Of a DNA stretch of 38,422 bases, positions 1 through 38,422 are shown piece by piece. Made by a program: the position numbers and the translations under genes. The notes beneath the pieces were generated by a model. That model saw only the letters and a list, made by a program, of their open reading frames with translations. It was not told where the DNA came from and ran no database searches. The stretch is from the IMG/VR virus record IMGVR_UViG_3300017782_000066, positions 1 through 38,422 of that record; one strand, given 5' to 3'. Source of the stretch: a virus. Position 1 is the first letter of the stretch; each line of letters opens with the position of its first letter.

Positions 1-123
1 AGGCTAGTTATCACAGTGTCATCGTCGCCATAGCGAGCAACGTCTACCCCGATATTTCTTGTCGTATCTTCAATTTCTACTTCACGCTCTATAGCTCTCT
101 CAACGTCGTTGAGTTGTACTAAT
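1..123. repeat. Terminal direct repeat, left copy
   Basis: Bases 1-123 are identical to 38300-38422. The terminase large subunit frame reads through the joint without interruption when base 1 is joined to 38299. This is the signature of a circularly closing contig, or of a circularly permuted genome assembled with a short overlap. It lies inside a coding region, so it is unlikely to be a biological terminal repeat. Confidence 0.95.
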
Positions 124-1001
124 ACGTTTTCATCTATATCAGGAAATATACCTAGTGCTTTAGATTGAAATAGCGGGTGATCTACGCCCCACTTGAGAGC
201 CGAAGACATAACCCACTGACACGAGAGTAGATGCGGTACGGGCTTATCGTATGACTCGATATATTCTAGGCGTTCGTTCTGCTCCATTTCTTTTAGCTTT
301 TTTAATTCGCGCTTGAGTCTATGAATATCGGTTATCCCGTTAGCTTGTAGGTTAGGACTATCAAAACAAGACAGATACACGTTGTACCAAGCAGGGTCGC
401 TAAATGTTTTAAAGAACTCACTCGCCCGCGTCGTAGGGTTAGCGATAGCTACGAACTTAACTATTTTACCTGACGTCAGTAGGCCCTCAGCCATTTTCCA
501 AACATCGGAGGGGATACCCGTGGCTTCGTCGAATATAATTAGTATGTAGTCAGCATGAAAACCTTGGAAGCTAGAACCGCTCTGCTCTTTCCCTTCACTG
601 GCCGCCTCTTTCTGAGGCGAGAAGCCCATAGCGTACCACTCAGGCCCGATCTTTAATTCATTACTCAGTAAGCGCCCGCCTATAGGGTATTTAGATTTTT
701 CGTACGCTGAATGAAGCTCACCCCATAGTAACTTGACTACCTGTCTATTTGTGGGCGCGGTCGTAATGACCTTAGAGTTCTTGTAGGATGATAGAAACCA
801 CAGGGCTATACGTGCCATAGTCCAAGTTTTGCCTACAGAGTGAGTAGCCGCTATACTAACGCGGTTATACTTAGCGATAGGCTCAAGTATTTTCTTGACC
901 TGATAGTCCTCTAAGGACTCAACGCCGAGGACGTCCTGTAAAAAAATTCTAGGCCCGTCGTTACTCTGTAATTTCTGTATGAACTTGATTTCCTTAGACA
1001 C
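1..1001 (-). CDS. terL: Terminase large subunit, N-terminal part (cut by window start)
   Basis: This is the ATPase part of the packaging motor. It couples ATP hydrolysis to pumping DNA through the portal and cuts the concatemer. Translation from a GTG at 1001 shows a Walker A motif THSVGKT (about residues 53-59), a Walker B segment YILIIFDEATG near residue 158, a coupling-type segment IANPTTRASEFF, and the start of the nuclease domain GVDVARYGDDD near residue 317. The gene continues at 38299 and ends at 37684, giving 538 residues, a normal size. The GTG start overlaps the methyltransferase stop (GTGTCTAA), and no ATG is available near the N-terminus. The identification is firm; the exact start is inferred. 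Confidence 0.93.
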   Translation of the reverse strand, partial: MSKEIKFIQKLQSNDGPRIFLQDVLGVESLEDYQVKKILEPIAKYNRVSIAATHSVGKTWTMARIALWFLSSYKNSKVITTAPTNRQVVKLLWGELHSAYEKSKYPIGGRLLSNELKIGPEWYAMGFSPQKEAASEGKEQSGSSFQGFHADYILIIFDEATGIPSDVWKMAEGLLTSGKIVKFVAIANPTTRASEFFKTFSDPAWYNVYLSCFDSPNLQANGITDIHRLKRELKKLKEMEQNERLEYIESYDKPVPHLLSCQWVMSSALKWGVDHPLFQSKALGIFPDIDENVLVQLNDVERAIEREVEIEDTTRNIGVDVARYGDDDTVITS

Positions 1002-1728
1002 TCGCTATTCGCTCTTTAGCTATCTGAAAATATTTATCGTCTTGTTCTATGCCTATGAATTTTCTTTTTAAGTTTTTACAGGCTACACCCGTACTGCCAC
1101 TGCCCATTGTAAAATCTAAAACGGTTTCACTTTCCAGGGTATAGGTTTTAACTAAGTACTCTAAAAGTGCTACTGGTTTTTGAGTTGAATGACCACTATA
1201 CTCTTTGGAGTCGGGGTGAACGGTGTTAAACTCAATGCAATCTATTGCTGCTTTTATGGGTGTCTCGATTGTAGACCTGTCTCCCTTGTAGTGCGACCCC
1301 CAGTTTCCCGAATCTGTTTTACCCTTTCCGCTAGAGTAGTTTTTATGGGTCCCATCCCTAAATGGTGTCCTGTTGAATACAGGTTTTTTCCTGTAGAATA
1401 TGCTTATAATTTCGGTTGATCTCATTGGTTGGTGCTTGGCATTCAAATGGTTTGTGAACTTGTTTTTCTTCCACACCCAATCATATTTAAACATCTTAAT
1501 ATTGCTCATTCTTAAAGCACTGCTAAAAGGTTCACTTCCAAATAAACAAATAGCTCCATTATCTTTAGTTATTCTTTTTAATTGCTCCCACATTAACTCA
1601 AAGTCTATAACAGTGTCCCACTTACAGGCGGTAGTACCGTAAGGCGGGTCTGTCAGCACTAGATCAACCGAGTTATCAGGTATGTCTTTCATAAGCTCAA
1701 GGCAGTCGCCATGTAGTAAATCTATCAT
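994..1728 (-). CDS. DNA methyltransferase, amino (N4/N6) class
   Basis: This 244-residue enzyme probably transfers a methyl group from S-adenosylmethionine to adenine N6 or cytosine N4 in DNA. The catalytic motif DPPY is at residues 27-30, and the SAM-binding motif DFTMGSGSTG lies near the C-terminus. That order (motif IV before motif I) is typical of the beta-type arrangement. No restriction endonuclease is adjacent, so it looks like an orphan phage methylase that may protect against host restriction or mark packaging sites. It sits directly upstream of and overlaps terL. It is visibly poorer in CpG and richer in AT than the neighbouring terminase gene, suggesting later acquisition. The target sequence cannot be read from the protein. 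Confidence 0.9.
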   Translation of the reverse strand: MIDLLHGDCLELMKDIPDNSVDLVLTDPPYGTTACKWDTVIDFELMWEQLKRITKDNGAICLFGSEPFSSALRMSNIKMFKYDWVWKKNKFTNHLNAKHQPMRSTEIISIFYRKKPVFNRTPFRDGTHKNYSSGKGKTDSGNWGSHYKGDRSTIETPIKAAIDCIEFNTVHPDSKEYSGHSTQKPVALLEYLVKTYTLESETVLDFTMGSGSTGVACKNLKRKFIGIEQDDKYFQIAKERIASV

Positions 1729-1811
1729 GTTAAAAAGTTTACGTGAGCGTATAACAAGATGACAAGAAATTTAACTACGCTGTCGCTCTGCATATAAGTT
1801 AAAATATCTAT

Positions 1812-2162
1812 ATGATATTTAAAAAATCTCTCAATATTCTAGGCACTAAATACAGACTCGTACTAAAAGACCTCGACGGTATATGGGGTCTATTCGATTG
1901 GCGTACTCAGAAAATATACGTTGATGAATCAGCACTCGAAGACCCTAAAGACTTTTACACCACTTTAATACATGAACTAGGCCATGGCGTCTTTCACGAG
2001 GGTAGTATATTACAAGCGGGTATTCCTAAAGAGGTCGAAGAAATTCTAGTCGATCTATATTCTAAAGTCGTTTACTCGGAAGTTATACTACCACTGCTAA
2101 AAGAAATACCCCCACCAGTACCGAAAGATGATACGATAGAAGTATGCGACGAAGAGTCCTAG
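1812..2162 (+). CDS. Small zinc metallopeptidase, ImmA/IrrE-like
   Basis: This 116-residue protein has the zinc motif HELGHG at about residues 54-59, followed by a downstream EVEEILVD segment that could supply the third ligand. This pattern matches small phage and plasmid ImmA/IrrE-type peptidases, which cleave repressors or other regulators. The acidic tail (IEVCDEES) is not part of the core. It is transcribed opposite to its neighbours, between terS and the methyltransferase-terL pair, so it behaves like an inserted accessory gene. A weak promoter TTAACT-16-TATAAG (1771-1798) precedes it, leaving a very short leader. No cognate repressor gene is seen beside it, so the substrate is unknown. 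Confidence 0.75.
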   Translation: MIFKKSLNILGTKYRLVLKDLDGIWGLFDWRTQKIYVDESALEDPKDFYTTLIHELGHGVFHEGSILQAGIPKEVEEILVDLYSKVVYSEVILPLLKEIPPPVPKDDTIEVCDEES

Positions 2163-2389
2163 AACTTATTATCTTAACTACGGTCTACTACAATGCGCCT
2201 GACTATCAGTTAGACGTCTACCAATACAAAGAAGAAAAACAGAAAGTAACTATCGAAGTAACGTGCGCCGAGGGCGTTACGGACTGTAAAGACGAGCCGA
2301 AGAAAGAAGAGGTACAACGTGTCTACAATGTTTATGATAGTCTCTACAACTATAGCCCTTATGTCTTTAATCAGCATCGTGATTATTAA
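2144..2389 (+). CDS. Small protein with signal-like N-terminus, unknown
   Basis: This 81-residue protein starts MRRRVLELIILTTVYYN, three arginines followed by a short hydrophobic stretch, which resembles a weak signal peptide or membrane anchor. The remainder is rich in Tyr, Glu and Lys and contains a Cys pair (TCAEGVTDC). It overlaps the metallopeptidase gene by 19 bases and converges on terS, overlapping its 3' end by 23 bases. The overlap with the upstream gene suggests co-translation. I do not recognise a family. The absence of a clear ribosome-binding site is the main doubt. Confidence 0.5.
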   Translation: MRRRVLELIILTTVYYNAPDYQLDVYQYKEEKQKVTIEVTCAEGVTDCKDEPKKEEVQRVYNVYDSLYNYSPYVFNQHRDY

Positions 2390-2891
2390 CCAAGTCAGTT
2401 ATAGAATTTACTGTAATATTTCCCGATAGCTCTACGCGCTCTCTAGTAGCGCCTGTATGTTTGGCCAGCATTTCGATAGCTTTCTCTTTACTGAAAACTT
2501 TAAAATTCACGATCACATTTCCACGCTTGCTTTCCGTCATGTTAACCTCGGTGCAGTACTTGCGTATATGTTTAGGGATTTTCTTAAACTCTTTTATATC
2601 AACGCCAGCCTTACCAATGTTAGCGAAGTCGTCGAGGTCGATTTCAAGTGCTGCCTTTAAATATTCTATAACGTAAGTACTATCTACCTTAGTGGCCTTA
2701 GCTCTCTCGTCGAGTATTTCGGTAAGGCGTTCTTTTACTTTAACCTGTTTTAACAGGCGCGAACCTGCGGCGCTGGCGACCTCTAGACTTTTTTTCTGCC
2801 CATAGGCCGCTTCATAACCATGCGCTATGTTAAAATTTCTAACGTAAGCCTGTAAAAATTTTTCTTGTTTTTCGGGTAACTTTTTATTCAT
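2367..2891 (-). CDS. terS: Terminase small subunit
   Basis: This 174-residue protein begins with KLPEKQEKFLQAYV and continues with an N-terminal helical DNA-binding region containing the AxxAYGQKK pattern. This is the arrangement of the Terminase_2-type small subunits (as in SPP1 G1P), which bind the packaging site and recruit the large subunit. A central helical region would form the oligomeric ring. Unusually, the large subunit gene is not adjacent: a plus-strand pair of accessory genes and a methyltransferase gene lie between. The short non-coding stretch upstream (2892-2972) holds an inverted repeat that could be part of its control or of the packaging site. Confidence 0.85.
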   Translation of the reverse strand: MNKKLPEKQEKFLQAYVRNFNIAHGYEAAYGQKKSLEVASAAGSRLLKQVKVKERLTEILDERAKATKVDSTYVIEYLKAALEIDLDDFANIGKAGVDIKEFKKIPKHIRKYCTEVNMTESKRGNVIVNFKVFSKEKAIEMLAKHTGATRERVELSGNITVNSITDLVNNHDAD

Positions 2892-2924
2892 ATGTCAAGG
2901 CTAACTTAATGTATAACATTTAGC

Positions 2925-2952
2925 TAGTTAAAAATGGTAAGCACCTTAACTA
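2925..2952. promoter_or_regulatory. Inverted repeat upstream of terS
   Basis: TAGTTAA (2925-2931) and TTAACTA (2946-2952) form a 7-base inverted repeat with a 14-base spacer, in the short non-coding gap between terS and the next minus-strand gene. It could be an operator or part of a packaging site. Nothing beyond symmetry and position supports it. Confidence 0.25.
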
Positions 2953-2972
2953 ATATGCCTACCAAAAATTTA

Positions 2973-3155
2973 CTACTTCCTAGGCTCGCCTAGTACACCG
3001 ACAACGATCTTGTCTTTCCCGTCCTCGTCTTTAACTACAACCATATTAAACTCTGAGATTTCTACCTCGTAGTGGTCATACATTTTGATAAGGTTTTCAG
3101 ACTGTAGGTCTAAGGCCTTATCAGGGTCTAAATTAAAAAACTCTAATCTCTTCAT
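2973..3155 (-). CDS. Hypothetical protein, 60 residues
   Basis: I chose the start MKRLEFFNLD because AAGGATAAA stands just before this ATG; an earlier in-frame ATG at 3191 would run into the repeat region. The protein is acidic and soluble, with no transmembrane segment and a basic end (GEPRK). It is the last gene before the origin-like region on this side and reads towards terS. No family is recognised; a small early or packaging-associated role is possible from position only. Confidence 0.6.
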   Translation of the reverse strand: MKRLEFFNLDPDKALDLQSENLIKMYDHYEVEISEFNMVVVKDEDGKDKIVVGVLGEPRK

Positions 3156-3189
3156 TTTATCCTTCCTAGGTTCCGTCCTGAATAATCTC

Positions 3190-3478
3190 ATGACGTATGT
3201 TTTACTAAAAACTATTATTCTTTTCTTTTACCTCTAAAACCACGGTTTTCTGCTACGCTCAGGTGGGACTCTTGTATATATATATTTATATATAAAGATA
3301 CGTCCTTACGTCATGAAACAAGAAAACCATAACGATAACAATAACTTAGCCGATGACGTTTGTAAAAAATAGTTGAGTCTTACGACGTATGTACCCGTCT
3401 TTTTATGACGCGAGCACTCGCACCTTATAGCACCGCGTCCCGTACTAAAGACGCAACCGTACTTAAAACATACGTCAT
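3190..3478. other. Candidate replication origin or control region with iterons
   Basis: This roughly 290-base region has no convincing gene. ATGACGTATGTTTTA occurs at 3190-3204 and, perfectly inverted, at 3464-3478. Related copies lie between: ATGACGTTTGT (3353), ACGACGTATGT (3382), ATGACGCGAGC (3405) and an inverted ATGACGTAAGG (3304-3314). A TA-only tract (TATATATATATTTATATATA, about 3274-3293) lies inside and could melt easily. It directly follows the 3' end of the primase-helicase gene. Iterons plus an AT-rich element beside a replication initiator is the classic origin layout. A multi-site operator is the alternative. Confidence 0.55.
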
Positions 3479-3500
3479 AAGAAATCAATCTAAATTACTG

Positions 3501-5753
3501 TTATCTTGAAGGGTCGAAGTCGTCTTTGCGTGAGGCTTTAATCTTGTAGTGCCTCCCGTGATCATAATCTTTACCATTTAATTCAAGCTCAGTCATGCGG
3601 TTAAAGAAACGCTTGATACCTACCGCATAGCGTTCGCGTTGCTGTACCCTCATAAATGCAACGTAATCATTGTACGCCTCACGAGGTTTTACGAAGTCAT
3701 GAGTCTGAGTTCCCTCAGGTCGTAGTTCGTCCAGTTCTAACCACTCTTCGACGCTGTCGCGCGAGCGTATATCCTCTTGAGCGACTTCAAGCTCTGCGAT
3801 ATGGTCTTGAATGTACGGAGTCTCTTGATTTTCGTCGATGCCCCGCCACATTTCTAGGTAGTCTATTTTATTTATGGCGTCCCAATCGCATTTAGAGTCC
3901 ACCCAGTACTCAAAATAACGCCTAGCACTTGTAGGGTCTTTGATGATATCACTGACGCGGCTGTTCGAAGTTCCGATGAAAGTAGCGAAGTTTCGATCTT
4001 GAGTACGTCCATTTTTATATAAAGGCCTATAGTTTAACCACTTCGCTGTGATCTTATTCTTTAAGGCCTCGACGTTTACCTTTTTAGTTACGGCCATTTC
4101 ATCGAAAAATATAATAGCGCTTAAGGTCAACCTCGCGGTTTCCTTGTCGTCTGTTAGAGTGTCGAGCATCATAGTGTCAACGACCTCTTTAAGAGGCTTG
4201 AATACCTTTGTAACGGCGTAGGTTTTACCAGTGTTGGTTATACCTGCTATAACTATCATCATTTCACGTTCGACGTTTAAGCGGTTGACCTTCCGTTTGA
4301 CTAACCACAACCAATGCTTGAAGACGTTAACCTCTAAGGTCGAGGGCGCTCTACCCACCACTGCAGTTAAGAATTTGTCTACTAGGTCATTGGCCTCGGT
4401 GTAGTCTATATGCCTAGCGAGGTCATTCAAACGACGCCGTCGCTCCGACTCTTCCCACTCATTTAGATAGGCGATAATTCTATTTTGAGGTACTACCCTG
4501 TATTCTTTCCTATTCATTAAGTCGGAAGCATTAAAAATTCTATCCTCAATAACGCTTCTAGGTGTTGGGTGAGTCATGTTATTATTTAAAAACCAGTTAC
4601 CTGATAGGGTAACTACGGCCATATTATTTTTAAGCCATTCCCCTATGAAGATAGTCGCAGGCTTAGCGTTCACAGTCTGTAGTTCTTTGAAAGCACTCTT
4701 CGGAGCGTCTACAGGCGTAGGTCTTTTCGCGGGACTAACCTTCGTGTATATTCCGCACTTGGCACTACAGTACTTCGCCTTGATAGGCTCAAGACAACCG
4801 TGGTTATAGAACCTATCGCCGTTATAAATGTCGTCGATCATTTCGAAGCACTCAGTCTTACGATGTTCGGGCATAACCCTGTCTATCCAAGGGGTCATAC
4901 GTTCTATACAATGGTCTTTGGACTTACCGCTCTTGTACAAGTCGTTAATTAGAATCAAGCACGTTGTATTTCTCTCGCCCTCGTCGATCTCAGCTTCGAA
5001 GAGTCTGCGTATACATGTCTTGTCGTCGAAAGCTTCAAGCTTAGTGGGCGCGAGAGCAGTACCGGCCTTAGCCTTATCATACGACGCGGTCGCCTTGACA
5101 TCTTCGAGTAGGCGTACTAGCGCCTCGTTTGGTTTAACATCGTAAGCCTTGACTTCGTAGTTTAATGTTCTACGGGTAGAGCAGTAATCAGTGATAGCGT
5201 CCATGCTACGAGTGTTAATACCCACACGACTAATGATAGTCTTATAGAGTCCTGTCTTGCCATGTTGACTATTAACGGCGCGAAACTTGCGACCAATGTT
5301 ATAGACGCTAGTATCAAGCGTAGGAAAATGAACGCGTAACTCATGAGCAAGGTTTCTTAGGGTTTTAGGTAGGTTTTCATCAGCCGGTAAATCGAAGTAT
5401 TCGAACGGTACAGAGATATGAAAGCCCTTAGAACCACTGTACGCGACGTAGAAATGCTCGAAGCGAAAGTAATTTAAGAAAGCTTGAACATCGTGAAGCG
5501 ATTTCTCAGGACTGTCCGCACTATCAAAGTCAAACCCCACGAGGTTAAAAGCTGGACGGCATACCCCGCTTGCACCCTTGAAAGTAGGCTTGCCCTCATC
5601 GGTACCTAAGCCTGATTCTAGTACGTCGAAGTGATTGTAGTATGCTTCGCCTCCGTCGTGGGCGTCGATAGCGCCTAGTAGATCGTCAGCGTTTAAATGC
5701 CCCTCGGTGCCCTTGGCGAACTTCGAGGTAACTAGATAATTTATGTAGTTCAA
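3501..5753 (-). CDS. Primase-helicase (AEP primase fused to P-loop helicase)
   Basis: This 750-residue protein would prime and unwind phage DNA. The N-terminal half has archaeo-eukaryotic primase signatures: the acidic pair FDFD (residues 74-77), the loop SGSKGFH (106-112), Asp147, and the basic segment RKFRAVNSQHGKTG (155-168). A Cys/His group (HGC 318-320, C329, C333) probably binds zinc. The C-terminal half is an SF3/D5-like helicase with Walker A GITNTGKT (504-511), Walker B IIFFDE (547-552), sensor GTSN (594-597) and a likely arginine finger RRYF (611-614). The start codon appears to be TTG at 5753, with CTAGGGGA upstream. It lies between the iteron region and the early control region. 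Confidence 0.88.
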   Translation of the reverse strand: MNYINYLVTSKFAKGTEGHLNADDLLGAIDAHDGGEAYYNHFDVLESGLGTDEGKPTFKGASGVCRPAFNLVGFDFDSADSPEKSLHDVQAFLNYFRFEHFYVAYSGSKGFHISVPFEYFDLPADENLPKTLRNLAHELRVHFPTLDTSVYNIGRKFRAVNSQHGKTGLYKTIISRVGINTRSMDAITDYCSTRRTLNYEVKAYDVKPNEALVRLLEDVKATASYDKAKAGTALAPTKLEAFDDKTCIRRLFEAEIDEGERNTTCLILINDLYKSGKSKDHCIERMTPWIDRVMPEHRKTECFEMIDDIYNGDRFYNHGCLEPIKAKYCSAKCGIYTKVSPAKRPTPVDAPKSAFKELQTVNAKPATIFIGEWLKNNMAVVTLSGNWFLNNNMTHPTPRSVIEDRIFNASDLMNRKEYRVVPQNRIIAYLNEWEESERRRRLNDLARHIDYTEANDLVDKFLTAVVGRAPSTLEVNVFKHWLWLVKRKVNRLNVEREMMIVIAGITNTGKTYAVTKVFKPLKEVVDTMMLDTLTDDKETARLTLSAIIFFDEMAVTKKVNVEALKNKITAKWLNYRPLYKNGRTQDRNFATFIGTSNSRVSDIIKDPTSARRYFEYWVDSKCDWDAINKIDYLEMWRGIDENQETPYIQDHIAELEVAQEDIRSRDSVEEWLELDELRPEGTQTHDFVKPREAYNDYVAFMRVQQRERYAVGIKRFFNRMTELELNGKDYDHGRHYKIKASRKDDFDPSR

Positions 5754-5799
5754 TGTTTTCCCCTAGTAGACCTACAAGAGTAGACTCTCTAGTAATAGT

Positions 5800-5829
5800 T
5801 TGACAAGTATGAAAAGACTGTACGATAAT
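5800..5829 (+). promoter_or_regulatory. Strong sigma70-type promoter, rightward
   Basis: TTGACA (5800-5805), an 18-base spacer and GATAAT (5824-5829) match the sigma70 consensus at 11 of 12 positions. It points away from the primase gene and into the 3' end of the minus-strand microgene cluster, so no plus-strand protein gene lies immediately downstream. The predicted start is near 5836. Confidence 0.6.
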
Positions 5830-5835
5830 AAGACC

Positions 5836-5905
5836 TGAACCTTCCATAGGTTATAACCCCTAGCCGCCTTCCTAGTACCCCTAGTATTAACGGTTAGGGG
5901 TTTTT
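5836..5905 (+). ncRNA. Possible small RNA with terminator and anti-SD loop
   Basis: Downstream of the promoter at 5800-5829 lies AACCCCTAGCCG (5855-5866), which pairs with CGGTTAGGGGTT (5891-5902) except for one G-U pair, followed by TTTTT (5901-5905). This resembles an intrinsic terminator with a long loop. The loop holds GTACCCCTAG (5875-5884), the exact complement of the CTAGGGGTAC in front of the gene starting at 7895. It matches shorter AGGGGTA sites before other genes. The product would be about 70 nt. Alternatively the hairpin is only a control element of minus-strand transcripts. Expression is not shown. Confidence 0.35.
5849..5858. promoter_or_regulatory. Palindrome GGTTATAACC, operator candidate
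   Basis: A perfect 10-base palindrome. The longer string CATAGGTTATA around it recurs at 8217-8227, over the rightward promoter of the replication operon, and both are in the same orientation. A shared regulator site is possible. Confidence 0.3.
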
Positions 5906-6100
5906 AAGTAGTTCGTCTAGTTTCTCTTTAGTTATTTTCATTTTCGTACTCCGATTTTGCATCCTCATAAGCCTCCTGTAAGCCTCCCAATAAACCTCCT
6001 CATAAGCCTCCCGATAAGCCTCCCGAGCCTCACACCAAGCCTCCCAAGCCTCATCTTTATTTTTCTCTAATTCTTCTAGTTTCTCTTTAGTTATTTTCAT
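5894..6100 (-). CDS. Fused microgene of tandem array (coiled-coil)
   Basis: This 68-residue protein begins MKITKEKLEELEKNKDEAWE, then has Glu-Ala-Trp/Tyr repeats (EAREAYREAYEEVYWEAY) expected to form one long helix. After that the frame runs through the next DNA repeat copy and appends MRMQNRSTK followed by a second MKITKEKLDELL. The last copy is joined in frame because repeat copies 1 and 2 are 159 bases apart, a multiple of three. The preceding interval is 157 bases, which ends the upstream gene instead. Its start overlaps the upstream gene by 14 bases. The function is unknown; a structural or scaffolding helix is possible. Confidence 0.6.
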   Translation of the reverse strand: MKITKEKLEELEKNKDEAWEAWCEAREAYREAYEEVYWEAYRRLMRMQNRSTKMKITKEKLDELLKNP

Positions 6101-6291
6101 TTTCGTACTCCGATTTTGCATCCTCATAAGCCTCCTGATACTTCCAATGAGCCTCCCAATAAGCCTCCCAATAAACCTCCCGAGCCTCACGGCAAGCCTC
6201 CCAAGCCTCATCTTTATTTTTCTCTAATTCTTCTAGTTTCTCTTTAGTTATTTTCATTTTCGTACTCCGATTTTGCATCCTCATAAGCCTC
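5916..6291. repeat. Three direct repeats of about 60 bases
   Basis: A segment beginning TCTAGTTTCTCTTTAG and ending near CCTCATAAGCCTC occurs at 5916-5978, 6075-6137 and 6232-6291. Spacings are 159 and 157 bases. Copies 1 and 2 match over 63 bases. Each copy spans the end of one microgene and the start of the next. Between copies lie short imperfect repeats of GCCTCCCAATAA, which encode the Glu-Ala-Tyr-Trp units. Confidence 0.85.
6087..6257 (-). CDS. Microgene of tandem array, 56 residues (coiled-coil)
   Basis: It starts MKITKEKLEELEKNKDEAWE, has repeated EAYWEAHW-type units, and ends EAYEDAKSEYENENN. The upstream gene (6244-6534) ends with the same 14 residues AYEDAKSEYENENN, and the downstream gene starts with the same 20. 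Start and stop overlap by 14 bases at both borders (ATGAAAATAACTAA contains both signals). This pattern shows a duplicated gene boundary. The helix is strongly charged with regularly spaced aromatics. No family is recognised. Confidence 0.6.
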   Translation of the reverse strand: MKITKEKLEELEKNKDEAWEACREAREVYWEAYWEAHWKYQEAYEDAKSEYENENN

Positions 6292-6534
6292 ACAAGAACA
6301 CTTGGCGGCAAATTCTTTTAGTTCCAAATTACGCTTAACCACTTCTATATTAACCATGGTGTTATTTTTACACTTGCACTCCTTACTTACTGAAATAGTT
6401 AACATTTCCCTTAGTGCCCTGTTTTCATTCTCTAGGGGTACCAGATGCTCCATCACCCTCTCAGCTTCTCTTAGTTGGGATTCTAATTCTTCGATATAAT
6501 CCCCCGCCTCTGAATAATATTCACCAAGATTCAT
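6244..6534 (-). CDS. Coiled-coil protein, 96 residues, first of the array
   Basis: It begins MNLGEYYSEAGDYIEELES, with a heptad-like coiled coil to about residue 45, a Cys-rich patch (KECKCK, AAKCSC) and the shared terminal EAYEDAKSEYENENN. A run of eight G residues (minus strand, 6541-6548) followed by TAAGTA stands where the ribosome-binding site should be. This long homopolymer could vary in length by slippage and change translation. The function is unknown. Confidence 0.65.
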   Translation of the reverse strand: MNLGEYYSEAGDYIEELESQLREAERVMEHLVPLENENRALREMLTISVSKECKCKNNTMVNIEVVKRNLELKEFAAKCSCEAYEDAKSEYENENN

Positions 6535-6540
6535 TACTTA

Positions 6541-6548
6541 CCCCCCCC
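6541..6548 (-). promoter_or_regulatory. G8 tract in ribosome-binding position
   Basis: Eight consecutive G residues on the minus strand lie six bases before the ATG at 6534. They replace the AGGGGTA-type site seen before other genes here. Confidence 0.5.
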
Positions 6549-6572
6549 TTCTAGTGCTCCAATTAAGCCATT

Positions 6573-6719
6573 TCAACCCTCACAGCTATTGTCGAACTTC
6601 TCATTGATTTGATTTAGTTCGCAACGAATCCCAACGGTTGCCTCATCACACAAAACTTTCTTTTTTTCTTCAAGTCTTCTTTTAGTGTCTTTTAGGTTTT
6701 CTAGGTTTTCCATTTTCAT
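6573..6719 (-). CDS. Small charged coiled-coil protein, 48 residues
   Basis: I chose the start MKMENLENLKD because AAAGGGAAT immediately precedes this ATG; a longer in-frame extension to 6764 would overlap the preceding gene by 32 bases. The protein is Lys/Glu-rich with a predicted helix (DTKRRLEEKKKVL) and two later Cys residues. It is part of the leftward early cluster. No family is recognised. Confidence 0.5.
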   Translation of the reverse strand: MKMENLENLKDTKRRLEEKKKVLCDEATVGIRCELNQINEKFDNSCEG

Positions 6720-6732
6720 ATTCCCTTTTTGT

Positions 6733-6945
6733 TTACGACTTCTCGCTCTTTGTTTTTGAAACACTCTTTCTGACGCGGGCGTTTATACCTCTACGCCCAT
6801 AGGCGAGCTTAGACTTAAATATCCTACCGTCATACTCGTAAGTGAAGTAGATAGTCTCGCCACTAACTTCGTATTTTAAAACCGTCGCTTGCTTCGGTAT
6901 AAAGGCCTTGATCTTATCGACCTCGCCGCTGCCCATATCTATCAT
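6733..6945 (-). CDS. Hypothetical protein, 70 residues
   Basis: The protein has beta-type sequence (ATVLKYEVSGETIYFTYEYDG) followed by a very basic tail (RRGINARVRKSVSKTKSEKS) that could bind nucleic acid. Its ATG overlaps the stop of the upstream GTG-start gene (CAATGATAG), implying coupled translation. It loosely resembles the 65-residue protein at 7495-7692, which also reads as a small strand-rich domain. No family is recognised. Confidence 0.6.
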   Translation of the reverse strand: MIDMGSGEVDKIKAFIPKQATVLKYEVSGETIYFTYEYDGRIFKSKLAYGRRGINARVRKSVSKTKSEKS

Positions 6946-7106
6946 TGTACCCTCGCAGTGTATTTAATTACTATCTTGTCGCTGTATTCGGTTAGCTCGT
7001 CGAGCTTGATATAACCGCTCCGCACTCCGTCTACTACCTCTAGTATGCGCTTGATAATTTCTTTGTCTTGCTCTGCTTGCTTGTCGATCTCTATATTTGG
7101 CGTCAC
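6942..7106 (-). CDS. GTG-start microgene, 54 residues
   Basis: This frame fills the gap between two other small genes exactly. Its GTG overlaps the upstream stop (TAGTG), and its TGA overlaps the downstream ATG (ATGA). Such fit on both sides, with no internal stop, is good evidence for a real gene. The protein (TPNIEIDKQAEQDKEIIKR...) is predicted to be helical, acidic and soluble. Function unknown. Confidence 0.65.
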   Translation of the reverse strand: MTPNIEIDKQAEQDKEIIKRILEVVDGVRSGYIKLDELTEYSDKIVIKYTARVQ

Positions 7107-7243
7107 TAGATACCTTCCTTTTTAAGCATAGCATCTAAGAAAGCCTGTAGACCGCCATATCGTTTGATAACCTTGAGCTTGCGTTTCGGTTCTATGCGAA
7201 CGCTCTCAACTTTTTTAACTTCCTTACCTTGTTTAACTACCAT
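7106..7243 (-). CDS. Basic microprotein, 45 residues
   Basis: I chose the start MVVKQGKEVKK because GAGGGG lies about eight bases upstream; a longer frame to 7312 would lie almost wholly inside the neighbouring gene. The protein is very basic (KRKLKVIKRYG) and ends with a short helix (GGLQAFLDAMLKKEGI). It could bind DNA or RNA. It overlaps its upstream neighbour by 11 bases. Confidence 0.5.
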   Translation of the reverse strand: MVVKQGKEVKKVESVRIEPKRKLKVIKRYGGLQAFLDAMLKKEGI

Positions 7244-7493
7244 GCGTACACCCCTCGTCATAACCTCGATAACCGCAGAGTAGTTCAGTACACCCGCAGT
7301 TAGTACAGGCATTAACGCCTTCGAGTAGTTCTTTAATTAGTTTATTTTTCTCTTTTAGTTGTAGTTCTAACCCACTATCTGAACAACGTAAGAAAACTTT
7401 ATAGGCGATTTCTTTACGTGAAGCCCGCTTCGGTACGTCCAAATCTTTCCAAAAATGCTCGAACTCTTCACCGTAGTTATAATCTCTCGCCAC
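7233..7493 (-). CDS. Small zinc-finger-like protein, 86 residues
   Basis: The N-terminal part (FEHFWKDLDVPKRASRKEIAYKVF) resembles a conserved motif of phage proteins with W, basic and aromatic residues. The C-terminal part has CTNCGC, then C and C (LLCGYRGYDEGC), which could hold one zinc ion. The start codon appears to be GTG at 7493. Such small zinc proteins often act as early regulators or replication helpers; here that is inference from motif and position only. Confidence 0.6.
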   Translation of the reverse strand: MARDYNYGEEFEHFWKDLDVPKRASRKEIAYKVFLRCSDSGLELQLKEKNKLIKELLEGVNACTNCGCTELLCGYRGYDEGCTHGS

Positions 7494-7494
7494 T

Positions 7495-7692
7495 TCATAC
7501 CCCTTTGATTTTATCTGACTGTATTACGTATGCGTTATCTTTAAAGGTAAAATATTCTAAACCGTGTGGATTTTTCAAGGTTGCGTAGTAGATCGTACCT
7601 TTATAGGCAAAAGTTACCACGTTGTTTTTAAGTTCTATAAACTTCATAAACCTAGAAAGATCGACTTTCGGTTTCGGATAATACCTACCCAC
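7495..7692 (-). CDS. Hypothetical protein, 65 residues
   Basis: The start is GTG at 7692, overlapping the upstream TAG (TAGTG), the same coupling seen at 7106. The protein alternates hydrophobic and charged residues in a pattern suggesting a small beta domain (NNVVTFAYKGTIYYATL). No family is recognised. Confidence 0.6.
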   Translation of the reverse strand: MGRYYPKPKVDLSRFMKFIELKNNVVTFAYKGTIYYATLKNPHGLEYFTFKDNAYVIQSDKIKGV

Positions 7693-7895
7693 TATTTGCC
7701 TCCAGGTAGTTTAATCTGTAGTTTGTTAATTTGCTTAACCCTTATAAGAGCATCGGCTTTAGTTTTCAAGTTAGTCTTATTGGTAGTTTTACGAATAAAG
7801 CTAATTAAAAGCTCTTCCTCTAAACGTAGTTTTTCTAGCTGGTTGTCGCATACACGGCTAGCAATTATAGTAATATCATTAATTAAATTATTCAT
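7692..7895 (-). CDS. Helical protein, 67 residues
   Basis: Mostly helical, with Leu/Glu-rich (QLEKLRLEEELL) and Lys-rich (KTTNKTNLKTKAD) segments. CTAGGGGTAC stands just before the ATG; this is the sequence exactly complementary to the loop of the possible small RNA at 5836-5905. It belongs to the leftward early transcript. Function unknown. Confidence 0.6.
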   Translation of the reverse strand: MNNLINDITIIASRVCDNQLEKLRLEEELLISFIRKTTNKTNLKTKADALIRVKQINKLQIKLPGGK

Positions 7896-7924
7896 AAGTA
7901 CCCCTAGACCCCGAAGGGCTTTTA

Positions 7925-8134
7925 TTATTTTCTATATGAATTATAAACGTCTTGTAAGTCTTGAAGCTCTATACCAGCGTTTTTAGCGCCCTTTCTAAGT
8001 AGGTCTTTAAACGCTTGTTCTGCGCCTATAGGCATAGTCTCTATATTTTCAGCTAAAAACTTAACTGCGTTTTGCAACTTAAACTGGTCTACTCTTTTAG
8101 CATTTATTATTTTTCTTAACTCTGTAATTTTCAT
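7925..8134 (-). CDS. First gene of leftward early operon, 69 residues
   Basis: A soluble helical protein (MKITELRKIINAKRVDQFK...) whose first four residues match the array proteins at 5894-6257, though the rest differs. It has AAGGGGTACGAA before the ATG and is the first gene after the promoter at 8161-8189. By position it is the first leftward early gene and could be a regulator, but no DNA-binding motif is clear. Confidence 0.65.
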   Translation of the reverse strand: MKITELRKIINAKRVDQFKLQNAVKFLAENIETMPIGAEQAFKDLLRKGAKNAGIELQDLQDVYNSYRK

Positions 8135-8143
8135 TTCGTACCC

Positions 8144-8183
8144 CTTAGTTCGTATTACGTATAGTAGCTTAGTTCGTATTACG
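8144..8183. repeat. Tandem operator-like repeat, 16 bases twice
   Basis: CTTAGTTCGTATTACG occurs at 8144-8159 and 8168-8183, 24 bases apart. One copy fills the spacer between the -35 and -10 elements of the leftward promoter; the other covers its start point. This placement is typical of repressor sites. Confidence 0.6.
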
Positions 8184-8189
8184 ATACAA
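8161..8189 (-). promoter_or_regulatory. Leftward early promoter
   Basis: On the minus strand, TTGTAT (8189-8184), a 17-base spacer and TACTAT (8166-8161) form a sigma70-like promoter for the microgene cluster. The spacer is almost exactly one copy of the 16-base repeat described next. Confidence 0.5.
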
Positions 8190-8200
8190 GCGAAATCGAC

Positions 8201-8229
8201 TTGACGATAGGTTTTTCATAGGTTATACC
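8201..8229 (+). promoter_or_regulatory. Rightward promoter of the replication operon
   Basis: TTGACG (8201-8206), a 17-base spacer and TATACC (8224-8229) form a good sigma70-like promoter about 30 bases before the ATG at 8261. An inverted repeat ATAGGT-TAT-ACCTAT (8218-8232) overlaps the -10 element and shares CATAGGTTATA with 5845-5855. Confidence 0.55.
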
Positions 8230-8260
8230 TATACCTCTAATAACTTACAGGGGTATAAAA

Positions 8261-8554
8261 ATGTTTAACGTACAAGTACTTAACGACGCGGTCGCGGAGT
8301 TGTCTGACGCTGGTAAGCAAGAAATACAGAAAATGGTCGATGCTTTCGAAGAGTATAAAGTCGAGGTCGAAAGGCTGACTGAGGTTGCCGAAGGTTTCGA
8401 ACAGTTATCTATACAGCTTCAAAAAGATAAAGATGCACTGCAATATGTAACTAACGTGCAGGACGCTAAGATAACGGAACTTATAAATATTATTTCAGAC
8501 TTAACACCTAAAGAGACTCAAGAGTCTATAAAACTAAGTAACCACCATGTCTAA
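8261..8554 (+). CDS. Coiled-coil protein, first gene of rightward operon
   Basis: A 97-residue acidic protein, helical throughout (FEEYKVEVERLTEVAEGFEQL), likely a coiled-coil dimer. It has ACAGGGGTATAAAA before its ATG and overlaps the next gene by 8 bases. Being promoter-proximal, it may be made early and in quantity. No family is recognised. Confidence 0.65.
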   Translation: MFNVQVLNDAVAELSDAGKQEIQKMVDAFEEYKVEVERLTEVAEGFEQLSIQLQKDKDALQYVTNVQDAKITELINIISDLTPKETQESIKLSNHHV

Positions 8555-8912
8555 CGAGGGTGTAATGGATTTGAGCTATCTCAAGAAAACGCAAGATGAC
8601 CGCTTCAAGATACACGAAAAAATGGGCCTACCTGTAGATAAACTACGAAAGGTTCTAGATACGTTGTACGACGGTGAGCCTGCCACGGCCATATGGTTAA
8701 CTCAAATAAGAGCGTTTTACGTTAAGAAGAAAAATATAGGTAGAGAACACCAGTTGTATCTATTTCTTGTACGTAATGGTCTAACTGGTACGAAGCTTGT
8801 AGAGTTCTTTCAAAACGAAGAGGGCTTTTTAAACGGTATGAACTTACTTATTAACCGTATGGACGGTAGAAAGTACTCATTAGAGACTATAAAAATATCG
8901 GAAGCATTATGA
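8547..8912 (+). CDS. Hypothetical protein, 121 residues
   Basis: A soluble, helical protein with a compact domain-like composition (TAIWLTQIRAFYVKKKNIGREH). It overlaps the genes on both sides (8 bases upstream, ATGA downstream), so it is co-translated in the replication operon. No catalytic motif is evident. Confidence 0.65.
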   Translation: MSNEGVMDLSYLKKTQDDRFKIHEKMGLPVDKLRKVLDTLYDGEPATAIWLTQIRAFYVKKKNIGREHQLYLFLVRNGLTGTKLVEFFQNEEGFLNGMNLLINRMDGRKYSLETIKISEAL

Positions 8913-9100
8913 AAGCTCAACTACTGGCGCACTTCATAACGACGCTGTCGCTTGAACCTGCTCACGCTAAGGCGCTGAGTGTTTGTACGTTCTATGATAG
9001 ACCGTTCAAGCTCTACGAAGTTTACCTATGCGGTTGCGCGAAGCAATTAGAAATTTATAAACCTAGAATAACGAAGTTATGTAAAAGGAAAGATAAATGA
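8909..9100 (+). CDS. Cys-containing small protein, 63 residues
   Basis: Its ATGA overlaps the stop before it and the start after it. The protein has a short hydrophobic N-terminal helix (QLLAHFITTLSL), a central segment with Cys residues (VCTFYD, LCGCAKQ) and a basic tail (LCKRKDK). It directly precedes the endolysin gene, so an accessory lysis role is conceivable, but no clear membrane-spanning segment is visible. Function unknown. Confidence 0.6.
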   Translation: MKAQLLAHFITTLSLEPAHAKALSVCTFYDRPFKLYEVYLCGCAKQLEIYKPRITKLCKRKDK

Positions 9101-9747
9101 AATGCTTTAAAAAAGATTACGTTAAGCCTGTAGAACTACCGCCAATTGACGGCGAGGTCGCAGAGCGAAACGGTAAGACAGGCTTACTAATAGGTCATAA
9201 CGAACGCGACAAGGGCGCTAACAATAGAGAGTGGTACTTCAAGTATGAAGAGTACGACGAAGAGTACGACGACTTCGTAAGACACTACGACCTTGACGGT
9301 GATAGACTACTCGAAGAGTACGAACTTAATCTAGAGACTGCGAAGCTCTCAGGGTTAACCTTCGCTACCAGGGACGACGGACGCGGTCGCAGGGGCGCAG
9401 CGGAAGACTTGGCAGAGGCCGATTGTACCGAAGCGATTTCTATGCACTGTAATAACTACAACGGCGTCGCAAACGGTTTTGAGTTTTGGTATCTTGACGG
9501 GGTTATTGAATCGAAAAGGTTTGCTGAGAAATTACATAAAGCCTATAAAGCAGAGTACCCTCACCTTGTAGACCGTAAAGTTAAACGAGCGAAGAAAGGC
9601 TCTAGACCTTACGGAGTTCTAGACGCGTTAAGAGATAACGGCATACGAAAATGTACGCTAGCAGAGTGGTACTTCCTTGACGTTAGGTCAGATTTTATCC
9701 CACCAGAAAAACTAGGTGCTTTCCTTAAAAAGTTTGGAGCGCAGTAA
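9097..9747 (+). CDS. Endolysin, N-acetylmuramoyl-L-alanine amidase (Amidase_3-like)
   Basis: This 216-residue enzyme would cut the bond between muramic acid and the stem peptide of peptidoglycan. Features of the zinc amidase fold are visible in order: GHNERDKGANN with His34 as a zinc ligand, a TRDDGRGR segment, the ISMHCNNYNGVANGFEFWY block carrying the second His, and a catalytic Glu in LAEWYFLD near the C-terminus. There is no signal peptide, so export would need a holin, which I cannot identify confidently. The gene is unusually placed inside the replication operon, between small genes and the DnaQ-type exonuclease. Confidence 0.85.
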   Translation: MKCFKKDYVKPVELPPIDGEVAERNGKTGLLIGHNERDKGANNREWYFKYEEYDEEYDDFVRHYDLDGDRLLEEYELNLETAKLSGLTFATRDDGRGRRGAAEDLAEADCTEAISMHCNNYNGVANGFEFWYLDGVIESKRFAEKLHKAYKAEYPHLVDRKVKRAKKGSRPYGVLDALRDNGIRKCTLAEWYFLDVRSDFIPPEKLGAFLKKFGAQ

Positions 9748-9766
9748 TGAACGGGAAGAGGGCGTA

Positions 9767-10492
9767 ATGCTAGTACTTGGACTAGACCTAGAAACTACAA
9801 CTTTCGATCAAGACCTGCTTAGAGTAACGGAAGTCGGGGCGATATTATATGATACTGACCTCAAGTGCCCTATCGAAGTTCAAGCAGACCTCGTTTACGA
9901 GCCTGATATTCACTTACCTATGGACGAGTTCGTCGTAGGGCTTACAGGTATTACTGACGACATGATACGAAACTACGGTAAGCCCCCTGAGGTAGTCCTA
10001 GAAAACTTTCGAAAGTTGTATGATAGAGCCGAGTACGTGGTAGCTCATAATGGTAACGAGTTTGACCGTCCAGCTATGGGTAGATTTATAAACCGGTACG
10101 ATATGTTGGGCGAGTTCGCTCCGAAGCATTGGATTGATACCATGATCGACCTGCCGTACGGCGAGCATATAAATACTAGGAAGCTTGAAGACCTGACGGG
10201 TCGTCATGGTTTCTTAAACCCTTTCCCGCATCGAGCGTTTACCGACGTTATGGCCATGCTACGAATTATGTCAGAGTACGACTTCGAAACTGTGCTAGAA
10301 ATTAGTCACAGTCCCGAGTTAACCTTCCAAGCCGTCGTTGACTATCATAACAAAGACGTAGCCAAGCAAGCACGTTTTCGCTGGGACGCGGGCACTCGTC
10401 GCTGGTTATACAAGATGAAAAAGTACTTCCTTGATGCTGAGAAATACGAGGCGGGTACACTGTGGGATTTTAACTACGTTGAGGTCGAGTGA
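9767..10492 (+). CDS. DnaQ-like 3'-5' exonuclease (DEDDh)
   Basis: A 241-residue exonuclease. I chose the start MLVLGLDLETTT (ATG at 9767, with GAGGG upstream); a longer frame to 9716 would overlap the endolysin. The DEDDh motifs are visible: LGLDLETTT (Asp7, Glu9), VAHNGNEFDRP in the middle, and HRAFTDVMA with the final His and Asp. The C-terminal segment (VDYHNKDVAKQARFRWD...RRW) resembles a small domain often appended to such phage exonucleases. The DNA polymerase here has its own exonuclease domain, so this second one may act in repair, recombination or host DNA breakdown. Confidence 0.85.
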   Translation: MLVLGLDLETTTFDQDLLRVTEVGAILYDTDLKCPIEVQADLVYEPDIHLPMDEFVVGLTGITDDMIRNYGKPPEVVLENFRKLYDRAEYVVAHNGNEFDRPAMGRFINRYDMLGEFAPKHWIDTMIDLPYGEHINTRKLEDLTGRHGFLNPFPHRAFTDVMAMLRIMSEYDFETVLEISHSPELTFQAVVDYHNKDVAKQARFRWDAGTRRWLYKMKKYFLDAEKYEAGTLWDFNYVEVE

Positions 10493-11904
10493 GTCTAACC
10501 TACAAAGACCTCTACCCATTTCAAAGAAAAATCTACGAACGCTTCAAAGACGACGCGAGCGCAGGGCTACTTATGGATATGGGTACGGGTAAGACTCCGC
10601 TAACTATATCCTTAATAAGGTACAAGTACGGACTCGCTGGCGGCGTTTTGCCTACAGTAATTTTTTGCCCTGTTATCGTACTTCAAAACTGGAAGAACGA
10701 GTTTCTAGCTTGGACTAAACTAGCCCCGAAGTTTATCGGTATAGTTAAAGGCACTTCAAAGAAGAGGCTAGCCACTATAGAAAACCCTGACCACAAGATT
10801 ATAGTTATGAACTACGAAGCACTTCGAAGTGAACCTGTAGTTAAGGCGCTCATAAAGAGAAAATTTAAAATTGCTATATGCGACGAGTCTCAAAGAATTA
10901 AAAGTTATCGCTCTCTATCCTGTAGGAAAGTTCTACAGGTTACGAAAACGGCTGACGTCTTCAAGGCCATACTATCGGGGACGCCTAACAGTAATTCGGT
11001 GTTAGATATATGGAGTCAATTTCTATTCTTGGACGGGGGCGCTACGTTCGGGAATCGTATGACTATATTCAAGTCTAGGTATATGGAGCAGTACATACCC
11101 TACGGTGAGACGTACCCGAAGTGGAAGTTAAACGAGTACAAGCTTCCTGAGTACCACGAAAAACTTGCGAGTAGGGCGGTAGTTATATCAACCGAAGAGG
11201 CGGTAGACCTACCTGAAATGGTTATAAATAAAGTCGAGGTCGAGCTATCTACTGAGCAGAAAAAACACTACGACGAGTTAAAGAAAGAGCTTATAACATG
11301 GCTTGAAGGTCAAGACGATAACCCCCTCGCTACGAGTAACGCACTAACCAAGATGCTAAGACTTAACGAAATCAGTAGCGGGTATATGAAATTATACGAC
11401 GGTAGTATTCATAAGTTTAAAACTAACCCGAGGCTTGACGCTTGTATGGAGTTAGTCGAGCAGGCCTTGCCGAATAAGATAGTAATTTTCTGCGTATTTT
11501 CTGAGAACTACAAAGACATAAGGCGAGAGCTTGAAAAGCGTAAGATCAAGTACGTTGAGATTAACGGCGAGGTATCTACCCAAGATAAACTAGACGCGGT
11601 CGCAGAATTTGAAAATCTCAACGGCGACGTTAAGGTATGTATCGCTAACACTAGGGCGGCGGGACTTGGTGTAAACCTCGTTGGCGCAGCGTACAAGATA
11701 TACTATACGCGTAACTTTAGCCTCGAAGACTACCTACAGAGTCAAAAAAGAAATAACAGAGCAGGCGCTATCAAGTTTCATAAAACGCTGTTTGATTATC
11801 ACCTCGTCGCACCTAGAACTATAGACGAGTACATATATAAGAAACTTTTACAGAAAAAAGAATTTTCTGAGAAACTACTAGACATAAAAGAACTGCTGAC
11901 CTAG
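10489..11904 (+). CDS. SNF2/DEAD-type DNA helicase or translocase
   Basis: A 471-residue superfamily 2 ATPase. Walker A is MDMGTGKT (about residues 29-36), motif II is CDESQRIK (the DEAD/DEAH position), motif III is LSGTPNS, motif V is AGLGVNLVGA and motif VI is QSQKRNNRAG. It starts at GTG within GTGA, overlapping the exonuclease stop, so the two are translationally coupled. Related proteins remodel DNA during phage replication or recombination. The size is normal for the phage SNF2-like family, and no extra nuclease domain is seen. Confidence 0.87.
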   Translation: MSLTYKDLYPFQRKIYERFKDDASAGLLMDMGTGKTPLTISLIRYKYGLAGGVLPTVIFCPVIVLQNWKNEFLAWTKLAPKFIGIVKGTSKKRLATIENPDHKIIVMNYEALRSEPVVKALIKRKFKIAICDESQRIKSYRSLSCRKVLQVTKTADVFKAILSGTPNSNSVLDIWSQFLFLDGGATFGNRMTIFKSRYMEQYIPYGETYPKWKLNEYKLPEYHEKLASRAVVISTEEAVDLPEMVINKVEVELSTEQKKHYDELKKELITWLEGQDDNPLATSNALTKMLRLNEISSGYMKLYDGSIHKFKTNPRLDACMELVEQALPNKIVIFCVFSENYKDIRRELEKRKIKYVEINGEVSTQDKLDAVAEFENLNGDVKVCIANTRAAGLGVNLVGAAYKIYYTRNFSLEDYLQSQKRNNRAGAIKFHKTLFDYHLVAPRTIDEYIYKKLLQKKEFSEKLLDIKELLT

Positions 11905-11935
11905 GTTTAACCTAGAAATTAAATAGGGGTATTAA

Positions 11936-12361
11936 ATGACAGACAAGATTGAAGTCGGCGAGCTTAAAGAGCTATGCAAAGAAATGTTTATTCAAAAAGC
12001 CGAGGTCGCTAGAGTGAAAGCGATGAAGACTGAGGAAGAGAAAAAGTTAAAAGAAATGCAAGATAATATTCTAGCTCACCTAGAACAGCACGAACTAAAA
12101 ACTTTCGATACTGGTTTTGGTAAGGTGACTAGAAAAAATAGTCCTTACGCTAAGATCGAAGACAAGCAAGCACTCGCTGAGTATCTCAAGAGAGTAGGCG
12201 ACTACGAAGACCTTGTAACTTTCAACGCTAGTAAGATGAATAGTTACTACAATGAAATGCGCCAGAAAGCAGTCGAAGAGCAGAACCTAGATTTTAAAAT
12301 CGACGGTATGGACGTATCAAGCAATAGAATAACTCTATCAGTAACAGGGGTAAAATTATGA
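11936..12361 (+). CDS. Coiled-coil protein paired with SSB-like gene
   Basis: A 141-residue protein with an N-terminal coiled coil (KAEVARVKAMKTEEEKKLKEM) followed by a small domain containing FGKVTRKNSPYAKI. Short proteins of this shape are common beside phage single-strand binding proteins. It has AATAGGGGTATTAA before the ATG and overlaps the next gene by ATGA. I do not assign a function; a recombination or replication accessory factor is likely from context. Confidence 0.65.
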   Translation: MTDKIEVGELKELCKEMFIQKAEVARVKAMKTEEEKKLKEMQDNILAHLEQHELKTFDTGFGKVTRKNSPYAKIEDKQALAEYLKRVGDYEDLVTFNASKMNSYYNEMRQKAVEEQNLDFKIDGMDVSSNRITLSVTGVKL

Positions 12362-13086
12362 GTAAGAAAGAAGTAACTAAAAAAGAAGAGACCGCACTAG
12401 CGCCCGCGGAGCAGGCGAGTTTCGTAAACGATCTTGACGCTAGTGATATTATCATTCCGAAGGTTTTGTTAATGCAAGCTATCAGTCAGTTAGTAGAGCA
12501 GGATAAGGCGAAGCAAGGCGACTTCGTGCATAGCCTCGACGAGGTTGTGGTAGGCTCGAAAGAAAGTAGTCCCGTGGAGTTTATCGTTCTAGGTATGTTT
12601 AAGACCTTACAGACGTTTGAAAACAATAACTATGTTAAGACTGAGGCGTTAACGCCAGAAAATTCTAGCCTACCGTGGGAAGAGGTTTCCGCTGGTATAA
12701 AGATTAACCGTACTAAGACTATGAACTACTATGTTATCCGTCCAGACGACGTTGAAAACATGACTGTATTTCCTATGGTTCTAACTTTTAAAAGAACTTC
12801 GCTTAAAGGCGGTAAGAAGTTAGCTACTAAGTTAATGATACTTCACGAGTTTGGAGCGGCCAGTTATGCTAAGACTTTTAACCTCGTGGCGAAGTCCGAA
12901 GAGGGCGAAAAAGGTAAGTACTACGTAATGGACGTAATCGACGGGCGTAAGTCTACCGACGTAGAAATATCTCAGGCCGTAAAGTGGTCAGAGAGATTAA
13001 AGACCGATAACGTACAAGTACACGAAACGGAAGATGAGGCGAAAACTACGGGAGCACCTGTAGATAATTCAGATATACCGTTTTAG
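12358..13086 (+). CDS. SSB-like single-stranded DNA-binding protein
   Basis: A 242-residue protein. The central region looks like a beta-rich binding domain (PVEFIVLGMFKTLQTF...MVLTFKRTSLKGGKKLATKL). The C-terminus is acidic and ends DNSDIPF, the same tip as bacterial SSB proteins, which use it to recruit replication partners. It lies between the helicase and the DNA polymerase. The tail and location support an SSB role, while the N-terminal domain is not a textbook OB-fold match. Confidence 0.72.
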   Translation: MSKKEVTKKEETALAPAEQASFVNDLDASDIIIPKVLLMQAISQLVEQDKAKQGDFVHSLDEVVVGSKESSPVEFIVLGMFKTLQTFENNNYVKTEALTPENSSLPWEEVSAGIKINRTKTMNYYVIRPDDVENMTVFPMVLTFKRTSLKGGKKLATKLMILHEFGAASYAKTFNLVAKSEEGEKGKYYVMDVIDGRKSTDVEISQAVKWSERLKTDNVQVHETEDEAKTTGAPVDNSDIPF

Positions 13087-13146
13087 TATTGCCGTACTAA
13101 ACAACTCTTTGAAGCGTTAACAAGAGGGTAATAAGATAATAAACGC

Positions 13147-13212
13147 ATGGCGGGGGTAAAGACGTCCTTTGGAAAATCACTTTACCTCGTCTATAAAAAG
13201 GTAACGAAATGA
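13147..13212 (+). CDS. Possible 21-residue leader peptide
   Basis: An ATG at 13147 opens a 21-codon frame (MAGVKTSFGKSLYLVYKKVTK) whose TGA overlaps the next ATG, as elsewhere in this operon. GGTAAAG (13155-13161) and CTTTACC (13180-13186) could form a hairpin within it. There is no well-spaced ribosome-binding site. It may be a leader peptide or only a spacer. Confidence 0.3.
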   Translation: MAGVKTSFGKSLYLVYKKVTK

Positions 13213-13397
13213 AAAAAGCGATATACGTAGAACTGCCTGTCAAGGTAGTAGATAATACCAAAAAACTAGCTACTAAGCTCGACTTACCTATGAACAAGAT
13301 AGTCGAGATAGCTCTAAACGAGTTTAAAGATAATGGCCCACAGTTACAAATGGCGTTCTTAAATGCAAGTACTCGTAAACCACGTAAACTTAACTAG
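13209..13397 (+). CDS. Ribbon-helix-helix-like small protein
   Basis: 62 residues beginning MKKAIYVELPVKVVDNTKKLATKLDLPMNKIVEIALNEF: a short strand then two helices, the layout of ribbon-helix-helix DNA-binding proteins. It overlaps the polymerase gene by 35 bases. A role as a transcriptional regulator, possibly of the operator repeats at 8144-8183 or elsewhere, is plausible but inferred. Confidence 0.65.
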   Translation: MKKAIYVELPVKVVDNTKKLATKLDLPMNKIVEIALNEFKDNGPQLQMAFLNASTRKPRKLN

Positions 13398-15216
13398 TGT
13401 AGTAGAGCTACTATCGACGCGTTCGAGGTTAGCACTAGACACCGAGACTACAGGGCTAGAGCCTTTCAAGGGTGATAGGGTTTTCTCTGTGATTATCGCC
13501 GACGAGTCTAACGAGTATTACTTCAATTTTAATGTCGGTGGTCTTCATAAAGATCAAATCAAAGACATTCAGAAAATTATAGATAACTGCGGTTATATGT
13601 TTTTCATTAATTATGATTATGATTATACGATGCTCGCTATGGACAAGGTCTTTATAAAAGGCCCTAAGATTTTAGACGGGGGCGTACTGGCGAGGCTTGA
13701 AAATTCGCTGCACGACCCGTCAGGTAGAAAGTCAGATAATCAGTTTTTCAGTATGGACTACCTAGCTAAGTATTATCTAAGGAAAGAAAAAGATACTACC
13801 GTAGAGAAATACATTAAAGAGCATGACCTCTACGGCGTTGACTCTAAAGACAAAAAGAAACCTCGTTATGACAAGGTGCCTCTAGAAATCATGTTCAAGT
13901 ACGGGTGTAGCGACGCTCGCTTGACCTTCGACATATGTACAGAAATTATCAGACGTATAAATGGTAGAGACAAGCACTACGAGGCTACGCGTCCTAAGTC
14001 ATGGCCTAAGATTATGGACGTACTCGGGACTGAGTCTAGACTCTCAACCGCGTTAGCTACTACGAAGTTTAGAGGTATGTTACTCGATAAGGCTTACTGC
14101 GAGAAAGCTCGGGCGTATGAATTAGAAAAAGCTAGCGAGTTATTAAAAGAAATCAAGCAGACCGTAGACCTTAATGTTAACTCACCTAAGCAAGTACAGA
14201 ATTATCTTATGAAGGACTTAGGGCTTACGCTCCCGAAAATAATTAAGCGTGGTCAGTGGACGGGCGGGTATAGTACCGACGCGGAAACTCTAGAGGCGTT
14301 ATCAGAAAAGTACAGTATGCCAACGCTACATAAGATAGTCGAAGCGAAACGCTCGCAGAAAAAAGCGAATACGTACTATAAAAACTGGCTCGCCATGATC
14401 GACGCGAACGATGTTATTCATTGTAGCTTAGGTCAAGAAACCACGATTACAGGGCGCTTGAGTTCGTTCGCTCCGAACCTTCAAAACCTGCATAAGGAAA
14501 AGTACCACGACTACGCTGTACGAAAAGGCTTCATAGCGCGTAAGGGTTTCAAGTTATTGTTTGGCGACTACAAGGGTCAAGAAATGTACTTGATGATAGA
14601 CCTGTCGGGCGATCAAGAAACTATAGAGAAAGTGAAGTCAGGCCTAGACATTTATATAGCTATGGCCGAAATGGTCGAGAAATATACAGGTATTAAAATT
14701 ACTCGTAATCAAGCTAAGGCGTTAGCTCTAGGCGTTGCCTACGGTCAGGGCGTTACTCTGATAGCGTCTAACTTGAAATGTTCGGAAGCCGAAGCGAAGA
14801 AACTACGAATTGCGTTTAAAACTTCGATTAAGGGTGTAACTCGTCTAGATACGTGGTGTAAAGAGCAAGCTAAGCGTTATGGAAAAATTCATAACCCATA
14901 TGGGCGAGTATCTCAAATAGAAAAAGGTTTAGAGTACAAGGCACTAAACGCGCTTATTCAAGGCAGCGCCGCAGACTGCACCAAACGCGCTTACGTTAAC
15001 TGCGTTGAGTTTTTAAAAGAGTACGAGACTTCCGTAGTTTTGACCGTCCATGACGAGGTCATATTTGAACTACGGGACGGCGAAGAATATCTAGTAGCTG
15101 AGTTAAGTCGTATAATGTCTGAGGCGTACCCTCACAAGAACCTACCGCTTAGGGTAGACCTAGAGATTTCAGAGACTAGCTGGGCGGCGAAGCAAGCTTA
15201 TGACGCGGTAGTCTAG
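13363..15216 (+). CDS. DNA polymerase, family A (PolA-type)
   Basis: A 617-residue replicative polymerase with a 3'-5' proofreading domain and a palm-fingers-thumb polymerase domain, lacking the 5'-3' exonuclease domain. The exonuclease has LALDTETTG (Asp26, Glu28), NYDYDYTML and YGCSDARLTFD. Polymerase motif A is GDYKGQEMYLMI (about 401-412), motif B is RNQAKALALGVAYG (448-461) and motif C is VLTVHDEVIFE near residue 560. Motif A keeps the Glu of DYSQIELR but differs at the neighbouring residues. The residue equivalent to Pol I Phe762 is Leu456. It follows the RHH-like gene with overlap. Confidence 0.92.
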   Translation: MQVLVNHVNLTSVVELLSTRSRLALDTETTGLEPFKGDRVFSVIIADESNEYYFNFNVGGLHKDQIKDIQKIIDNCGYMFFINYDYDYTMLAMDKVFIKGPKILDGGVLARLENSLHDPSGRKSDNQFFSMDYLAKYYLRKEKDTTVEKYIKEHDLYGVDSKDKKKPRYDKVPLEIMFKYGCSDARLTFDICTEIIRRINGRDKHYEATRPKSWPKIMDVLGTESRLSTALATTKFRGMLLDKAYCEKARAYELEKASELLKEIKQTVDLNVNSPKQVQNYLMKDLGLTLPKIIKRGQWTGGYSTDAETLEALSEKYSMPTLHKIVEAKRSQKKANTYYKNWLAMIDANDVIHCSLGQETTITGRLSSFAPNLQNLHKEKYHDYAVRKGFIARKGFKLLFGDYKGQEMYLMIDLSGDQETIEKVKSGLDIYIAMAEMVEKYTGIKITRNQAKALALGVAYGQGVTLIASNLKCSEAEAKKLRIAFKTSIKGVTRLDTWCKEQAKRYGKIHNPYGRVSQIEKGLEYKALNALIQGSAADCTKRAYVNCVEFLKEYETSVVLTVHDEVIFELRDGEEYLVAELSRIMSEAYPHKNLPLRVDLEISETSWAAKQAYDAVV

Positions 15217-15249
15217 TCAAGTAGGCAGTATTTTCCCTATAATTAATGT

Positions 15250-15633
15250 ATGTCCAAACGAATTGGAGACTATGGTGAGTTGCGTTTTATGTCCTCAGCA
15301 TACGAAAATGGATTTTCAGTACTCCAGCCTTTCTCGGATAGTAAGCCGTATGATTTTGTACTAGAAAAACAAGGACGTTTTTTACGGGTACAAGTCAAAA
15401 CTTGCGGAACGCCACTAGACGAGAAAGGCTGGTTTCGCTTTACTATAGGTCGAGGCTCTAGTAGCAAGTACGCCTACAGTCCTAAAAACATTGACGTTAT
15501 AGCCTGCTACATTAAGTGTCTAGACATTTTTTACCTTATTCCTATACAATTAATTAGGACTATCACCGTAAGATTAAAACCCTTCGAAGATGACTCTAGA
15601 CTTATAGAGTTTAAGAATAACTGGAATATATGA
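15250..15633 (+). CDS. PD-(D/E)XK nuclease, resolvase-like
   Basis: A 127-residue protein beginning SKRIGDYGELRFMSSAYENGF, then PFSDSKPYDFVLEKQGRFLRVQVKT. This matches the core GE...D...QVK pattern of small PD-(D/E)XK endonucleases related to Holliday-junction resolvases (Glu in GEL, Asp in YDF, Gln-Val-Lys). It probably trims branched replication or recombination intermediates. It overlaps the following VRR-NUC gene by ATGA, forming a nuclease pair at the operon end. Confidence 0.75.
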   Translation: MSKRIGDYGELRFMSSAYENGFSVLQPFSDSKPYDFVLEKQGRFLRVQVKTCGTPLDEKGWFRFTIGRGSSSKYAYSPKNIDVIACYIKCLDIFYLIPIQLIRTITVRLKPFEDDSRLIEFKNNWNI

Positions 15634-15953
15634 GCGAAGCCTTAATAACTAAGAAAGTAAAAACTCTTCTAGATAACTACGTAGTCCAAGGTGAGCCCAT
15701 CTATTATAACAAGGTTTCAGATCGTTACACTTCGGGGTGTCCTGATATATCAGGTACGTTTCACGGTATTTCATTCTATATAGAATTAAAAGATATTGGT
15801 AAGAAAGCGCGTAAGCTTCAAGACTGGCATCTTAGAAACGCCCGTAGAGCGGGCGCTGAGGTTTTGAGTACTGATAACTACGACGAGGTCGAAACCTTCC
15901 TGGAGCGTATCAAACTTAATCACGAGCATATAATTAAAAGCCGCTACCTTTAA
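15630..15953 (+). CDS. VRR-NUC domain nuclease
   Basis: A 107-residue protein covering the whole VRR-NUC domain: SGCPDISGTFHGISFYIELKD with the acidic residues and Lys of the active site, followed by KLQDWHLRNARRAGAEVL. Such stand-alone domains are structure-specific nucleases of phage replication modules. Its 3' end overlaps the convergent lipoprotein gene by 20 bases, and no terminator hairpin is visible between the two. Confidence 0.85.
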   Translation: MSEALITKKVKTLLDNYVVQGEPIYYNKVSDRYTSGCPDISGTFHGISFYIELKDIGKKARKLQDWHLRNARRAGAEVLSTDNYDEVETFLERIKLNHEHIIKSRYL

Positions 15954-16269
15954 AGCCTACGTCTTTGTTTTGTAACTTAGCGCGTAAGTCTACTTCTTTC
16001 TTAAATTTCTCTACTAGTAGGCGTACTTTCTTAGGGACTTTCGAGTGCTTTAAAATAAGCGCTAACTTCGCTAGGTCATCGAGGTTGACTGATACATACT
16101 CGTTAAATCTTTTATCTCCGCATGAGATACGCTCGAAAGTTACGGGCGTAATAATTTCTCGATTAATATAATCGTGACCGTAAATACTAGGACGATAATC
16201 TGTAGTACTTCCACAGCTAGCGCATAATATCGTTAAGGTCAGTAGTAGCTTGATTACGGTCAGTTTCAT
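15934..16269 (-). CDS. Small lipoprotein, possible outer-membrane spanin
   Basis: A 111-residue protein with the export signal MKLTVIKLLLTLTILCASCGS: two lysines, a hydrophobic core, then a lipobox-like CASC with Cys19 as the likely lipidated residue (the -3 residue, Cys, is unusual). The remainder is soluble and basic. TAGGGGTAC precedes the ATG. It overlaps the upstream membrane-associated gene by 53 bases in another frame, an arrangement like Rz/Rz1 spanin pairs. An o-spanin or other envelope lipoprotein is plausible; no sequence family confirms it. Confidence 0.6.
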   Translation of the reverse strand: MKLTVIKLLLTLTILCASCGSTTDYRPSIYGHDYINREIITPVTFERISCGDKRFNEYVSVNLDDLAKLALILKHSKVPKKVRLLVEKFKKEVDLRAKLQNKDVGFKGSGF

Positions 16270-16483
16270 TTATAGTACCCCTAATTTTATTTTTTATTTC
16301 TACATAGTCTACGTTAACAGTTATAAACTCTATAACCTCTTCGGCGAACTCGGTAAGGATTGTTTTAATTATCCAACCCTTTACCCCGCCCGCAGCTTGC
16401 ATCTTTAAAAGATTTAAGAGTAAAGACTTAAAGACTCCGACTAAGAAGTCCTTATTCTTTACTAAAAATTTAGTAGCTTTCAT
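16217..16483 (-). CDS. Small amphipathic or membrane protein, lysis region
   Basis: An 88-residue protein with two hydrophobic segments, DFLVGVFKSLLLNLLKM and VKGWIIKTILTEFAEEVIEFITV, separated by a Gly-rich turn (QAAGGV), then a polar tail. This could be a small membrane protein such as a holin, but the segments are amphipathic and contain acidic residues. Its start lies after a 20-base tandem duplication, and it overlaps the lipoprotein gene. The location at the end of the virion operon suits a lysis function. Uncertain. Confidence 0.55.
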   Translation of the reverse strand: MKATKFLVKNKDFLVGVFKSLLLNLLKMQAAGGVKGWIIKTILTEFAEEVIEFITVNVDYVEIKNKIRGTINETDRNQATTDLNDIMR

Positions 16484-16519
16484 CTAGCTTTAGTAGCTTT
16501 CATCTAGCTTTAGTAGCTT
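16471..16519. repeat. 20-base tandem duplication at a gene junction
   Basis: TAGTAGCTTTCATCTAGCTT occurs at 16471-16490 and again at 16491-16510, followed by nine more matching bases. It covers the stop of the 78-residue gene and the start of the 88-residue gene. Confidence 0.9.
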
Positions 16520-16726
16520 CGCTAGGTCTAGATTTTTTTCGATAAGCTCTTTAACTTCTTTTTCAACTAGAGGCCATAAAGAGTTTAAAATCATGTCATC
16601 ATATGGGTTAGACGAGTCAGCTACAACTTTCTTAAGTGCCTCTTCGATCACGTTATCTACAACGCCGTTCGCTAGTTTCTTTAAATCTACGCTTCCTAGT
16701 AATACTTCGAGTAATTCCTTTTTCAT
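16490..16726 (-). CDS. Helical protein, 78 residues
   Basis: An acidic helical protein (LLEVLLGSVDLKKLANGVVDNVIEEALKKVV) with a repeating LLKLDE pattern at the end (DLAKLLKLDESY). GGAAGG lies upstream of the ATG. Its end lies in the first copy of the 20-base duplication. It lies between the fibre-assembly-like gene and the amphipathic small protein. No family is recognised; a lysis accessory or chaperone role is speculative. Confidence 0.6.
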   Translation of the reverse strand: MKKELLEVLLGSVDLKKLANGVVDNVIEEALKKVVADSSNPYDDMILNSLWPLVEKEVKELIEKNLDLAKLLKLDESY

Positions 16727-16739
16727 TTTCTACCTTCCT

Positions 16740-17195
16740 TTATGGGTTTAGTATCGCAGCTTTTTCTGTCTGATACTGTGCTATTCTTTTCAATCTAAAA
16801 ATACCATAGGCGTCAGCTTCGCCAAGTTTGGCCGTAGCGTATGTAGTAACTGCGGCTTCGTCTACTAGTCCTAAGTCCGTACTAACGTAGTTAGCGGGTC
16901 GCTTCAACATAGCCTCCAGGGTAGCTGCGGTAGCGCTAACGCTAACGTCGTTTGAAGTTCCAAACACTCGAAGCATTTCGTCGTAAATGTCAGTAACCAT
17001 TTGATCGTACATAGGTTTAATTTGACTTTCTTTATTAACTAGAATTTCAGCCGCGTCTAGCTCAGCTTGTGTAGGCATAGGGCGGGCGTCACGCCAGAAT
17101 TTTTTTTCTCTGGCTTCGGCTTCGCTATACTGAAAACAAGCTGGGTTAAAGTCGGCGTCTTCATAAATTTTTGCTACTACTAAATTATATTCCAT
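16740..17195 (-). CDS. Tail-fibre assembly-like protein
   Basis: A 151-residue protein with the segment KKFWRDARPMPTQAELDAAEI, resembling the W-R-x-R-P-T/x-x-E-L C-terminal block common in small phage tail-fibre accessory proteins (XkdW-like). It directly follows the tail-fibre gene, where such proteins often sit, and starts 10 bases after its stop, with AAGGGGTAAAT before the ATG. The remainder is helical and soluble. A role in fibre folding or attachment is inferred from this motif and position. Confidence 0.55.
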   Translation of the reverse strand: MEYNLVVAKIYEDADFNPACFQYSEAEAREKKFWRDARPMPTQAELDAAEILVNKESQIKPMYDQMVTDIYDEMLRVFGTSNDVSVSATAATLEAMLKRPANYVSTDLGLVDEAAVTTYATAKLGEADAYGIFRLKRIAQYQTEKAAILNP

Positions 17196-17205
17196 GATTT
17201 ACCCC

Positions 17206-18993
17206 TTATGCGAATTTACTCATTTTAGTGAACTCAATATGCTGTCTAATAAGTTGAATACCATCAACACCTGTTGCTGCACCAGACCCGTTGCTTGATA
17301 TACCTTTAAGTTGAAATTCAAACTTATAAGCTGTCAATAACTGATAATTTCTTTTAGTAAATACGATTTCAGCAGGTTGACAACCACCATATGTTGCAGA
17401 AATTGGATATGAACGCCCAAAACCAAATTGATCGTCATATGAAACTGCGGCGTTTACATCATAAACCCTAACAGCACAATCCCTAATACCATTTAGTGAA
17501 GCATACCACTTCATAGCGCCCTTAACATTCCAGTTACCAGCCATTAAGTCTACTTGGTTAGACCCCAGCTTAATAGCTTCATTATCACCACTGATAGCAT
17601 TAAAAGAAATTAGCGACCAAGAAGAACTATAAGAGTCTCCATCATCGTAAGTGATTATAGCCTTTTTCTCTTTTATGTTAGGGTTATAGTCGATCTCATC
17701 TACCAAAGTTAAATTACTAGACCCGTCGTTATAAGCCTCACCAAGACAGCGCCACGTATGGTATGGGTGATAAAAACCTTTAATGTCTTTTCTATAGTAC
17801 GGCTTTTCAGCTCCTATAATTCTTTCACCCTTAGTAGAAAGATATAAGTAATAAACAGTACTAGCGGCCTCAGTAAGTCCAGTCTCTAAGTCTGAAGTTA
17901 TATTCCAACTTAGCTTAGTAAAGTCTTGAATAATCTCAGTACCGTAAACGCTAACCCTAGTCGATAACGTATTACTTTTAATAATTTCCGTAGTTGAAAC
18001 CTCAAGGGCTGCATTATTTTCATTACTAAAAGTATTAGTAAAGTCAAAAGACCTAACCGCAATACATGCAGTATCGTCTAGTACCACAAGCCCGATAGGT
18101 ATACGATTAATAATTTCGAACTCTGTACCAGAGTATCTTTTCCAAGTCTGATTAGTAATATCAAACCAGTACTGGCCTGTAGCTGGTGAGCTAGGAGCGT
18201 CGAAACTCCATACAGGCGTAAGGTAAGAAATGTCTACGGTAGTGCCGTTATCTTCTACGAAAGTCCACCCGATATTCATAAGAGTTAAAGTATCGTTATT
18301 AGAAACACCCTCTCTCACGATAGGTGCTGTTGCATCGTCGAAGAAAAACCCACGACTAACATTAGTAATCTTAGTCGCACTTTCTAAAAGGCCGATCATA
18401 ATTTCAGTCGTACCTTTTAAAGCTACAATCTGACCGACTTTAGAAACAACCTCAGGCCCCGCAGTATCAAGAGTAATAAAGCCTCTTTTCTTCGTAGCCC
18501 CGTAAATATAGTCAATCTCTCCCGCGTACTTATCACTTGAAAGCTCAGTGTCGTCTACTAGTACTGTATTATTTGAAGCTGGCGCTAAAGTTAAACCAGT
18601 TTTTACAATGTCTGTAGAGACTGTCGCGGCCGTAGCGTTAATAGATAATGTAATGTTAGTCGATGCACCTTGCACTGTCATTGTCGCAGTTGTACCGTCA
18701 GCATCTAAGAACTGAGGCTGATCGCTGTCAGCTCTGGTAGCACCACTTACGATACGGTTAGCTACTGAAGTAATCTGACCAATATCTACTACAGACCCGT
18801 TTAAGACAAGGCTGTTAGCATGTACCGCGCCCCAAGGTATTGCGGCTGTACCTAGAGACTTACCGCTTTCTGGTACGCCTGATGTATTTCTACCTACGAA
18901 TTGATTAATAACCGCAGCCGTAAGCTCATTAGTATGAGAGGCGTCGATAATCTCACCATTAGAGTAGGCTGTTTCTAAAGTGTTAGTACCCAT
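17206..18993 (-). CDS. Tail fibre or receptor-binding protein
   Basis: A 595-residue protein rich in Ser, Thr and Asn, with a short N-terminal virion-attachment-like region (TAAIPWGAVHANSLVLNGS), a long beta-rich middle (TTATMTVQGASTNITLS) and a C-terminal domain (LMAGNWNVKGAMKWYAS...FKFQ-type strands) that looks like a compact jelly-roll binding domain. It is the last large gene of the tail operon and follows the baseplate genes, where receptor-binding fibres usually lie. The receptor is unknown. Confidence 0.7.
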   Translation of the reverse strand: MGTNTLETAYSNGEIIDASHTNELTAAVINQFVGRNTSGVPESGKSLGTAAIPWGAVHANSLVLNGSVVDIGQITSVANRIVSGATRADSDQPQFLDADGTTATMTVQGASTNITLSINATAATVSTDIVKTGLTLAPASNNTVLVDDTELSSDKYAGEIDYIYGATKKRGFITLDTAGPEVVSKVGQIVALKGTTEIMIGLLESATKITNVSRGFFFDDATAPIVREGVSNNDTLTLMNIGWTFVEDNGTTVDISYLTPVWSFDAPSSPATGQYWFDITNQTWKRYSGTEFEIINRIPIGLVVLDDTACIAVRSFDFTNTFSNENNAALEVSTTEIIKSNTLSTRVSVYGTEIIQDFTKLSWNITSDLETGLTEAASTVYYLYLSTKGERIIGAEKPYYRKDIKGFYHPYHTWRCLGEAYNDGSSNLTLVDEIDYNPNIKEKKAIITYDDGDSYSSSWSLISFNAISGDNEAIKLGSNQVDLMAGNWNVKGAMKWYASLNGIRDCAVRVYDVNAAVSYDDQFGFGRSYPISATYGGCQPAEIVFTKRNYQLLTAYKFEFQLKGISSNGSGAATGVDGIQLIRQHIEFTKMSKFA

Positions 18994-19032
18994 AATTTAT
19001 ACTCCTATTTTTATTAAAGTTTATATTCATAA

Positions 19033-20394
19033 TTACGCCCTGTAAATCATAGTGTCATACAGGCCAGCACCATATACGTTAGTAATATCTGGGTTTTCCC
19101 TATCTGGGTCGAATTGGTAGACTGACTCGCCATATATAGCTGTACCGTATAAAGTAGCGATACTTGAGAATAGCCCGTCTGAGATAGTCGTACCGCACTG
19201 ACGTAGTTTAACCACGGTTTTGTAGTTTTTAGGCTTCTCTTGAAACCCGATAACCTTAAAAGCTAGTGCAGGCCTAATCTTCATATTCCCTTGAATAAAA
19301 GGATATACGGCCGCACCATAGCGACTAACTCCATAGGTAGGTAAGGTATCTTCGTTAGCTGGTCTAACCCGATATGGGTAGTCAATAGAGACAAGATCGA
19401 AAAGGTTAAGCCCTTTAGCTATTTCTGTAGTTGTTTCTATCTCTAGTTCTAACTTAGGTACTTTAAACTCTTCAAGTACATTATTACCTATAGTCTCCAT
19501 TTTAGAGTTTTCAGTAATAAAGCCTAAATCAATCTTTTTCTGACGTAAAGAGTAGGTTTCTATATAGGTCTGGTCACTGACTTCTCTATCGTTTACGACG
19601 ATAGAGTTAAACATTCTCTGTACCCCAGTATTAAGGTTTTTTATGTTTAGTATATTCTCTCTACCGAATAAGTCGCCATGACCGTAAAACTTAAATACAG
19701 AGCCGCTATTTTCTTCTCTAGTACGTACGATCATAGTACTATCTTCGATTACCATTACCGAACTACTGGCCACCATAAGCGCGTCGAGGGCTTCTTTCGT
19801 AGTTTTATTATCAAACCACGAGCCATTATCTACAGTTAGGTCTAACCCTACGTTAATCTTAGTAGGGTCGTAAGCAAGTACGCTGGTTATATCTGGTACA
19901 TTAATAATACTTTTTATGGCCGTACTAAATGACGTACCATTAGTAATCGTACCCCCTGATACTTTAGTTTTTCTAATGACTGAGTCTTGAGATAATACTT
20001 TAAATTTTACTTCGTCTTTTAAAAAGTCTTGTCGTGTACCATCCTCATTTATAAGACCGTTAAAGCTAATTAAGATATTACCTTGAGGGTCTAAAAAATT
20101 AACCAGTACTTTAGCCTTGTCTCGCGAGTACTTAAATATACTTCGCCAGTCCATTTCGTCGTTAAATCTACCGTCAAGGTTTAAGGCCCTTATCGTAATA
20201 CTACCGTAAGTAAATACGCCTATATCATAGTCGCCGTTATCTACGTCTTGTTTGATAGTACCGATGCCACCCTCTTTAATATAATCAGAAAGGTCTATGT
20301 CCTTAGTTACGTCGATCTCAGTACCGTAAGTATCTTTATCGACTAGCGGGGTAATAAGTACTTGATACTGTCTGATAGGTGTAACTATAGCCAT
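19033..20394 (-). CDS. Baseplate hub-like tail protein
   Basis: A 453-residue protein with alternating strands (YQVLITPLVDKDTYGTEIDV, NGDYDIGVFTYGSITIRALN) and a C-terminal part with repeated YG-type units (LYGTAIYGESVY, VYGAGLYDTMIY). It lies between the distal-tail-like and fibre genes; its start overlaps the upstream stop (TAATG). Order and composition suggest a central tail-tip or baseplate protein. No catalytic motif is visible. Confidence is limited by lack of a named family. Confidence 0.6.
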   Translation of the reverse strand: MAIVTPIRQYQVLITPLVDKDTYGTEIDVTKDIDLSDYIKEGGIGTIKQDVDNGDYDIGVFTYGSITIRALNLDGRFNDEMDWRSIFKYSRDKAKVLVNFLDPQGNILISFNGLINEDGTRQDFLKDEVKFKVLSQDSVIRKTKVSGGTITNGTSFSTAIKSIINVPDITSVLAYDPTKINVGLDLTVDNGSWFDNKTTKEALDALMVASSSVMVIEDSTMIVRTREENSGSVFKFYGHGDLFGRENILNIKNLNTGVQRMFNSIVVNDREVSDQTYIETYSLRQKKIDLGFITENSKMETIGNNVLEEFKVPKLELEIETTTEIAKGLNLFDLVSIDYPYRVRPANEDTLPTYGVSRYGAAVYPFIQGNMKIRPALAFKVIGFQEKPKNYKTVVKLRQCGTTISDGLFSSIATLYGTAIYGESVYQFDPDRENPDITNVYGAGLYDTMIYRA

Positions 20395-21233
20395 TATATA
20401 ACCTCGACGAAAGACACCGTAGTATTTACGCCATTTTGATAAATGCCTTTTTCGTAGTTAGCCCCGAGAGGTCTACTAATTTGCATATTATAAATATCTC
20501 TAAGACGCCAACCTCGCTGCTCTATAGTAAAATGCTCAGAGCCATAGCGCCCGCCGCATAACCAGACTAGAAAACTATTTTCTCTCTCGTGAATATCTTC
20601 AACTATATCTATATCGGCCTGTACGGGGTACGTTTTAAAATTCATTTTAAACGTCGTGGTTTCGTAACCTTTCTGTATGACGTTTTTACCTGACAGAGCT
20701 TTAGAGCCTTTAATATTTCTGTTATGCTGGACATTCTGAATACGTGGAAAACCAGCGAAAGTACCTAGCTCTGTAGTGGCGATAAATTGCACCATATACT
20801 TTTCTTCGTCAGCTACTCGGGTAGTATCTACAGATATAGTAATCGAACTAACTAAGACGCTGTCGAATTTATAATAGGCCGTATCTTTATCGTAAGCAGT
20901 CTCAGCGATACCACCTACTAGGTCGCCGTCAAGATTACTAACATTAGTAAAGTCATTAGTGCCATTATATTTAATGGTAAAAGCCTTAAAGTTATGCTCG
21001 ACTAGAAGTAATCTATCTAATGTCTGAGCCGTGTTAAAGTTTATGGTGATAGTTTCGGTAATCGTATCATTAGAGCCTATAGACTCCCAACGTGTATACT
21101 TGCTAATGTCTAGCATAAACTTAGCTGCGCTATCGTTAGTGCTTGCACTGACCGTATTACCGTCTCTAAATAGCGCCTTATTTTTATCGAAAAATTTTAC
21201 GCCGCCTGATATATCTAAAATTTCAGAAGTCAT
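20394..21233 (-). CDS. Distal-tail-like protein
   Basis: A 279-residue protein. The N-terminal half (TLDRLLLVEHNFKAFTIKYNG) looks like a beta-sandwich of the galactose-binding type, and the C-terminal half (QNVQHNRNIKGSKALSGKNVIQKGYE) resembles a tail-tube-related domain. It follows the tape measure gene directly, the usual position for a distal tail protein that caps the tube. It is coupled to the next gene by TAATG. Assigned from order and fold-like composition. Confidence 0.6.
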   Translation of the reverse strand: MTSEILDISGGVKFFDKNKALFRDGNTVSASTNDSAAKFMLDISKYTRWESIGSNDTITETITINFNTAQTLDRLLLVEHNFKAFTIKYNGTNDFTNVSNLDGDLVGGIAETAYDKDTAYYKFDSVLVSSITISVDTTRVADEEKYMVQFIATTELGTFAGFPRIQNVQHNRNIKGSKALSGKNVIQKGYETTTFKMNFKTYPVQADIDIVEDIHERENSFLVWLCGGRYGSEHFTIEQRGWRLRDIYNMQISRPLGANYEKGIYQNGVNTTVSFVEVI

Positions 21234-21234
21234 A

Positions 21235-24060
21235 TTATGCCACCCCTATAGCTAGGTCTGTATTTTCTCTCTGTTTAGCTGTGATAAAATCAGTCGCGTC
21301 ATCCTCTATCGCAATTTCTACTACTGACCCTCTAACGTCGTCCTCAACTTCATTAGCTTGAGCGTCTGGTCTACCTACTGACTGTATGAAGTCTGGCGCT
21401 AAACCTTTAGGTACTACAAGCTCATTAGGCTCTAGCATCATAGGTACTCTATCTCTTGAGCCGCCACCAGCGCTAGGTACAATACCTCCACGTTGAGCGC
21501 TATTAACTTCGCCTAGTCTTTCAGCACCGTAAGCGATAACCGCCGCCGCCGCCGCCGCCCCGAGTACAGGCCCTACGTAAGGTATTCCACTTAAGGAAGT
21601 ATAGGCAGAGATAGCACCGCGAGCAGTATCAAGAGCGATCTGTACTTGAGCCGCTCGCTTACCGATACTTTTTAATGTTTTATTCTTACTGTTTTGAAGT
21701 TGTACAAGTTCATTCGATGCGTTCTTTACGCCTTGAACCTCGGAGCTTGCCAGAAACTTGTTTATCTTAGCTACCGCAGCGCCGTGTTTTTCCGTGTCTT
21801 TTAACTCTTGATTTCTTGCGGCTACTAAGGCGGCGGCCTCTTCTTTAGCGACTGCGTTCTTAGCTTCCTTTTTACTGAGTAACTGACCACGTAACTGCTC
21901 TAGGTCTTTCTCGTTAAGGGCGTTACGGTTTTCTTCGTCGATAGCTTGAAGCTCTTCGTCGAGTGCTAACTGCTCTTCGCGGGCAAGCTTTAACTCTTCG
22001 GCTTTACGAATCTGATACTCTTGCTCTTCAATAAGTAGAGCTTCTTTTTGGAGTTTAATATTTTCAAGCTCTAACGCTCGAAGCTCGTCGCTTTTAATTT
22101 TATTAGCTAGGTTTTCTTGCTGTTCTAGCTCATGTTTTTTCTTGAGTAGATTTAATTGCCCGTCGTTCGCGTTTTCCTGTTGAGCTTTTAGTATCTCTTG
22201 TTCATTTTTAGCTCTTAGTATGTCGTCGGCGGCGGCTTCGTTAGCCTCTCTTTTTTCCTTATCCCTAACCCTCCGCTCTGCCTCTAACTTATCTGCGGCG
22301 GCTTTTTCTCGGAAAGCTTTTTCAGCCTCTTCTTTAGCTATCGTTTCTTTACTGACGCCAGTGTCTAAGCCTATGTCTTGCTGACCTAAGTTTTTATCGA
22401 GTCCCGCTAATGGGTCTTTAATATCGTTATTAACTTCCGCGTCTAGTACTAGCGAACCTGTACCGAAGTCTTTATCTTCTAAATTGTTAGCTTTCTCTCT
22501 CGCTGTTTTTAACTCTTCAAGCTTTTTAATTTCGTCGTTAACTTCGTCTAGGCGTTGTTGGCTTCGATTTTTCTGGCCTAGTCTATTAGTGTTCGCAGTC
22601 TTCTCTAGCTTCACCTGTTTTTCTTTTAACTCGTCTAACTTGCTTATCGTACCTTCGAGGGTGTCGTCAGGCTCGCCCTTTAATACGTTGTAGAGCGCAA
22701 CCGCCCCCGCAGTTACCGCCGCGAAGCCCGCAACCGCCAGACCTACAGGCCCCGTTAAGGCTATCCAAAACGCCGAAGCCGCCCCGCCCGTAGTAAACAG
22801 AACCCCGCCCAGTGTACCGAGTAAGGCCGAAACTTTTATAATCGCTAGACCTATCGTGGTAACTGTGGTTATACCCGCAGTTATTATCGTACCCCACTTT
22901 AAAAAATTCGCTATAGAGTCTTTCTGCTCTTCGGTTAAACTATTAAATTTTACAGCTACCGCGCTTAACGCGTCAGCCGCTTGCTTCAAGAGCGGTACGA
23001 ACCGCTCGCCAAGTTGTATAATGACCGCGTCGTAAGAACGTCCTAACCTCGCTAGGGTCTTGTCTACGGTTTCTTGCTTAGTAGCTAGGGCGTCTTGAAA
23101 TGATGTAGCTAGCTTAGACTTATCGCTAAGGCCAGTTAGTTGGTCAGCGAATGATTTCGCTTGTTGACCCGCTACGCCGAAGACGAATTTTTTCGCCTCT
23201 ACCGATGAAAATAATTTTTCTAGGGACTGCTCATTGAAGTTAGCACTCGTAGTTACCGAGTCCAGAAAACCTTTAAGCCCCTGCGCTCTTAGCGCCTGAG
23301 TATCGAAGGCTATTCCTAACCTTTCGGCCTCCTTAGCAGCCTCTTGAGTAGGCGCAGAAATACCAGCGAGTACAGCGTTTAGTCCTGTATATGCTTCCTT
23401 AGTTTTTACACCGCCTAGGGTAACGGCTGATACTGACGCTAGAACTTCGTCCAACGAAACTCCGAAGGCCTTAGCTGTCGCGCCTACCTTACCAAAACCT
23501 GTAGCTAACTCTTCAACCGTAGTCTTACCAGCTTTTTGAGCTAGAAAAAATTTCTGCGCTACGCTGTTAGCTTGATCGGCGTTCAACCCGTAGGCGTTCA
23601 TAGCCGACGTTAAACCGTCTACAGCTACCGCCGTATTTGTTGCGCCTGCGGTAGCAAGTTCTGTCGCCGCCGTCAAGACGCTGATAGACTGCTCGGCGTC
23701 TACGCCAGCCGATACAATATCGAATAAGCCTTTGTTGAGGGTTTCGAAACTCTCACCTGAGCTAGCTCCTAGCGATAGTACGTCATTCTTTAAATCTCTG
23801 ACGCCTTTAGAAAATGATTTCGTTTTGAAACTAGACTTGTCTAGTAGTGTCTGTACGTTTGTAAATGTCTTTTCAAACTCAGTAAATTTCTTAGTAGCTA
23901 CGCCGATAGCAGTAGCTAGACCTGCGAAAGCTACAGCGGAAATCTTAGCTACTTTCGCTAGACCGCCTTCGAGTGATTTCGTCTTATCCTTTAACTTTTT
24001 TAACTCGTCGTCAAAAGACTTAGCGTTCGCGCCGATCTTAATAATTAAATTGTCACCCAT
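21235..24060 (-). CDS. Tape measure protein
   Basis: A 941-residue protein that sets tail length and is ejected with DNA. The N-terminal region (FEKTFTNVQTLLDKSS) and subsequent Ala-rich stretches match the TP901-type tape-measure core. A hydrophobic zone at about residues 385-465 has several membrane-like segments, followed by long charged coiled coils to about 740. The C-terminus has a seven-Ala run encoded by GCC repeats near 21541-21558, then GGIVPSAGGGSRDRVPMMLEPNE, typical of tape measures. The start ATG overlaps the frameshift product's stop. The coil length would give a tail of ordinary siphovirus length. Confidence 0.92.
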   Translation of the reverse strand: MGDNLIIKIGANAKSFDDELKKLKDKTKSLEGGLAKVAKISAVAFAGLATAIGVATKKFTEFEKTFTNVQTLLDKSSFKTKSFSKGVRDLKNDVLSLGASSGESFETLNKGLFDIVSAGVDAEQSISVLTAATELATAGATNTAVAVDGLTSAMNAYGLNADQANSVAQKFFLAQKAGKTTVEELATGFGKVGATAKAFGVSLDEVLASVSAVTLGGVKTKEAYTGLNAVLAGISAPTQEAAKEAERLGIAFDTQALRAQGLKGFLDSVTTSANFNEQSLEKLFSSVEAKKFVFGVAGQQAKSFADQLTGLSDKSKLATSFQDALATKQETVDKTLARLGRSYDAVIIQLGERFVPLLKQAADALSAVAVKFNSLTEEQKDSIANFLKWGTIITAGITTVTTIGLAIIKVSALLGTLGGVLFTTGGAASAFWIALTGPVGLAVAGFAAVTAGAVALYNVLKGEPDDTLEGTISKLDELKEKQVKLEKTANTNRLGQKNRSQQRLDEVNDEIKKLEELKTAREKANNLEDKDFGTGSLVLDAEVNNDIKDPLAGLDKNLGQQDIGLDTGVSKETIAKEEAEKAFREKAAADKLEAERRVRDKEKREANEAAADDILRAKNEQEILKAQQENANDGQLNLLKKKHELEQQENLANKIKSDELRALELENIKLQKEALLIEEQEYQIRKAEELKLAREEQLALDEELQAIDEENRNALNEKDLEQLRGQLLSKKEAKNAVAKEEAAALVAARNQELKDTEKHGAAVAKINKFLASSEVQGVKNASNELVQLQNSKNKTLKSIGKRAAQVQIALDTARGAISAYTSLSGIPYVGPVLGAAAAAAVIAYGAERLGEVNSAQRGGIVPSAGGGSRDRVPMMLEPNELVVPKGLAPDFIQSVGRPDAQANEVEDDVRGSVVEIAIEDDATDFITAKQRENTDLAIGVA

Positions 24061-24732
24061 TTATAGCCTCGTGCTTTTTCTGCATACGTTCTAGAGTAGA
24101 CATAGCTTGACTGTCTGCCTCTTCGCGGTCTTCCTTGCTCATTCTTAGAGCTTCAATCCTAGGCTTTAACTTAACTCCGTTTAACTTCGCCTGTATTGAA
24201 AGCTCTTCGTACTTCGAACTATCTATAACTCGAAGTAGGTAGGTTACTTGTCTTAGAGTGTAACCTTCATAAAACTCTGTGGGTGTTAACCCGTATCTTG
24301 CTGCGAAGACGTCGTATAGTTTGGCCCAGCAAGTAGCTATCTCAACGCCTCCGCCTTTTACTTTTTTAGCTCTACCTCTAATTCGGTTTCTTCACTACTC
24401 GGTTGAGATACTCCTAGACACTCACTAAACGGCGCTAGTAAAACTTTAATAACTGTGAAGTTATCGCCTAAACTATCTAGGAAGCTGTCTTCTGTAGGGA
24501 AATCTGTTTTATCTTCTAAAAGAAAATAACAAGACTTAGCTATAGCACCCGAGTCTAGTTCGACTAGCTTGGTACTTAAATTAACTAACCCGTTAGGCTC
24601 TTCCTTGGTGGCGAACTCACTGTGCGCCCATACCTGAGCGGCTAACGTGAACTTTTTTAGAGGGTATTCCTTACCTCGTAAAAGAAACTTCGAAGCCCTA
24701 GGGTTTAACTCGTTTATACTAATATTACTCAT
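24053..24732 (-). CDS. Tail assembly chaperone, -1 frameshift product (GT-type)
   Basis: After the slippery sequence A AAA AAG (24367-24361), re-reading base 24361 opens the -1 frame: VKGGGVEIATCWAKLYDVFA and on to KKHEAING, with no stop until TGA at 24053-24055. The product is join(24732..24361, 24361..24053), 226 residues. The 300-base stretch between the chaperone and tape measure genes is otherwise unassigned, and its stop overlaps the tape measure ATG. This is the G/GT arrangement known from lambda and many siphoviruses, where the T domain binds the tail tube subunit. Confidence 0.88.
24358..24732 (-). CDS. Tail assembly chaperone, zero-frame product (G-type)
   Basis: A 124-residue protein ending ETELEVELKK*. 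By position between the tail tube and tape measure genes it is the tail assembly chaperone that coats the tape measure before tube polymerisation. Its last codons form the slippery heptamer A AAA AAG. It has no catalytic motif. It is the first tail gene after the plus-strand insertion; its own promoter is not obvious, so read-through from upstream genes or a hidden promoter in 24733-24819 is needed. Confidence 0.85.
   Translation of the reverse strand: MSNISINELNPRASKFLLRGKEYPLKKFTLAAQVWAHSEFATKEEPNGLVNLSTKLVELDSGAIAKSCYFLLEDKTDFPTEDSFLDSLGDNFTVIKVLLAPFSECLGVSQPSSEETELEVELKK
24361..24367 (-). promoter_or_regulatory. Programmed -1 frameshift slippery site
   Basis: A AAA AAG in the correct phase, immediately before the zero-frame stop TAA. 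This heptamer is among the most efficient known bacterial -1 sites (as in dnaX). Confidence 0.88.
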
Positions 24733-24749
24733 TTTTTCCTCGCTTTTAG

Positions 24750-24778
24750 TTTACGCCTTACCGTGAATTATTTATACT
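24750..24778 (+). promoter_or_regulatory. Rightward promoter of the inserted gene
   Basis: TTTACG (24750-24755), a 17-base spacer and TATACT (24773-24778). Downstream, GTTATAC occurs twice (24787-24793 and 24800-24806), 13 bases apart, possible sites for autoregulation by the encoded protein. Confidence 0.45.
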
Positions 24779-24819
24779 AATATTATGTTATACGCTAAGG
24801 TTATACAACGGAGAGTACC

Positions 24820-25062
24820 ATGGCAAGACTACGACAAGAGAAAAATTATAAAACGAAAATGATAGCCTACCGCTGTACTGAAGAAGAGTTCAACGAAATT
24901 AAAATTAAAGCCAACATATACTGCGAGGGTAACGTCAGCGAGTACGCCTTGTACACTGCGATAAACTACGAGGTTAACTATGAAGACCTTGAAGCGCCTG
25001 AGCTGGACGAGTTAATTAAAAAATCCGCTAAATCTACAAGTACTAACTTTGCTAAGTTATAA
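24820..25062 (+). CDS. Plus-strand moron gene, RHH-like small protein
   Basis: An 80-residue protein in the opposite orientation to the whole tail operon. The middle (MIAYRCTEEEFNEIKIKANIYCEGNVSEYALYTAI) shows a strand followed by two helices, like plasmid and phage ribbon-helix-helix proteins (MobC-type). GGAGAG precedes the ATG, a promoter lies at 24750-24778, and a terminator follows the stop immediately. An independent cassette between tail tube and chaperone genes fits the definition of a moron, often expressed from the prophage or early in infection. It may be a regulator or anti-defence factor; neither is proven. Confidence 0.75.
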   Translation: MARLRQEKNYKTKMIAYRCTEEEFNEIKIKANIYCEGNVSEYALYTAINYEVNYEDLEAPELDELIKKSAKSTSTNFAKL

Positions 25063-25065
25063 AAA

Positions 25066-25085
25066 AGCCCCGCGAAAGCGAGGCT
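25066..25085 (+). terminator. Intrinsic terminator of the moron gene
   Basis: AGCCCCGCGAAAGCGAGGCT forms a stem with one mismatch and a GAAA loop, with A-runs before and ATTTTAA after, so it can act on both strands. It starts four bases after the stop codon. Confidence 0.8.
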
Positions 25086-25132
25086 ATTTTAATTAAGTAT
25101 TCTTTACGTACCTAGTTACTGAGTAACGACGC

Positions 25133-26017
25133 CTAAGCACCCTTAATTTTTCTAAATGTAGCGATACGGTTAAGCTCACTATCAAAAAGCAATTTCACTG
25201 TTAGTTCTGGAATAGAGAAAACAGTTTCTTCAAGAGCGATAGGAAACCCCGCGCCTACAGCTTTATGAATGTCGATCTCAAGCATAGAACCGTCAGCACG
25301 TTTAGCAGCTAGAGCTACCTCGCCGTGCTCAGGGAAAGTCGCCGAAGACTTACCGATAATGATTTCAGAAATACCGCCGTGAGCCGCCGCACTAGTAAAA
25401 GTAGCTGAGTCGCCCGCTGTCATTCCGATAGTACCAGAACCACCTGTGATTTCGATACCTGTATTAGGAATTTCTACCGCTGTCGAAGCTGTGATAGTTA
25501 ATGGCGTTGCCGTAACTTTCAAGCTATCGTCGATGTACTCTAGGTCATTTCCGTTAGCAAACTCAATGTCAGTCATGTAGTAAACGTCTACAGTTGTAGG
25601 TGATACAACTTCGACCACTACAATACCTTCCTTGAGGTCAGCTTCCGAGCCTGACTTGATAGACACTGAGGCCATACCATTTGACGCGTCAAGAGCAGAC
25701 GTACCTTTGAAGTTAGCGAAACCGTCTACTGTACCTGTGGCCGAAGCCGCAGTAGTACTCACAGTGGCCCCTAGGAATACTTCAAAAAGGAAGTCAGGCA
25801 TTGATTTAACTGTAGCTGTGAACTCGGCACTAATAGTTTTAGCTTCCGACGCCCACGCGTACTTGTTCGAACCACCAAAAAGGTCTTCGAACTCAGCGGA
25901 GAGACTGATAGTCCCACCACCAACAATTTTAAAAATACCATAAGGTAGTTTGTCGCTTCGTCTGTATGGTACGAGCGAATGGATACCGTAGGCAATGAAA
26001 TCTTGTGATAAACTCAT
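25133..26017 (-). CDS. Major tail tube protein
   Basis: A 294-residue protein, Ser/Ala/Thr-rich and beta-rich (GGGTISLSAEFEDLFGGSNKY, AKTISAEFTATVKSMPDFLF), with a C-terminal region TVKLLFDSELNRIATFRKIKGA. It lies between the tail terminator and chaperone genes, where the tube subunit sits, and carries a strong ribosome-binding site (AACAAGAGGTAAAA). The inner region (about 120-210) with many Gly/Thr repeats may form an Ig-like surface domain. The size is on the large side for tube proteins, consistent with that insertion. Confidence 0.8.
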   Translation of the reverse strand: MSLSQDFIAYGIHSLVPYRRSDKLPYGIFKIVGGGTISLSAEFEDLFGGSNKYAWASEAKTISAEFTATVKSMPDFLFEVFLGATVSTTAASATGTVDGFANFKGTSALDASNGMASVSIKSGSEADLKEGIVVVEVVSPTTVDVYYMTDIEFANGNDLEYIDDSLKVTATPLTITASTAVEIPNTGIEITGGSGTIGMTAGDSATFTSAAAHGGISEIIIGKSSATFPEHGEVALAAKRADGSMLEIDIHKAVGAGFPIALEETVFSIPELTVKLLFDSELNRIATFRKIKGA

Positions 26018-26033
26018 TTTTACCTCTTGTTTG

Positions 26034-26201
26034 TTAGATTACTTTTTCAGCTTTTAAAGTGTCGAGAAATCTCTTCGGTACGTTGACCTCTTCGCCTTTC
26101 TTGATTTCGTGCCTTTCTCCGTTTTGGAAAATAACATGATTTTTCTTAGCGATAAGCCCCTTAGGTTTTTTCTCTAACTTCGCTTCTTTTTCTTTCTTCA
26201 T
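26034..26201 (-). CDS. Small basic head-tail region protein, 55 residues
   Basis: A frame of 55 codons starting MKKEKEAKLEKKPKGLIAKK with AACAACGAGGTTAAA directly before the ATG, the same ribosome-binding style as the structural genes. The second half (VIFQNGERHEIKKGEEVNVP) resembles the small strand-rich proteins often found in phage structural operons. It is charged and lacks membrane segments. It lies between tail terminator and tail tube. Probably a minor structural or assembly protein. Confidence 0.7.
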   Translation of the reverse strand: MKKEKEAKLEKKPKGLIAKKNHVIFQNGERHEIKKGEEVNVPKRFLDTLKAEKVI

Positions 26202-26221
26202 TTTAACCTCGTTGTTGTGCC

Positions 26222-26704
26222 TTAGTTTCTGCTTATGGCCGCAGTAATTAAAACGCCAGCACTTCGAAATTTACGCCCGTTCAAGTCGAAACTTGTAGGC
26301 GTTAGGCTTGTGACTTGAACTTTAAGACCACTACGGATTTTATCGTAGTTTTTATCTATAACGGTTTCAAGTGCGCGGGTATATCTTAACATTTTATAAA
26401 ATACGTTTTGGTTAATCGCAGCGCCGTCGTCTACTGTACAGACCTCAAAGAAAATCTTAGTAGACTTCATAGCGTTATTAAAAGTCGTATCTGTTTGGTC
26501 AGGACTATCATACATACCCCACACGACGAAATTCGCGTATGAAAAACACTCTTCGTCTAGGTTTTGAAAGTACCAAGCGTTATCGTTGATAGGGTCTAAC
26601 GTATAGTCAGCTTTCTCAGTATCTATGATAGTGATTTCTGCGTTGAGATTATCTTTCATAACCTGAGCGCTAGCTTTTAATAAGTCCTCAGTATCGAATA
26701 TCAT
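26222..26704 (-). CDS. Tail terminator-like protein
   Basis: A 160-residue protein starting MIFDTEDLLKASAQVMKDNL and ending with strand-rich segments (SLTPTSFDLNGRKFRSAGVLITAAI). This two-part helical/strand layout and the position between the Mu gpG-like gene and the tail tube gene suggest a tail terminator that caps the tube and joins it to the head. It overlaps the upstream gene by ATGA. No named motif is present, so the assignment is from order. Confidence 0.6.
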   Translation of the reverse strand: MIFDTEDLLKASAQVMKDNLNAEITIIDTEKADYTLDPINDNAWYFQNLDEECFSYANFVVWGMYDSPDQTDTTFNNAMKSTKIFFEVCTVDDGAAINQNVFYKMLRYTRALETVIDKNYDKIRSGLKVQVTSLTPTSFDLNGRKFRSAGVLITAAISRN

Positions 26705-27264
26705 CCGAAGTCCTCTATATTATCTAGTATGTACTTGTTAATTATATTCAGCCATGCCTCACGGCGTCCACTAGTTTTCGCCCCTCTCGAAGTTTCAAGT
26801 GGCCCGCCGTCTATAAATACTACCTTACGCTGTGGTATCTTAGTCCTAGGCTCGTCAGATTGATGATACTTCGTGTACGGGACGCTCGTACCTAGTACTA
26901 GACCTGTTTTACTTATCTGTCTTACGGTTTCGCCGTCGCTTGGATTAACCAATGACGAAGCGAGTCTACCAGTGCGAACCATTAACGGATATATAAAACC
27001 GACTTCACGAAGCTTGGCACGTTTGGCCCTAACTTCGTTTGTCTCTGTTTGGCCGTCTGGTATAGTGTTAGGATTTAAACCCCCCAGGTCAGGGTACTTC
27101 CCTGCAGACTTGAGTTTGAAAATTTTCTTATTACTCTGATAAAAGTTTTTAGCTATAAGCCCGAAAGGTACTCTAAAGTCATTCGTAGTTTTACGTAGCC
27201 TCTCAATAGCACGATTAAAATCCGCGTCGTTCTCTACAATGTAGCTGGTAACTTTTTCTACCAA
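26701..27264 (-). CDS. Virion morphogenesis protein (Mu gpG-like / tail completion)
   Basis: A 187-residue protein with the conserved blocks PLMVRTGRLASSL, LVLGTSVPYTKYHQSDEPRTKIPQRKVVF. These match the phage virion morphogenesis family, which includes Mu gpG and P2 gpS tail completion proteins. It probably joins head and tail or helps close the tail. It overlaps genes on both sides (7 and 4 bases), as expected for a head-tail connector block. Confidence 0.85.
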   Translation of the reverse strand: MVEKVTSYIVENDADFNRAIERLRKTTNDFRVPFGLIAKNFYQSNKKIFKLKSAGKYPDLGGLNPNTIPDGQTETNEVRAKRAKLREVGFIYPLMVRTGRLASSLVNPSDGETVRQISKTGLVLGTSVPYTKYHQSDEPRTKIPQRKVVFIDGGPLETSRGAKTSGRREAWLNIINKYILDNIEDFG

Positions 27265-27752
27265 TTATTCCCCGCTTTCGTGAAGGTCGGCGTGTTCGTC
27301 GAACTATTAAACAGGTTAGCCCCCGTAGGCGGGTTAGAGGCGAGCGAAGTATCAGGTAAAGGCATTGAAGGCTTTTCAGTACACTTACCGCACTCGTTTA
27401 CGGGACATATCTTGTCCATTAACTCTTTAGCTTTCGCGCCCCAGTTTGGCCCCATATCTTGATTTTTACGATCACTGTTTTGGTTAACAGTTAGGGCCAT
27501 GATGTTTTTAATTATGTCAGCGACTAGATACTTGACTACGGTTCCGATAATAACTGTCGAGTCTGCGCCGATACTATTAATGTCATAACAAGTCGCAAGT
27601 CTAGACTTCACGAGTAGCTCGTTTTCCTCTATGAATTGATCTACCTCTTCGGTAGTTAGTACGGTGTTAGTAGCTTCCGTACCCGTATCATCTTCGATCT
27701 TGATACGCCTAAATAAACTTTTTACTTCGCCTACTGTAGTAAAATCGCCCAT
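27258..27752 (-). CDS. Head-tail connector protein
   Basis: A 164-residue protein with a helical N-terminal half (TEEVDQFIEENELLVKSRLATCYD...VVKYLVADIIKNIM), like the adaptor proteins that sit on the portal, and a low-complexity C-terminal tail (LPDTSLASNPPTGANLFNSS). Two Cys pairs occur in CPVNECGKC. By order (after the small membrane protein, before the gpG-like gene) it is a DUF1320 or gp6-type adaptor. The assignment rests on composition and position. Confidence 0.65.
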   Translation of the reverse strand: MGDFTTVGEVKSLFRRIKIEDDTGTEATNTVLTTEEVDQFIEENELLVKSRLATCYDINSIGADSTVIIGTVVKYLVADIIKNIMALTVNQNSDRKNQDMGPNWGAKAKELMDKICPVNECGKCTEKPSMPLPDTSLASNPPTGANLFNSSTNTPTFTKAGNNW

Positions 27753-27754
27753 AG

Positions 27755-28033
27755 TTACCTTCCCTCTTTTTCTCTAAATAATTCTAAACTTTTTAGTTGG
27801 TGTAGTTCCGTATTTAAGTCGTGAAATTTACTGTGTAATTCCTTAACCTCAATTTCCGTTGTAGTTAGTCTCTTTTCTCTATTCGCTGCGTTAACTACGG
27901 TTTCCGTTATTATTACTTTTAAAGCGTTCAAATCCTCGTAGATACCCTTCAAGAAAAATGCGTTTACGCTTAATGCTATTGTGCCGAAAATACCGATAAC
28001 GCCAAGCCCCCATAATATTACGTCTGTCTGCAT
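27755..28033 (-). CDS. Single-pass membrane coiled-coil protein
   Basis: A 92-residue protein with an N-terminal transmembrane segment (VILWGLGVIGIFGTIALSVNAFFL, about residues 5-28) and a soluble coiled coil (LTTTEIEVKELHSKFHDLNTELHQLKSLE). This topology could be an inner-membrane spanin, a holin-like protein or an ejected virion protein. It lies beside a cell-wall hydrolase gene rather than with the lipoprotein gene at 15934-16269. The ribosome-binding site AAGAGGTC is strong. Function uncertain. Confidence 0.65.
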   Translation of the reverse strand: MQTDVILWGLGVIGIFGTIALSVNAFFLKGIYEDLNALKVIITETVVNAANREKRLTTTEIEVKELHSKFHDLNTELHQLKSLELFREKEGR

Positions 28034-28048
28034 AGTTAGACCTCTTGT

Positions 28049-28567
28049 CTACTGCGTAGTTTCGCAGGGTAAGTATTTCCCGCTTGACTCCATTTCAAGC
28101 ATAAGCTCGTTAGGCGTCGTCATTGATATATCTCTACCAAGCTCTATTTCCATAAGCTCGTCACAAAACCACTTGTCGGGGTTTTCCCACTTATTAACTT
28201 TGGGTAAAGGTAGTTTAAAAACTCTCTCTAAAATTATCCTATAAGTAAAGTAGACTACGCCCGCGTAGTCGTAACTTTTTCCGTAGGCTTGTTTACAATA
28301 CTTTTCGAAAATTATTTCTGCCTGATTCCTAGTACGTTTGTCGGTAGCTCTACGAAGAGCGCATACGATTTTATTTTTCTTTTTAAAACTATAGAAAGGC
28401 TCTATATGTACACCGTTCGTCGCGTTAGAATGAACGACGATAAGCCCGAAAAATAAAACCCCTGTATGCGAAGCCGTTCTATTTCTAGACTGCCAAGACT
28501 TACGAGTAAATTCGCTTATTAACTTCGAGCCTATTAAATCGTTATTGGTGAAAAGATATTTAATCAT
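28049..28567 (-). CDS. Permuted NlpC/P60-like cysteine hydrolase (YiiX/YebB type)
   Basis: A 172-residue protein in which His comes before Cys: SHTGVLFF with His34, then GKSYDYAGV (97-104), then WFCDEL with Cys135. This circularly permuted papain-like order is that of the YiiX/YebB family. Such enzymes hydrolyse cell-wall peptides or amides. Its location in the structural operon, beside fibre and membrane proteins, suggests a virion-associated or entry hydrolase separate from the amidase endolysin at 9097-9747. No signal peptide is evident. Confidence 0.72.
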   Translation of the reverse strand: MIKYLFTNNDLIGSKLISEFTRKSWQSRNRTASHTGVLFFGLIVVHSNATNGVHIEPFYSFKKKNKIVCALRRATDKRTRNQAEIIFEKYCKQAYGKSYDYAGVVYFTYRIILERVFKLPLPKVNKWENPDKWFCDELMEIELGRDISMTTPNELMLEMESSGKYLPCETTQ

Positions 28568-28574
28568 AAATTTC

Positions 28575-31500
28575 CTAAACCGTCGCAGGTATCAAGTTCG
28601 CGTTTACTAGTATTTTCTGGACTGCTTCTTTCATTGAGGCACTAACCGTAGTATCCGATTGTAAATAATCCCATACAGCCTCGGCTACTTCTTGTTGATC
28701 TAAATCGTTCAATGCGTTAATTGCGGCTAAAATAGCTGCTTCAGTAGCGTCTAGTTCTGCTTTTGTTGGTGCATCGTAGTCACTTAAAGCTGTACCCACT
28801 TCGGCATTAACTTCCGCAGGGCTAATATCATTTAATGCTGATACTTGAGCAGGGATAGTTGTAGAGGTATCAACTAAGATTGCATCTACATTAGCGTCAA
28901 TTGTATCTATTTTAGCCTCATTAGCATTTGCTTCAGTAATAATACTATTTGTATTTGTTGTTGCATTTGCCTCTGTTGCAAGCGCTGAAACATCGGCTTT
29001 GTAGTCACCTTTATTTGTATAAGAGTCTAGTGCCGAATGAATCTCTGACTCACTTGCTTCATCAGTTGGTGCAGTCTCTAATGCCTTAGCTGTAAATCTG
29101 TCACCGGAAGAGTTTTCAATTAACCCATCTACTCTTGTCGTTTGTACTGCAATACTATCGACCACGCTATCAATCGTATCAACGCTTGATTGAGTAGCAA
29201 GACCACTAACGTCTGCTTTAAAAGCATCCTCATTAGTTCCGCTTGTAAACTCTGTGTAAACATCAGTCGCAGTAATATCATTTAGGTTAGATATATCAGT
29301 TTGAATCTGAGTGATGCCAGCATTGTCAGGTGCGATAGTATTTGCACCATCAGTCCCACGCATATCTGTGTTCGTTGTCGTTGTTGCAACTAGTGTTACA
29401 TTGGCAACGGTATCGGTAACTGGATTAAAATCATTTAATGCTGCAATATCCGCTTGCGTGTCGTTATGCTCACCAACCAAAATTGCTTGTCTTGAGTCAG
29501 CTTGAGTTTTTGTTTCTAATAATTGCAATAATGCACCAAAGCTTGATGATACATTATGGTTTGCAAGTAGTGCATCCCAAATAGGTGTTGCATAATCTGG
29601 AGATGCAATATAATTGACATTCCCATTTACACCGTCAACGGGTGTGCCTTGTGTACTTAACACATAACCATTAACGGCTGCATTTACATCCCCTGCACTA
29701 GCTCTTTTTAATCTTATGTTATCTTGCATAAATAACATTTGACCTACTGCCGGTAAGTCATCAAAAGTTACAAGGGTATTATTTTCTTTTTGCCATCTCA
29801 TACCATCGGCAGTTATTAAAGATTGCTCAACCTCGTCAAAGATAACCTGTGGCGATACTCCACCATTTCCAATTTCGATGTTAAGTTGAGGTGTTACAAA
29901 ATCATAAGTAATATTAACAAGAGCAGAACTACTGCCTGAATACATTGTATTACCTTGAGCAGTCAGCAATAAGTCTTGCGAACCGTCAATAATTAAATTA
30001 TTTAAAGTAGGGTCAAAGCTTGAAATAATAGGTCTATAGCCAATGCGGTCAATAATATAAGACCAACCGCCAGTAGAACCCAAAGGAGTAATGTAAACTA
30101 AAGTTCCTGTTTGGTTAGTGTATCTTTGAACGCTTGCACCTGTATTATCAAAAATTTCTACCGTTGACGTGCTTAGATTATTAAACGTCAAAGAGATAGA
30201 TGTTTGAGTTCCGCTTGAGCTAGTAAAGACACCAATACCCTGCGCCCCATTTTGGAAAGTAATTCTGCCAGTTGTTGTAATATCGCCTGTATAAACAGCA
30301 TTATCAACTACTAAATCATAATCATCTAAATCAAAAGCATTACCTGTTTTTATTAGGTCTTCACCATAAGCCAAGTTAGCGTCTTGATAAAGTTGGTATT
30401 GGTAATAGTCATATAAACTTTGTGCGTTGTGGTCTTGAGTAATTGTTATTGTTTCTGTTACGAAGTTTATAGAAATACCAGTGATAGCAGCCGCCTGTGC
30501 CTCTGTTGAAACTAGCTCATTATTTACTGGCAATCTAACCTCTTGCAAAATTGGACTAGATACAGCACTTTGAAAGCCTTGATAAACATAGCCATATTTT
30601 CTAATTCTAATATCAAAAGGTGCTTTATTTTCTGTAGCCGAGTTATGAGGTCTACAGAAAAAAACTGCATTTATTTGATTTATTACACCCGAAACACTTG
30701 TTTGTAATCCTGTTTGTATTGTCTGTGCGTTGTCATAGACTGCCACTTTAACGTCATCTAAGCCAGTACCAGAAATATCAGTCAAAGTGTAATTGATTGA
30801 CTTTGCTTGATTAAAAGTTCCTTTCGGGTCACTAATTTTAGTATTGCTAAAAGTTGTGCAATCAATAAAGTCAAAAACAAGGGTAGAGGACGCACCACTA
30901 CTATCAATTATTTGTGTATTAGTATCTGTAAAAGTAGAATTTCTAAACTCACCCGAAAAGATTTGATAGCCTTTACATACCGTATTGTTGTCATAAAAAA
31001 CAGTGTCACTAATTGGTCTAGTAAATGTTGCCCCCAGAGACCAAGCAACCCCACCATTTAAATTACCTGAAAATCTTGTCTGAACAATTTCAGTATCAGA
31101 ACTTAACCATCTCCCACCCATAACACCATCAAATATGCAACCTATAAACCTAACAGGACCACCGCCCCTTAAAAACATATCATTTCCATAAGTTTCAACT
31201 TGGCAGCCGTATAAATTAAAAATAGGTCCATTAGCACTATAAGAAGCATAGCCGCCTAGTAACGAAATAGACGTTCCAGTCGCCTCCATCCCTAAGCGGC
31301 AGCCTTCAGTAGTTTCAAAAGAATTATTTGCTTCACCGCCTAAAAGCCTACCAAATTGCACAGCACAGCCAGTTGCAACTAAGTAGTGCGGTTGAAAATT
31401 AGTTGTTGAATTAGCCGTCATTTCTAAAGATTTGTTAACATCGGCTAAAAACGCACCGTTTTCTAAATCCCACTCTCTTCCATTAAAAGTATAAGAAGTG

Positions 31501-31829
31501 CCAGAGTTTGTTGCTCCAGCAACAGCGGAAACAATATCGTCTAAATTAGTGCTTATTGCAAAAGTTGCACCGTTTGGCGGAGCACTTGAAAAACCACCAT
31601 CACCGACTGTAACGGTTGTAGACGTTGCACTTTCTATATAACGTATCTGCCAAGTGCCTGTTTGCCCAGCCGTCACTTTCCACATTAAGAATCTTCCAGC
31701 GTCACCGGCTACGGGAGCATCACCAGAGCTGTATTGAATAACGGTTGTTGTACTACCTGAACCACCAGTAAAATCTTTATATGCACCATTAATGGTTATT
31801 ACTGTTGAGGTTTGTGTTATTGTTGCCAT
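28575..31829 (-). CDS. Large fibre or beta-helix virion protein
   Basis: A 1084-residue protein. Residues about 70-330 show beta-helix-like turns (NGREWDLENG..., LYGCQVETYGNDMFLRGGGP, VRFIGCIFDG). A long middle region has repeats and Thr/Asn-rich strands, and the last 300 residues are helical with repeated patterns such as LNDISPAEVNAEV and LNDLDQQEVAEAVWDYL, typical of trimeric phage fibres. CpG is much rarer than in adjacent genes. It lies between MCP-linked genes and the connectors, so it could be a head fibre or second receptor-binding fibre. Its target is unknown. Confidence 0.75.
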   Translation of the reverse strand: MATITQTSTVITINGAYKDFTGGSGSTTTVIQYSSGDAPVAGDAGRFLMWKVTAGQTGTWQIRYIESATSTTVTVGDGGFSSAPPNGATFAISTNLDDIVSAVAGATNSGTSYTFNGREWDLENGAFLADVNKSLEMTANSTTNFQPHYLVATGCAVQFGRLLGGEANNSFETTEGCRLGMEATGTSISLLGGYASYSANGPIFNLYGCQVETYGNDMFLRGGGPVRFIGCIFDGVMGGRWLSSDTEIVQTRFSGNLNGGVAWSLGATFTRPISDTVFYDNNTVCKGYQIFSGEFRNSTFTDTNTQIIDSSGASSTLVFDFIDCTTFSNTKISDPKGTFNQAKSINYTLTDISGTGLDDVKVAVYDNAQTIQTGLQTSVSGVINQINAVFFCRPHNSATENKAPFDIRIRKYGYVYQGFQSAVSSPILQEVRLPVNNELVSTEAQAAAITGISINFVTETITITQDHNAQSLYDYYQYQLYQDANLAYGEDLIKTGNAFDLDDYDLVVDNAVYTGDITTTGRITFQNGAQGIGVFTSSSGTQTSISLTFNNLSTSTVEIFDNTGASVQRYTNQTGTLVYITPLGSTGGWSYIIDRIGYRPIISSFDPTLNNLIIDGSQDLLLTAQGNTMYSGSSSALVNITYDFVTPQLNIEIGNGGVSPQVIFDEVEQSLITADGMRWQKENNTLVTFDDLPAVGQMLFMQDNIRLKRASAGDVNAAVNGYVLSTQGTPVDGVNGNVNYIASPDYATPIWDALLANHNVSSSFGALLQLLETKTQADSRQAILVGEHNDTQADIAALNDFNPVTDTVANVTLVATTTTNTDMRGTDGANTIAPDNAGITQIQTDISNLNDITATDVYTEFTSGTNEDAFKADVSGLATQSSVDTIDSVVDSIAVQTTRVDGLIENSSGDRFTAKALETAPTDEASESEIHSALDSYTNKGDYKADVSALATEANATTNTNSIITEANANEAKIDTIDANVDAILVDTSTTIPAQVSALNDISPAEVNAEVGTALSDYDAPTKAELDATEAAILAAINALNDLDQQEVAEAVWDYLQSDTTVSASMKEAVQKILVNANLIPATV

Positions 31830-31835
31830 ATTTAC

Positions 31836-32285
31836 CTATGAATAAGCAACAGACGTTAATTGGTCGCCTGTATATGTTAAAGTTTTGGTTAAGTCTATTC
31901 CACTAGGTGTATCTCCTGAAAGAACAATGCTTGTCAGTTTATCGCCTGTATAATTTAAAGTCTTTGTAATCGTATTTGAGTTTTCTGTATAAACTACGCT
32001 TGTTAATTTATCACCAGTGTAGCTTAGTGAATAATTCCAAGACTTAATATTCTTAGATACTGACTCAAAGTATTCTTGTACGCTTATTACCATTTGCCAG
32101 TAAGTTGTATCTGTTGGCAGGTTGCCTATTGTTTGAGTCTTGGCGATATATGATGCGCCTTGATAGTAAACTAGATCACCAACCTCGTAGGTTGTAGCAT
32201 TCTCGTAATCGCCAGCCGGATTTATGGTTGTATTAAATATAACCGCGGGATCAAGTAGCTTTACTAGCTTAAATTCATTAGCCAT
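31836..32285 (-). CDS. Small fibre-associated protein with YTGD repeats
   Basis: I chose the start MANEFKLVK (ATG at 32285), whose first codons overlap the previous stop (ATGGCTAATG). The N-terminal part (TTYEVGDLVYYQGASYIAK) looks like a carbohydrate-binding or virion-attachment segment. The C-terminal part carries three imperfect repeats LSYTGDKLTSVVY, LNYTGDKLTSIVL and LTYTGDQLTSVAY. It is 149 residues long, Thr/Ser-rich, and shares the low-CpG composition of the large fibre gene. Probably a fibre accessory or surface decoration protein. Confidence 0.65.
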   Translation of the reverse strand: MANEFKLVKLLDPAVIFNTTINPAGDYENATTYEVGDLVYYQGASYIAKTQTIGNLPTDTTYWQMVISVQEYFESVSKNIKSWNYSLSYTGDKLTSVVYTENSNTITKTLNYTGDKLTSIVLSGDTPSGIDLTKTLTYTGDQLTSVAYS

Positions 32286-32556
32286 AAACCAACCCCGTTC
32301 TATTGTCCCAAACATGCGTAAAATCTTCACTAGAGCCAGCAAATAAAATCTCTATTTCGCTAGTTCTTATGTCCACTCTTTGCAATCTCCATTTTGCATC
32401 ACCCTTCGCGGTTGATGGTAAAGCAGAGCCGATATAGATAAAATCACTAGATGATGTATCAACTAAGGTAATTAGCTGCATACTTTCGCTTTCAGTTTTT
32501 AAGTATTGACCGTTAGCTTTACTTTTCCAAGCTTTAGGCTCGTCAATTAAACTCAT
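32278..32556 (-). CDS. Hypothetical virion-region protein, 92 residues
   Basis: A strand-rich soluble protein (MQLITLVDTSSSDFIYIGSALPS...AKWRLQRVDIRTSEIEILF) starting one base into the stop of the upstream 73-residue gene and overlapping the next by 8 bases. The pattern recalls small phage attachment or binding proteins placed ahead of fibres. No family is recognised. Confidence 0.65.
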   Translation of the reverse strand: MSLIDEPKAWKSKANGQYLKTESESMQLITLVDTSSSDFIYIGSALPSTAKGDAKWRLQRVDIRTSEIEILFAGSSEDFTHVWDNRTGLVYG

Positions 32557-32777
32557 TACTTGCCTTTTTTACTTACTTTCTTTTTACTTTGTTTCTTTTT
32601 CGGTTCTTCTTTTTTCTCTTCGTAAACTTCAATCCAATGCTTAGGCCCTGTAGTCTCTAATAACTTAACCTCAGTTTCGCTAAGGTCGAACTCTTGAGCG
32701 TGAGGCGTAACTACATGATCGCCAAAAAACGTGAAGTTATTCGGGTGTTTTCTTCTTAGTTTTAATTTTAATTTCAT
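32556..32777 (-). CDS. Small basic structural protein, 73 residues
   Basis: Begins MKLKLKLRRKHPNNFTFFGDH and ends with a lysine-rich tail (PKKKQSKKKVSKKGK) that may bind DNA or the capsid interior. ATG is preceded by AGAGGTTAG. It is the first gene after the strong terminator that follows the capsid gene. A minor capsid or fibre-anchoring role is guessed from location. Confidence 0.65.
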   Translation of the reverse strand: MKLKLKLRRKHPNNFTFFGDHVVTPHAQEFDLSETEVKLLETTGPKHWIEVYEEKKEEPKKKQSKKKVSKKGK

Positions 32778-32794
32778 TCTAACCTCTAAATAAA

Positions 32795-32814
32795 GAGAGG
32801 GCCGAAGCCCTCTC
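32795..32814 (-). terminator. Strong intrinsic terminator after the capsid gene
   Basis: On the minus strand GAGAGGGC-TTCG-GCCCTCTC, a perfect 8-bp stem with a UUCG loop, followed by TTTATTT. It starts 8 bases after the capsid gene stop and would end or reduce the high-level head transcript. Confidence 0.9.
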
Positions 32815-32821
32815 GATAATC

Positions 32822-33733
32822 TTAGTACTTACATTTAATAGATTTTTGCCAAAGTCCGTAACCGAAACCAACCCTATAGTCAATACCGTACTTGTATGTC
32901 TTGTGCATAAAACCATTTTCGCTAGTACCTTCAAGCGCTCCAAACTGCGGGGCTTGACGGTTTTGCTGAATGAACGGCTTCAAGTTTCCGCTCATTTCTA
33001 CGATGTACCAGTCAGCGCCAGAAAGACGACCTGATGACATGTAGCTAGCCGCACCCTTTAGAGTGTTCGTAGCATTGTTCAATAGGTCAGCCCCAAAGAC
33101 TTGATCTAGTACGCCTTCAAGGTCAGGCGAAGCAACGACTCTAAGGTCTAGCTCACCCTCATTAAAAGGCTCGTCTTGATCGTCTACGAACTTTCTCATT
33201 TTAGCGCGGGCTAGTTCGAAGTCAGCCGAAAGCTCGGCTGCTGTAGGAATACTACCGGCTTTAGTACCTGTATGTAGGTTAGACTGAGCAGCACTATCTG
33301 CAGTGTACTTGTGTGAAGCAGAGTAGAACGCTACACCGTCGAAAGAAAGACCTGTCTCGCCACCAGTTAAAAGCTCGAAGAACTTCTTTCTAGGGTGAGT
33401 CTTAGCACGGGCAGCAAGGTCGTTAATACGAGTCTTGATAGCTCCATATTGGTCATCTTCAATGTCGTCACGGTCAACCTGTAGAGTCGATTCGTAATGC
33501 ACATTCGGAATAGAGTAATCGAAATCCAGAATACCGCTAAGTTTTCTAGAATCCTTCCACTCACGTAATTGAGGTACTGAGCCTAGCCAACCGTACTTTT
33601 CAGACGAAGAGCTAGAGCTTGTTACCATAATCATAGGCATTACGTCAGCCGGATTCTCTCCGTTGTCGAATGACTTCATAAATTCGGTACGCAACGCTTT
33701 TTCTAGAACGATGCTGTTTTTAATTTGTCCCAT
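32822..33733 (-). CDS. Major capsid protein (Mu gpT-like)
   Basis: A 303-residue protein. The segments GWLGSVPQLREWKDSRKL, YESTLQVDRDDIEDDQYG and DGVAFYSASHKYT match the Mu-like major head subunit (gpT) family with the HK97 fold. It follows the decoration gene and has the strong site ACAAAGAGGTTTTAAA before its ATG, expected for the most abundant protein. A terminator follows directly. Nothing suggests an N-terminal propeptide. Confidence 0.92.
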   Translation of the reverse strand: MGQIKNSIVLEKALRTEFMKSFDNGENPADVMPMIMVTSSSSSSEKYGWLGSVPQLREWKDSRKLSGILDFDYSIPNVHYESTLQVDRDDIEDDQYGAIKTRINDLAARAKTHPRKKFFELLTGGETGLSFDGVAFYSASHKYTADSAAQSNLHTGTKAGSIPTAAELSADFELARAKMRKFVDDQDEPFNEGELDLRVVASPDLEGVLDQVFGADLLNNATNTLKGAASYMSSGRLSGADWYIVEMSGNLKPFIQQNRQAPQFGALEGTSENGFMHKTYKYGIDYRVGFGYGLWQKSIKCKY

Positions 33734-33758
33734 TTTAAAACCTCTTTGTTTTTAGTTG

Positions 33759-34160
33759 TTAGACTTCAATGTCTACTGCGCAAGCTGTCGCAGAGATAAC
33801 TTCGGAAATCTTTCCTACAGCTACTTCGTTAGAGCCTTGAGTTGTTGACACTGTCTGATCGTCAGATGCGTAAACAGTAGCACCTAGGTCAGATTGAGCT
33901 AGACCACTTGATACGAACTCGAATACACCTTCACGTAAAACTTTACATTCTACGTCGCCGGCACTTCCGCCTGAGTTATCGCAAGCTTCATAAGCTACGC
34001 CGGCCATTGAAGCACCTGCTTCGGCTGCCATTGGAGCAAGAAAGCCTGCGGCGTTAATCTTTACAATAGCACCTTTAAAAATAGACGCTACTGCTACTGG
34101 GCTAGAAAGTAATCTACGATTTTTTTCAGCCACTTCTTTGTTTGCTGTTAAAGCTGTCAT
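33759..34160 (-). CDS. Head decoration-like protein
   Basis: A 133-residue Ala/Ser/Gly-rich protein (GAIVKINAAGFLAPMAAEAGASMAGVAYEAC) resembling DUF2190-type capsid decoration proteins. It lies between the protease/scaffold and capsid genes, the normal place for a trimeric capsid-stabilising protein. AACGAGGTTTAA precedes the ATG. Assigned from composition and position. Confidence 0.7.
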   Translation of the reverse strand: MTALTANKEVAEKNRRLLSSPVAVASIFKGAIVKINAAGFLAPMAAEAGASMAGVAYEACDNSGGSAGDVECKVLREGVFEFVSSGLAQSDLGATVYASDDQTVSTTQGSNEVAVGKISEVISATACAVDIEV

Positions 34161-34173
34161 TTAAACCTCGTTT

Positions 34174-34584
34174 TTAGTTGTTGTACTTAACGTAGTCTTC
34201 TTTCGAGATACCTAGAGCTTCGCAAGCTTTTTGATCTACTTCAGAAAGTTCAATTACGTCACCTTCGCCGTCTTTACCTTTAGGTTCTGTATTCATTTTC
34301 TCGCTTAGAGCTAGAACTTCGTACATGTCCTTACCTTCATTTAAGGCAGTAAGTTGAGCCGCTGAAATTTTTCCCTCAGAGAAAAGTTTCTCATGCTTAG
34401 CTTGGACTTCGGCTTTTTCTTTAGCTTCCTTAAGTTCTTTTAACTCTTCAGATAGCTTTACAATTTCGTCTTTTTGTCCTGAGATTACTGTCTTAGCTTT
34501 CTCTTCTGAAAGCTTAAAGTCGGCAATAGTTTTCTCAAGGTCAGACTTAATAGCTTGATGCTCATTGAGCGCTATTGTTTCCAT
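34174..34584 (-). CDS. Nested scaffold protein from internal start
   Basis: An in-frame ATG at 34584 (residue 275 of the protease gene) is preceded by ACAAAGAGGTTTTAA, the same 15 bases found before the major capsid gene. Translation from here gives a 136-residue coiled-coil scaffold (METIALNEHQ...). In Mu, the Z scaffold starts inside gene I in the same manner. This lets the phage make more scaffold than protease from one gene. Expression is inferred from the site. Confidence 0.7.
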   Translation of the reverse strand: METIALNEHQAIKSDLEKTIADFKLSEEKAKTVISGQKDEIVKLSEELKELKEAKEKAEVQAKHEKLFSEGKISAAQLTALNEGKDMYEVLALSEKMNTEPKGKDGEGDVIELSEVDQKACEALGISKEDYVKYNN

Positions 34585-35406
34585 TAAAACCTCTTTGTTT
34601 TGGTTAGTATTTTCTTTAAAAGTTACAATCGCGTCCATTTTTAAAAAGGGGCGATTTACTAAGCCTCCACCTAACATAGTAGGGCCATGACTGACGCCTG
34701 TATGAGGGTGAACATAGTTTAACGTAAATTCGGGTGAGTAATACCTAAACTCTCTATCACTCAAACATTGAGCGCCTTTAGGTGTCCATTTTACTTCGCC
34801 GTAAAGAGTCGTGCCGTCCATAGATAAAAATACTGACTTAACCCAGCCTGCGGCCCCGCGCTGTTCGTGGTCATAGTCAATCATTAAATCTACGCCGACT
34901 ACGCTCTCGCTAAAGTTCTGCGCGAAAGACTGTAGTATTTCTTTAGTTATTTCAACTTTACCATAATTGACGTGCGTACCTGATACGACTTTCGCCAGTT
35001 CAATGATATGCGGTAAGTTACCGCTTAGTTTAATCGAGTCATCATTTCTTAACGATAAGAATACGTCATTAACGCCGCCTTCGACCGCGTCTTGTTTTAG
35101 TAACGCAACTACGGTGCTTACACCGTTTTTAATTTCGATAGTCTGAAAACTATCTTCCATAAATTCGGAAGCGTCTAATTGAGGAATAGAGAAAGATACT
35201 TCACTCTCAAAGACGTCCTCTACTACGAAGTAGTTTTCTCTAGCGTATAGTCTAGCGTCCTCTTCGGTAGGAAAAGTTTCTCTATTCAAAATAAGAGCTT
35301 GAATAACCGAATTTTCGTTTACTTCTTTTTCTTGAAGTAACTGCTCGACCTCGTCTACGCTCTCGAAATATTTCTTGTCCATTAAGACGTTTCTAATTAA
35401 GTCCAT
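34174..35406 (-). CDS. Head protease-scaffold (Mu I-like)
   Basis: A 410-residue protein. The N-terminal 270 residues contain the blocks VDLMIDYDHEQRGAAGWVKSVF, YSPEFTLNYVHP and GGGLVNRPFL, typical of the Mu gpI prohead protease family. From residue 275 on the sequence is a charged coiled coil (LKELKEAKEKAEVQAKHEKL) ending EDYVKYNN, as in scaffolds. The ATG directly follows the portal stop (TAAATG). The protease domain probably cuts the scaffold and itself during capsid maturation. Confidence 0.85.
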   Translation of the reverse strand: MDLIRNVLMDKKYFESVDEVEQLLQEKEVNENSVIQALILNRETFPTEEDARLYARENYFVVEDVFESEVSFSIPQLDASEFMEDSFQTIEIKNGVSTVVALLKQDAVEGGVNDVFLSLRNDDSIKLSGNLPHIIELAKVVSGTHVNYGKVEITKEILQSFAQNFSESVVGVDLMIDYDHEQRGAAGWVKSVFLSMDGTTLYGEVKWTPKGAQCLSDREFRYYSPEFTLNYVHPHTGVSHGPTMLGGGLVNRPFLKMDAIVTFKENTNQNKEVLMETIALNEHQAIKSDLEKTIADFKLSEEKAKTVISGQKDEIVKLSEELKELKEAKEKAEVQAKHEKLFSEGKISAAQLTALNEGKDMYEVLALSEKMNTEPKGKDGEGDVIELSEVDQKACEALGISKEDYVKYNN

Positions 35407-37668
35407 TTAATTTCCCTTACAAGTATGTTCGAGTATATCAAGCACCTTTTCAATCTTTTTCGACTCACTTAAGTTAATAGATTTTCTATCAGTCTCAGTG
35501 ATCGGCGGTAGAGGCTCTATAGTAGGCTTGTTTTTCTTGGTTTGCAATACCACAGAGAGAAAGGAACGGCAGTTGAAATGGAGAGGCGGCGAATATACTA
35601 AGAACTCCGTATCGTTCTTAGCGAATACCCTACCTGCTAGTTTCTTGCATATGTCAGTCTTCGGGTCGCTGTTATTAAATTGAAACGCATAAATTTCCTC
35701 TAAGACCTCGTCGTCAAAGAAAAACTCGTTTCGTGTTTGGTTAACTATAGTACTTGAAGTGGTGGTCGCCCCTGTACCAATGGCCCCGCTATTTACGTAA
35801 TCGTTGGCGGCGTCTGAAATTTCTTTTTCAATTGTGGCAGCGCTGTCTGTAGTCTGCTCGTTCTGCATAAAAACGAAGGCGACGCGGTCTTCAAGTTCTG
35901 CAGCTTGACGGTCAACAATTCTGCTCGACTGTAGAGTGATTAACTTTCGAACGTGTGCAGGTAAACTTGAAAATTCACTGTCTGCAAACTTGATAGAACC
36001 GAAGTCGTCCAACGCCTTAAAAAACTCTTCGTTATTTTTCAGCTTTACGTCTGACGCTGTAGGTACTTCGGTCTTTACTTGATCTAGTGCCTTATTCGCC
36101 GTCGTCGTTAATGTCCCTTTTAACTGACGCTTGTATTTAGCTGTACCGCCGAGCTTGATATTATCAATCGCCTTGAGCTTTCCGTTTTCTGGTAGTTGTT
36201 TGTACTTTCTCATTACGTCAGCGACTAATTTCTCACCAATGAATTGAAGGTTAGACTTCATAACCTCGTCTATCGCTTTTGCCTCTTGATCTATAAGGCT
36301 CTTAGGGTTTTTCGCTTCCGCTAACTTGATACCCTCGTCTAAGGACAGAGCGGTGTCGTCAGTATCAGTTGGAGTAGCGCCCCCGTCAGTATCACCATTA
36401 TTGTCAGTAGAATCTGAGTCTCCATTATCGCCCCCTGCAGTCTCTTGATTTTCAAGCATTGTACCTTCGGCTTTCTTAGGTAGTCCGTGTAGTTTTCTTA
36501 CGTGGTCTTCTAGCTGTTCGTCTTTTTGAATAACGCCTGAGTTAGCATAGCCTGTTACAACTTGCATAAACTCCATGCCCGCCTCTTCAGAAATACCTGA
36601 GACTGTTAGCTTAGGCATAACCTCGATGGCGTCGCCTAGATTAAGATTCATTAAGCTAGGTATAAGCTCCGTATTGATCGTAGTGGCGATAGACTTCGCG
36701 AATGATGCAATAACCTGAGTGAATACTCGCTCTAGGTTTTCGCCTAGGGCGTACGCCCCGCCGTTACCGCCTGTACCAAGCTCTAGAAAAGTAGCTAGGA
36801 TAGCGCCCGCCATTTTCTCATCCTCTCTTTTTATAGAGTCCTCAAGCTTCATAGGGTCGAAGCCTTGGTTTTGATGTAGGTCTAACTCCCACCCGTCAGG
36901 ATAAGTAATAAATGAATTTTCTGCGCTCGTAAAAGAACTAAGGATAGAAACGGCGGCTTTATACTCTTCGTCTTTCGGCGTAATGTTCTGAGGCACTTTA
37001 AGCGTCGGGGTCGGTATGGCCGAGCGTTCAATACCTACCATTTTTAAAGTTTCCGTCATGAGCTTACGTTTATAAGGCCCATACAAAGGGCGAAGCAGTG
37101 GAAAGCCGTTATCGTCGCCTTCGCGTTCGTTAAAGAACATAAGTAACGTATCGGTCTTGAGCCATACGTCAACCTCAGCGTCGCCCGAGCTTTCTTGGTG
37201 TACTTCTTTTAACTTCGAAGTCTTCGGGTCTACTCGCCATTCGGTAATAGTAGATTGATTTCTAAAAGCTAAATTCGCAAGGCCTGTATATGCTCCGAAA
37301 TCGCTTGATGTTTTGTTCTCGTGAATAACTTCGAAAATAGAATAACCGTGGGCTAAGAAAGTTAGTATTTCGCCTAGCTTACTATCGAAATTTAAGTCAG
37401 TGAAAAAGATACGCTCCATAAGGGCGGCGGCTTCAATGTCTTTAGGCTCTTCGCTGGCTGGCTCTATGGACCACGATGCTGCTTTAATGGGCGAGGTGAT
37501 AGCAGAAAGTACTTTACGTACTTGAGGGTCGCTACGGCGCATCTTATTATAGACGGTATGCGCTTGTACGCCTGATAATTGACTAAGGTATTCGTTATCG
37601 TAAACAAGTGCTGATATGGGCGTACCCGAGTTACCTTTCTCTTTCGTATTGAAAATAATGTCAGTCAT
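35407..37668 (-). CDS. Portal protein fused to Mu F-like minor head domain
   Basis: A 753-residue protein. Residues 1 to about 400 match the DUF935/Mu gp29-like portal (VRKVLSAITSPIKAASWSIEP, DKLG..LGTGGNGGAYALGE, VFTQVIASFAKSIATTINTELIP), which forms the ring for DNA passage. An acidic linker (GGDNGDSDSTDNNGDTDGG) follows. The C-terminal part has the minor head protein signature with DPKTDICKKLAGRVF and PPLHFNCRSF. In Mu and most relatives these are two genes. The fusion ties one F-like domain to each portal subunit. It starts 15 bases after the terminase stop. Confidence 0.9.
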   Translation of the reverse strand: MTDIIFNTKEKGNSGTPISALVYDNEYLSQLSGVQAHTVYNKMRRSDPQVRKVLSAITSPIKAASWSIEPASEEPKDIEAAALMERIFFTDLNFDSKLGEILTFLAHGYSIFEVIHENKTSSDFGAYTGLANLAFRNQSTITEWRVDPKTSKLKEVHQESSGDAEVDVWLKTDTLLMFFNEREGDDNGFPLLRPLYGPYKRKLMTETLKMVGIERSAIPTPTLKVPQNITPKDEEYKAAVSILSSFTSAENSFITYPDGWELDLHQNQGFDPMKLEDSIKREDEKMAGAILATFLELGTGGNGGAYALGENLERVFTQVIASFAKSIATTINTELIPSLMNLNLGDAIEVMPKLTVSGISEEAGMEFMQVVTGYANSGVIQKDEQLEDHVRKLHGLPKKAEGTMLENQETAGGDNGDSDSTDNNGDTDGGATPTDTDDTALSLDEGIKLAEAKNPKSLIDQEAKAIDEVMKSNLQFIGEKLVADVMRKYKQLPENGKLKAIDNIKLGGTAKYKRQLKGTLTTTANKALDQVKTEVPTASDVKLKNNEEFFKALDDFGSIKFADSEFSSLPAHVRKLITLQSSRIVDRQAAELEDRVAFVFMQNEQTTDSAATIEKEISDAANDYVNSGAIGTGATTTSSTIVNQTRNEFFFDDEVLEEIYAFQFNNSDPKTDICKKLAGRVFAKNDTEFLVYSPPLHFNCRSFLSVVLQTKKNKPTIEPLPPITETDRKSINLSESKKIEKVLDILEHTCKGN

Positions 37669-37683
37669 TAAGTTACCCTGTAT

Positions 37684-38422
37684 TTAATATTGATTTAATT
37701 TTATACGTTTTTCAATTGTTTTCATAGTATCACTTGACTTTTCTTTTTTATTAATCATTTTCCCGCCAGTCATACCTGTGAAAAAGCCTATAGTACTTCG
37801 TCGGTGCCTTCCTAAGTTAGCTAACGCTAGAGAGTCGGCGCTATCGGGTGAGCTTTTCCCCGTTCGTTTCTTATAGTCGTCTTTCGATTCTATAAGCATC
37901 TTTCCTTTGGAGTTAAAAGTAAACTGTATAGTAGGTAGCTCGTCAAGGTAGGCGCTCTCGTCGAGTAGGTCTAGTTCGTACTTAATGTCTTGACTCAATA
38001 AGTCATACATACGGGCCTTAAGATTGAAGTATCTTGCCTTAACCTCGGTTTCTAAATCTTTCTTGTCGGTGTCCATGTGAGGTGACTGTCCGAAGTGAAT
38101 TTCTACCACGTCCACGCTACGATCTTTCGCGTAGTGTTCTGACAGGTTATCGAATACGCCCGCGCCGATGCCAGTAGCATCGACTAGAACTCGGGTATGC
38201 GGTGCCTTGTCTTTTTCTATTATTCGAATAACCTCGCCTGATACTTCCGTTATGTTTCTCTTACTCAAGGTTTTCTTAACGTCCTGCGTTTTATCTCTGA
38301 GGCTAGTTATCACAGTGTCATCGTCGCCATAGCGAGCAACGTCTACCCCGATATTTCTTGTCGTATCTTCAATTTCTACTTCACGCTCTATAGCTCTCTC
38401 AACGTCGTTGAGTTGTACTAAT
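37684..38422 (-). CDS. terL: Terminase large subunit, C-terminal part (cut by window end)
   Basis: This is the nuclease half of the terminase whose ATPase half lies at 1-1001. Bases 38300-38422 repeat the start of the window, so the new sequence is 38299-37684. Acidic residues expected of the RNase H-like nuclease are visible in VDATGIGAGV and SPDSADSLALANLG, typical of phage large terminases. It ends 15 bases before the portal gene start at 37668, as expected for a packaging and head operon. A GTG at 38313 would open an apparent 209-residue gene, but that is only an internal codon of this reading frame. Confidence 0.93.
   Translation of the reverse strand, partial: LVQLNDVERAIEREVEIEDTTRNIGVDVARYGDDDTVITSLRDKTQDVKKTLSKRNITEVSGEVIRIIEKDKAPHTRVLVDATGIGAGVFDNLSEHYAKDRSVDVVEIHFGQSPHMDTDKKDLETEVKARYFNLKARMYDLLSQDIKYELDLLDESAYLDELPTIQFTFNSKGKMLIESKDDYKKRTGKSSPDSADSLALANLGRHRRSTIGFFTGMTGGKMINKKEKSSDTMKTIEKRIKLNQY
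38300..38422. repeat. Terminal direct repeat, right copy
   Basis: This is the second copy of the 123-base repeat that begins the window. Removing one copy gives a circular unit of 38,299 bp. The repeat encodes part of the nuclease domain of the terminase large subunit. Confidence 0.95.

Follow-up and report, generated by a model that had tools for sequence, protein, structure and literature searches.

A phage genome recovered from a metagenome probably encodes a small antisense RNA with multiple targets, which would block the access of ribosomes to a class of ribosome-binding sites (RBSs) that is specific to the phage. Our analysis covers an IMG/VR virus record of 38,422 bases, referred to as the window, and the features discussed are listed in the table. 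The existence of the small RNA and its pairing are well supported on the level of sequence, and from the same data we infer its transcription, its repressive rather than activating or stabilising action and its role as a brake on early genes, where repression and timing follow from the place at which the loop pairs and from the promoter being of the sigma-70 type. In the proposed mechanism, the host RNA polymerase would transcribe the RNA rightward from the promoter at 5800-5829 up to its own terminator hairpin, whose loop would present UAGUACCCCUA for base-pairing with the (U)AGGGGUA(C) RBS of a set of phage genes. The set is made up of the opening genes of the two divergent early operons, a Gam/Gp157-like gene and several small genes, joined in one relative by the primase. 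Once docked on the RBS, the loop would prevent binding of the 30S subunit and the translation of early genes would be damped as the RNA accumulates.

The window carries an exact direct terminal repeat of 123 bases (1-123 and 38300-38422), which indicates that it is probably a complete, circularly assembled phage genome. Its proteins include a primase-helicase, an SNF2-type helicase, a DNA polymerase, a tape measure protein, a portal and a major head protein, and no lysogeny module was recognised among those scanned. Nucleotide searches with the window gave no match among isolated phages and searches with its proteins distant matches only, so that neither isolate nor host was assigned; in host genomes, no relative of the primase was found and relatives of the capsid were distant (30-37%). 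Early-type genes are arranged leftward from 8134 to 3501 and rightward from 8261. The leftward set ends with the primase-helicase gene on the minus strand (5753-3501, with a TTG start at 5753), whose product is related to the small subunit of the archaeal/eukaryotic-type primase and contains a helicase-like part in the same polypeptide, with relatives in Bacillus phages and in phages like Thermus P23-45 (25-35% along part of its length). Two phages from other metagenomes, both found via their primase, are syntenic with the window across nearly the whole genome, namely G001 (IMGVR 3300048881_000221, primase 71% identical over the alignment) and G002 (IMGVR 3300031216_000031, primase 51% identical), and the head protein led to two relatives at a greater distance, G007 and G008.

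The initial annotation had drawn attention to a near-consensus promoter that faces no gene on the plus strand and to a 12-bp stem with one G-U pair followed by a T run, and both are confirmed. The promoter, with 11 of 12 consensus positions, is the top match of the first 20 kb. All genes between 5753 and 8134 run leftward and, downstream of the element, the plus strand is free of genes until 8261, which leaves a promoter-terminator unit without an mRNA to serve; the unit contains no open reading frame, as expected for a trans-acting antisense RNA. By itself, a promoter of at least 11/12 is expected 0.69 times in the dinucleotide-shuffled window. In contrast, a unit composed of a promoter of at least 10/12 and a terminator of -18 kcal/mol or lower within 140 nt is observed once against 0.02 expected in the shuffled window, and G002 has a single unit of this kind, the ortholog of the window element. 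The stem is formed by AACCCCUAGCCG (5855-5866) and CGGUUAGGGGUU (5891-5902), and the predicted fold of the RNA, with a minimum free energy of -27.1 kcal/mol and a z-score of -4.3, is equalled by none of 200 shuffles. The 24-nt loop that had been described is present but not fully open, since a 4-bp inner hairpin (CUAG-UACCC-CUAG) forms within it. In Rfam, the small RNA has no match at the gathering threshold, with none at E ≤ 1 for the window locus, and the search otherwise returned just a chance-level trpB hit (E 0.15, 24 bits against 59 required). The loop may resemble the 790 loop of 16S rRNA.

Table. Coordinates in the window of the proposed small RNA and of the ribosome-binding sites predicted to pair with it
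Feature	Position	Strand	Basis or remark
Sigma-70-like promoter TTGACA-18-GATAAT of the small RNA	5800-5829	+	TTGACAAG in the corresponding position of both G001 and G002
Proposed small RNA, about 70 nt	5836-5905	+	Start presumed about 7 nt past the -10 element; fold and conserved architecture
5' hairpin of the small RNA	5838-5852	+	Part of the predicted fold in each of the three phages
3' hairpin, intrinsic terminator stem (12 bp, one G-U)	5855-5902	+	Folding
Putative anti-RBS apical hairpin CUAG-UACCC-CUAG within the terminator loop	5872-5884	+	Core TAGTACCCCTA (5873-5883) invariant in three phages
T run of the terminator	5901-5905	+	Sequence
AGGGGTA RBS of the first rightward early gene (8261)	8249-8255	+	Ortholog RBS AGGGGTG (G001) and AGGGGTA (G002)
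AGGGGTA RBS of the first leftward early gene (8134)	8139-8145	-	TAGGGGTAC in the positional counterparts (G001 20669, G002 6487)
AGGGGTA RBS of gene 7895	7899-7905	-	CTAGGGGTAC, exact 10-nt complement
AGGGGTA RBS of gene 7493 (GTG start)	7498-7504	-	Exact site placement
AGGGGTA RBS of gene 11936 (Gam/Gp157-like)	11925-11931	+	Best conserved predicted target
AGGGGTA RBS of gene 12358	12346-12352	+	Site placement, pairing calculation
AGGGGTA RBS of gene 16269	16276-16282	-	13-nt pairing with the loop
AGGGGTA RBS of gene 17195	17200-17206	-	Site placement, pairing calculation
RBS region TACTAGGGG of the primase (TTG start 5753)	5757-5769	-	Partial complement of the loop

The same element is found in the window, G001 and G002, where it is located upstream of the primase on the strand opposite to the primase leader and shares the layout of a TTGACAAG promoter, a 5' hairpin and a 3' hairpin with the loop core UAGUACCCCUA. 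The long invariant blocks of the three-way alignment are the promoter motif and the 11-nt loop core, and the sequences of the outer stem have diverged with their pairing still intact. In G001 and G002, the inner hairpin reads GUAG-UACCC-CUAC, with a closing G-C pair in place of the C-G pair of the window, and in all three phages the apical UACCC forms a C-run seed in a hairpin loop, as is characteristic of small RNAs with C-rich loops. The T run following the stem is retained as TTTTT in G002 and weak in G001 (TTTACTC). Independent variation of loop and AGGGGTA sites in related phages had been named as evidence against the proposal; instead, G001 and G002 keep the promoter, the hairpin, the 11-nt core and the AGGGGTA RBS while the rest has diverged, and relatives without TACCCCTA use other RBSs. 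In G007 and G008 this motif is absent from either strand and no such RNA was found, their RBSs are of the AAAGGA/AAGGAG type and AGGGGTA precedes none of their starts (0/42 and 0/60, together 0/102). The element is known from three members only and, as these are related, its conservation could partly reflect inheritance; the surrounding non-coding sequence has nonetheless diverged. A scan of G007-G010 for an analogous RNA with another loop yielded no unit whose loop would fit their RBSs. Among viral contigs, a pattern with the exact stem gave no match, and the sequences retrieved with a promoter-to-loop pattern (L010, L011/L012, L035/L037/L038) are unrelated, contain no matching hairpin and were ascribed to chance.

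The hairpin can fold on both strands with similar energy, its minus strand displays the exact RBS motif, and in the window and G001 it follows a minus-strand stop codon. These features are also consistent with the main rival explanation, where the minus strand would be functional and form an intercistronic hairpin that precedes the primase in the leftward early mRNA, with GGGGUAC in its loop. This hairpin would serve either as an RNase III processing site or as a decoy or operator, bound by an RNA-binding phage protein that represses translation and also recognises the AGGGGUA RBSs. We consider such an operator or processing hairpin unlikely, as it leaves the conserved plus-strand TTGACA promoter and the T run (weak in G001) unexplained, the latter of which is absent from the minus strand, as the single G-U of the outer stem in the window pairs only in the plus-strand RNA, and as no candidate for a repressor was identified. 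The minus-strand motif is followed by no start codon at RBS distance and is thus not itself an RBS. A minus-strand open reading frame (5847-5686, 53 aa, with AGGGGTT before its ATG) was rejected as explanation of the motif, since translation from the corresponding ATG of G001 stops within 9 codons. Together, the conserved promoter, the T run, the G-U pair and the missing start codon lead us to prefer a small RNA transcribed from the plus strand.

In each of the three phages, no heptamer is more frequent in the RBS windows than the loop complement AGGGGTA, which precedes 6 of 52 starts in the window, 5 of 59 in G001 and 4 of 57 in G002. The window contains ten copies against 3.4 expected, a number reached by one of 100 shuffles; eight of them are followed at or near 10-12 nt by a start codon, and another belongs to the small RNA itself. 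The sites that the initial annotation had listed before genes 7895, 8134, 8261, 11936, 16269 and 17195 are all present, with genes 12358 and 7493 as additions, and its exact match before gene 7895 is equally borne out, where GTACCCCTAG of the loop is complementary to CTAGGGGTAC, a sequence with three copies against 0.06 expected, one being the small RNA itself and one residing inside an open reading frame (6432). Predicted targets that are orthologous or positionally equivalent in the three phages include both first divergent early genes (the rightward orthologs being window 8261, G001 20810 and G002 6665) and the Gam/Gp157-like gene (window 11936, G001 26305 and G002 10593), whose products of 141-144 aa show weak similarity to Mu Gam and Sipho_Gp157. 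Some of the AGGGGTA genes are not orthologous between phages, and the primase RBS reads CTAGGGG in the window, contains the full TAGGGGTAC in G001 and lacks the motif in G002. The base preceding TAGGGG in the RBSs, which is C or other in the window and G or A in G001 and G002, matches the base following CCCCTA in the RNA of each phage; with C:G counts of 2:0 against 0:7 (p = 0.028), this tracking is suggestive only in light of the few sites.

The match of a single RNA to many phage RBSs, as had been proposed, is supported by this joint retention of loop and AGGGGTA in two relatives and by the predicted energetics. The loop core pairs with 13 RBSs of the three phages at -13 kcal/mol or lower, compared to at most six for 400 shuffled cores, none of which equals the joint target count (0/400). 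The conserved apical seed is thus complementary to the RBSs of several distant genes, as expected for an antisense RNA acting in trans. When matched against the phage gene starts, a calculation that had been suggested initially, and with the cost of opening both loop and mRNA added to the energy of the loop helix, a net value of -4 or lower is obtained for 18 of 168 starts (8 in the window, 6 in G001 and 4 in G002) but for none of 90 intragenic controls. The Gam/Gp157-like gene, with net values of -9.4, -11.8 and -10.3 in the window, G001 and G002, ranks second, tied first and first, respectively, while certain AGGGGTA sites become weak once accessibility is counted (8261, net -1.3). The best target RBSs reach about -6.6 with the canonical anti-Shine-Dalgarno tail, which may not be that of the host, against -15 to -24 with the loop. 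Loop helix and opening costs replaced a nested co-folding calculation, which did not separate targets from controls and is uninformative for loop contacts because its model cannot form them with the stem intact.

Shuffling of the whole 24-nt loop is less discriminating, with the observed count reached in 0 of 300 cases for the window, 25 of 300 for G001 and 29 of 300 for G002. The marginal outcome in two of three phages, the promoters of this score expected by chance and the general tendency of C-rich loops to pair with Shine-Dalgarno (SD) sequences would all be compatible with a fortuitous promoter next to an ordinary terminator, whose TACCCCTA loop matches the RBSs by coincidence since AGGGG is common as SD. 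We regard this as very improbable given that every element is conserved in three phages, with the 11-nt loop invariant, and given the result for the shuffled cores and the lack of a plus-strand gene whose transcript would need to be terminated.

It is also conceivable, albeit with low probability, that the small RNA is real but mainly targets a host mRNA, or that it acts positively by opening an RBS or stabilising an mRNA, with the match to phage RBSs being secondary. Positive action is at odds with a pairing that lies directly on the RBS, since initiation is normally blocked in this way. Any RBS of the AGGGG type could serve as partner of the loop, and a phage small RNA acting on a host gene is known in PreS, which targets dnaN (PMC12197685). 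Against a main target in the host stand the joint occurrence of RNA and RBS class in related phages and the conserved identity of the targets.

A similarly low probability is assigned to a device acting solely in cis, by antisense pairing or transcription interference against the primase leader, as the element invariably lies opposite the primase leader, in antisense orientation, and its transcription would oppose the leftward operon. The OOP RNA of phage lambda is short, has its own promoter and runs antisense to an early-region gene of the phage (PMC12197685), and the window RNA shares these general features. However, OOP pairs with cII as antisense, whereas the evidence in our case points to a short loop pairing with many distant RBSs, and a cis antisense RNA would not require a conserved 11-nt loop matching such sites.

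The antisense RNA acting in trans that we favour differs from known phage antisense RNAs, which mostly control one gene or are directed against the host, and we found no phage small RNA with an RBS regulon of multiple genes in the open-access literature, which is no proof of absence. Closest in the proposed mode of action are C4 of P1/P7 and Sar of P22, phage-encoded small RNAs whose loops pair around the RBS of a phage mRNA and block its translation (PMC12197685). Both control a single antirepressor gene in immunity, whereas the window RNA stands alone as a promoter-terminator unit and has many predicted targets. Its loop is complementary to phage RBSs, but the scanned proteins of the window included no recognisable antirepressor, and the RNA does not match the Rfam covariance model of the C4 family. 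In bacteria, the Staphylococcus UCCC sRNAs, Listeria LhrC and Xanthomonas sX13 use a C-run loop seed against the purine-rich SDs of several mRNAs. The window RNA similarly carries such a seed in a hairpin loop directed at SD regions, without Rfam homology to a described family of this kind. Whereas those RNAs are host-encoded and recognise generic SDs, its loop of 11 nt fits the phage-specific variant UAGGGGUAC, which pairs poorly with the usual anti-SD, although the latter may not be that of the host.

If the proposal holds, the fit between one RNA and an entire class of phage RBSs would amount to a post-transcriptional regulon on the level of the virus, through which a single small RNA could lower the expression of many phage genes simultaneously, and it would provide a reason for the odd but uniform SD variants found in some phages. 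Tentatively, and with appreciable doubt, we envisage a private translation code, where the non-standard UAGGGGUAC marks the regulon of early genes and a coevolving anti-RBS RNA serves as global translational timer, an RNA-only counterpart of T4 RegA. The same logic offers a recipe to search other phages for a promoter-terminator unit whose loop is complementary to the RBS consensus of its own genome.

The window also contains repeated sequences. Just upstream of the small RNA, a tandem array (5912-6291) of 157-bp units with 2.4 copies, 93% matches and sub-repeats of 12-21 bp spans minus-strand open reading frames with an E-A-W/R/Y-rich repeat and repeated starts, and we read it as a duplicated small gene. 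A 20-bp tandem repeat with 2.5 exact copies is located at a gene boundary (16469-16519). The divergent early promoter region (8135-8260) contains GTAATACGAACTAAG twice on the minus strand, and its TTGAC(G/T)ATAG is kept in all three phages. Finally, the 10-mer ATAGGTTATA is found in two places only, at 8218 in the divergent early region and at 5846 in the 5' hairpin of the small RNA.
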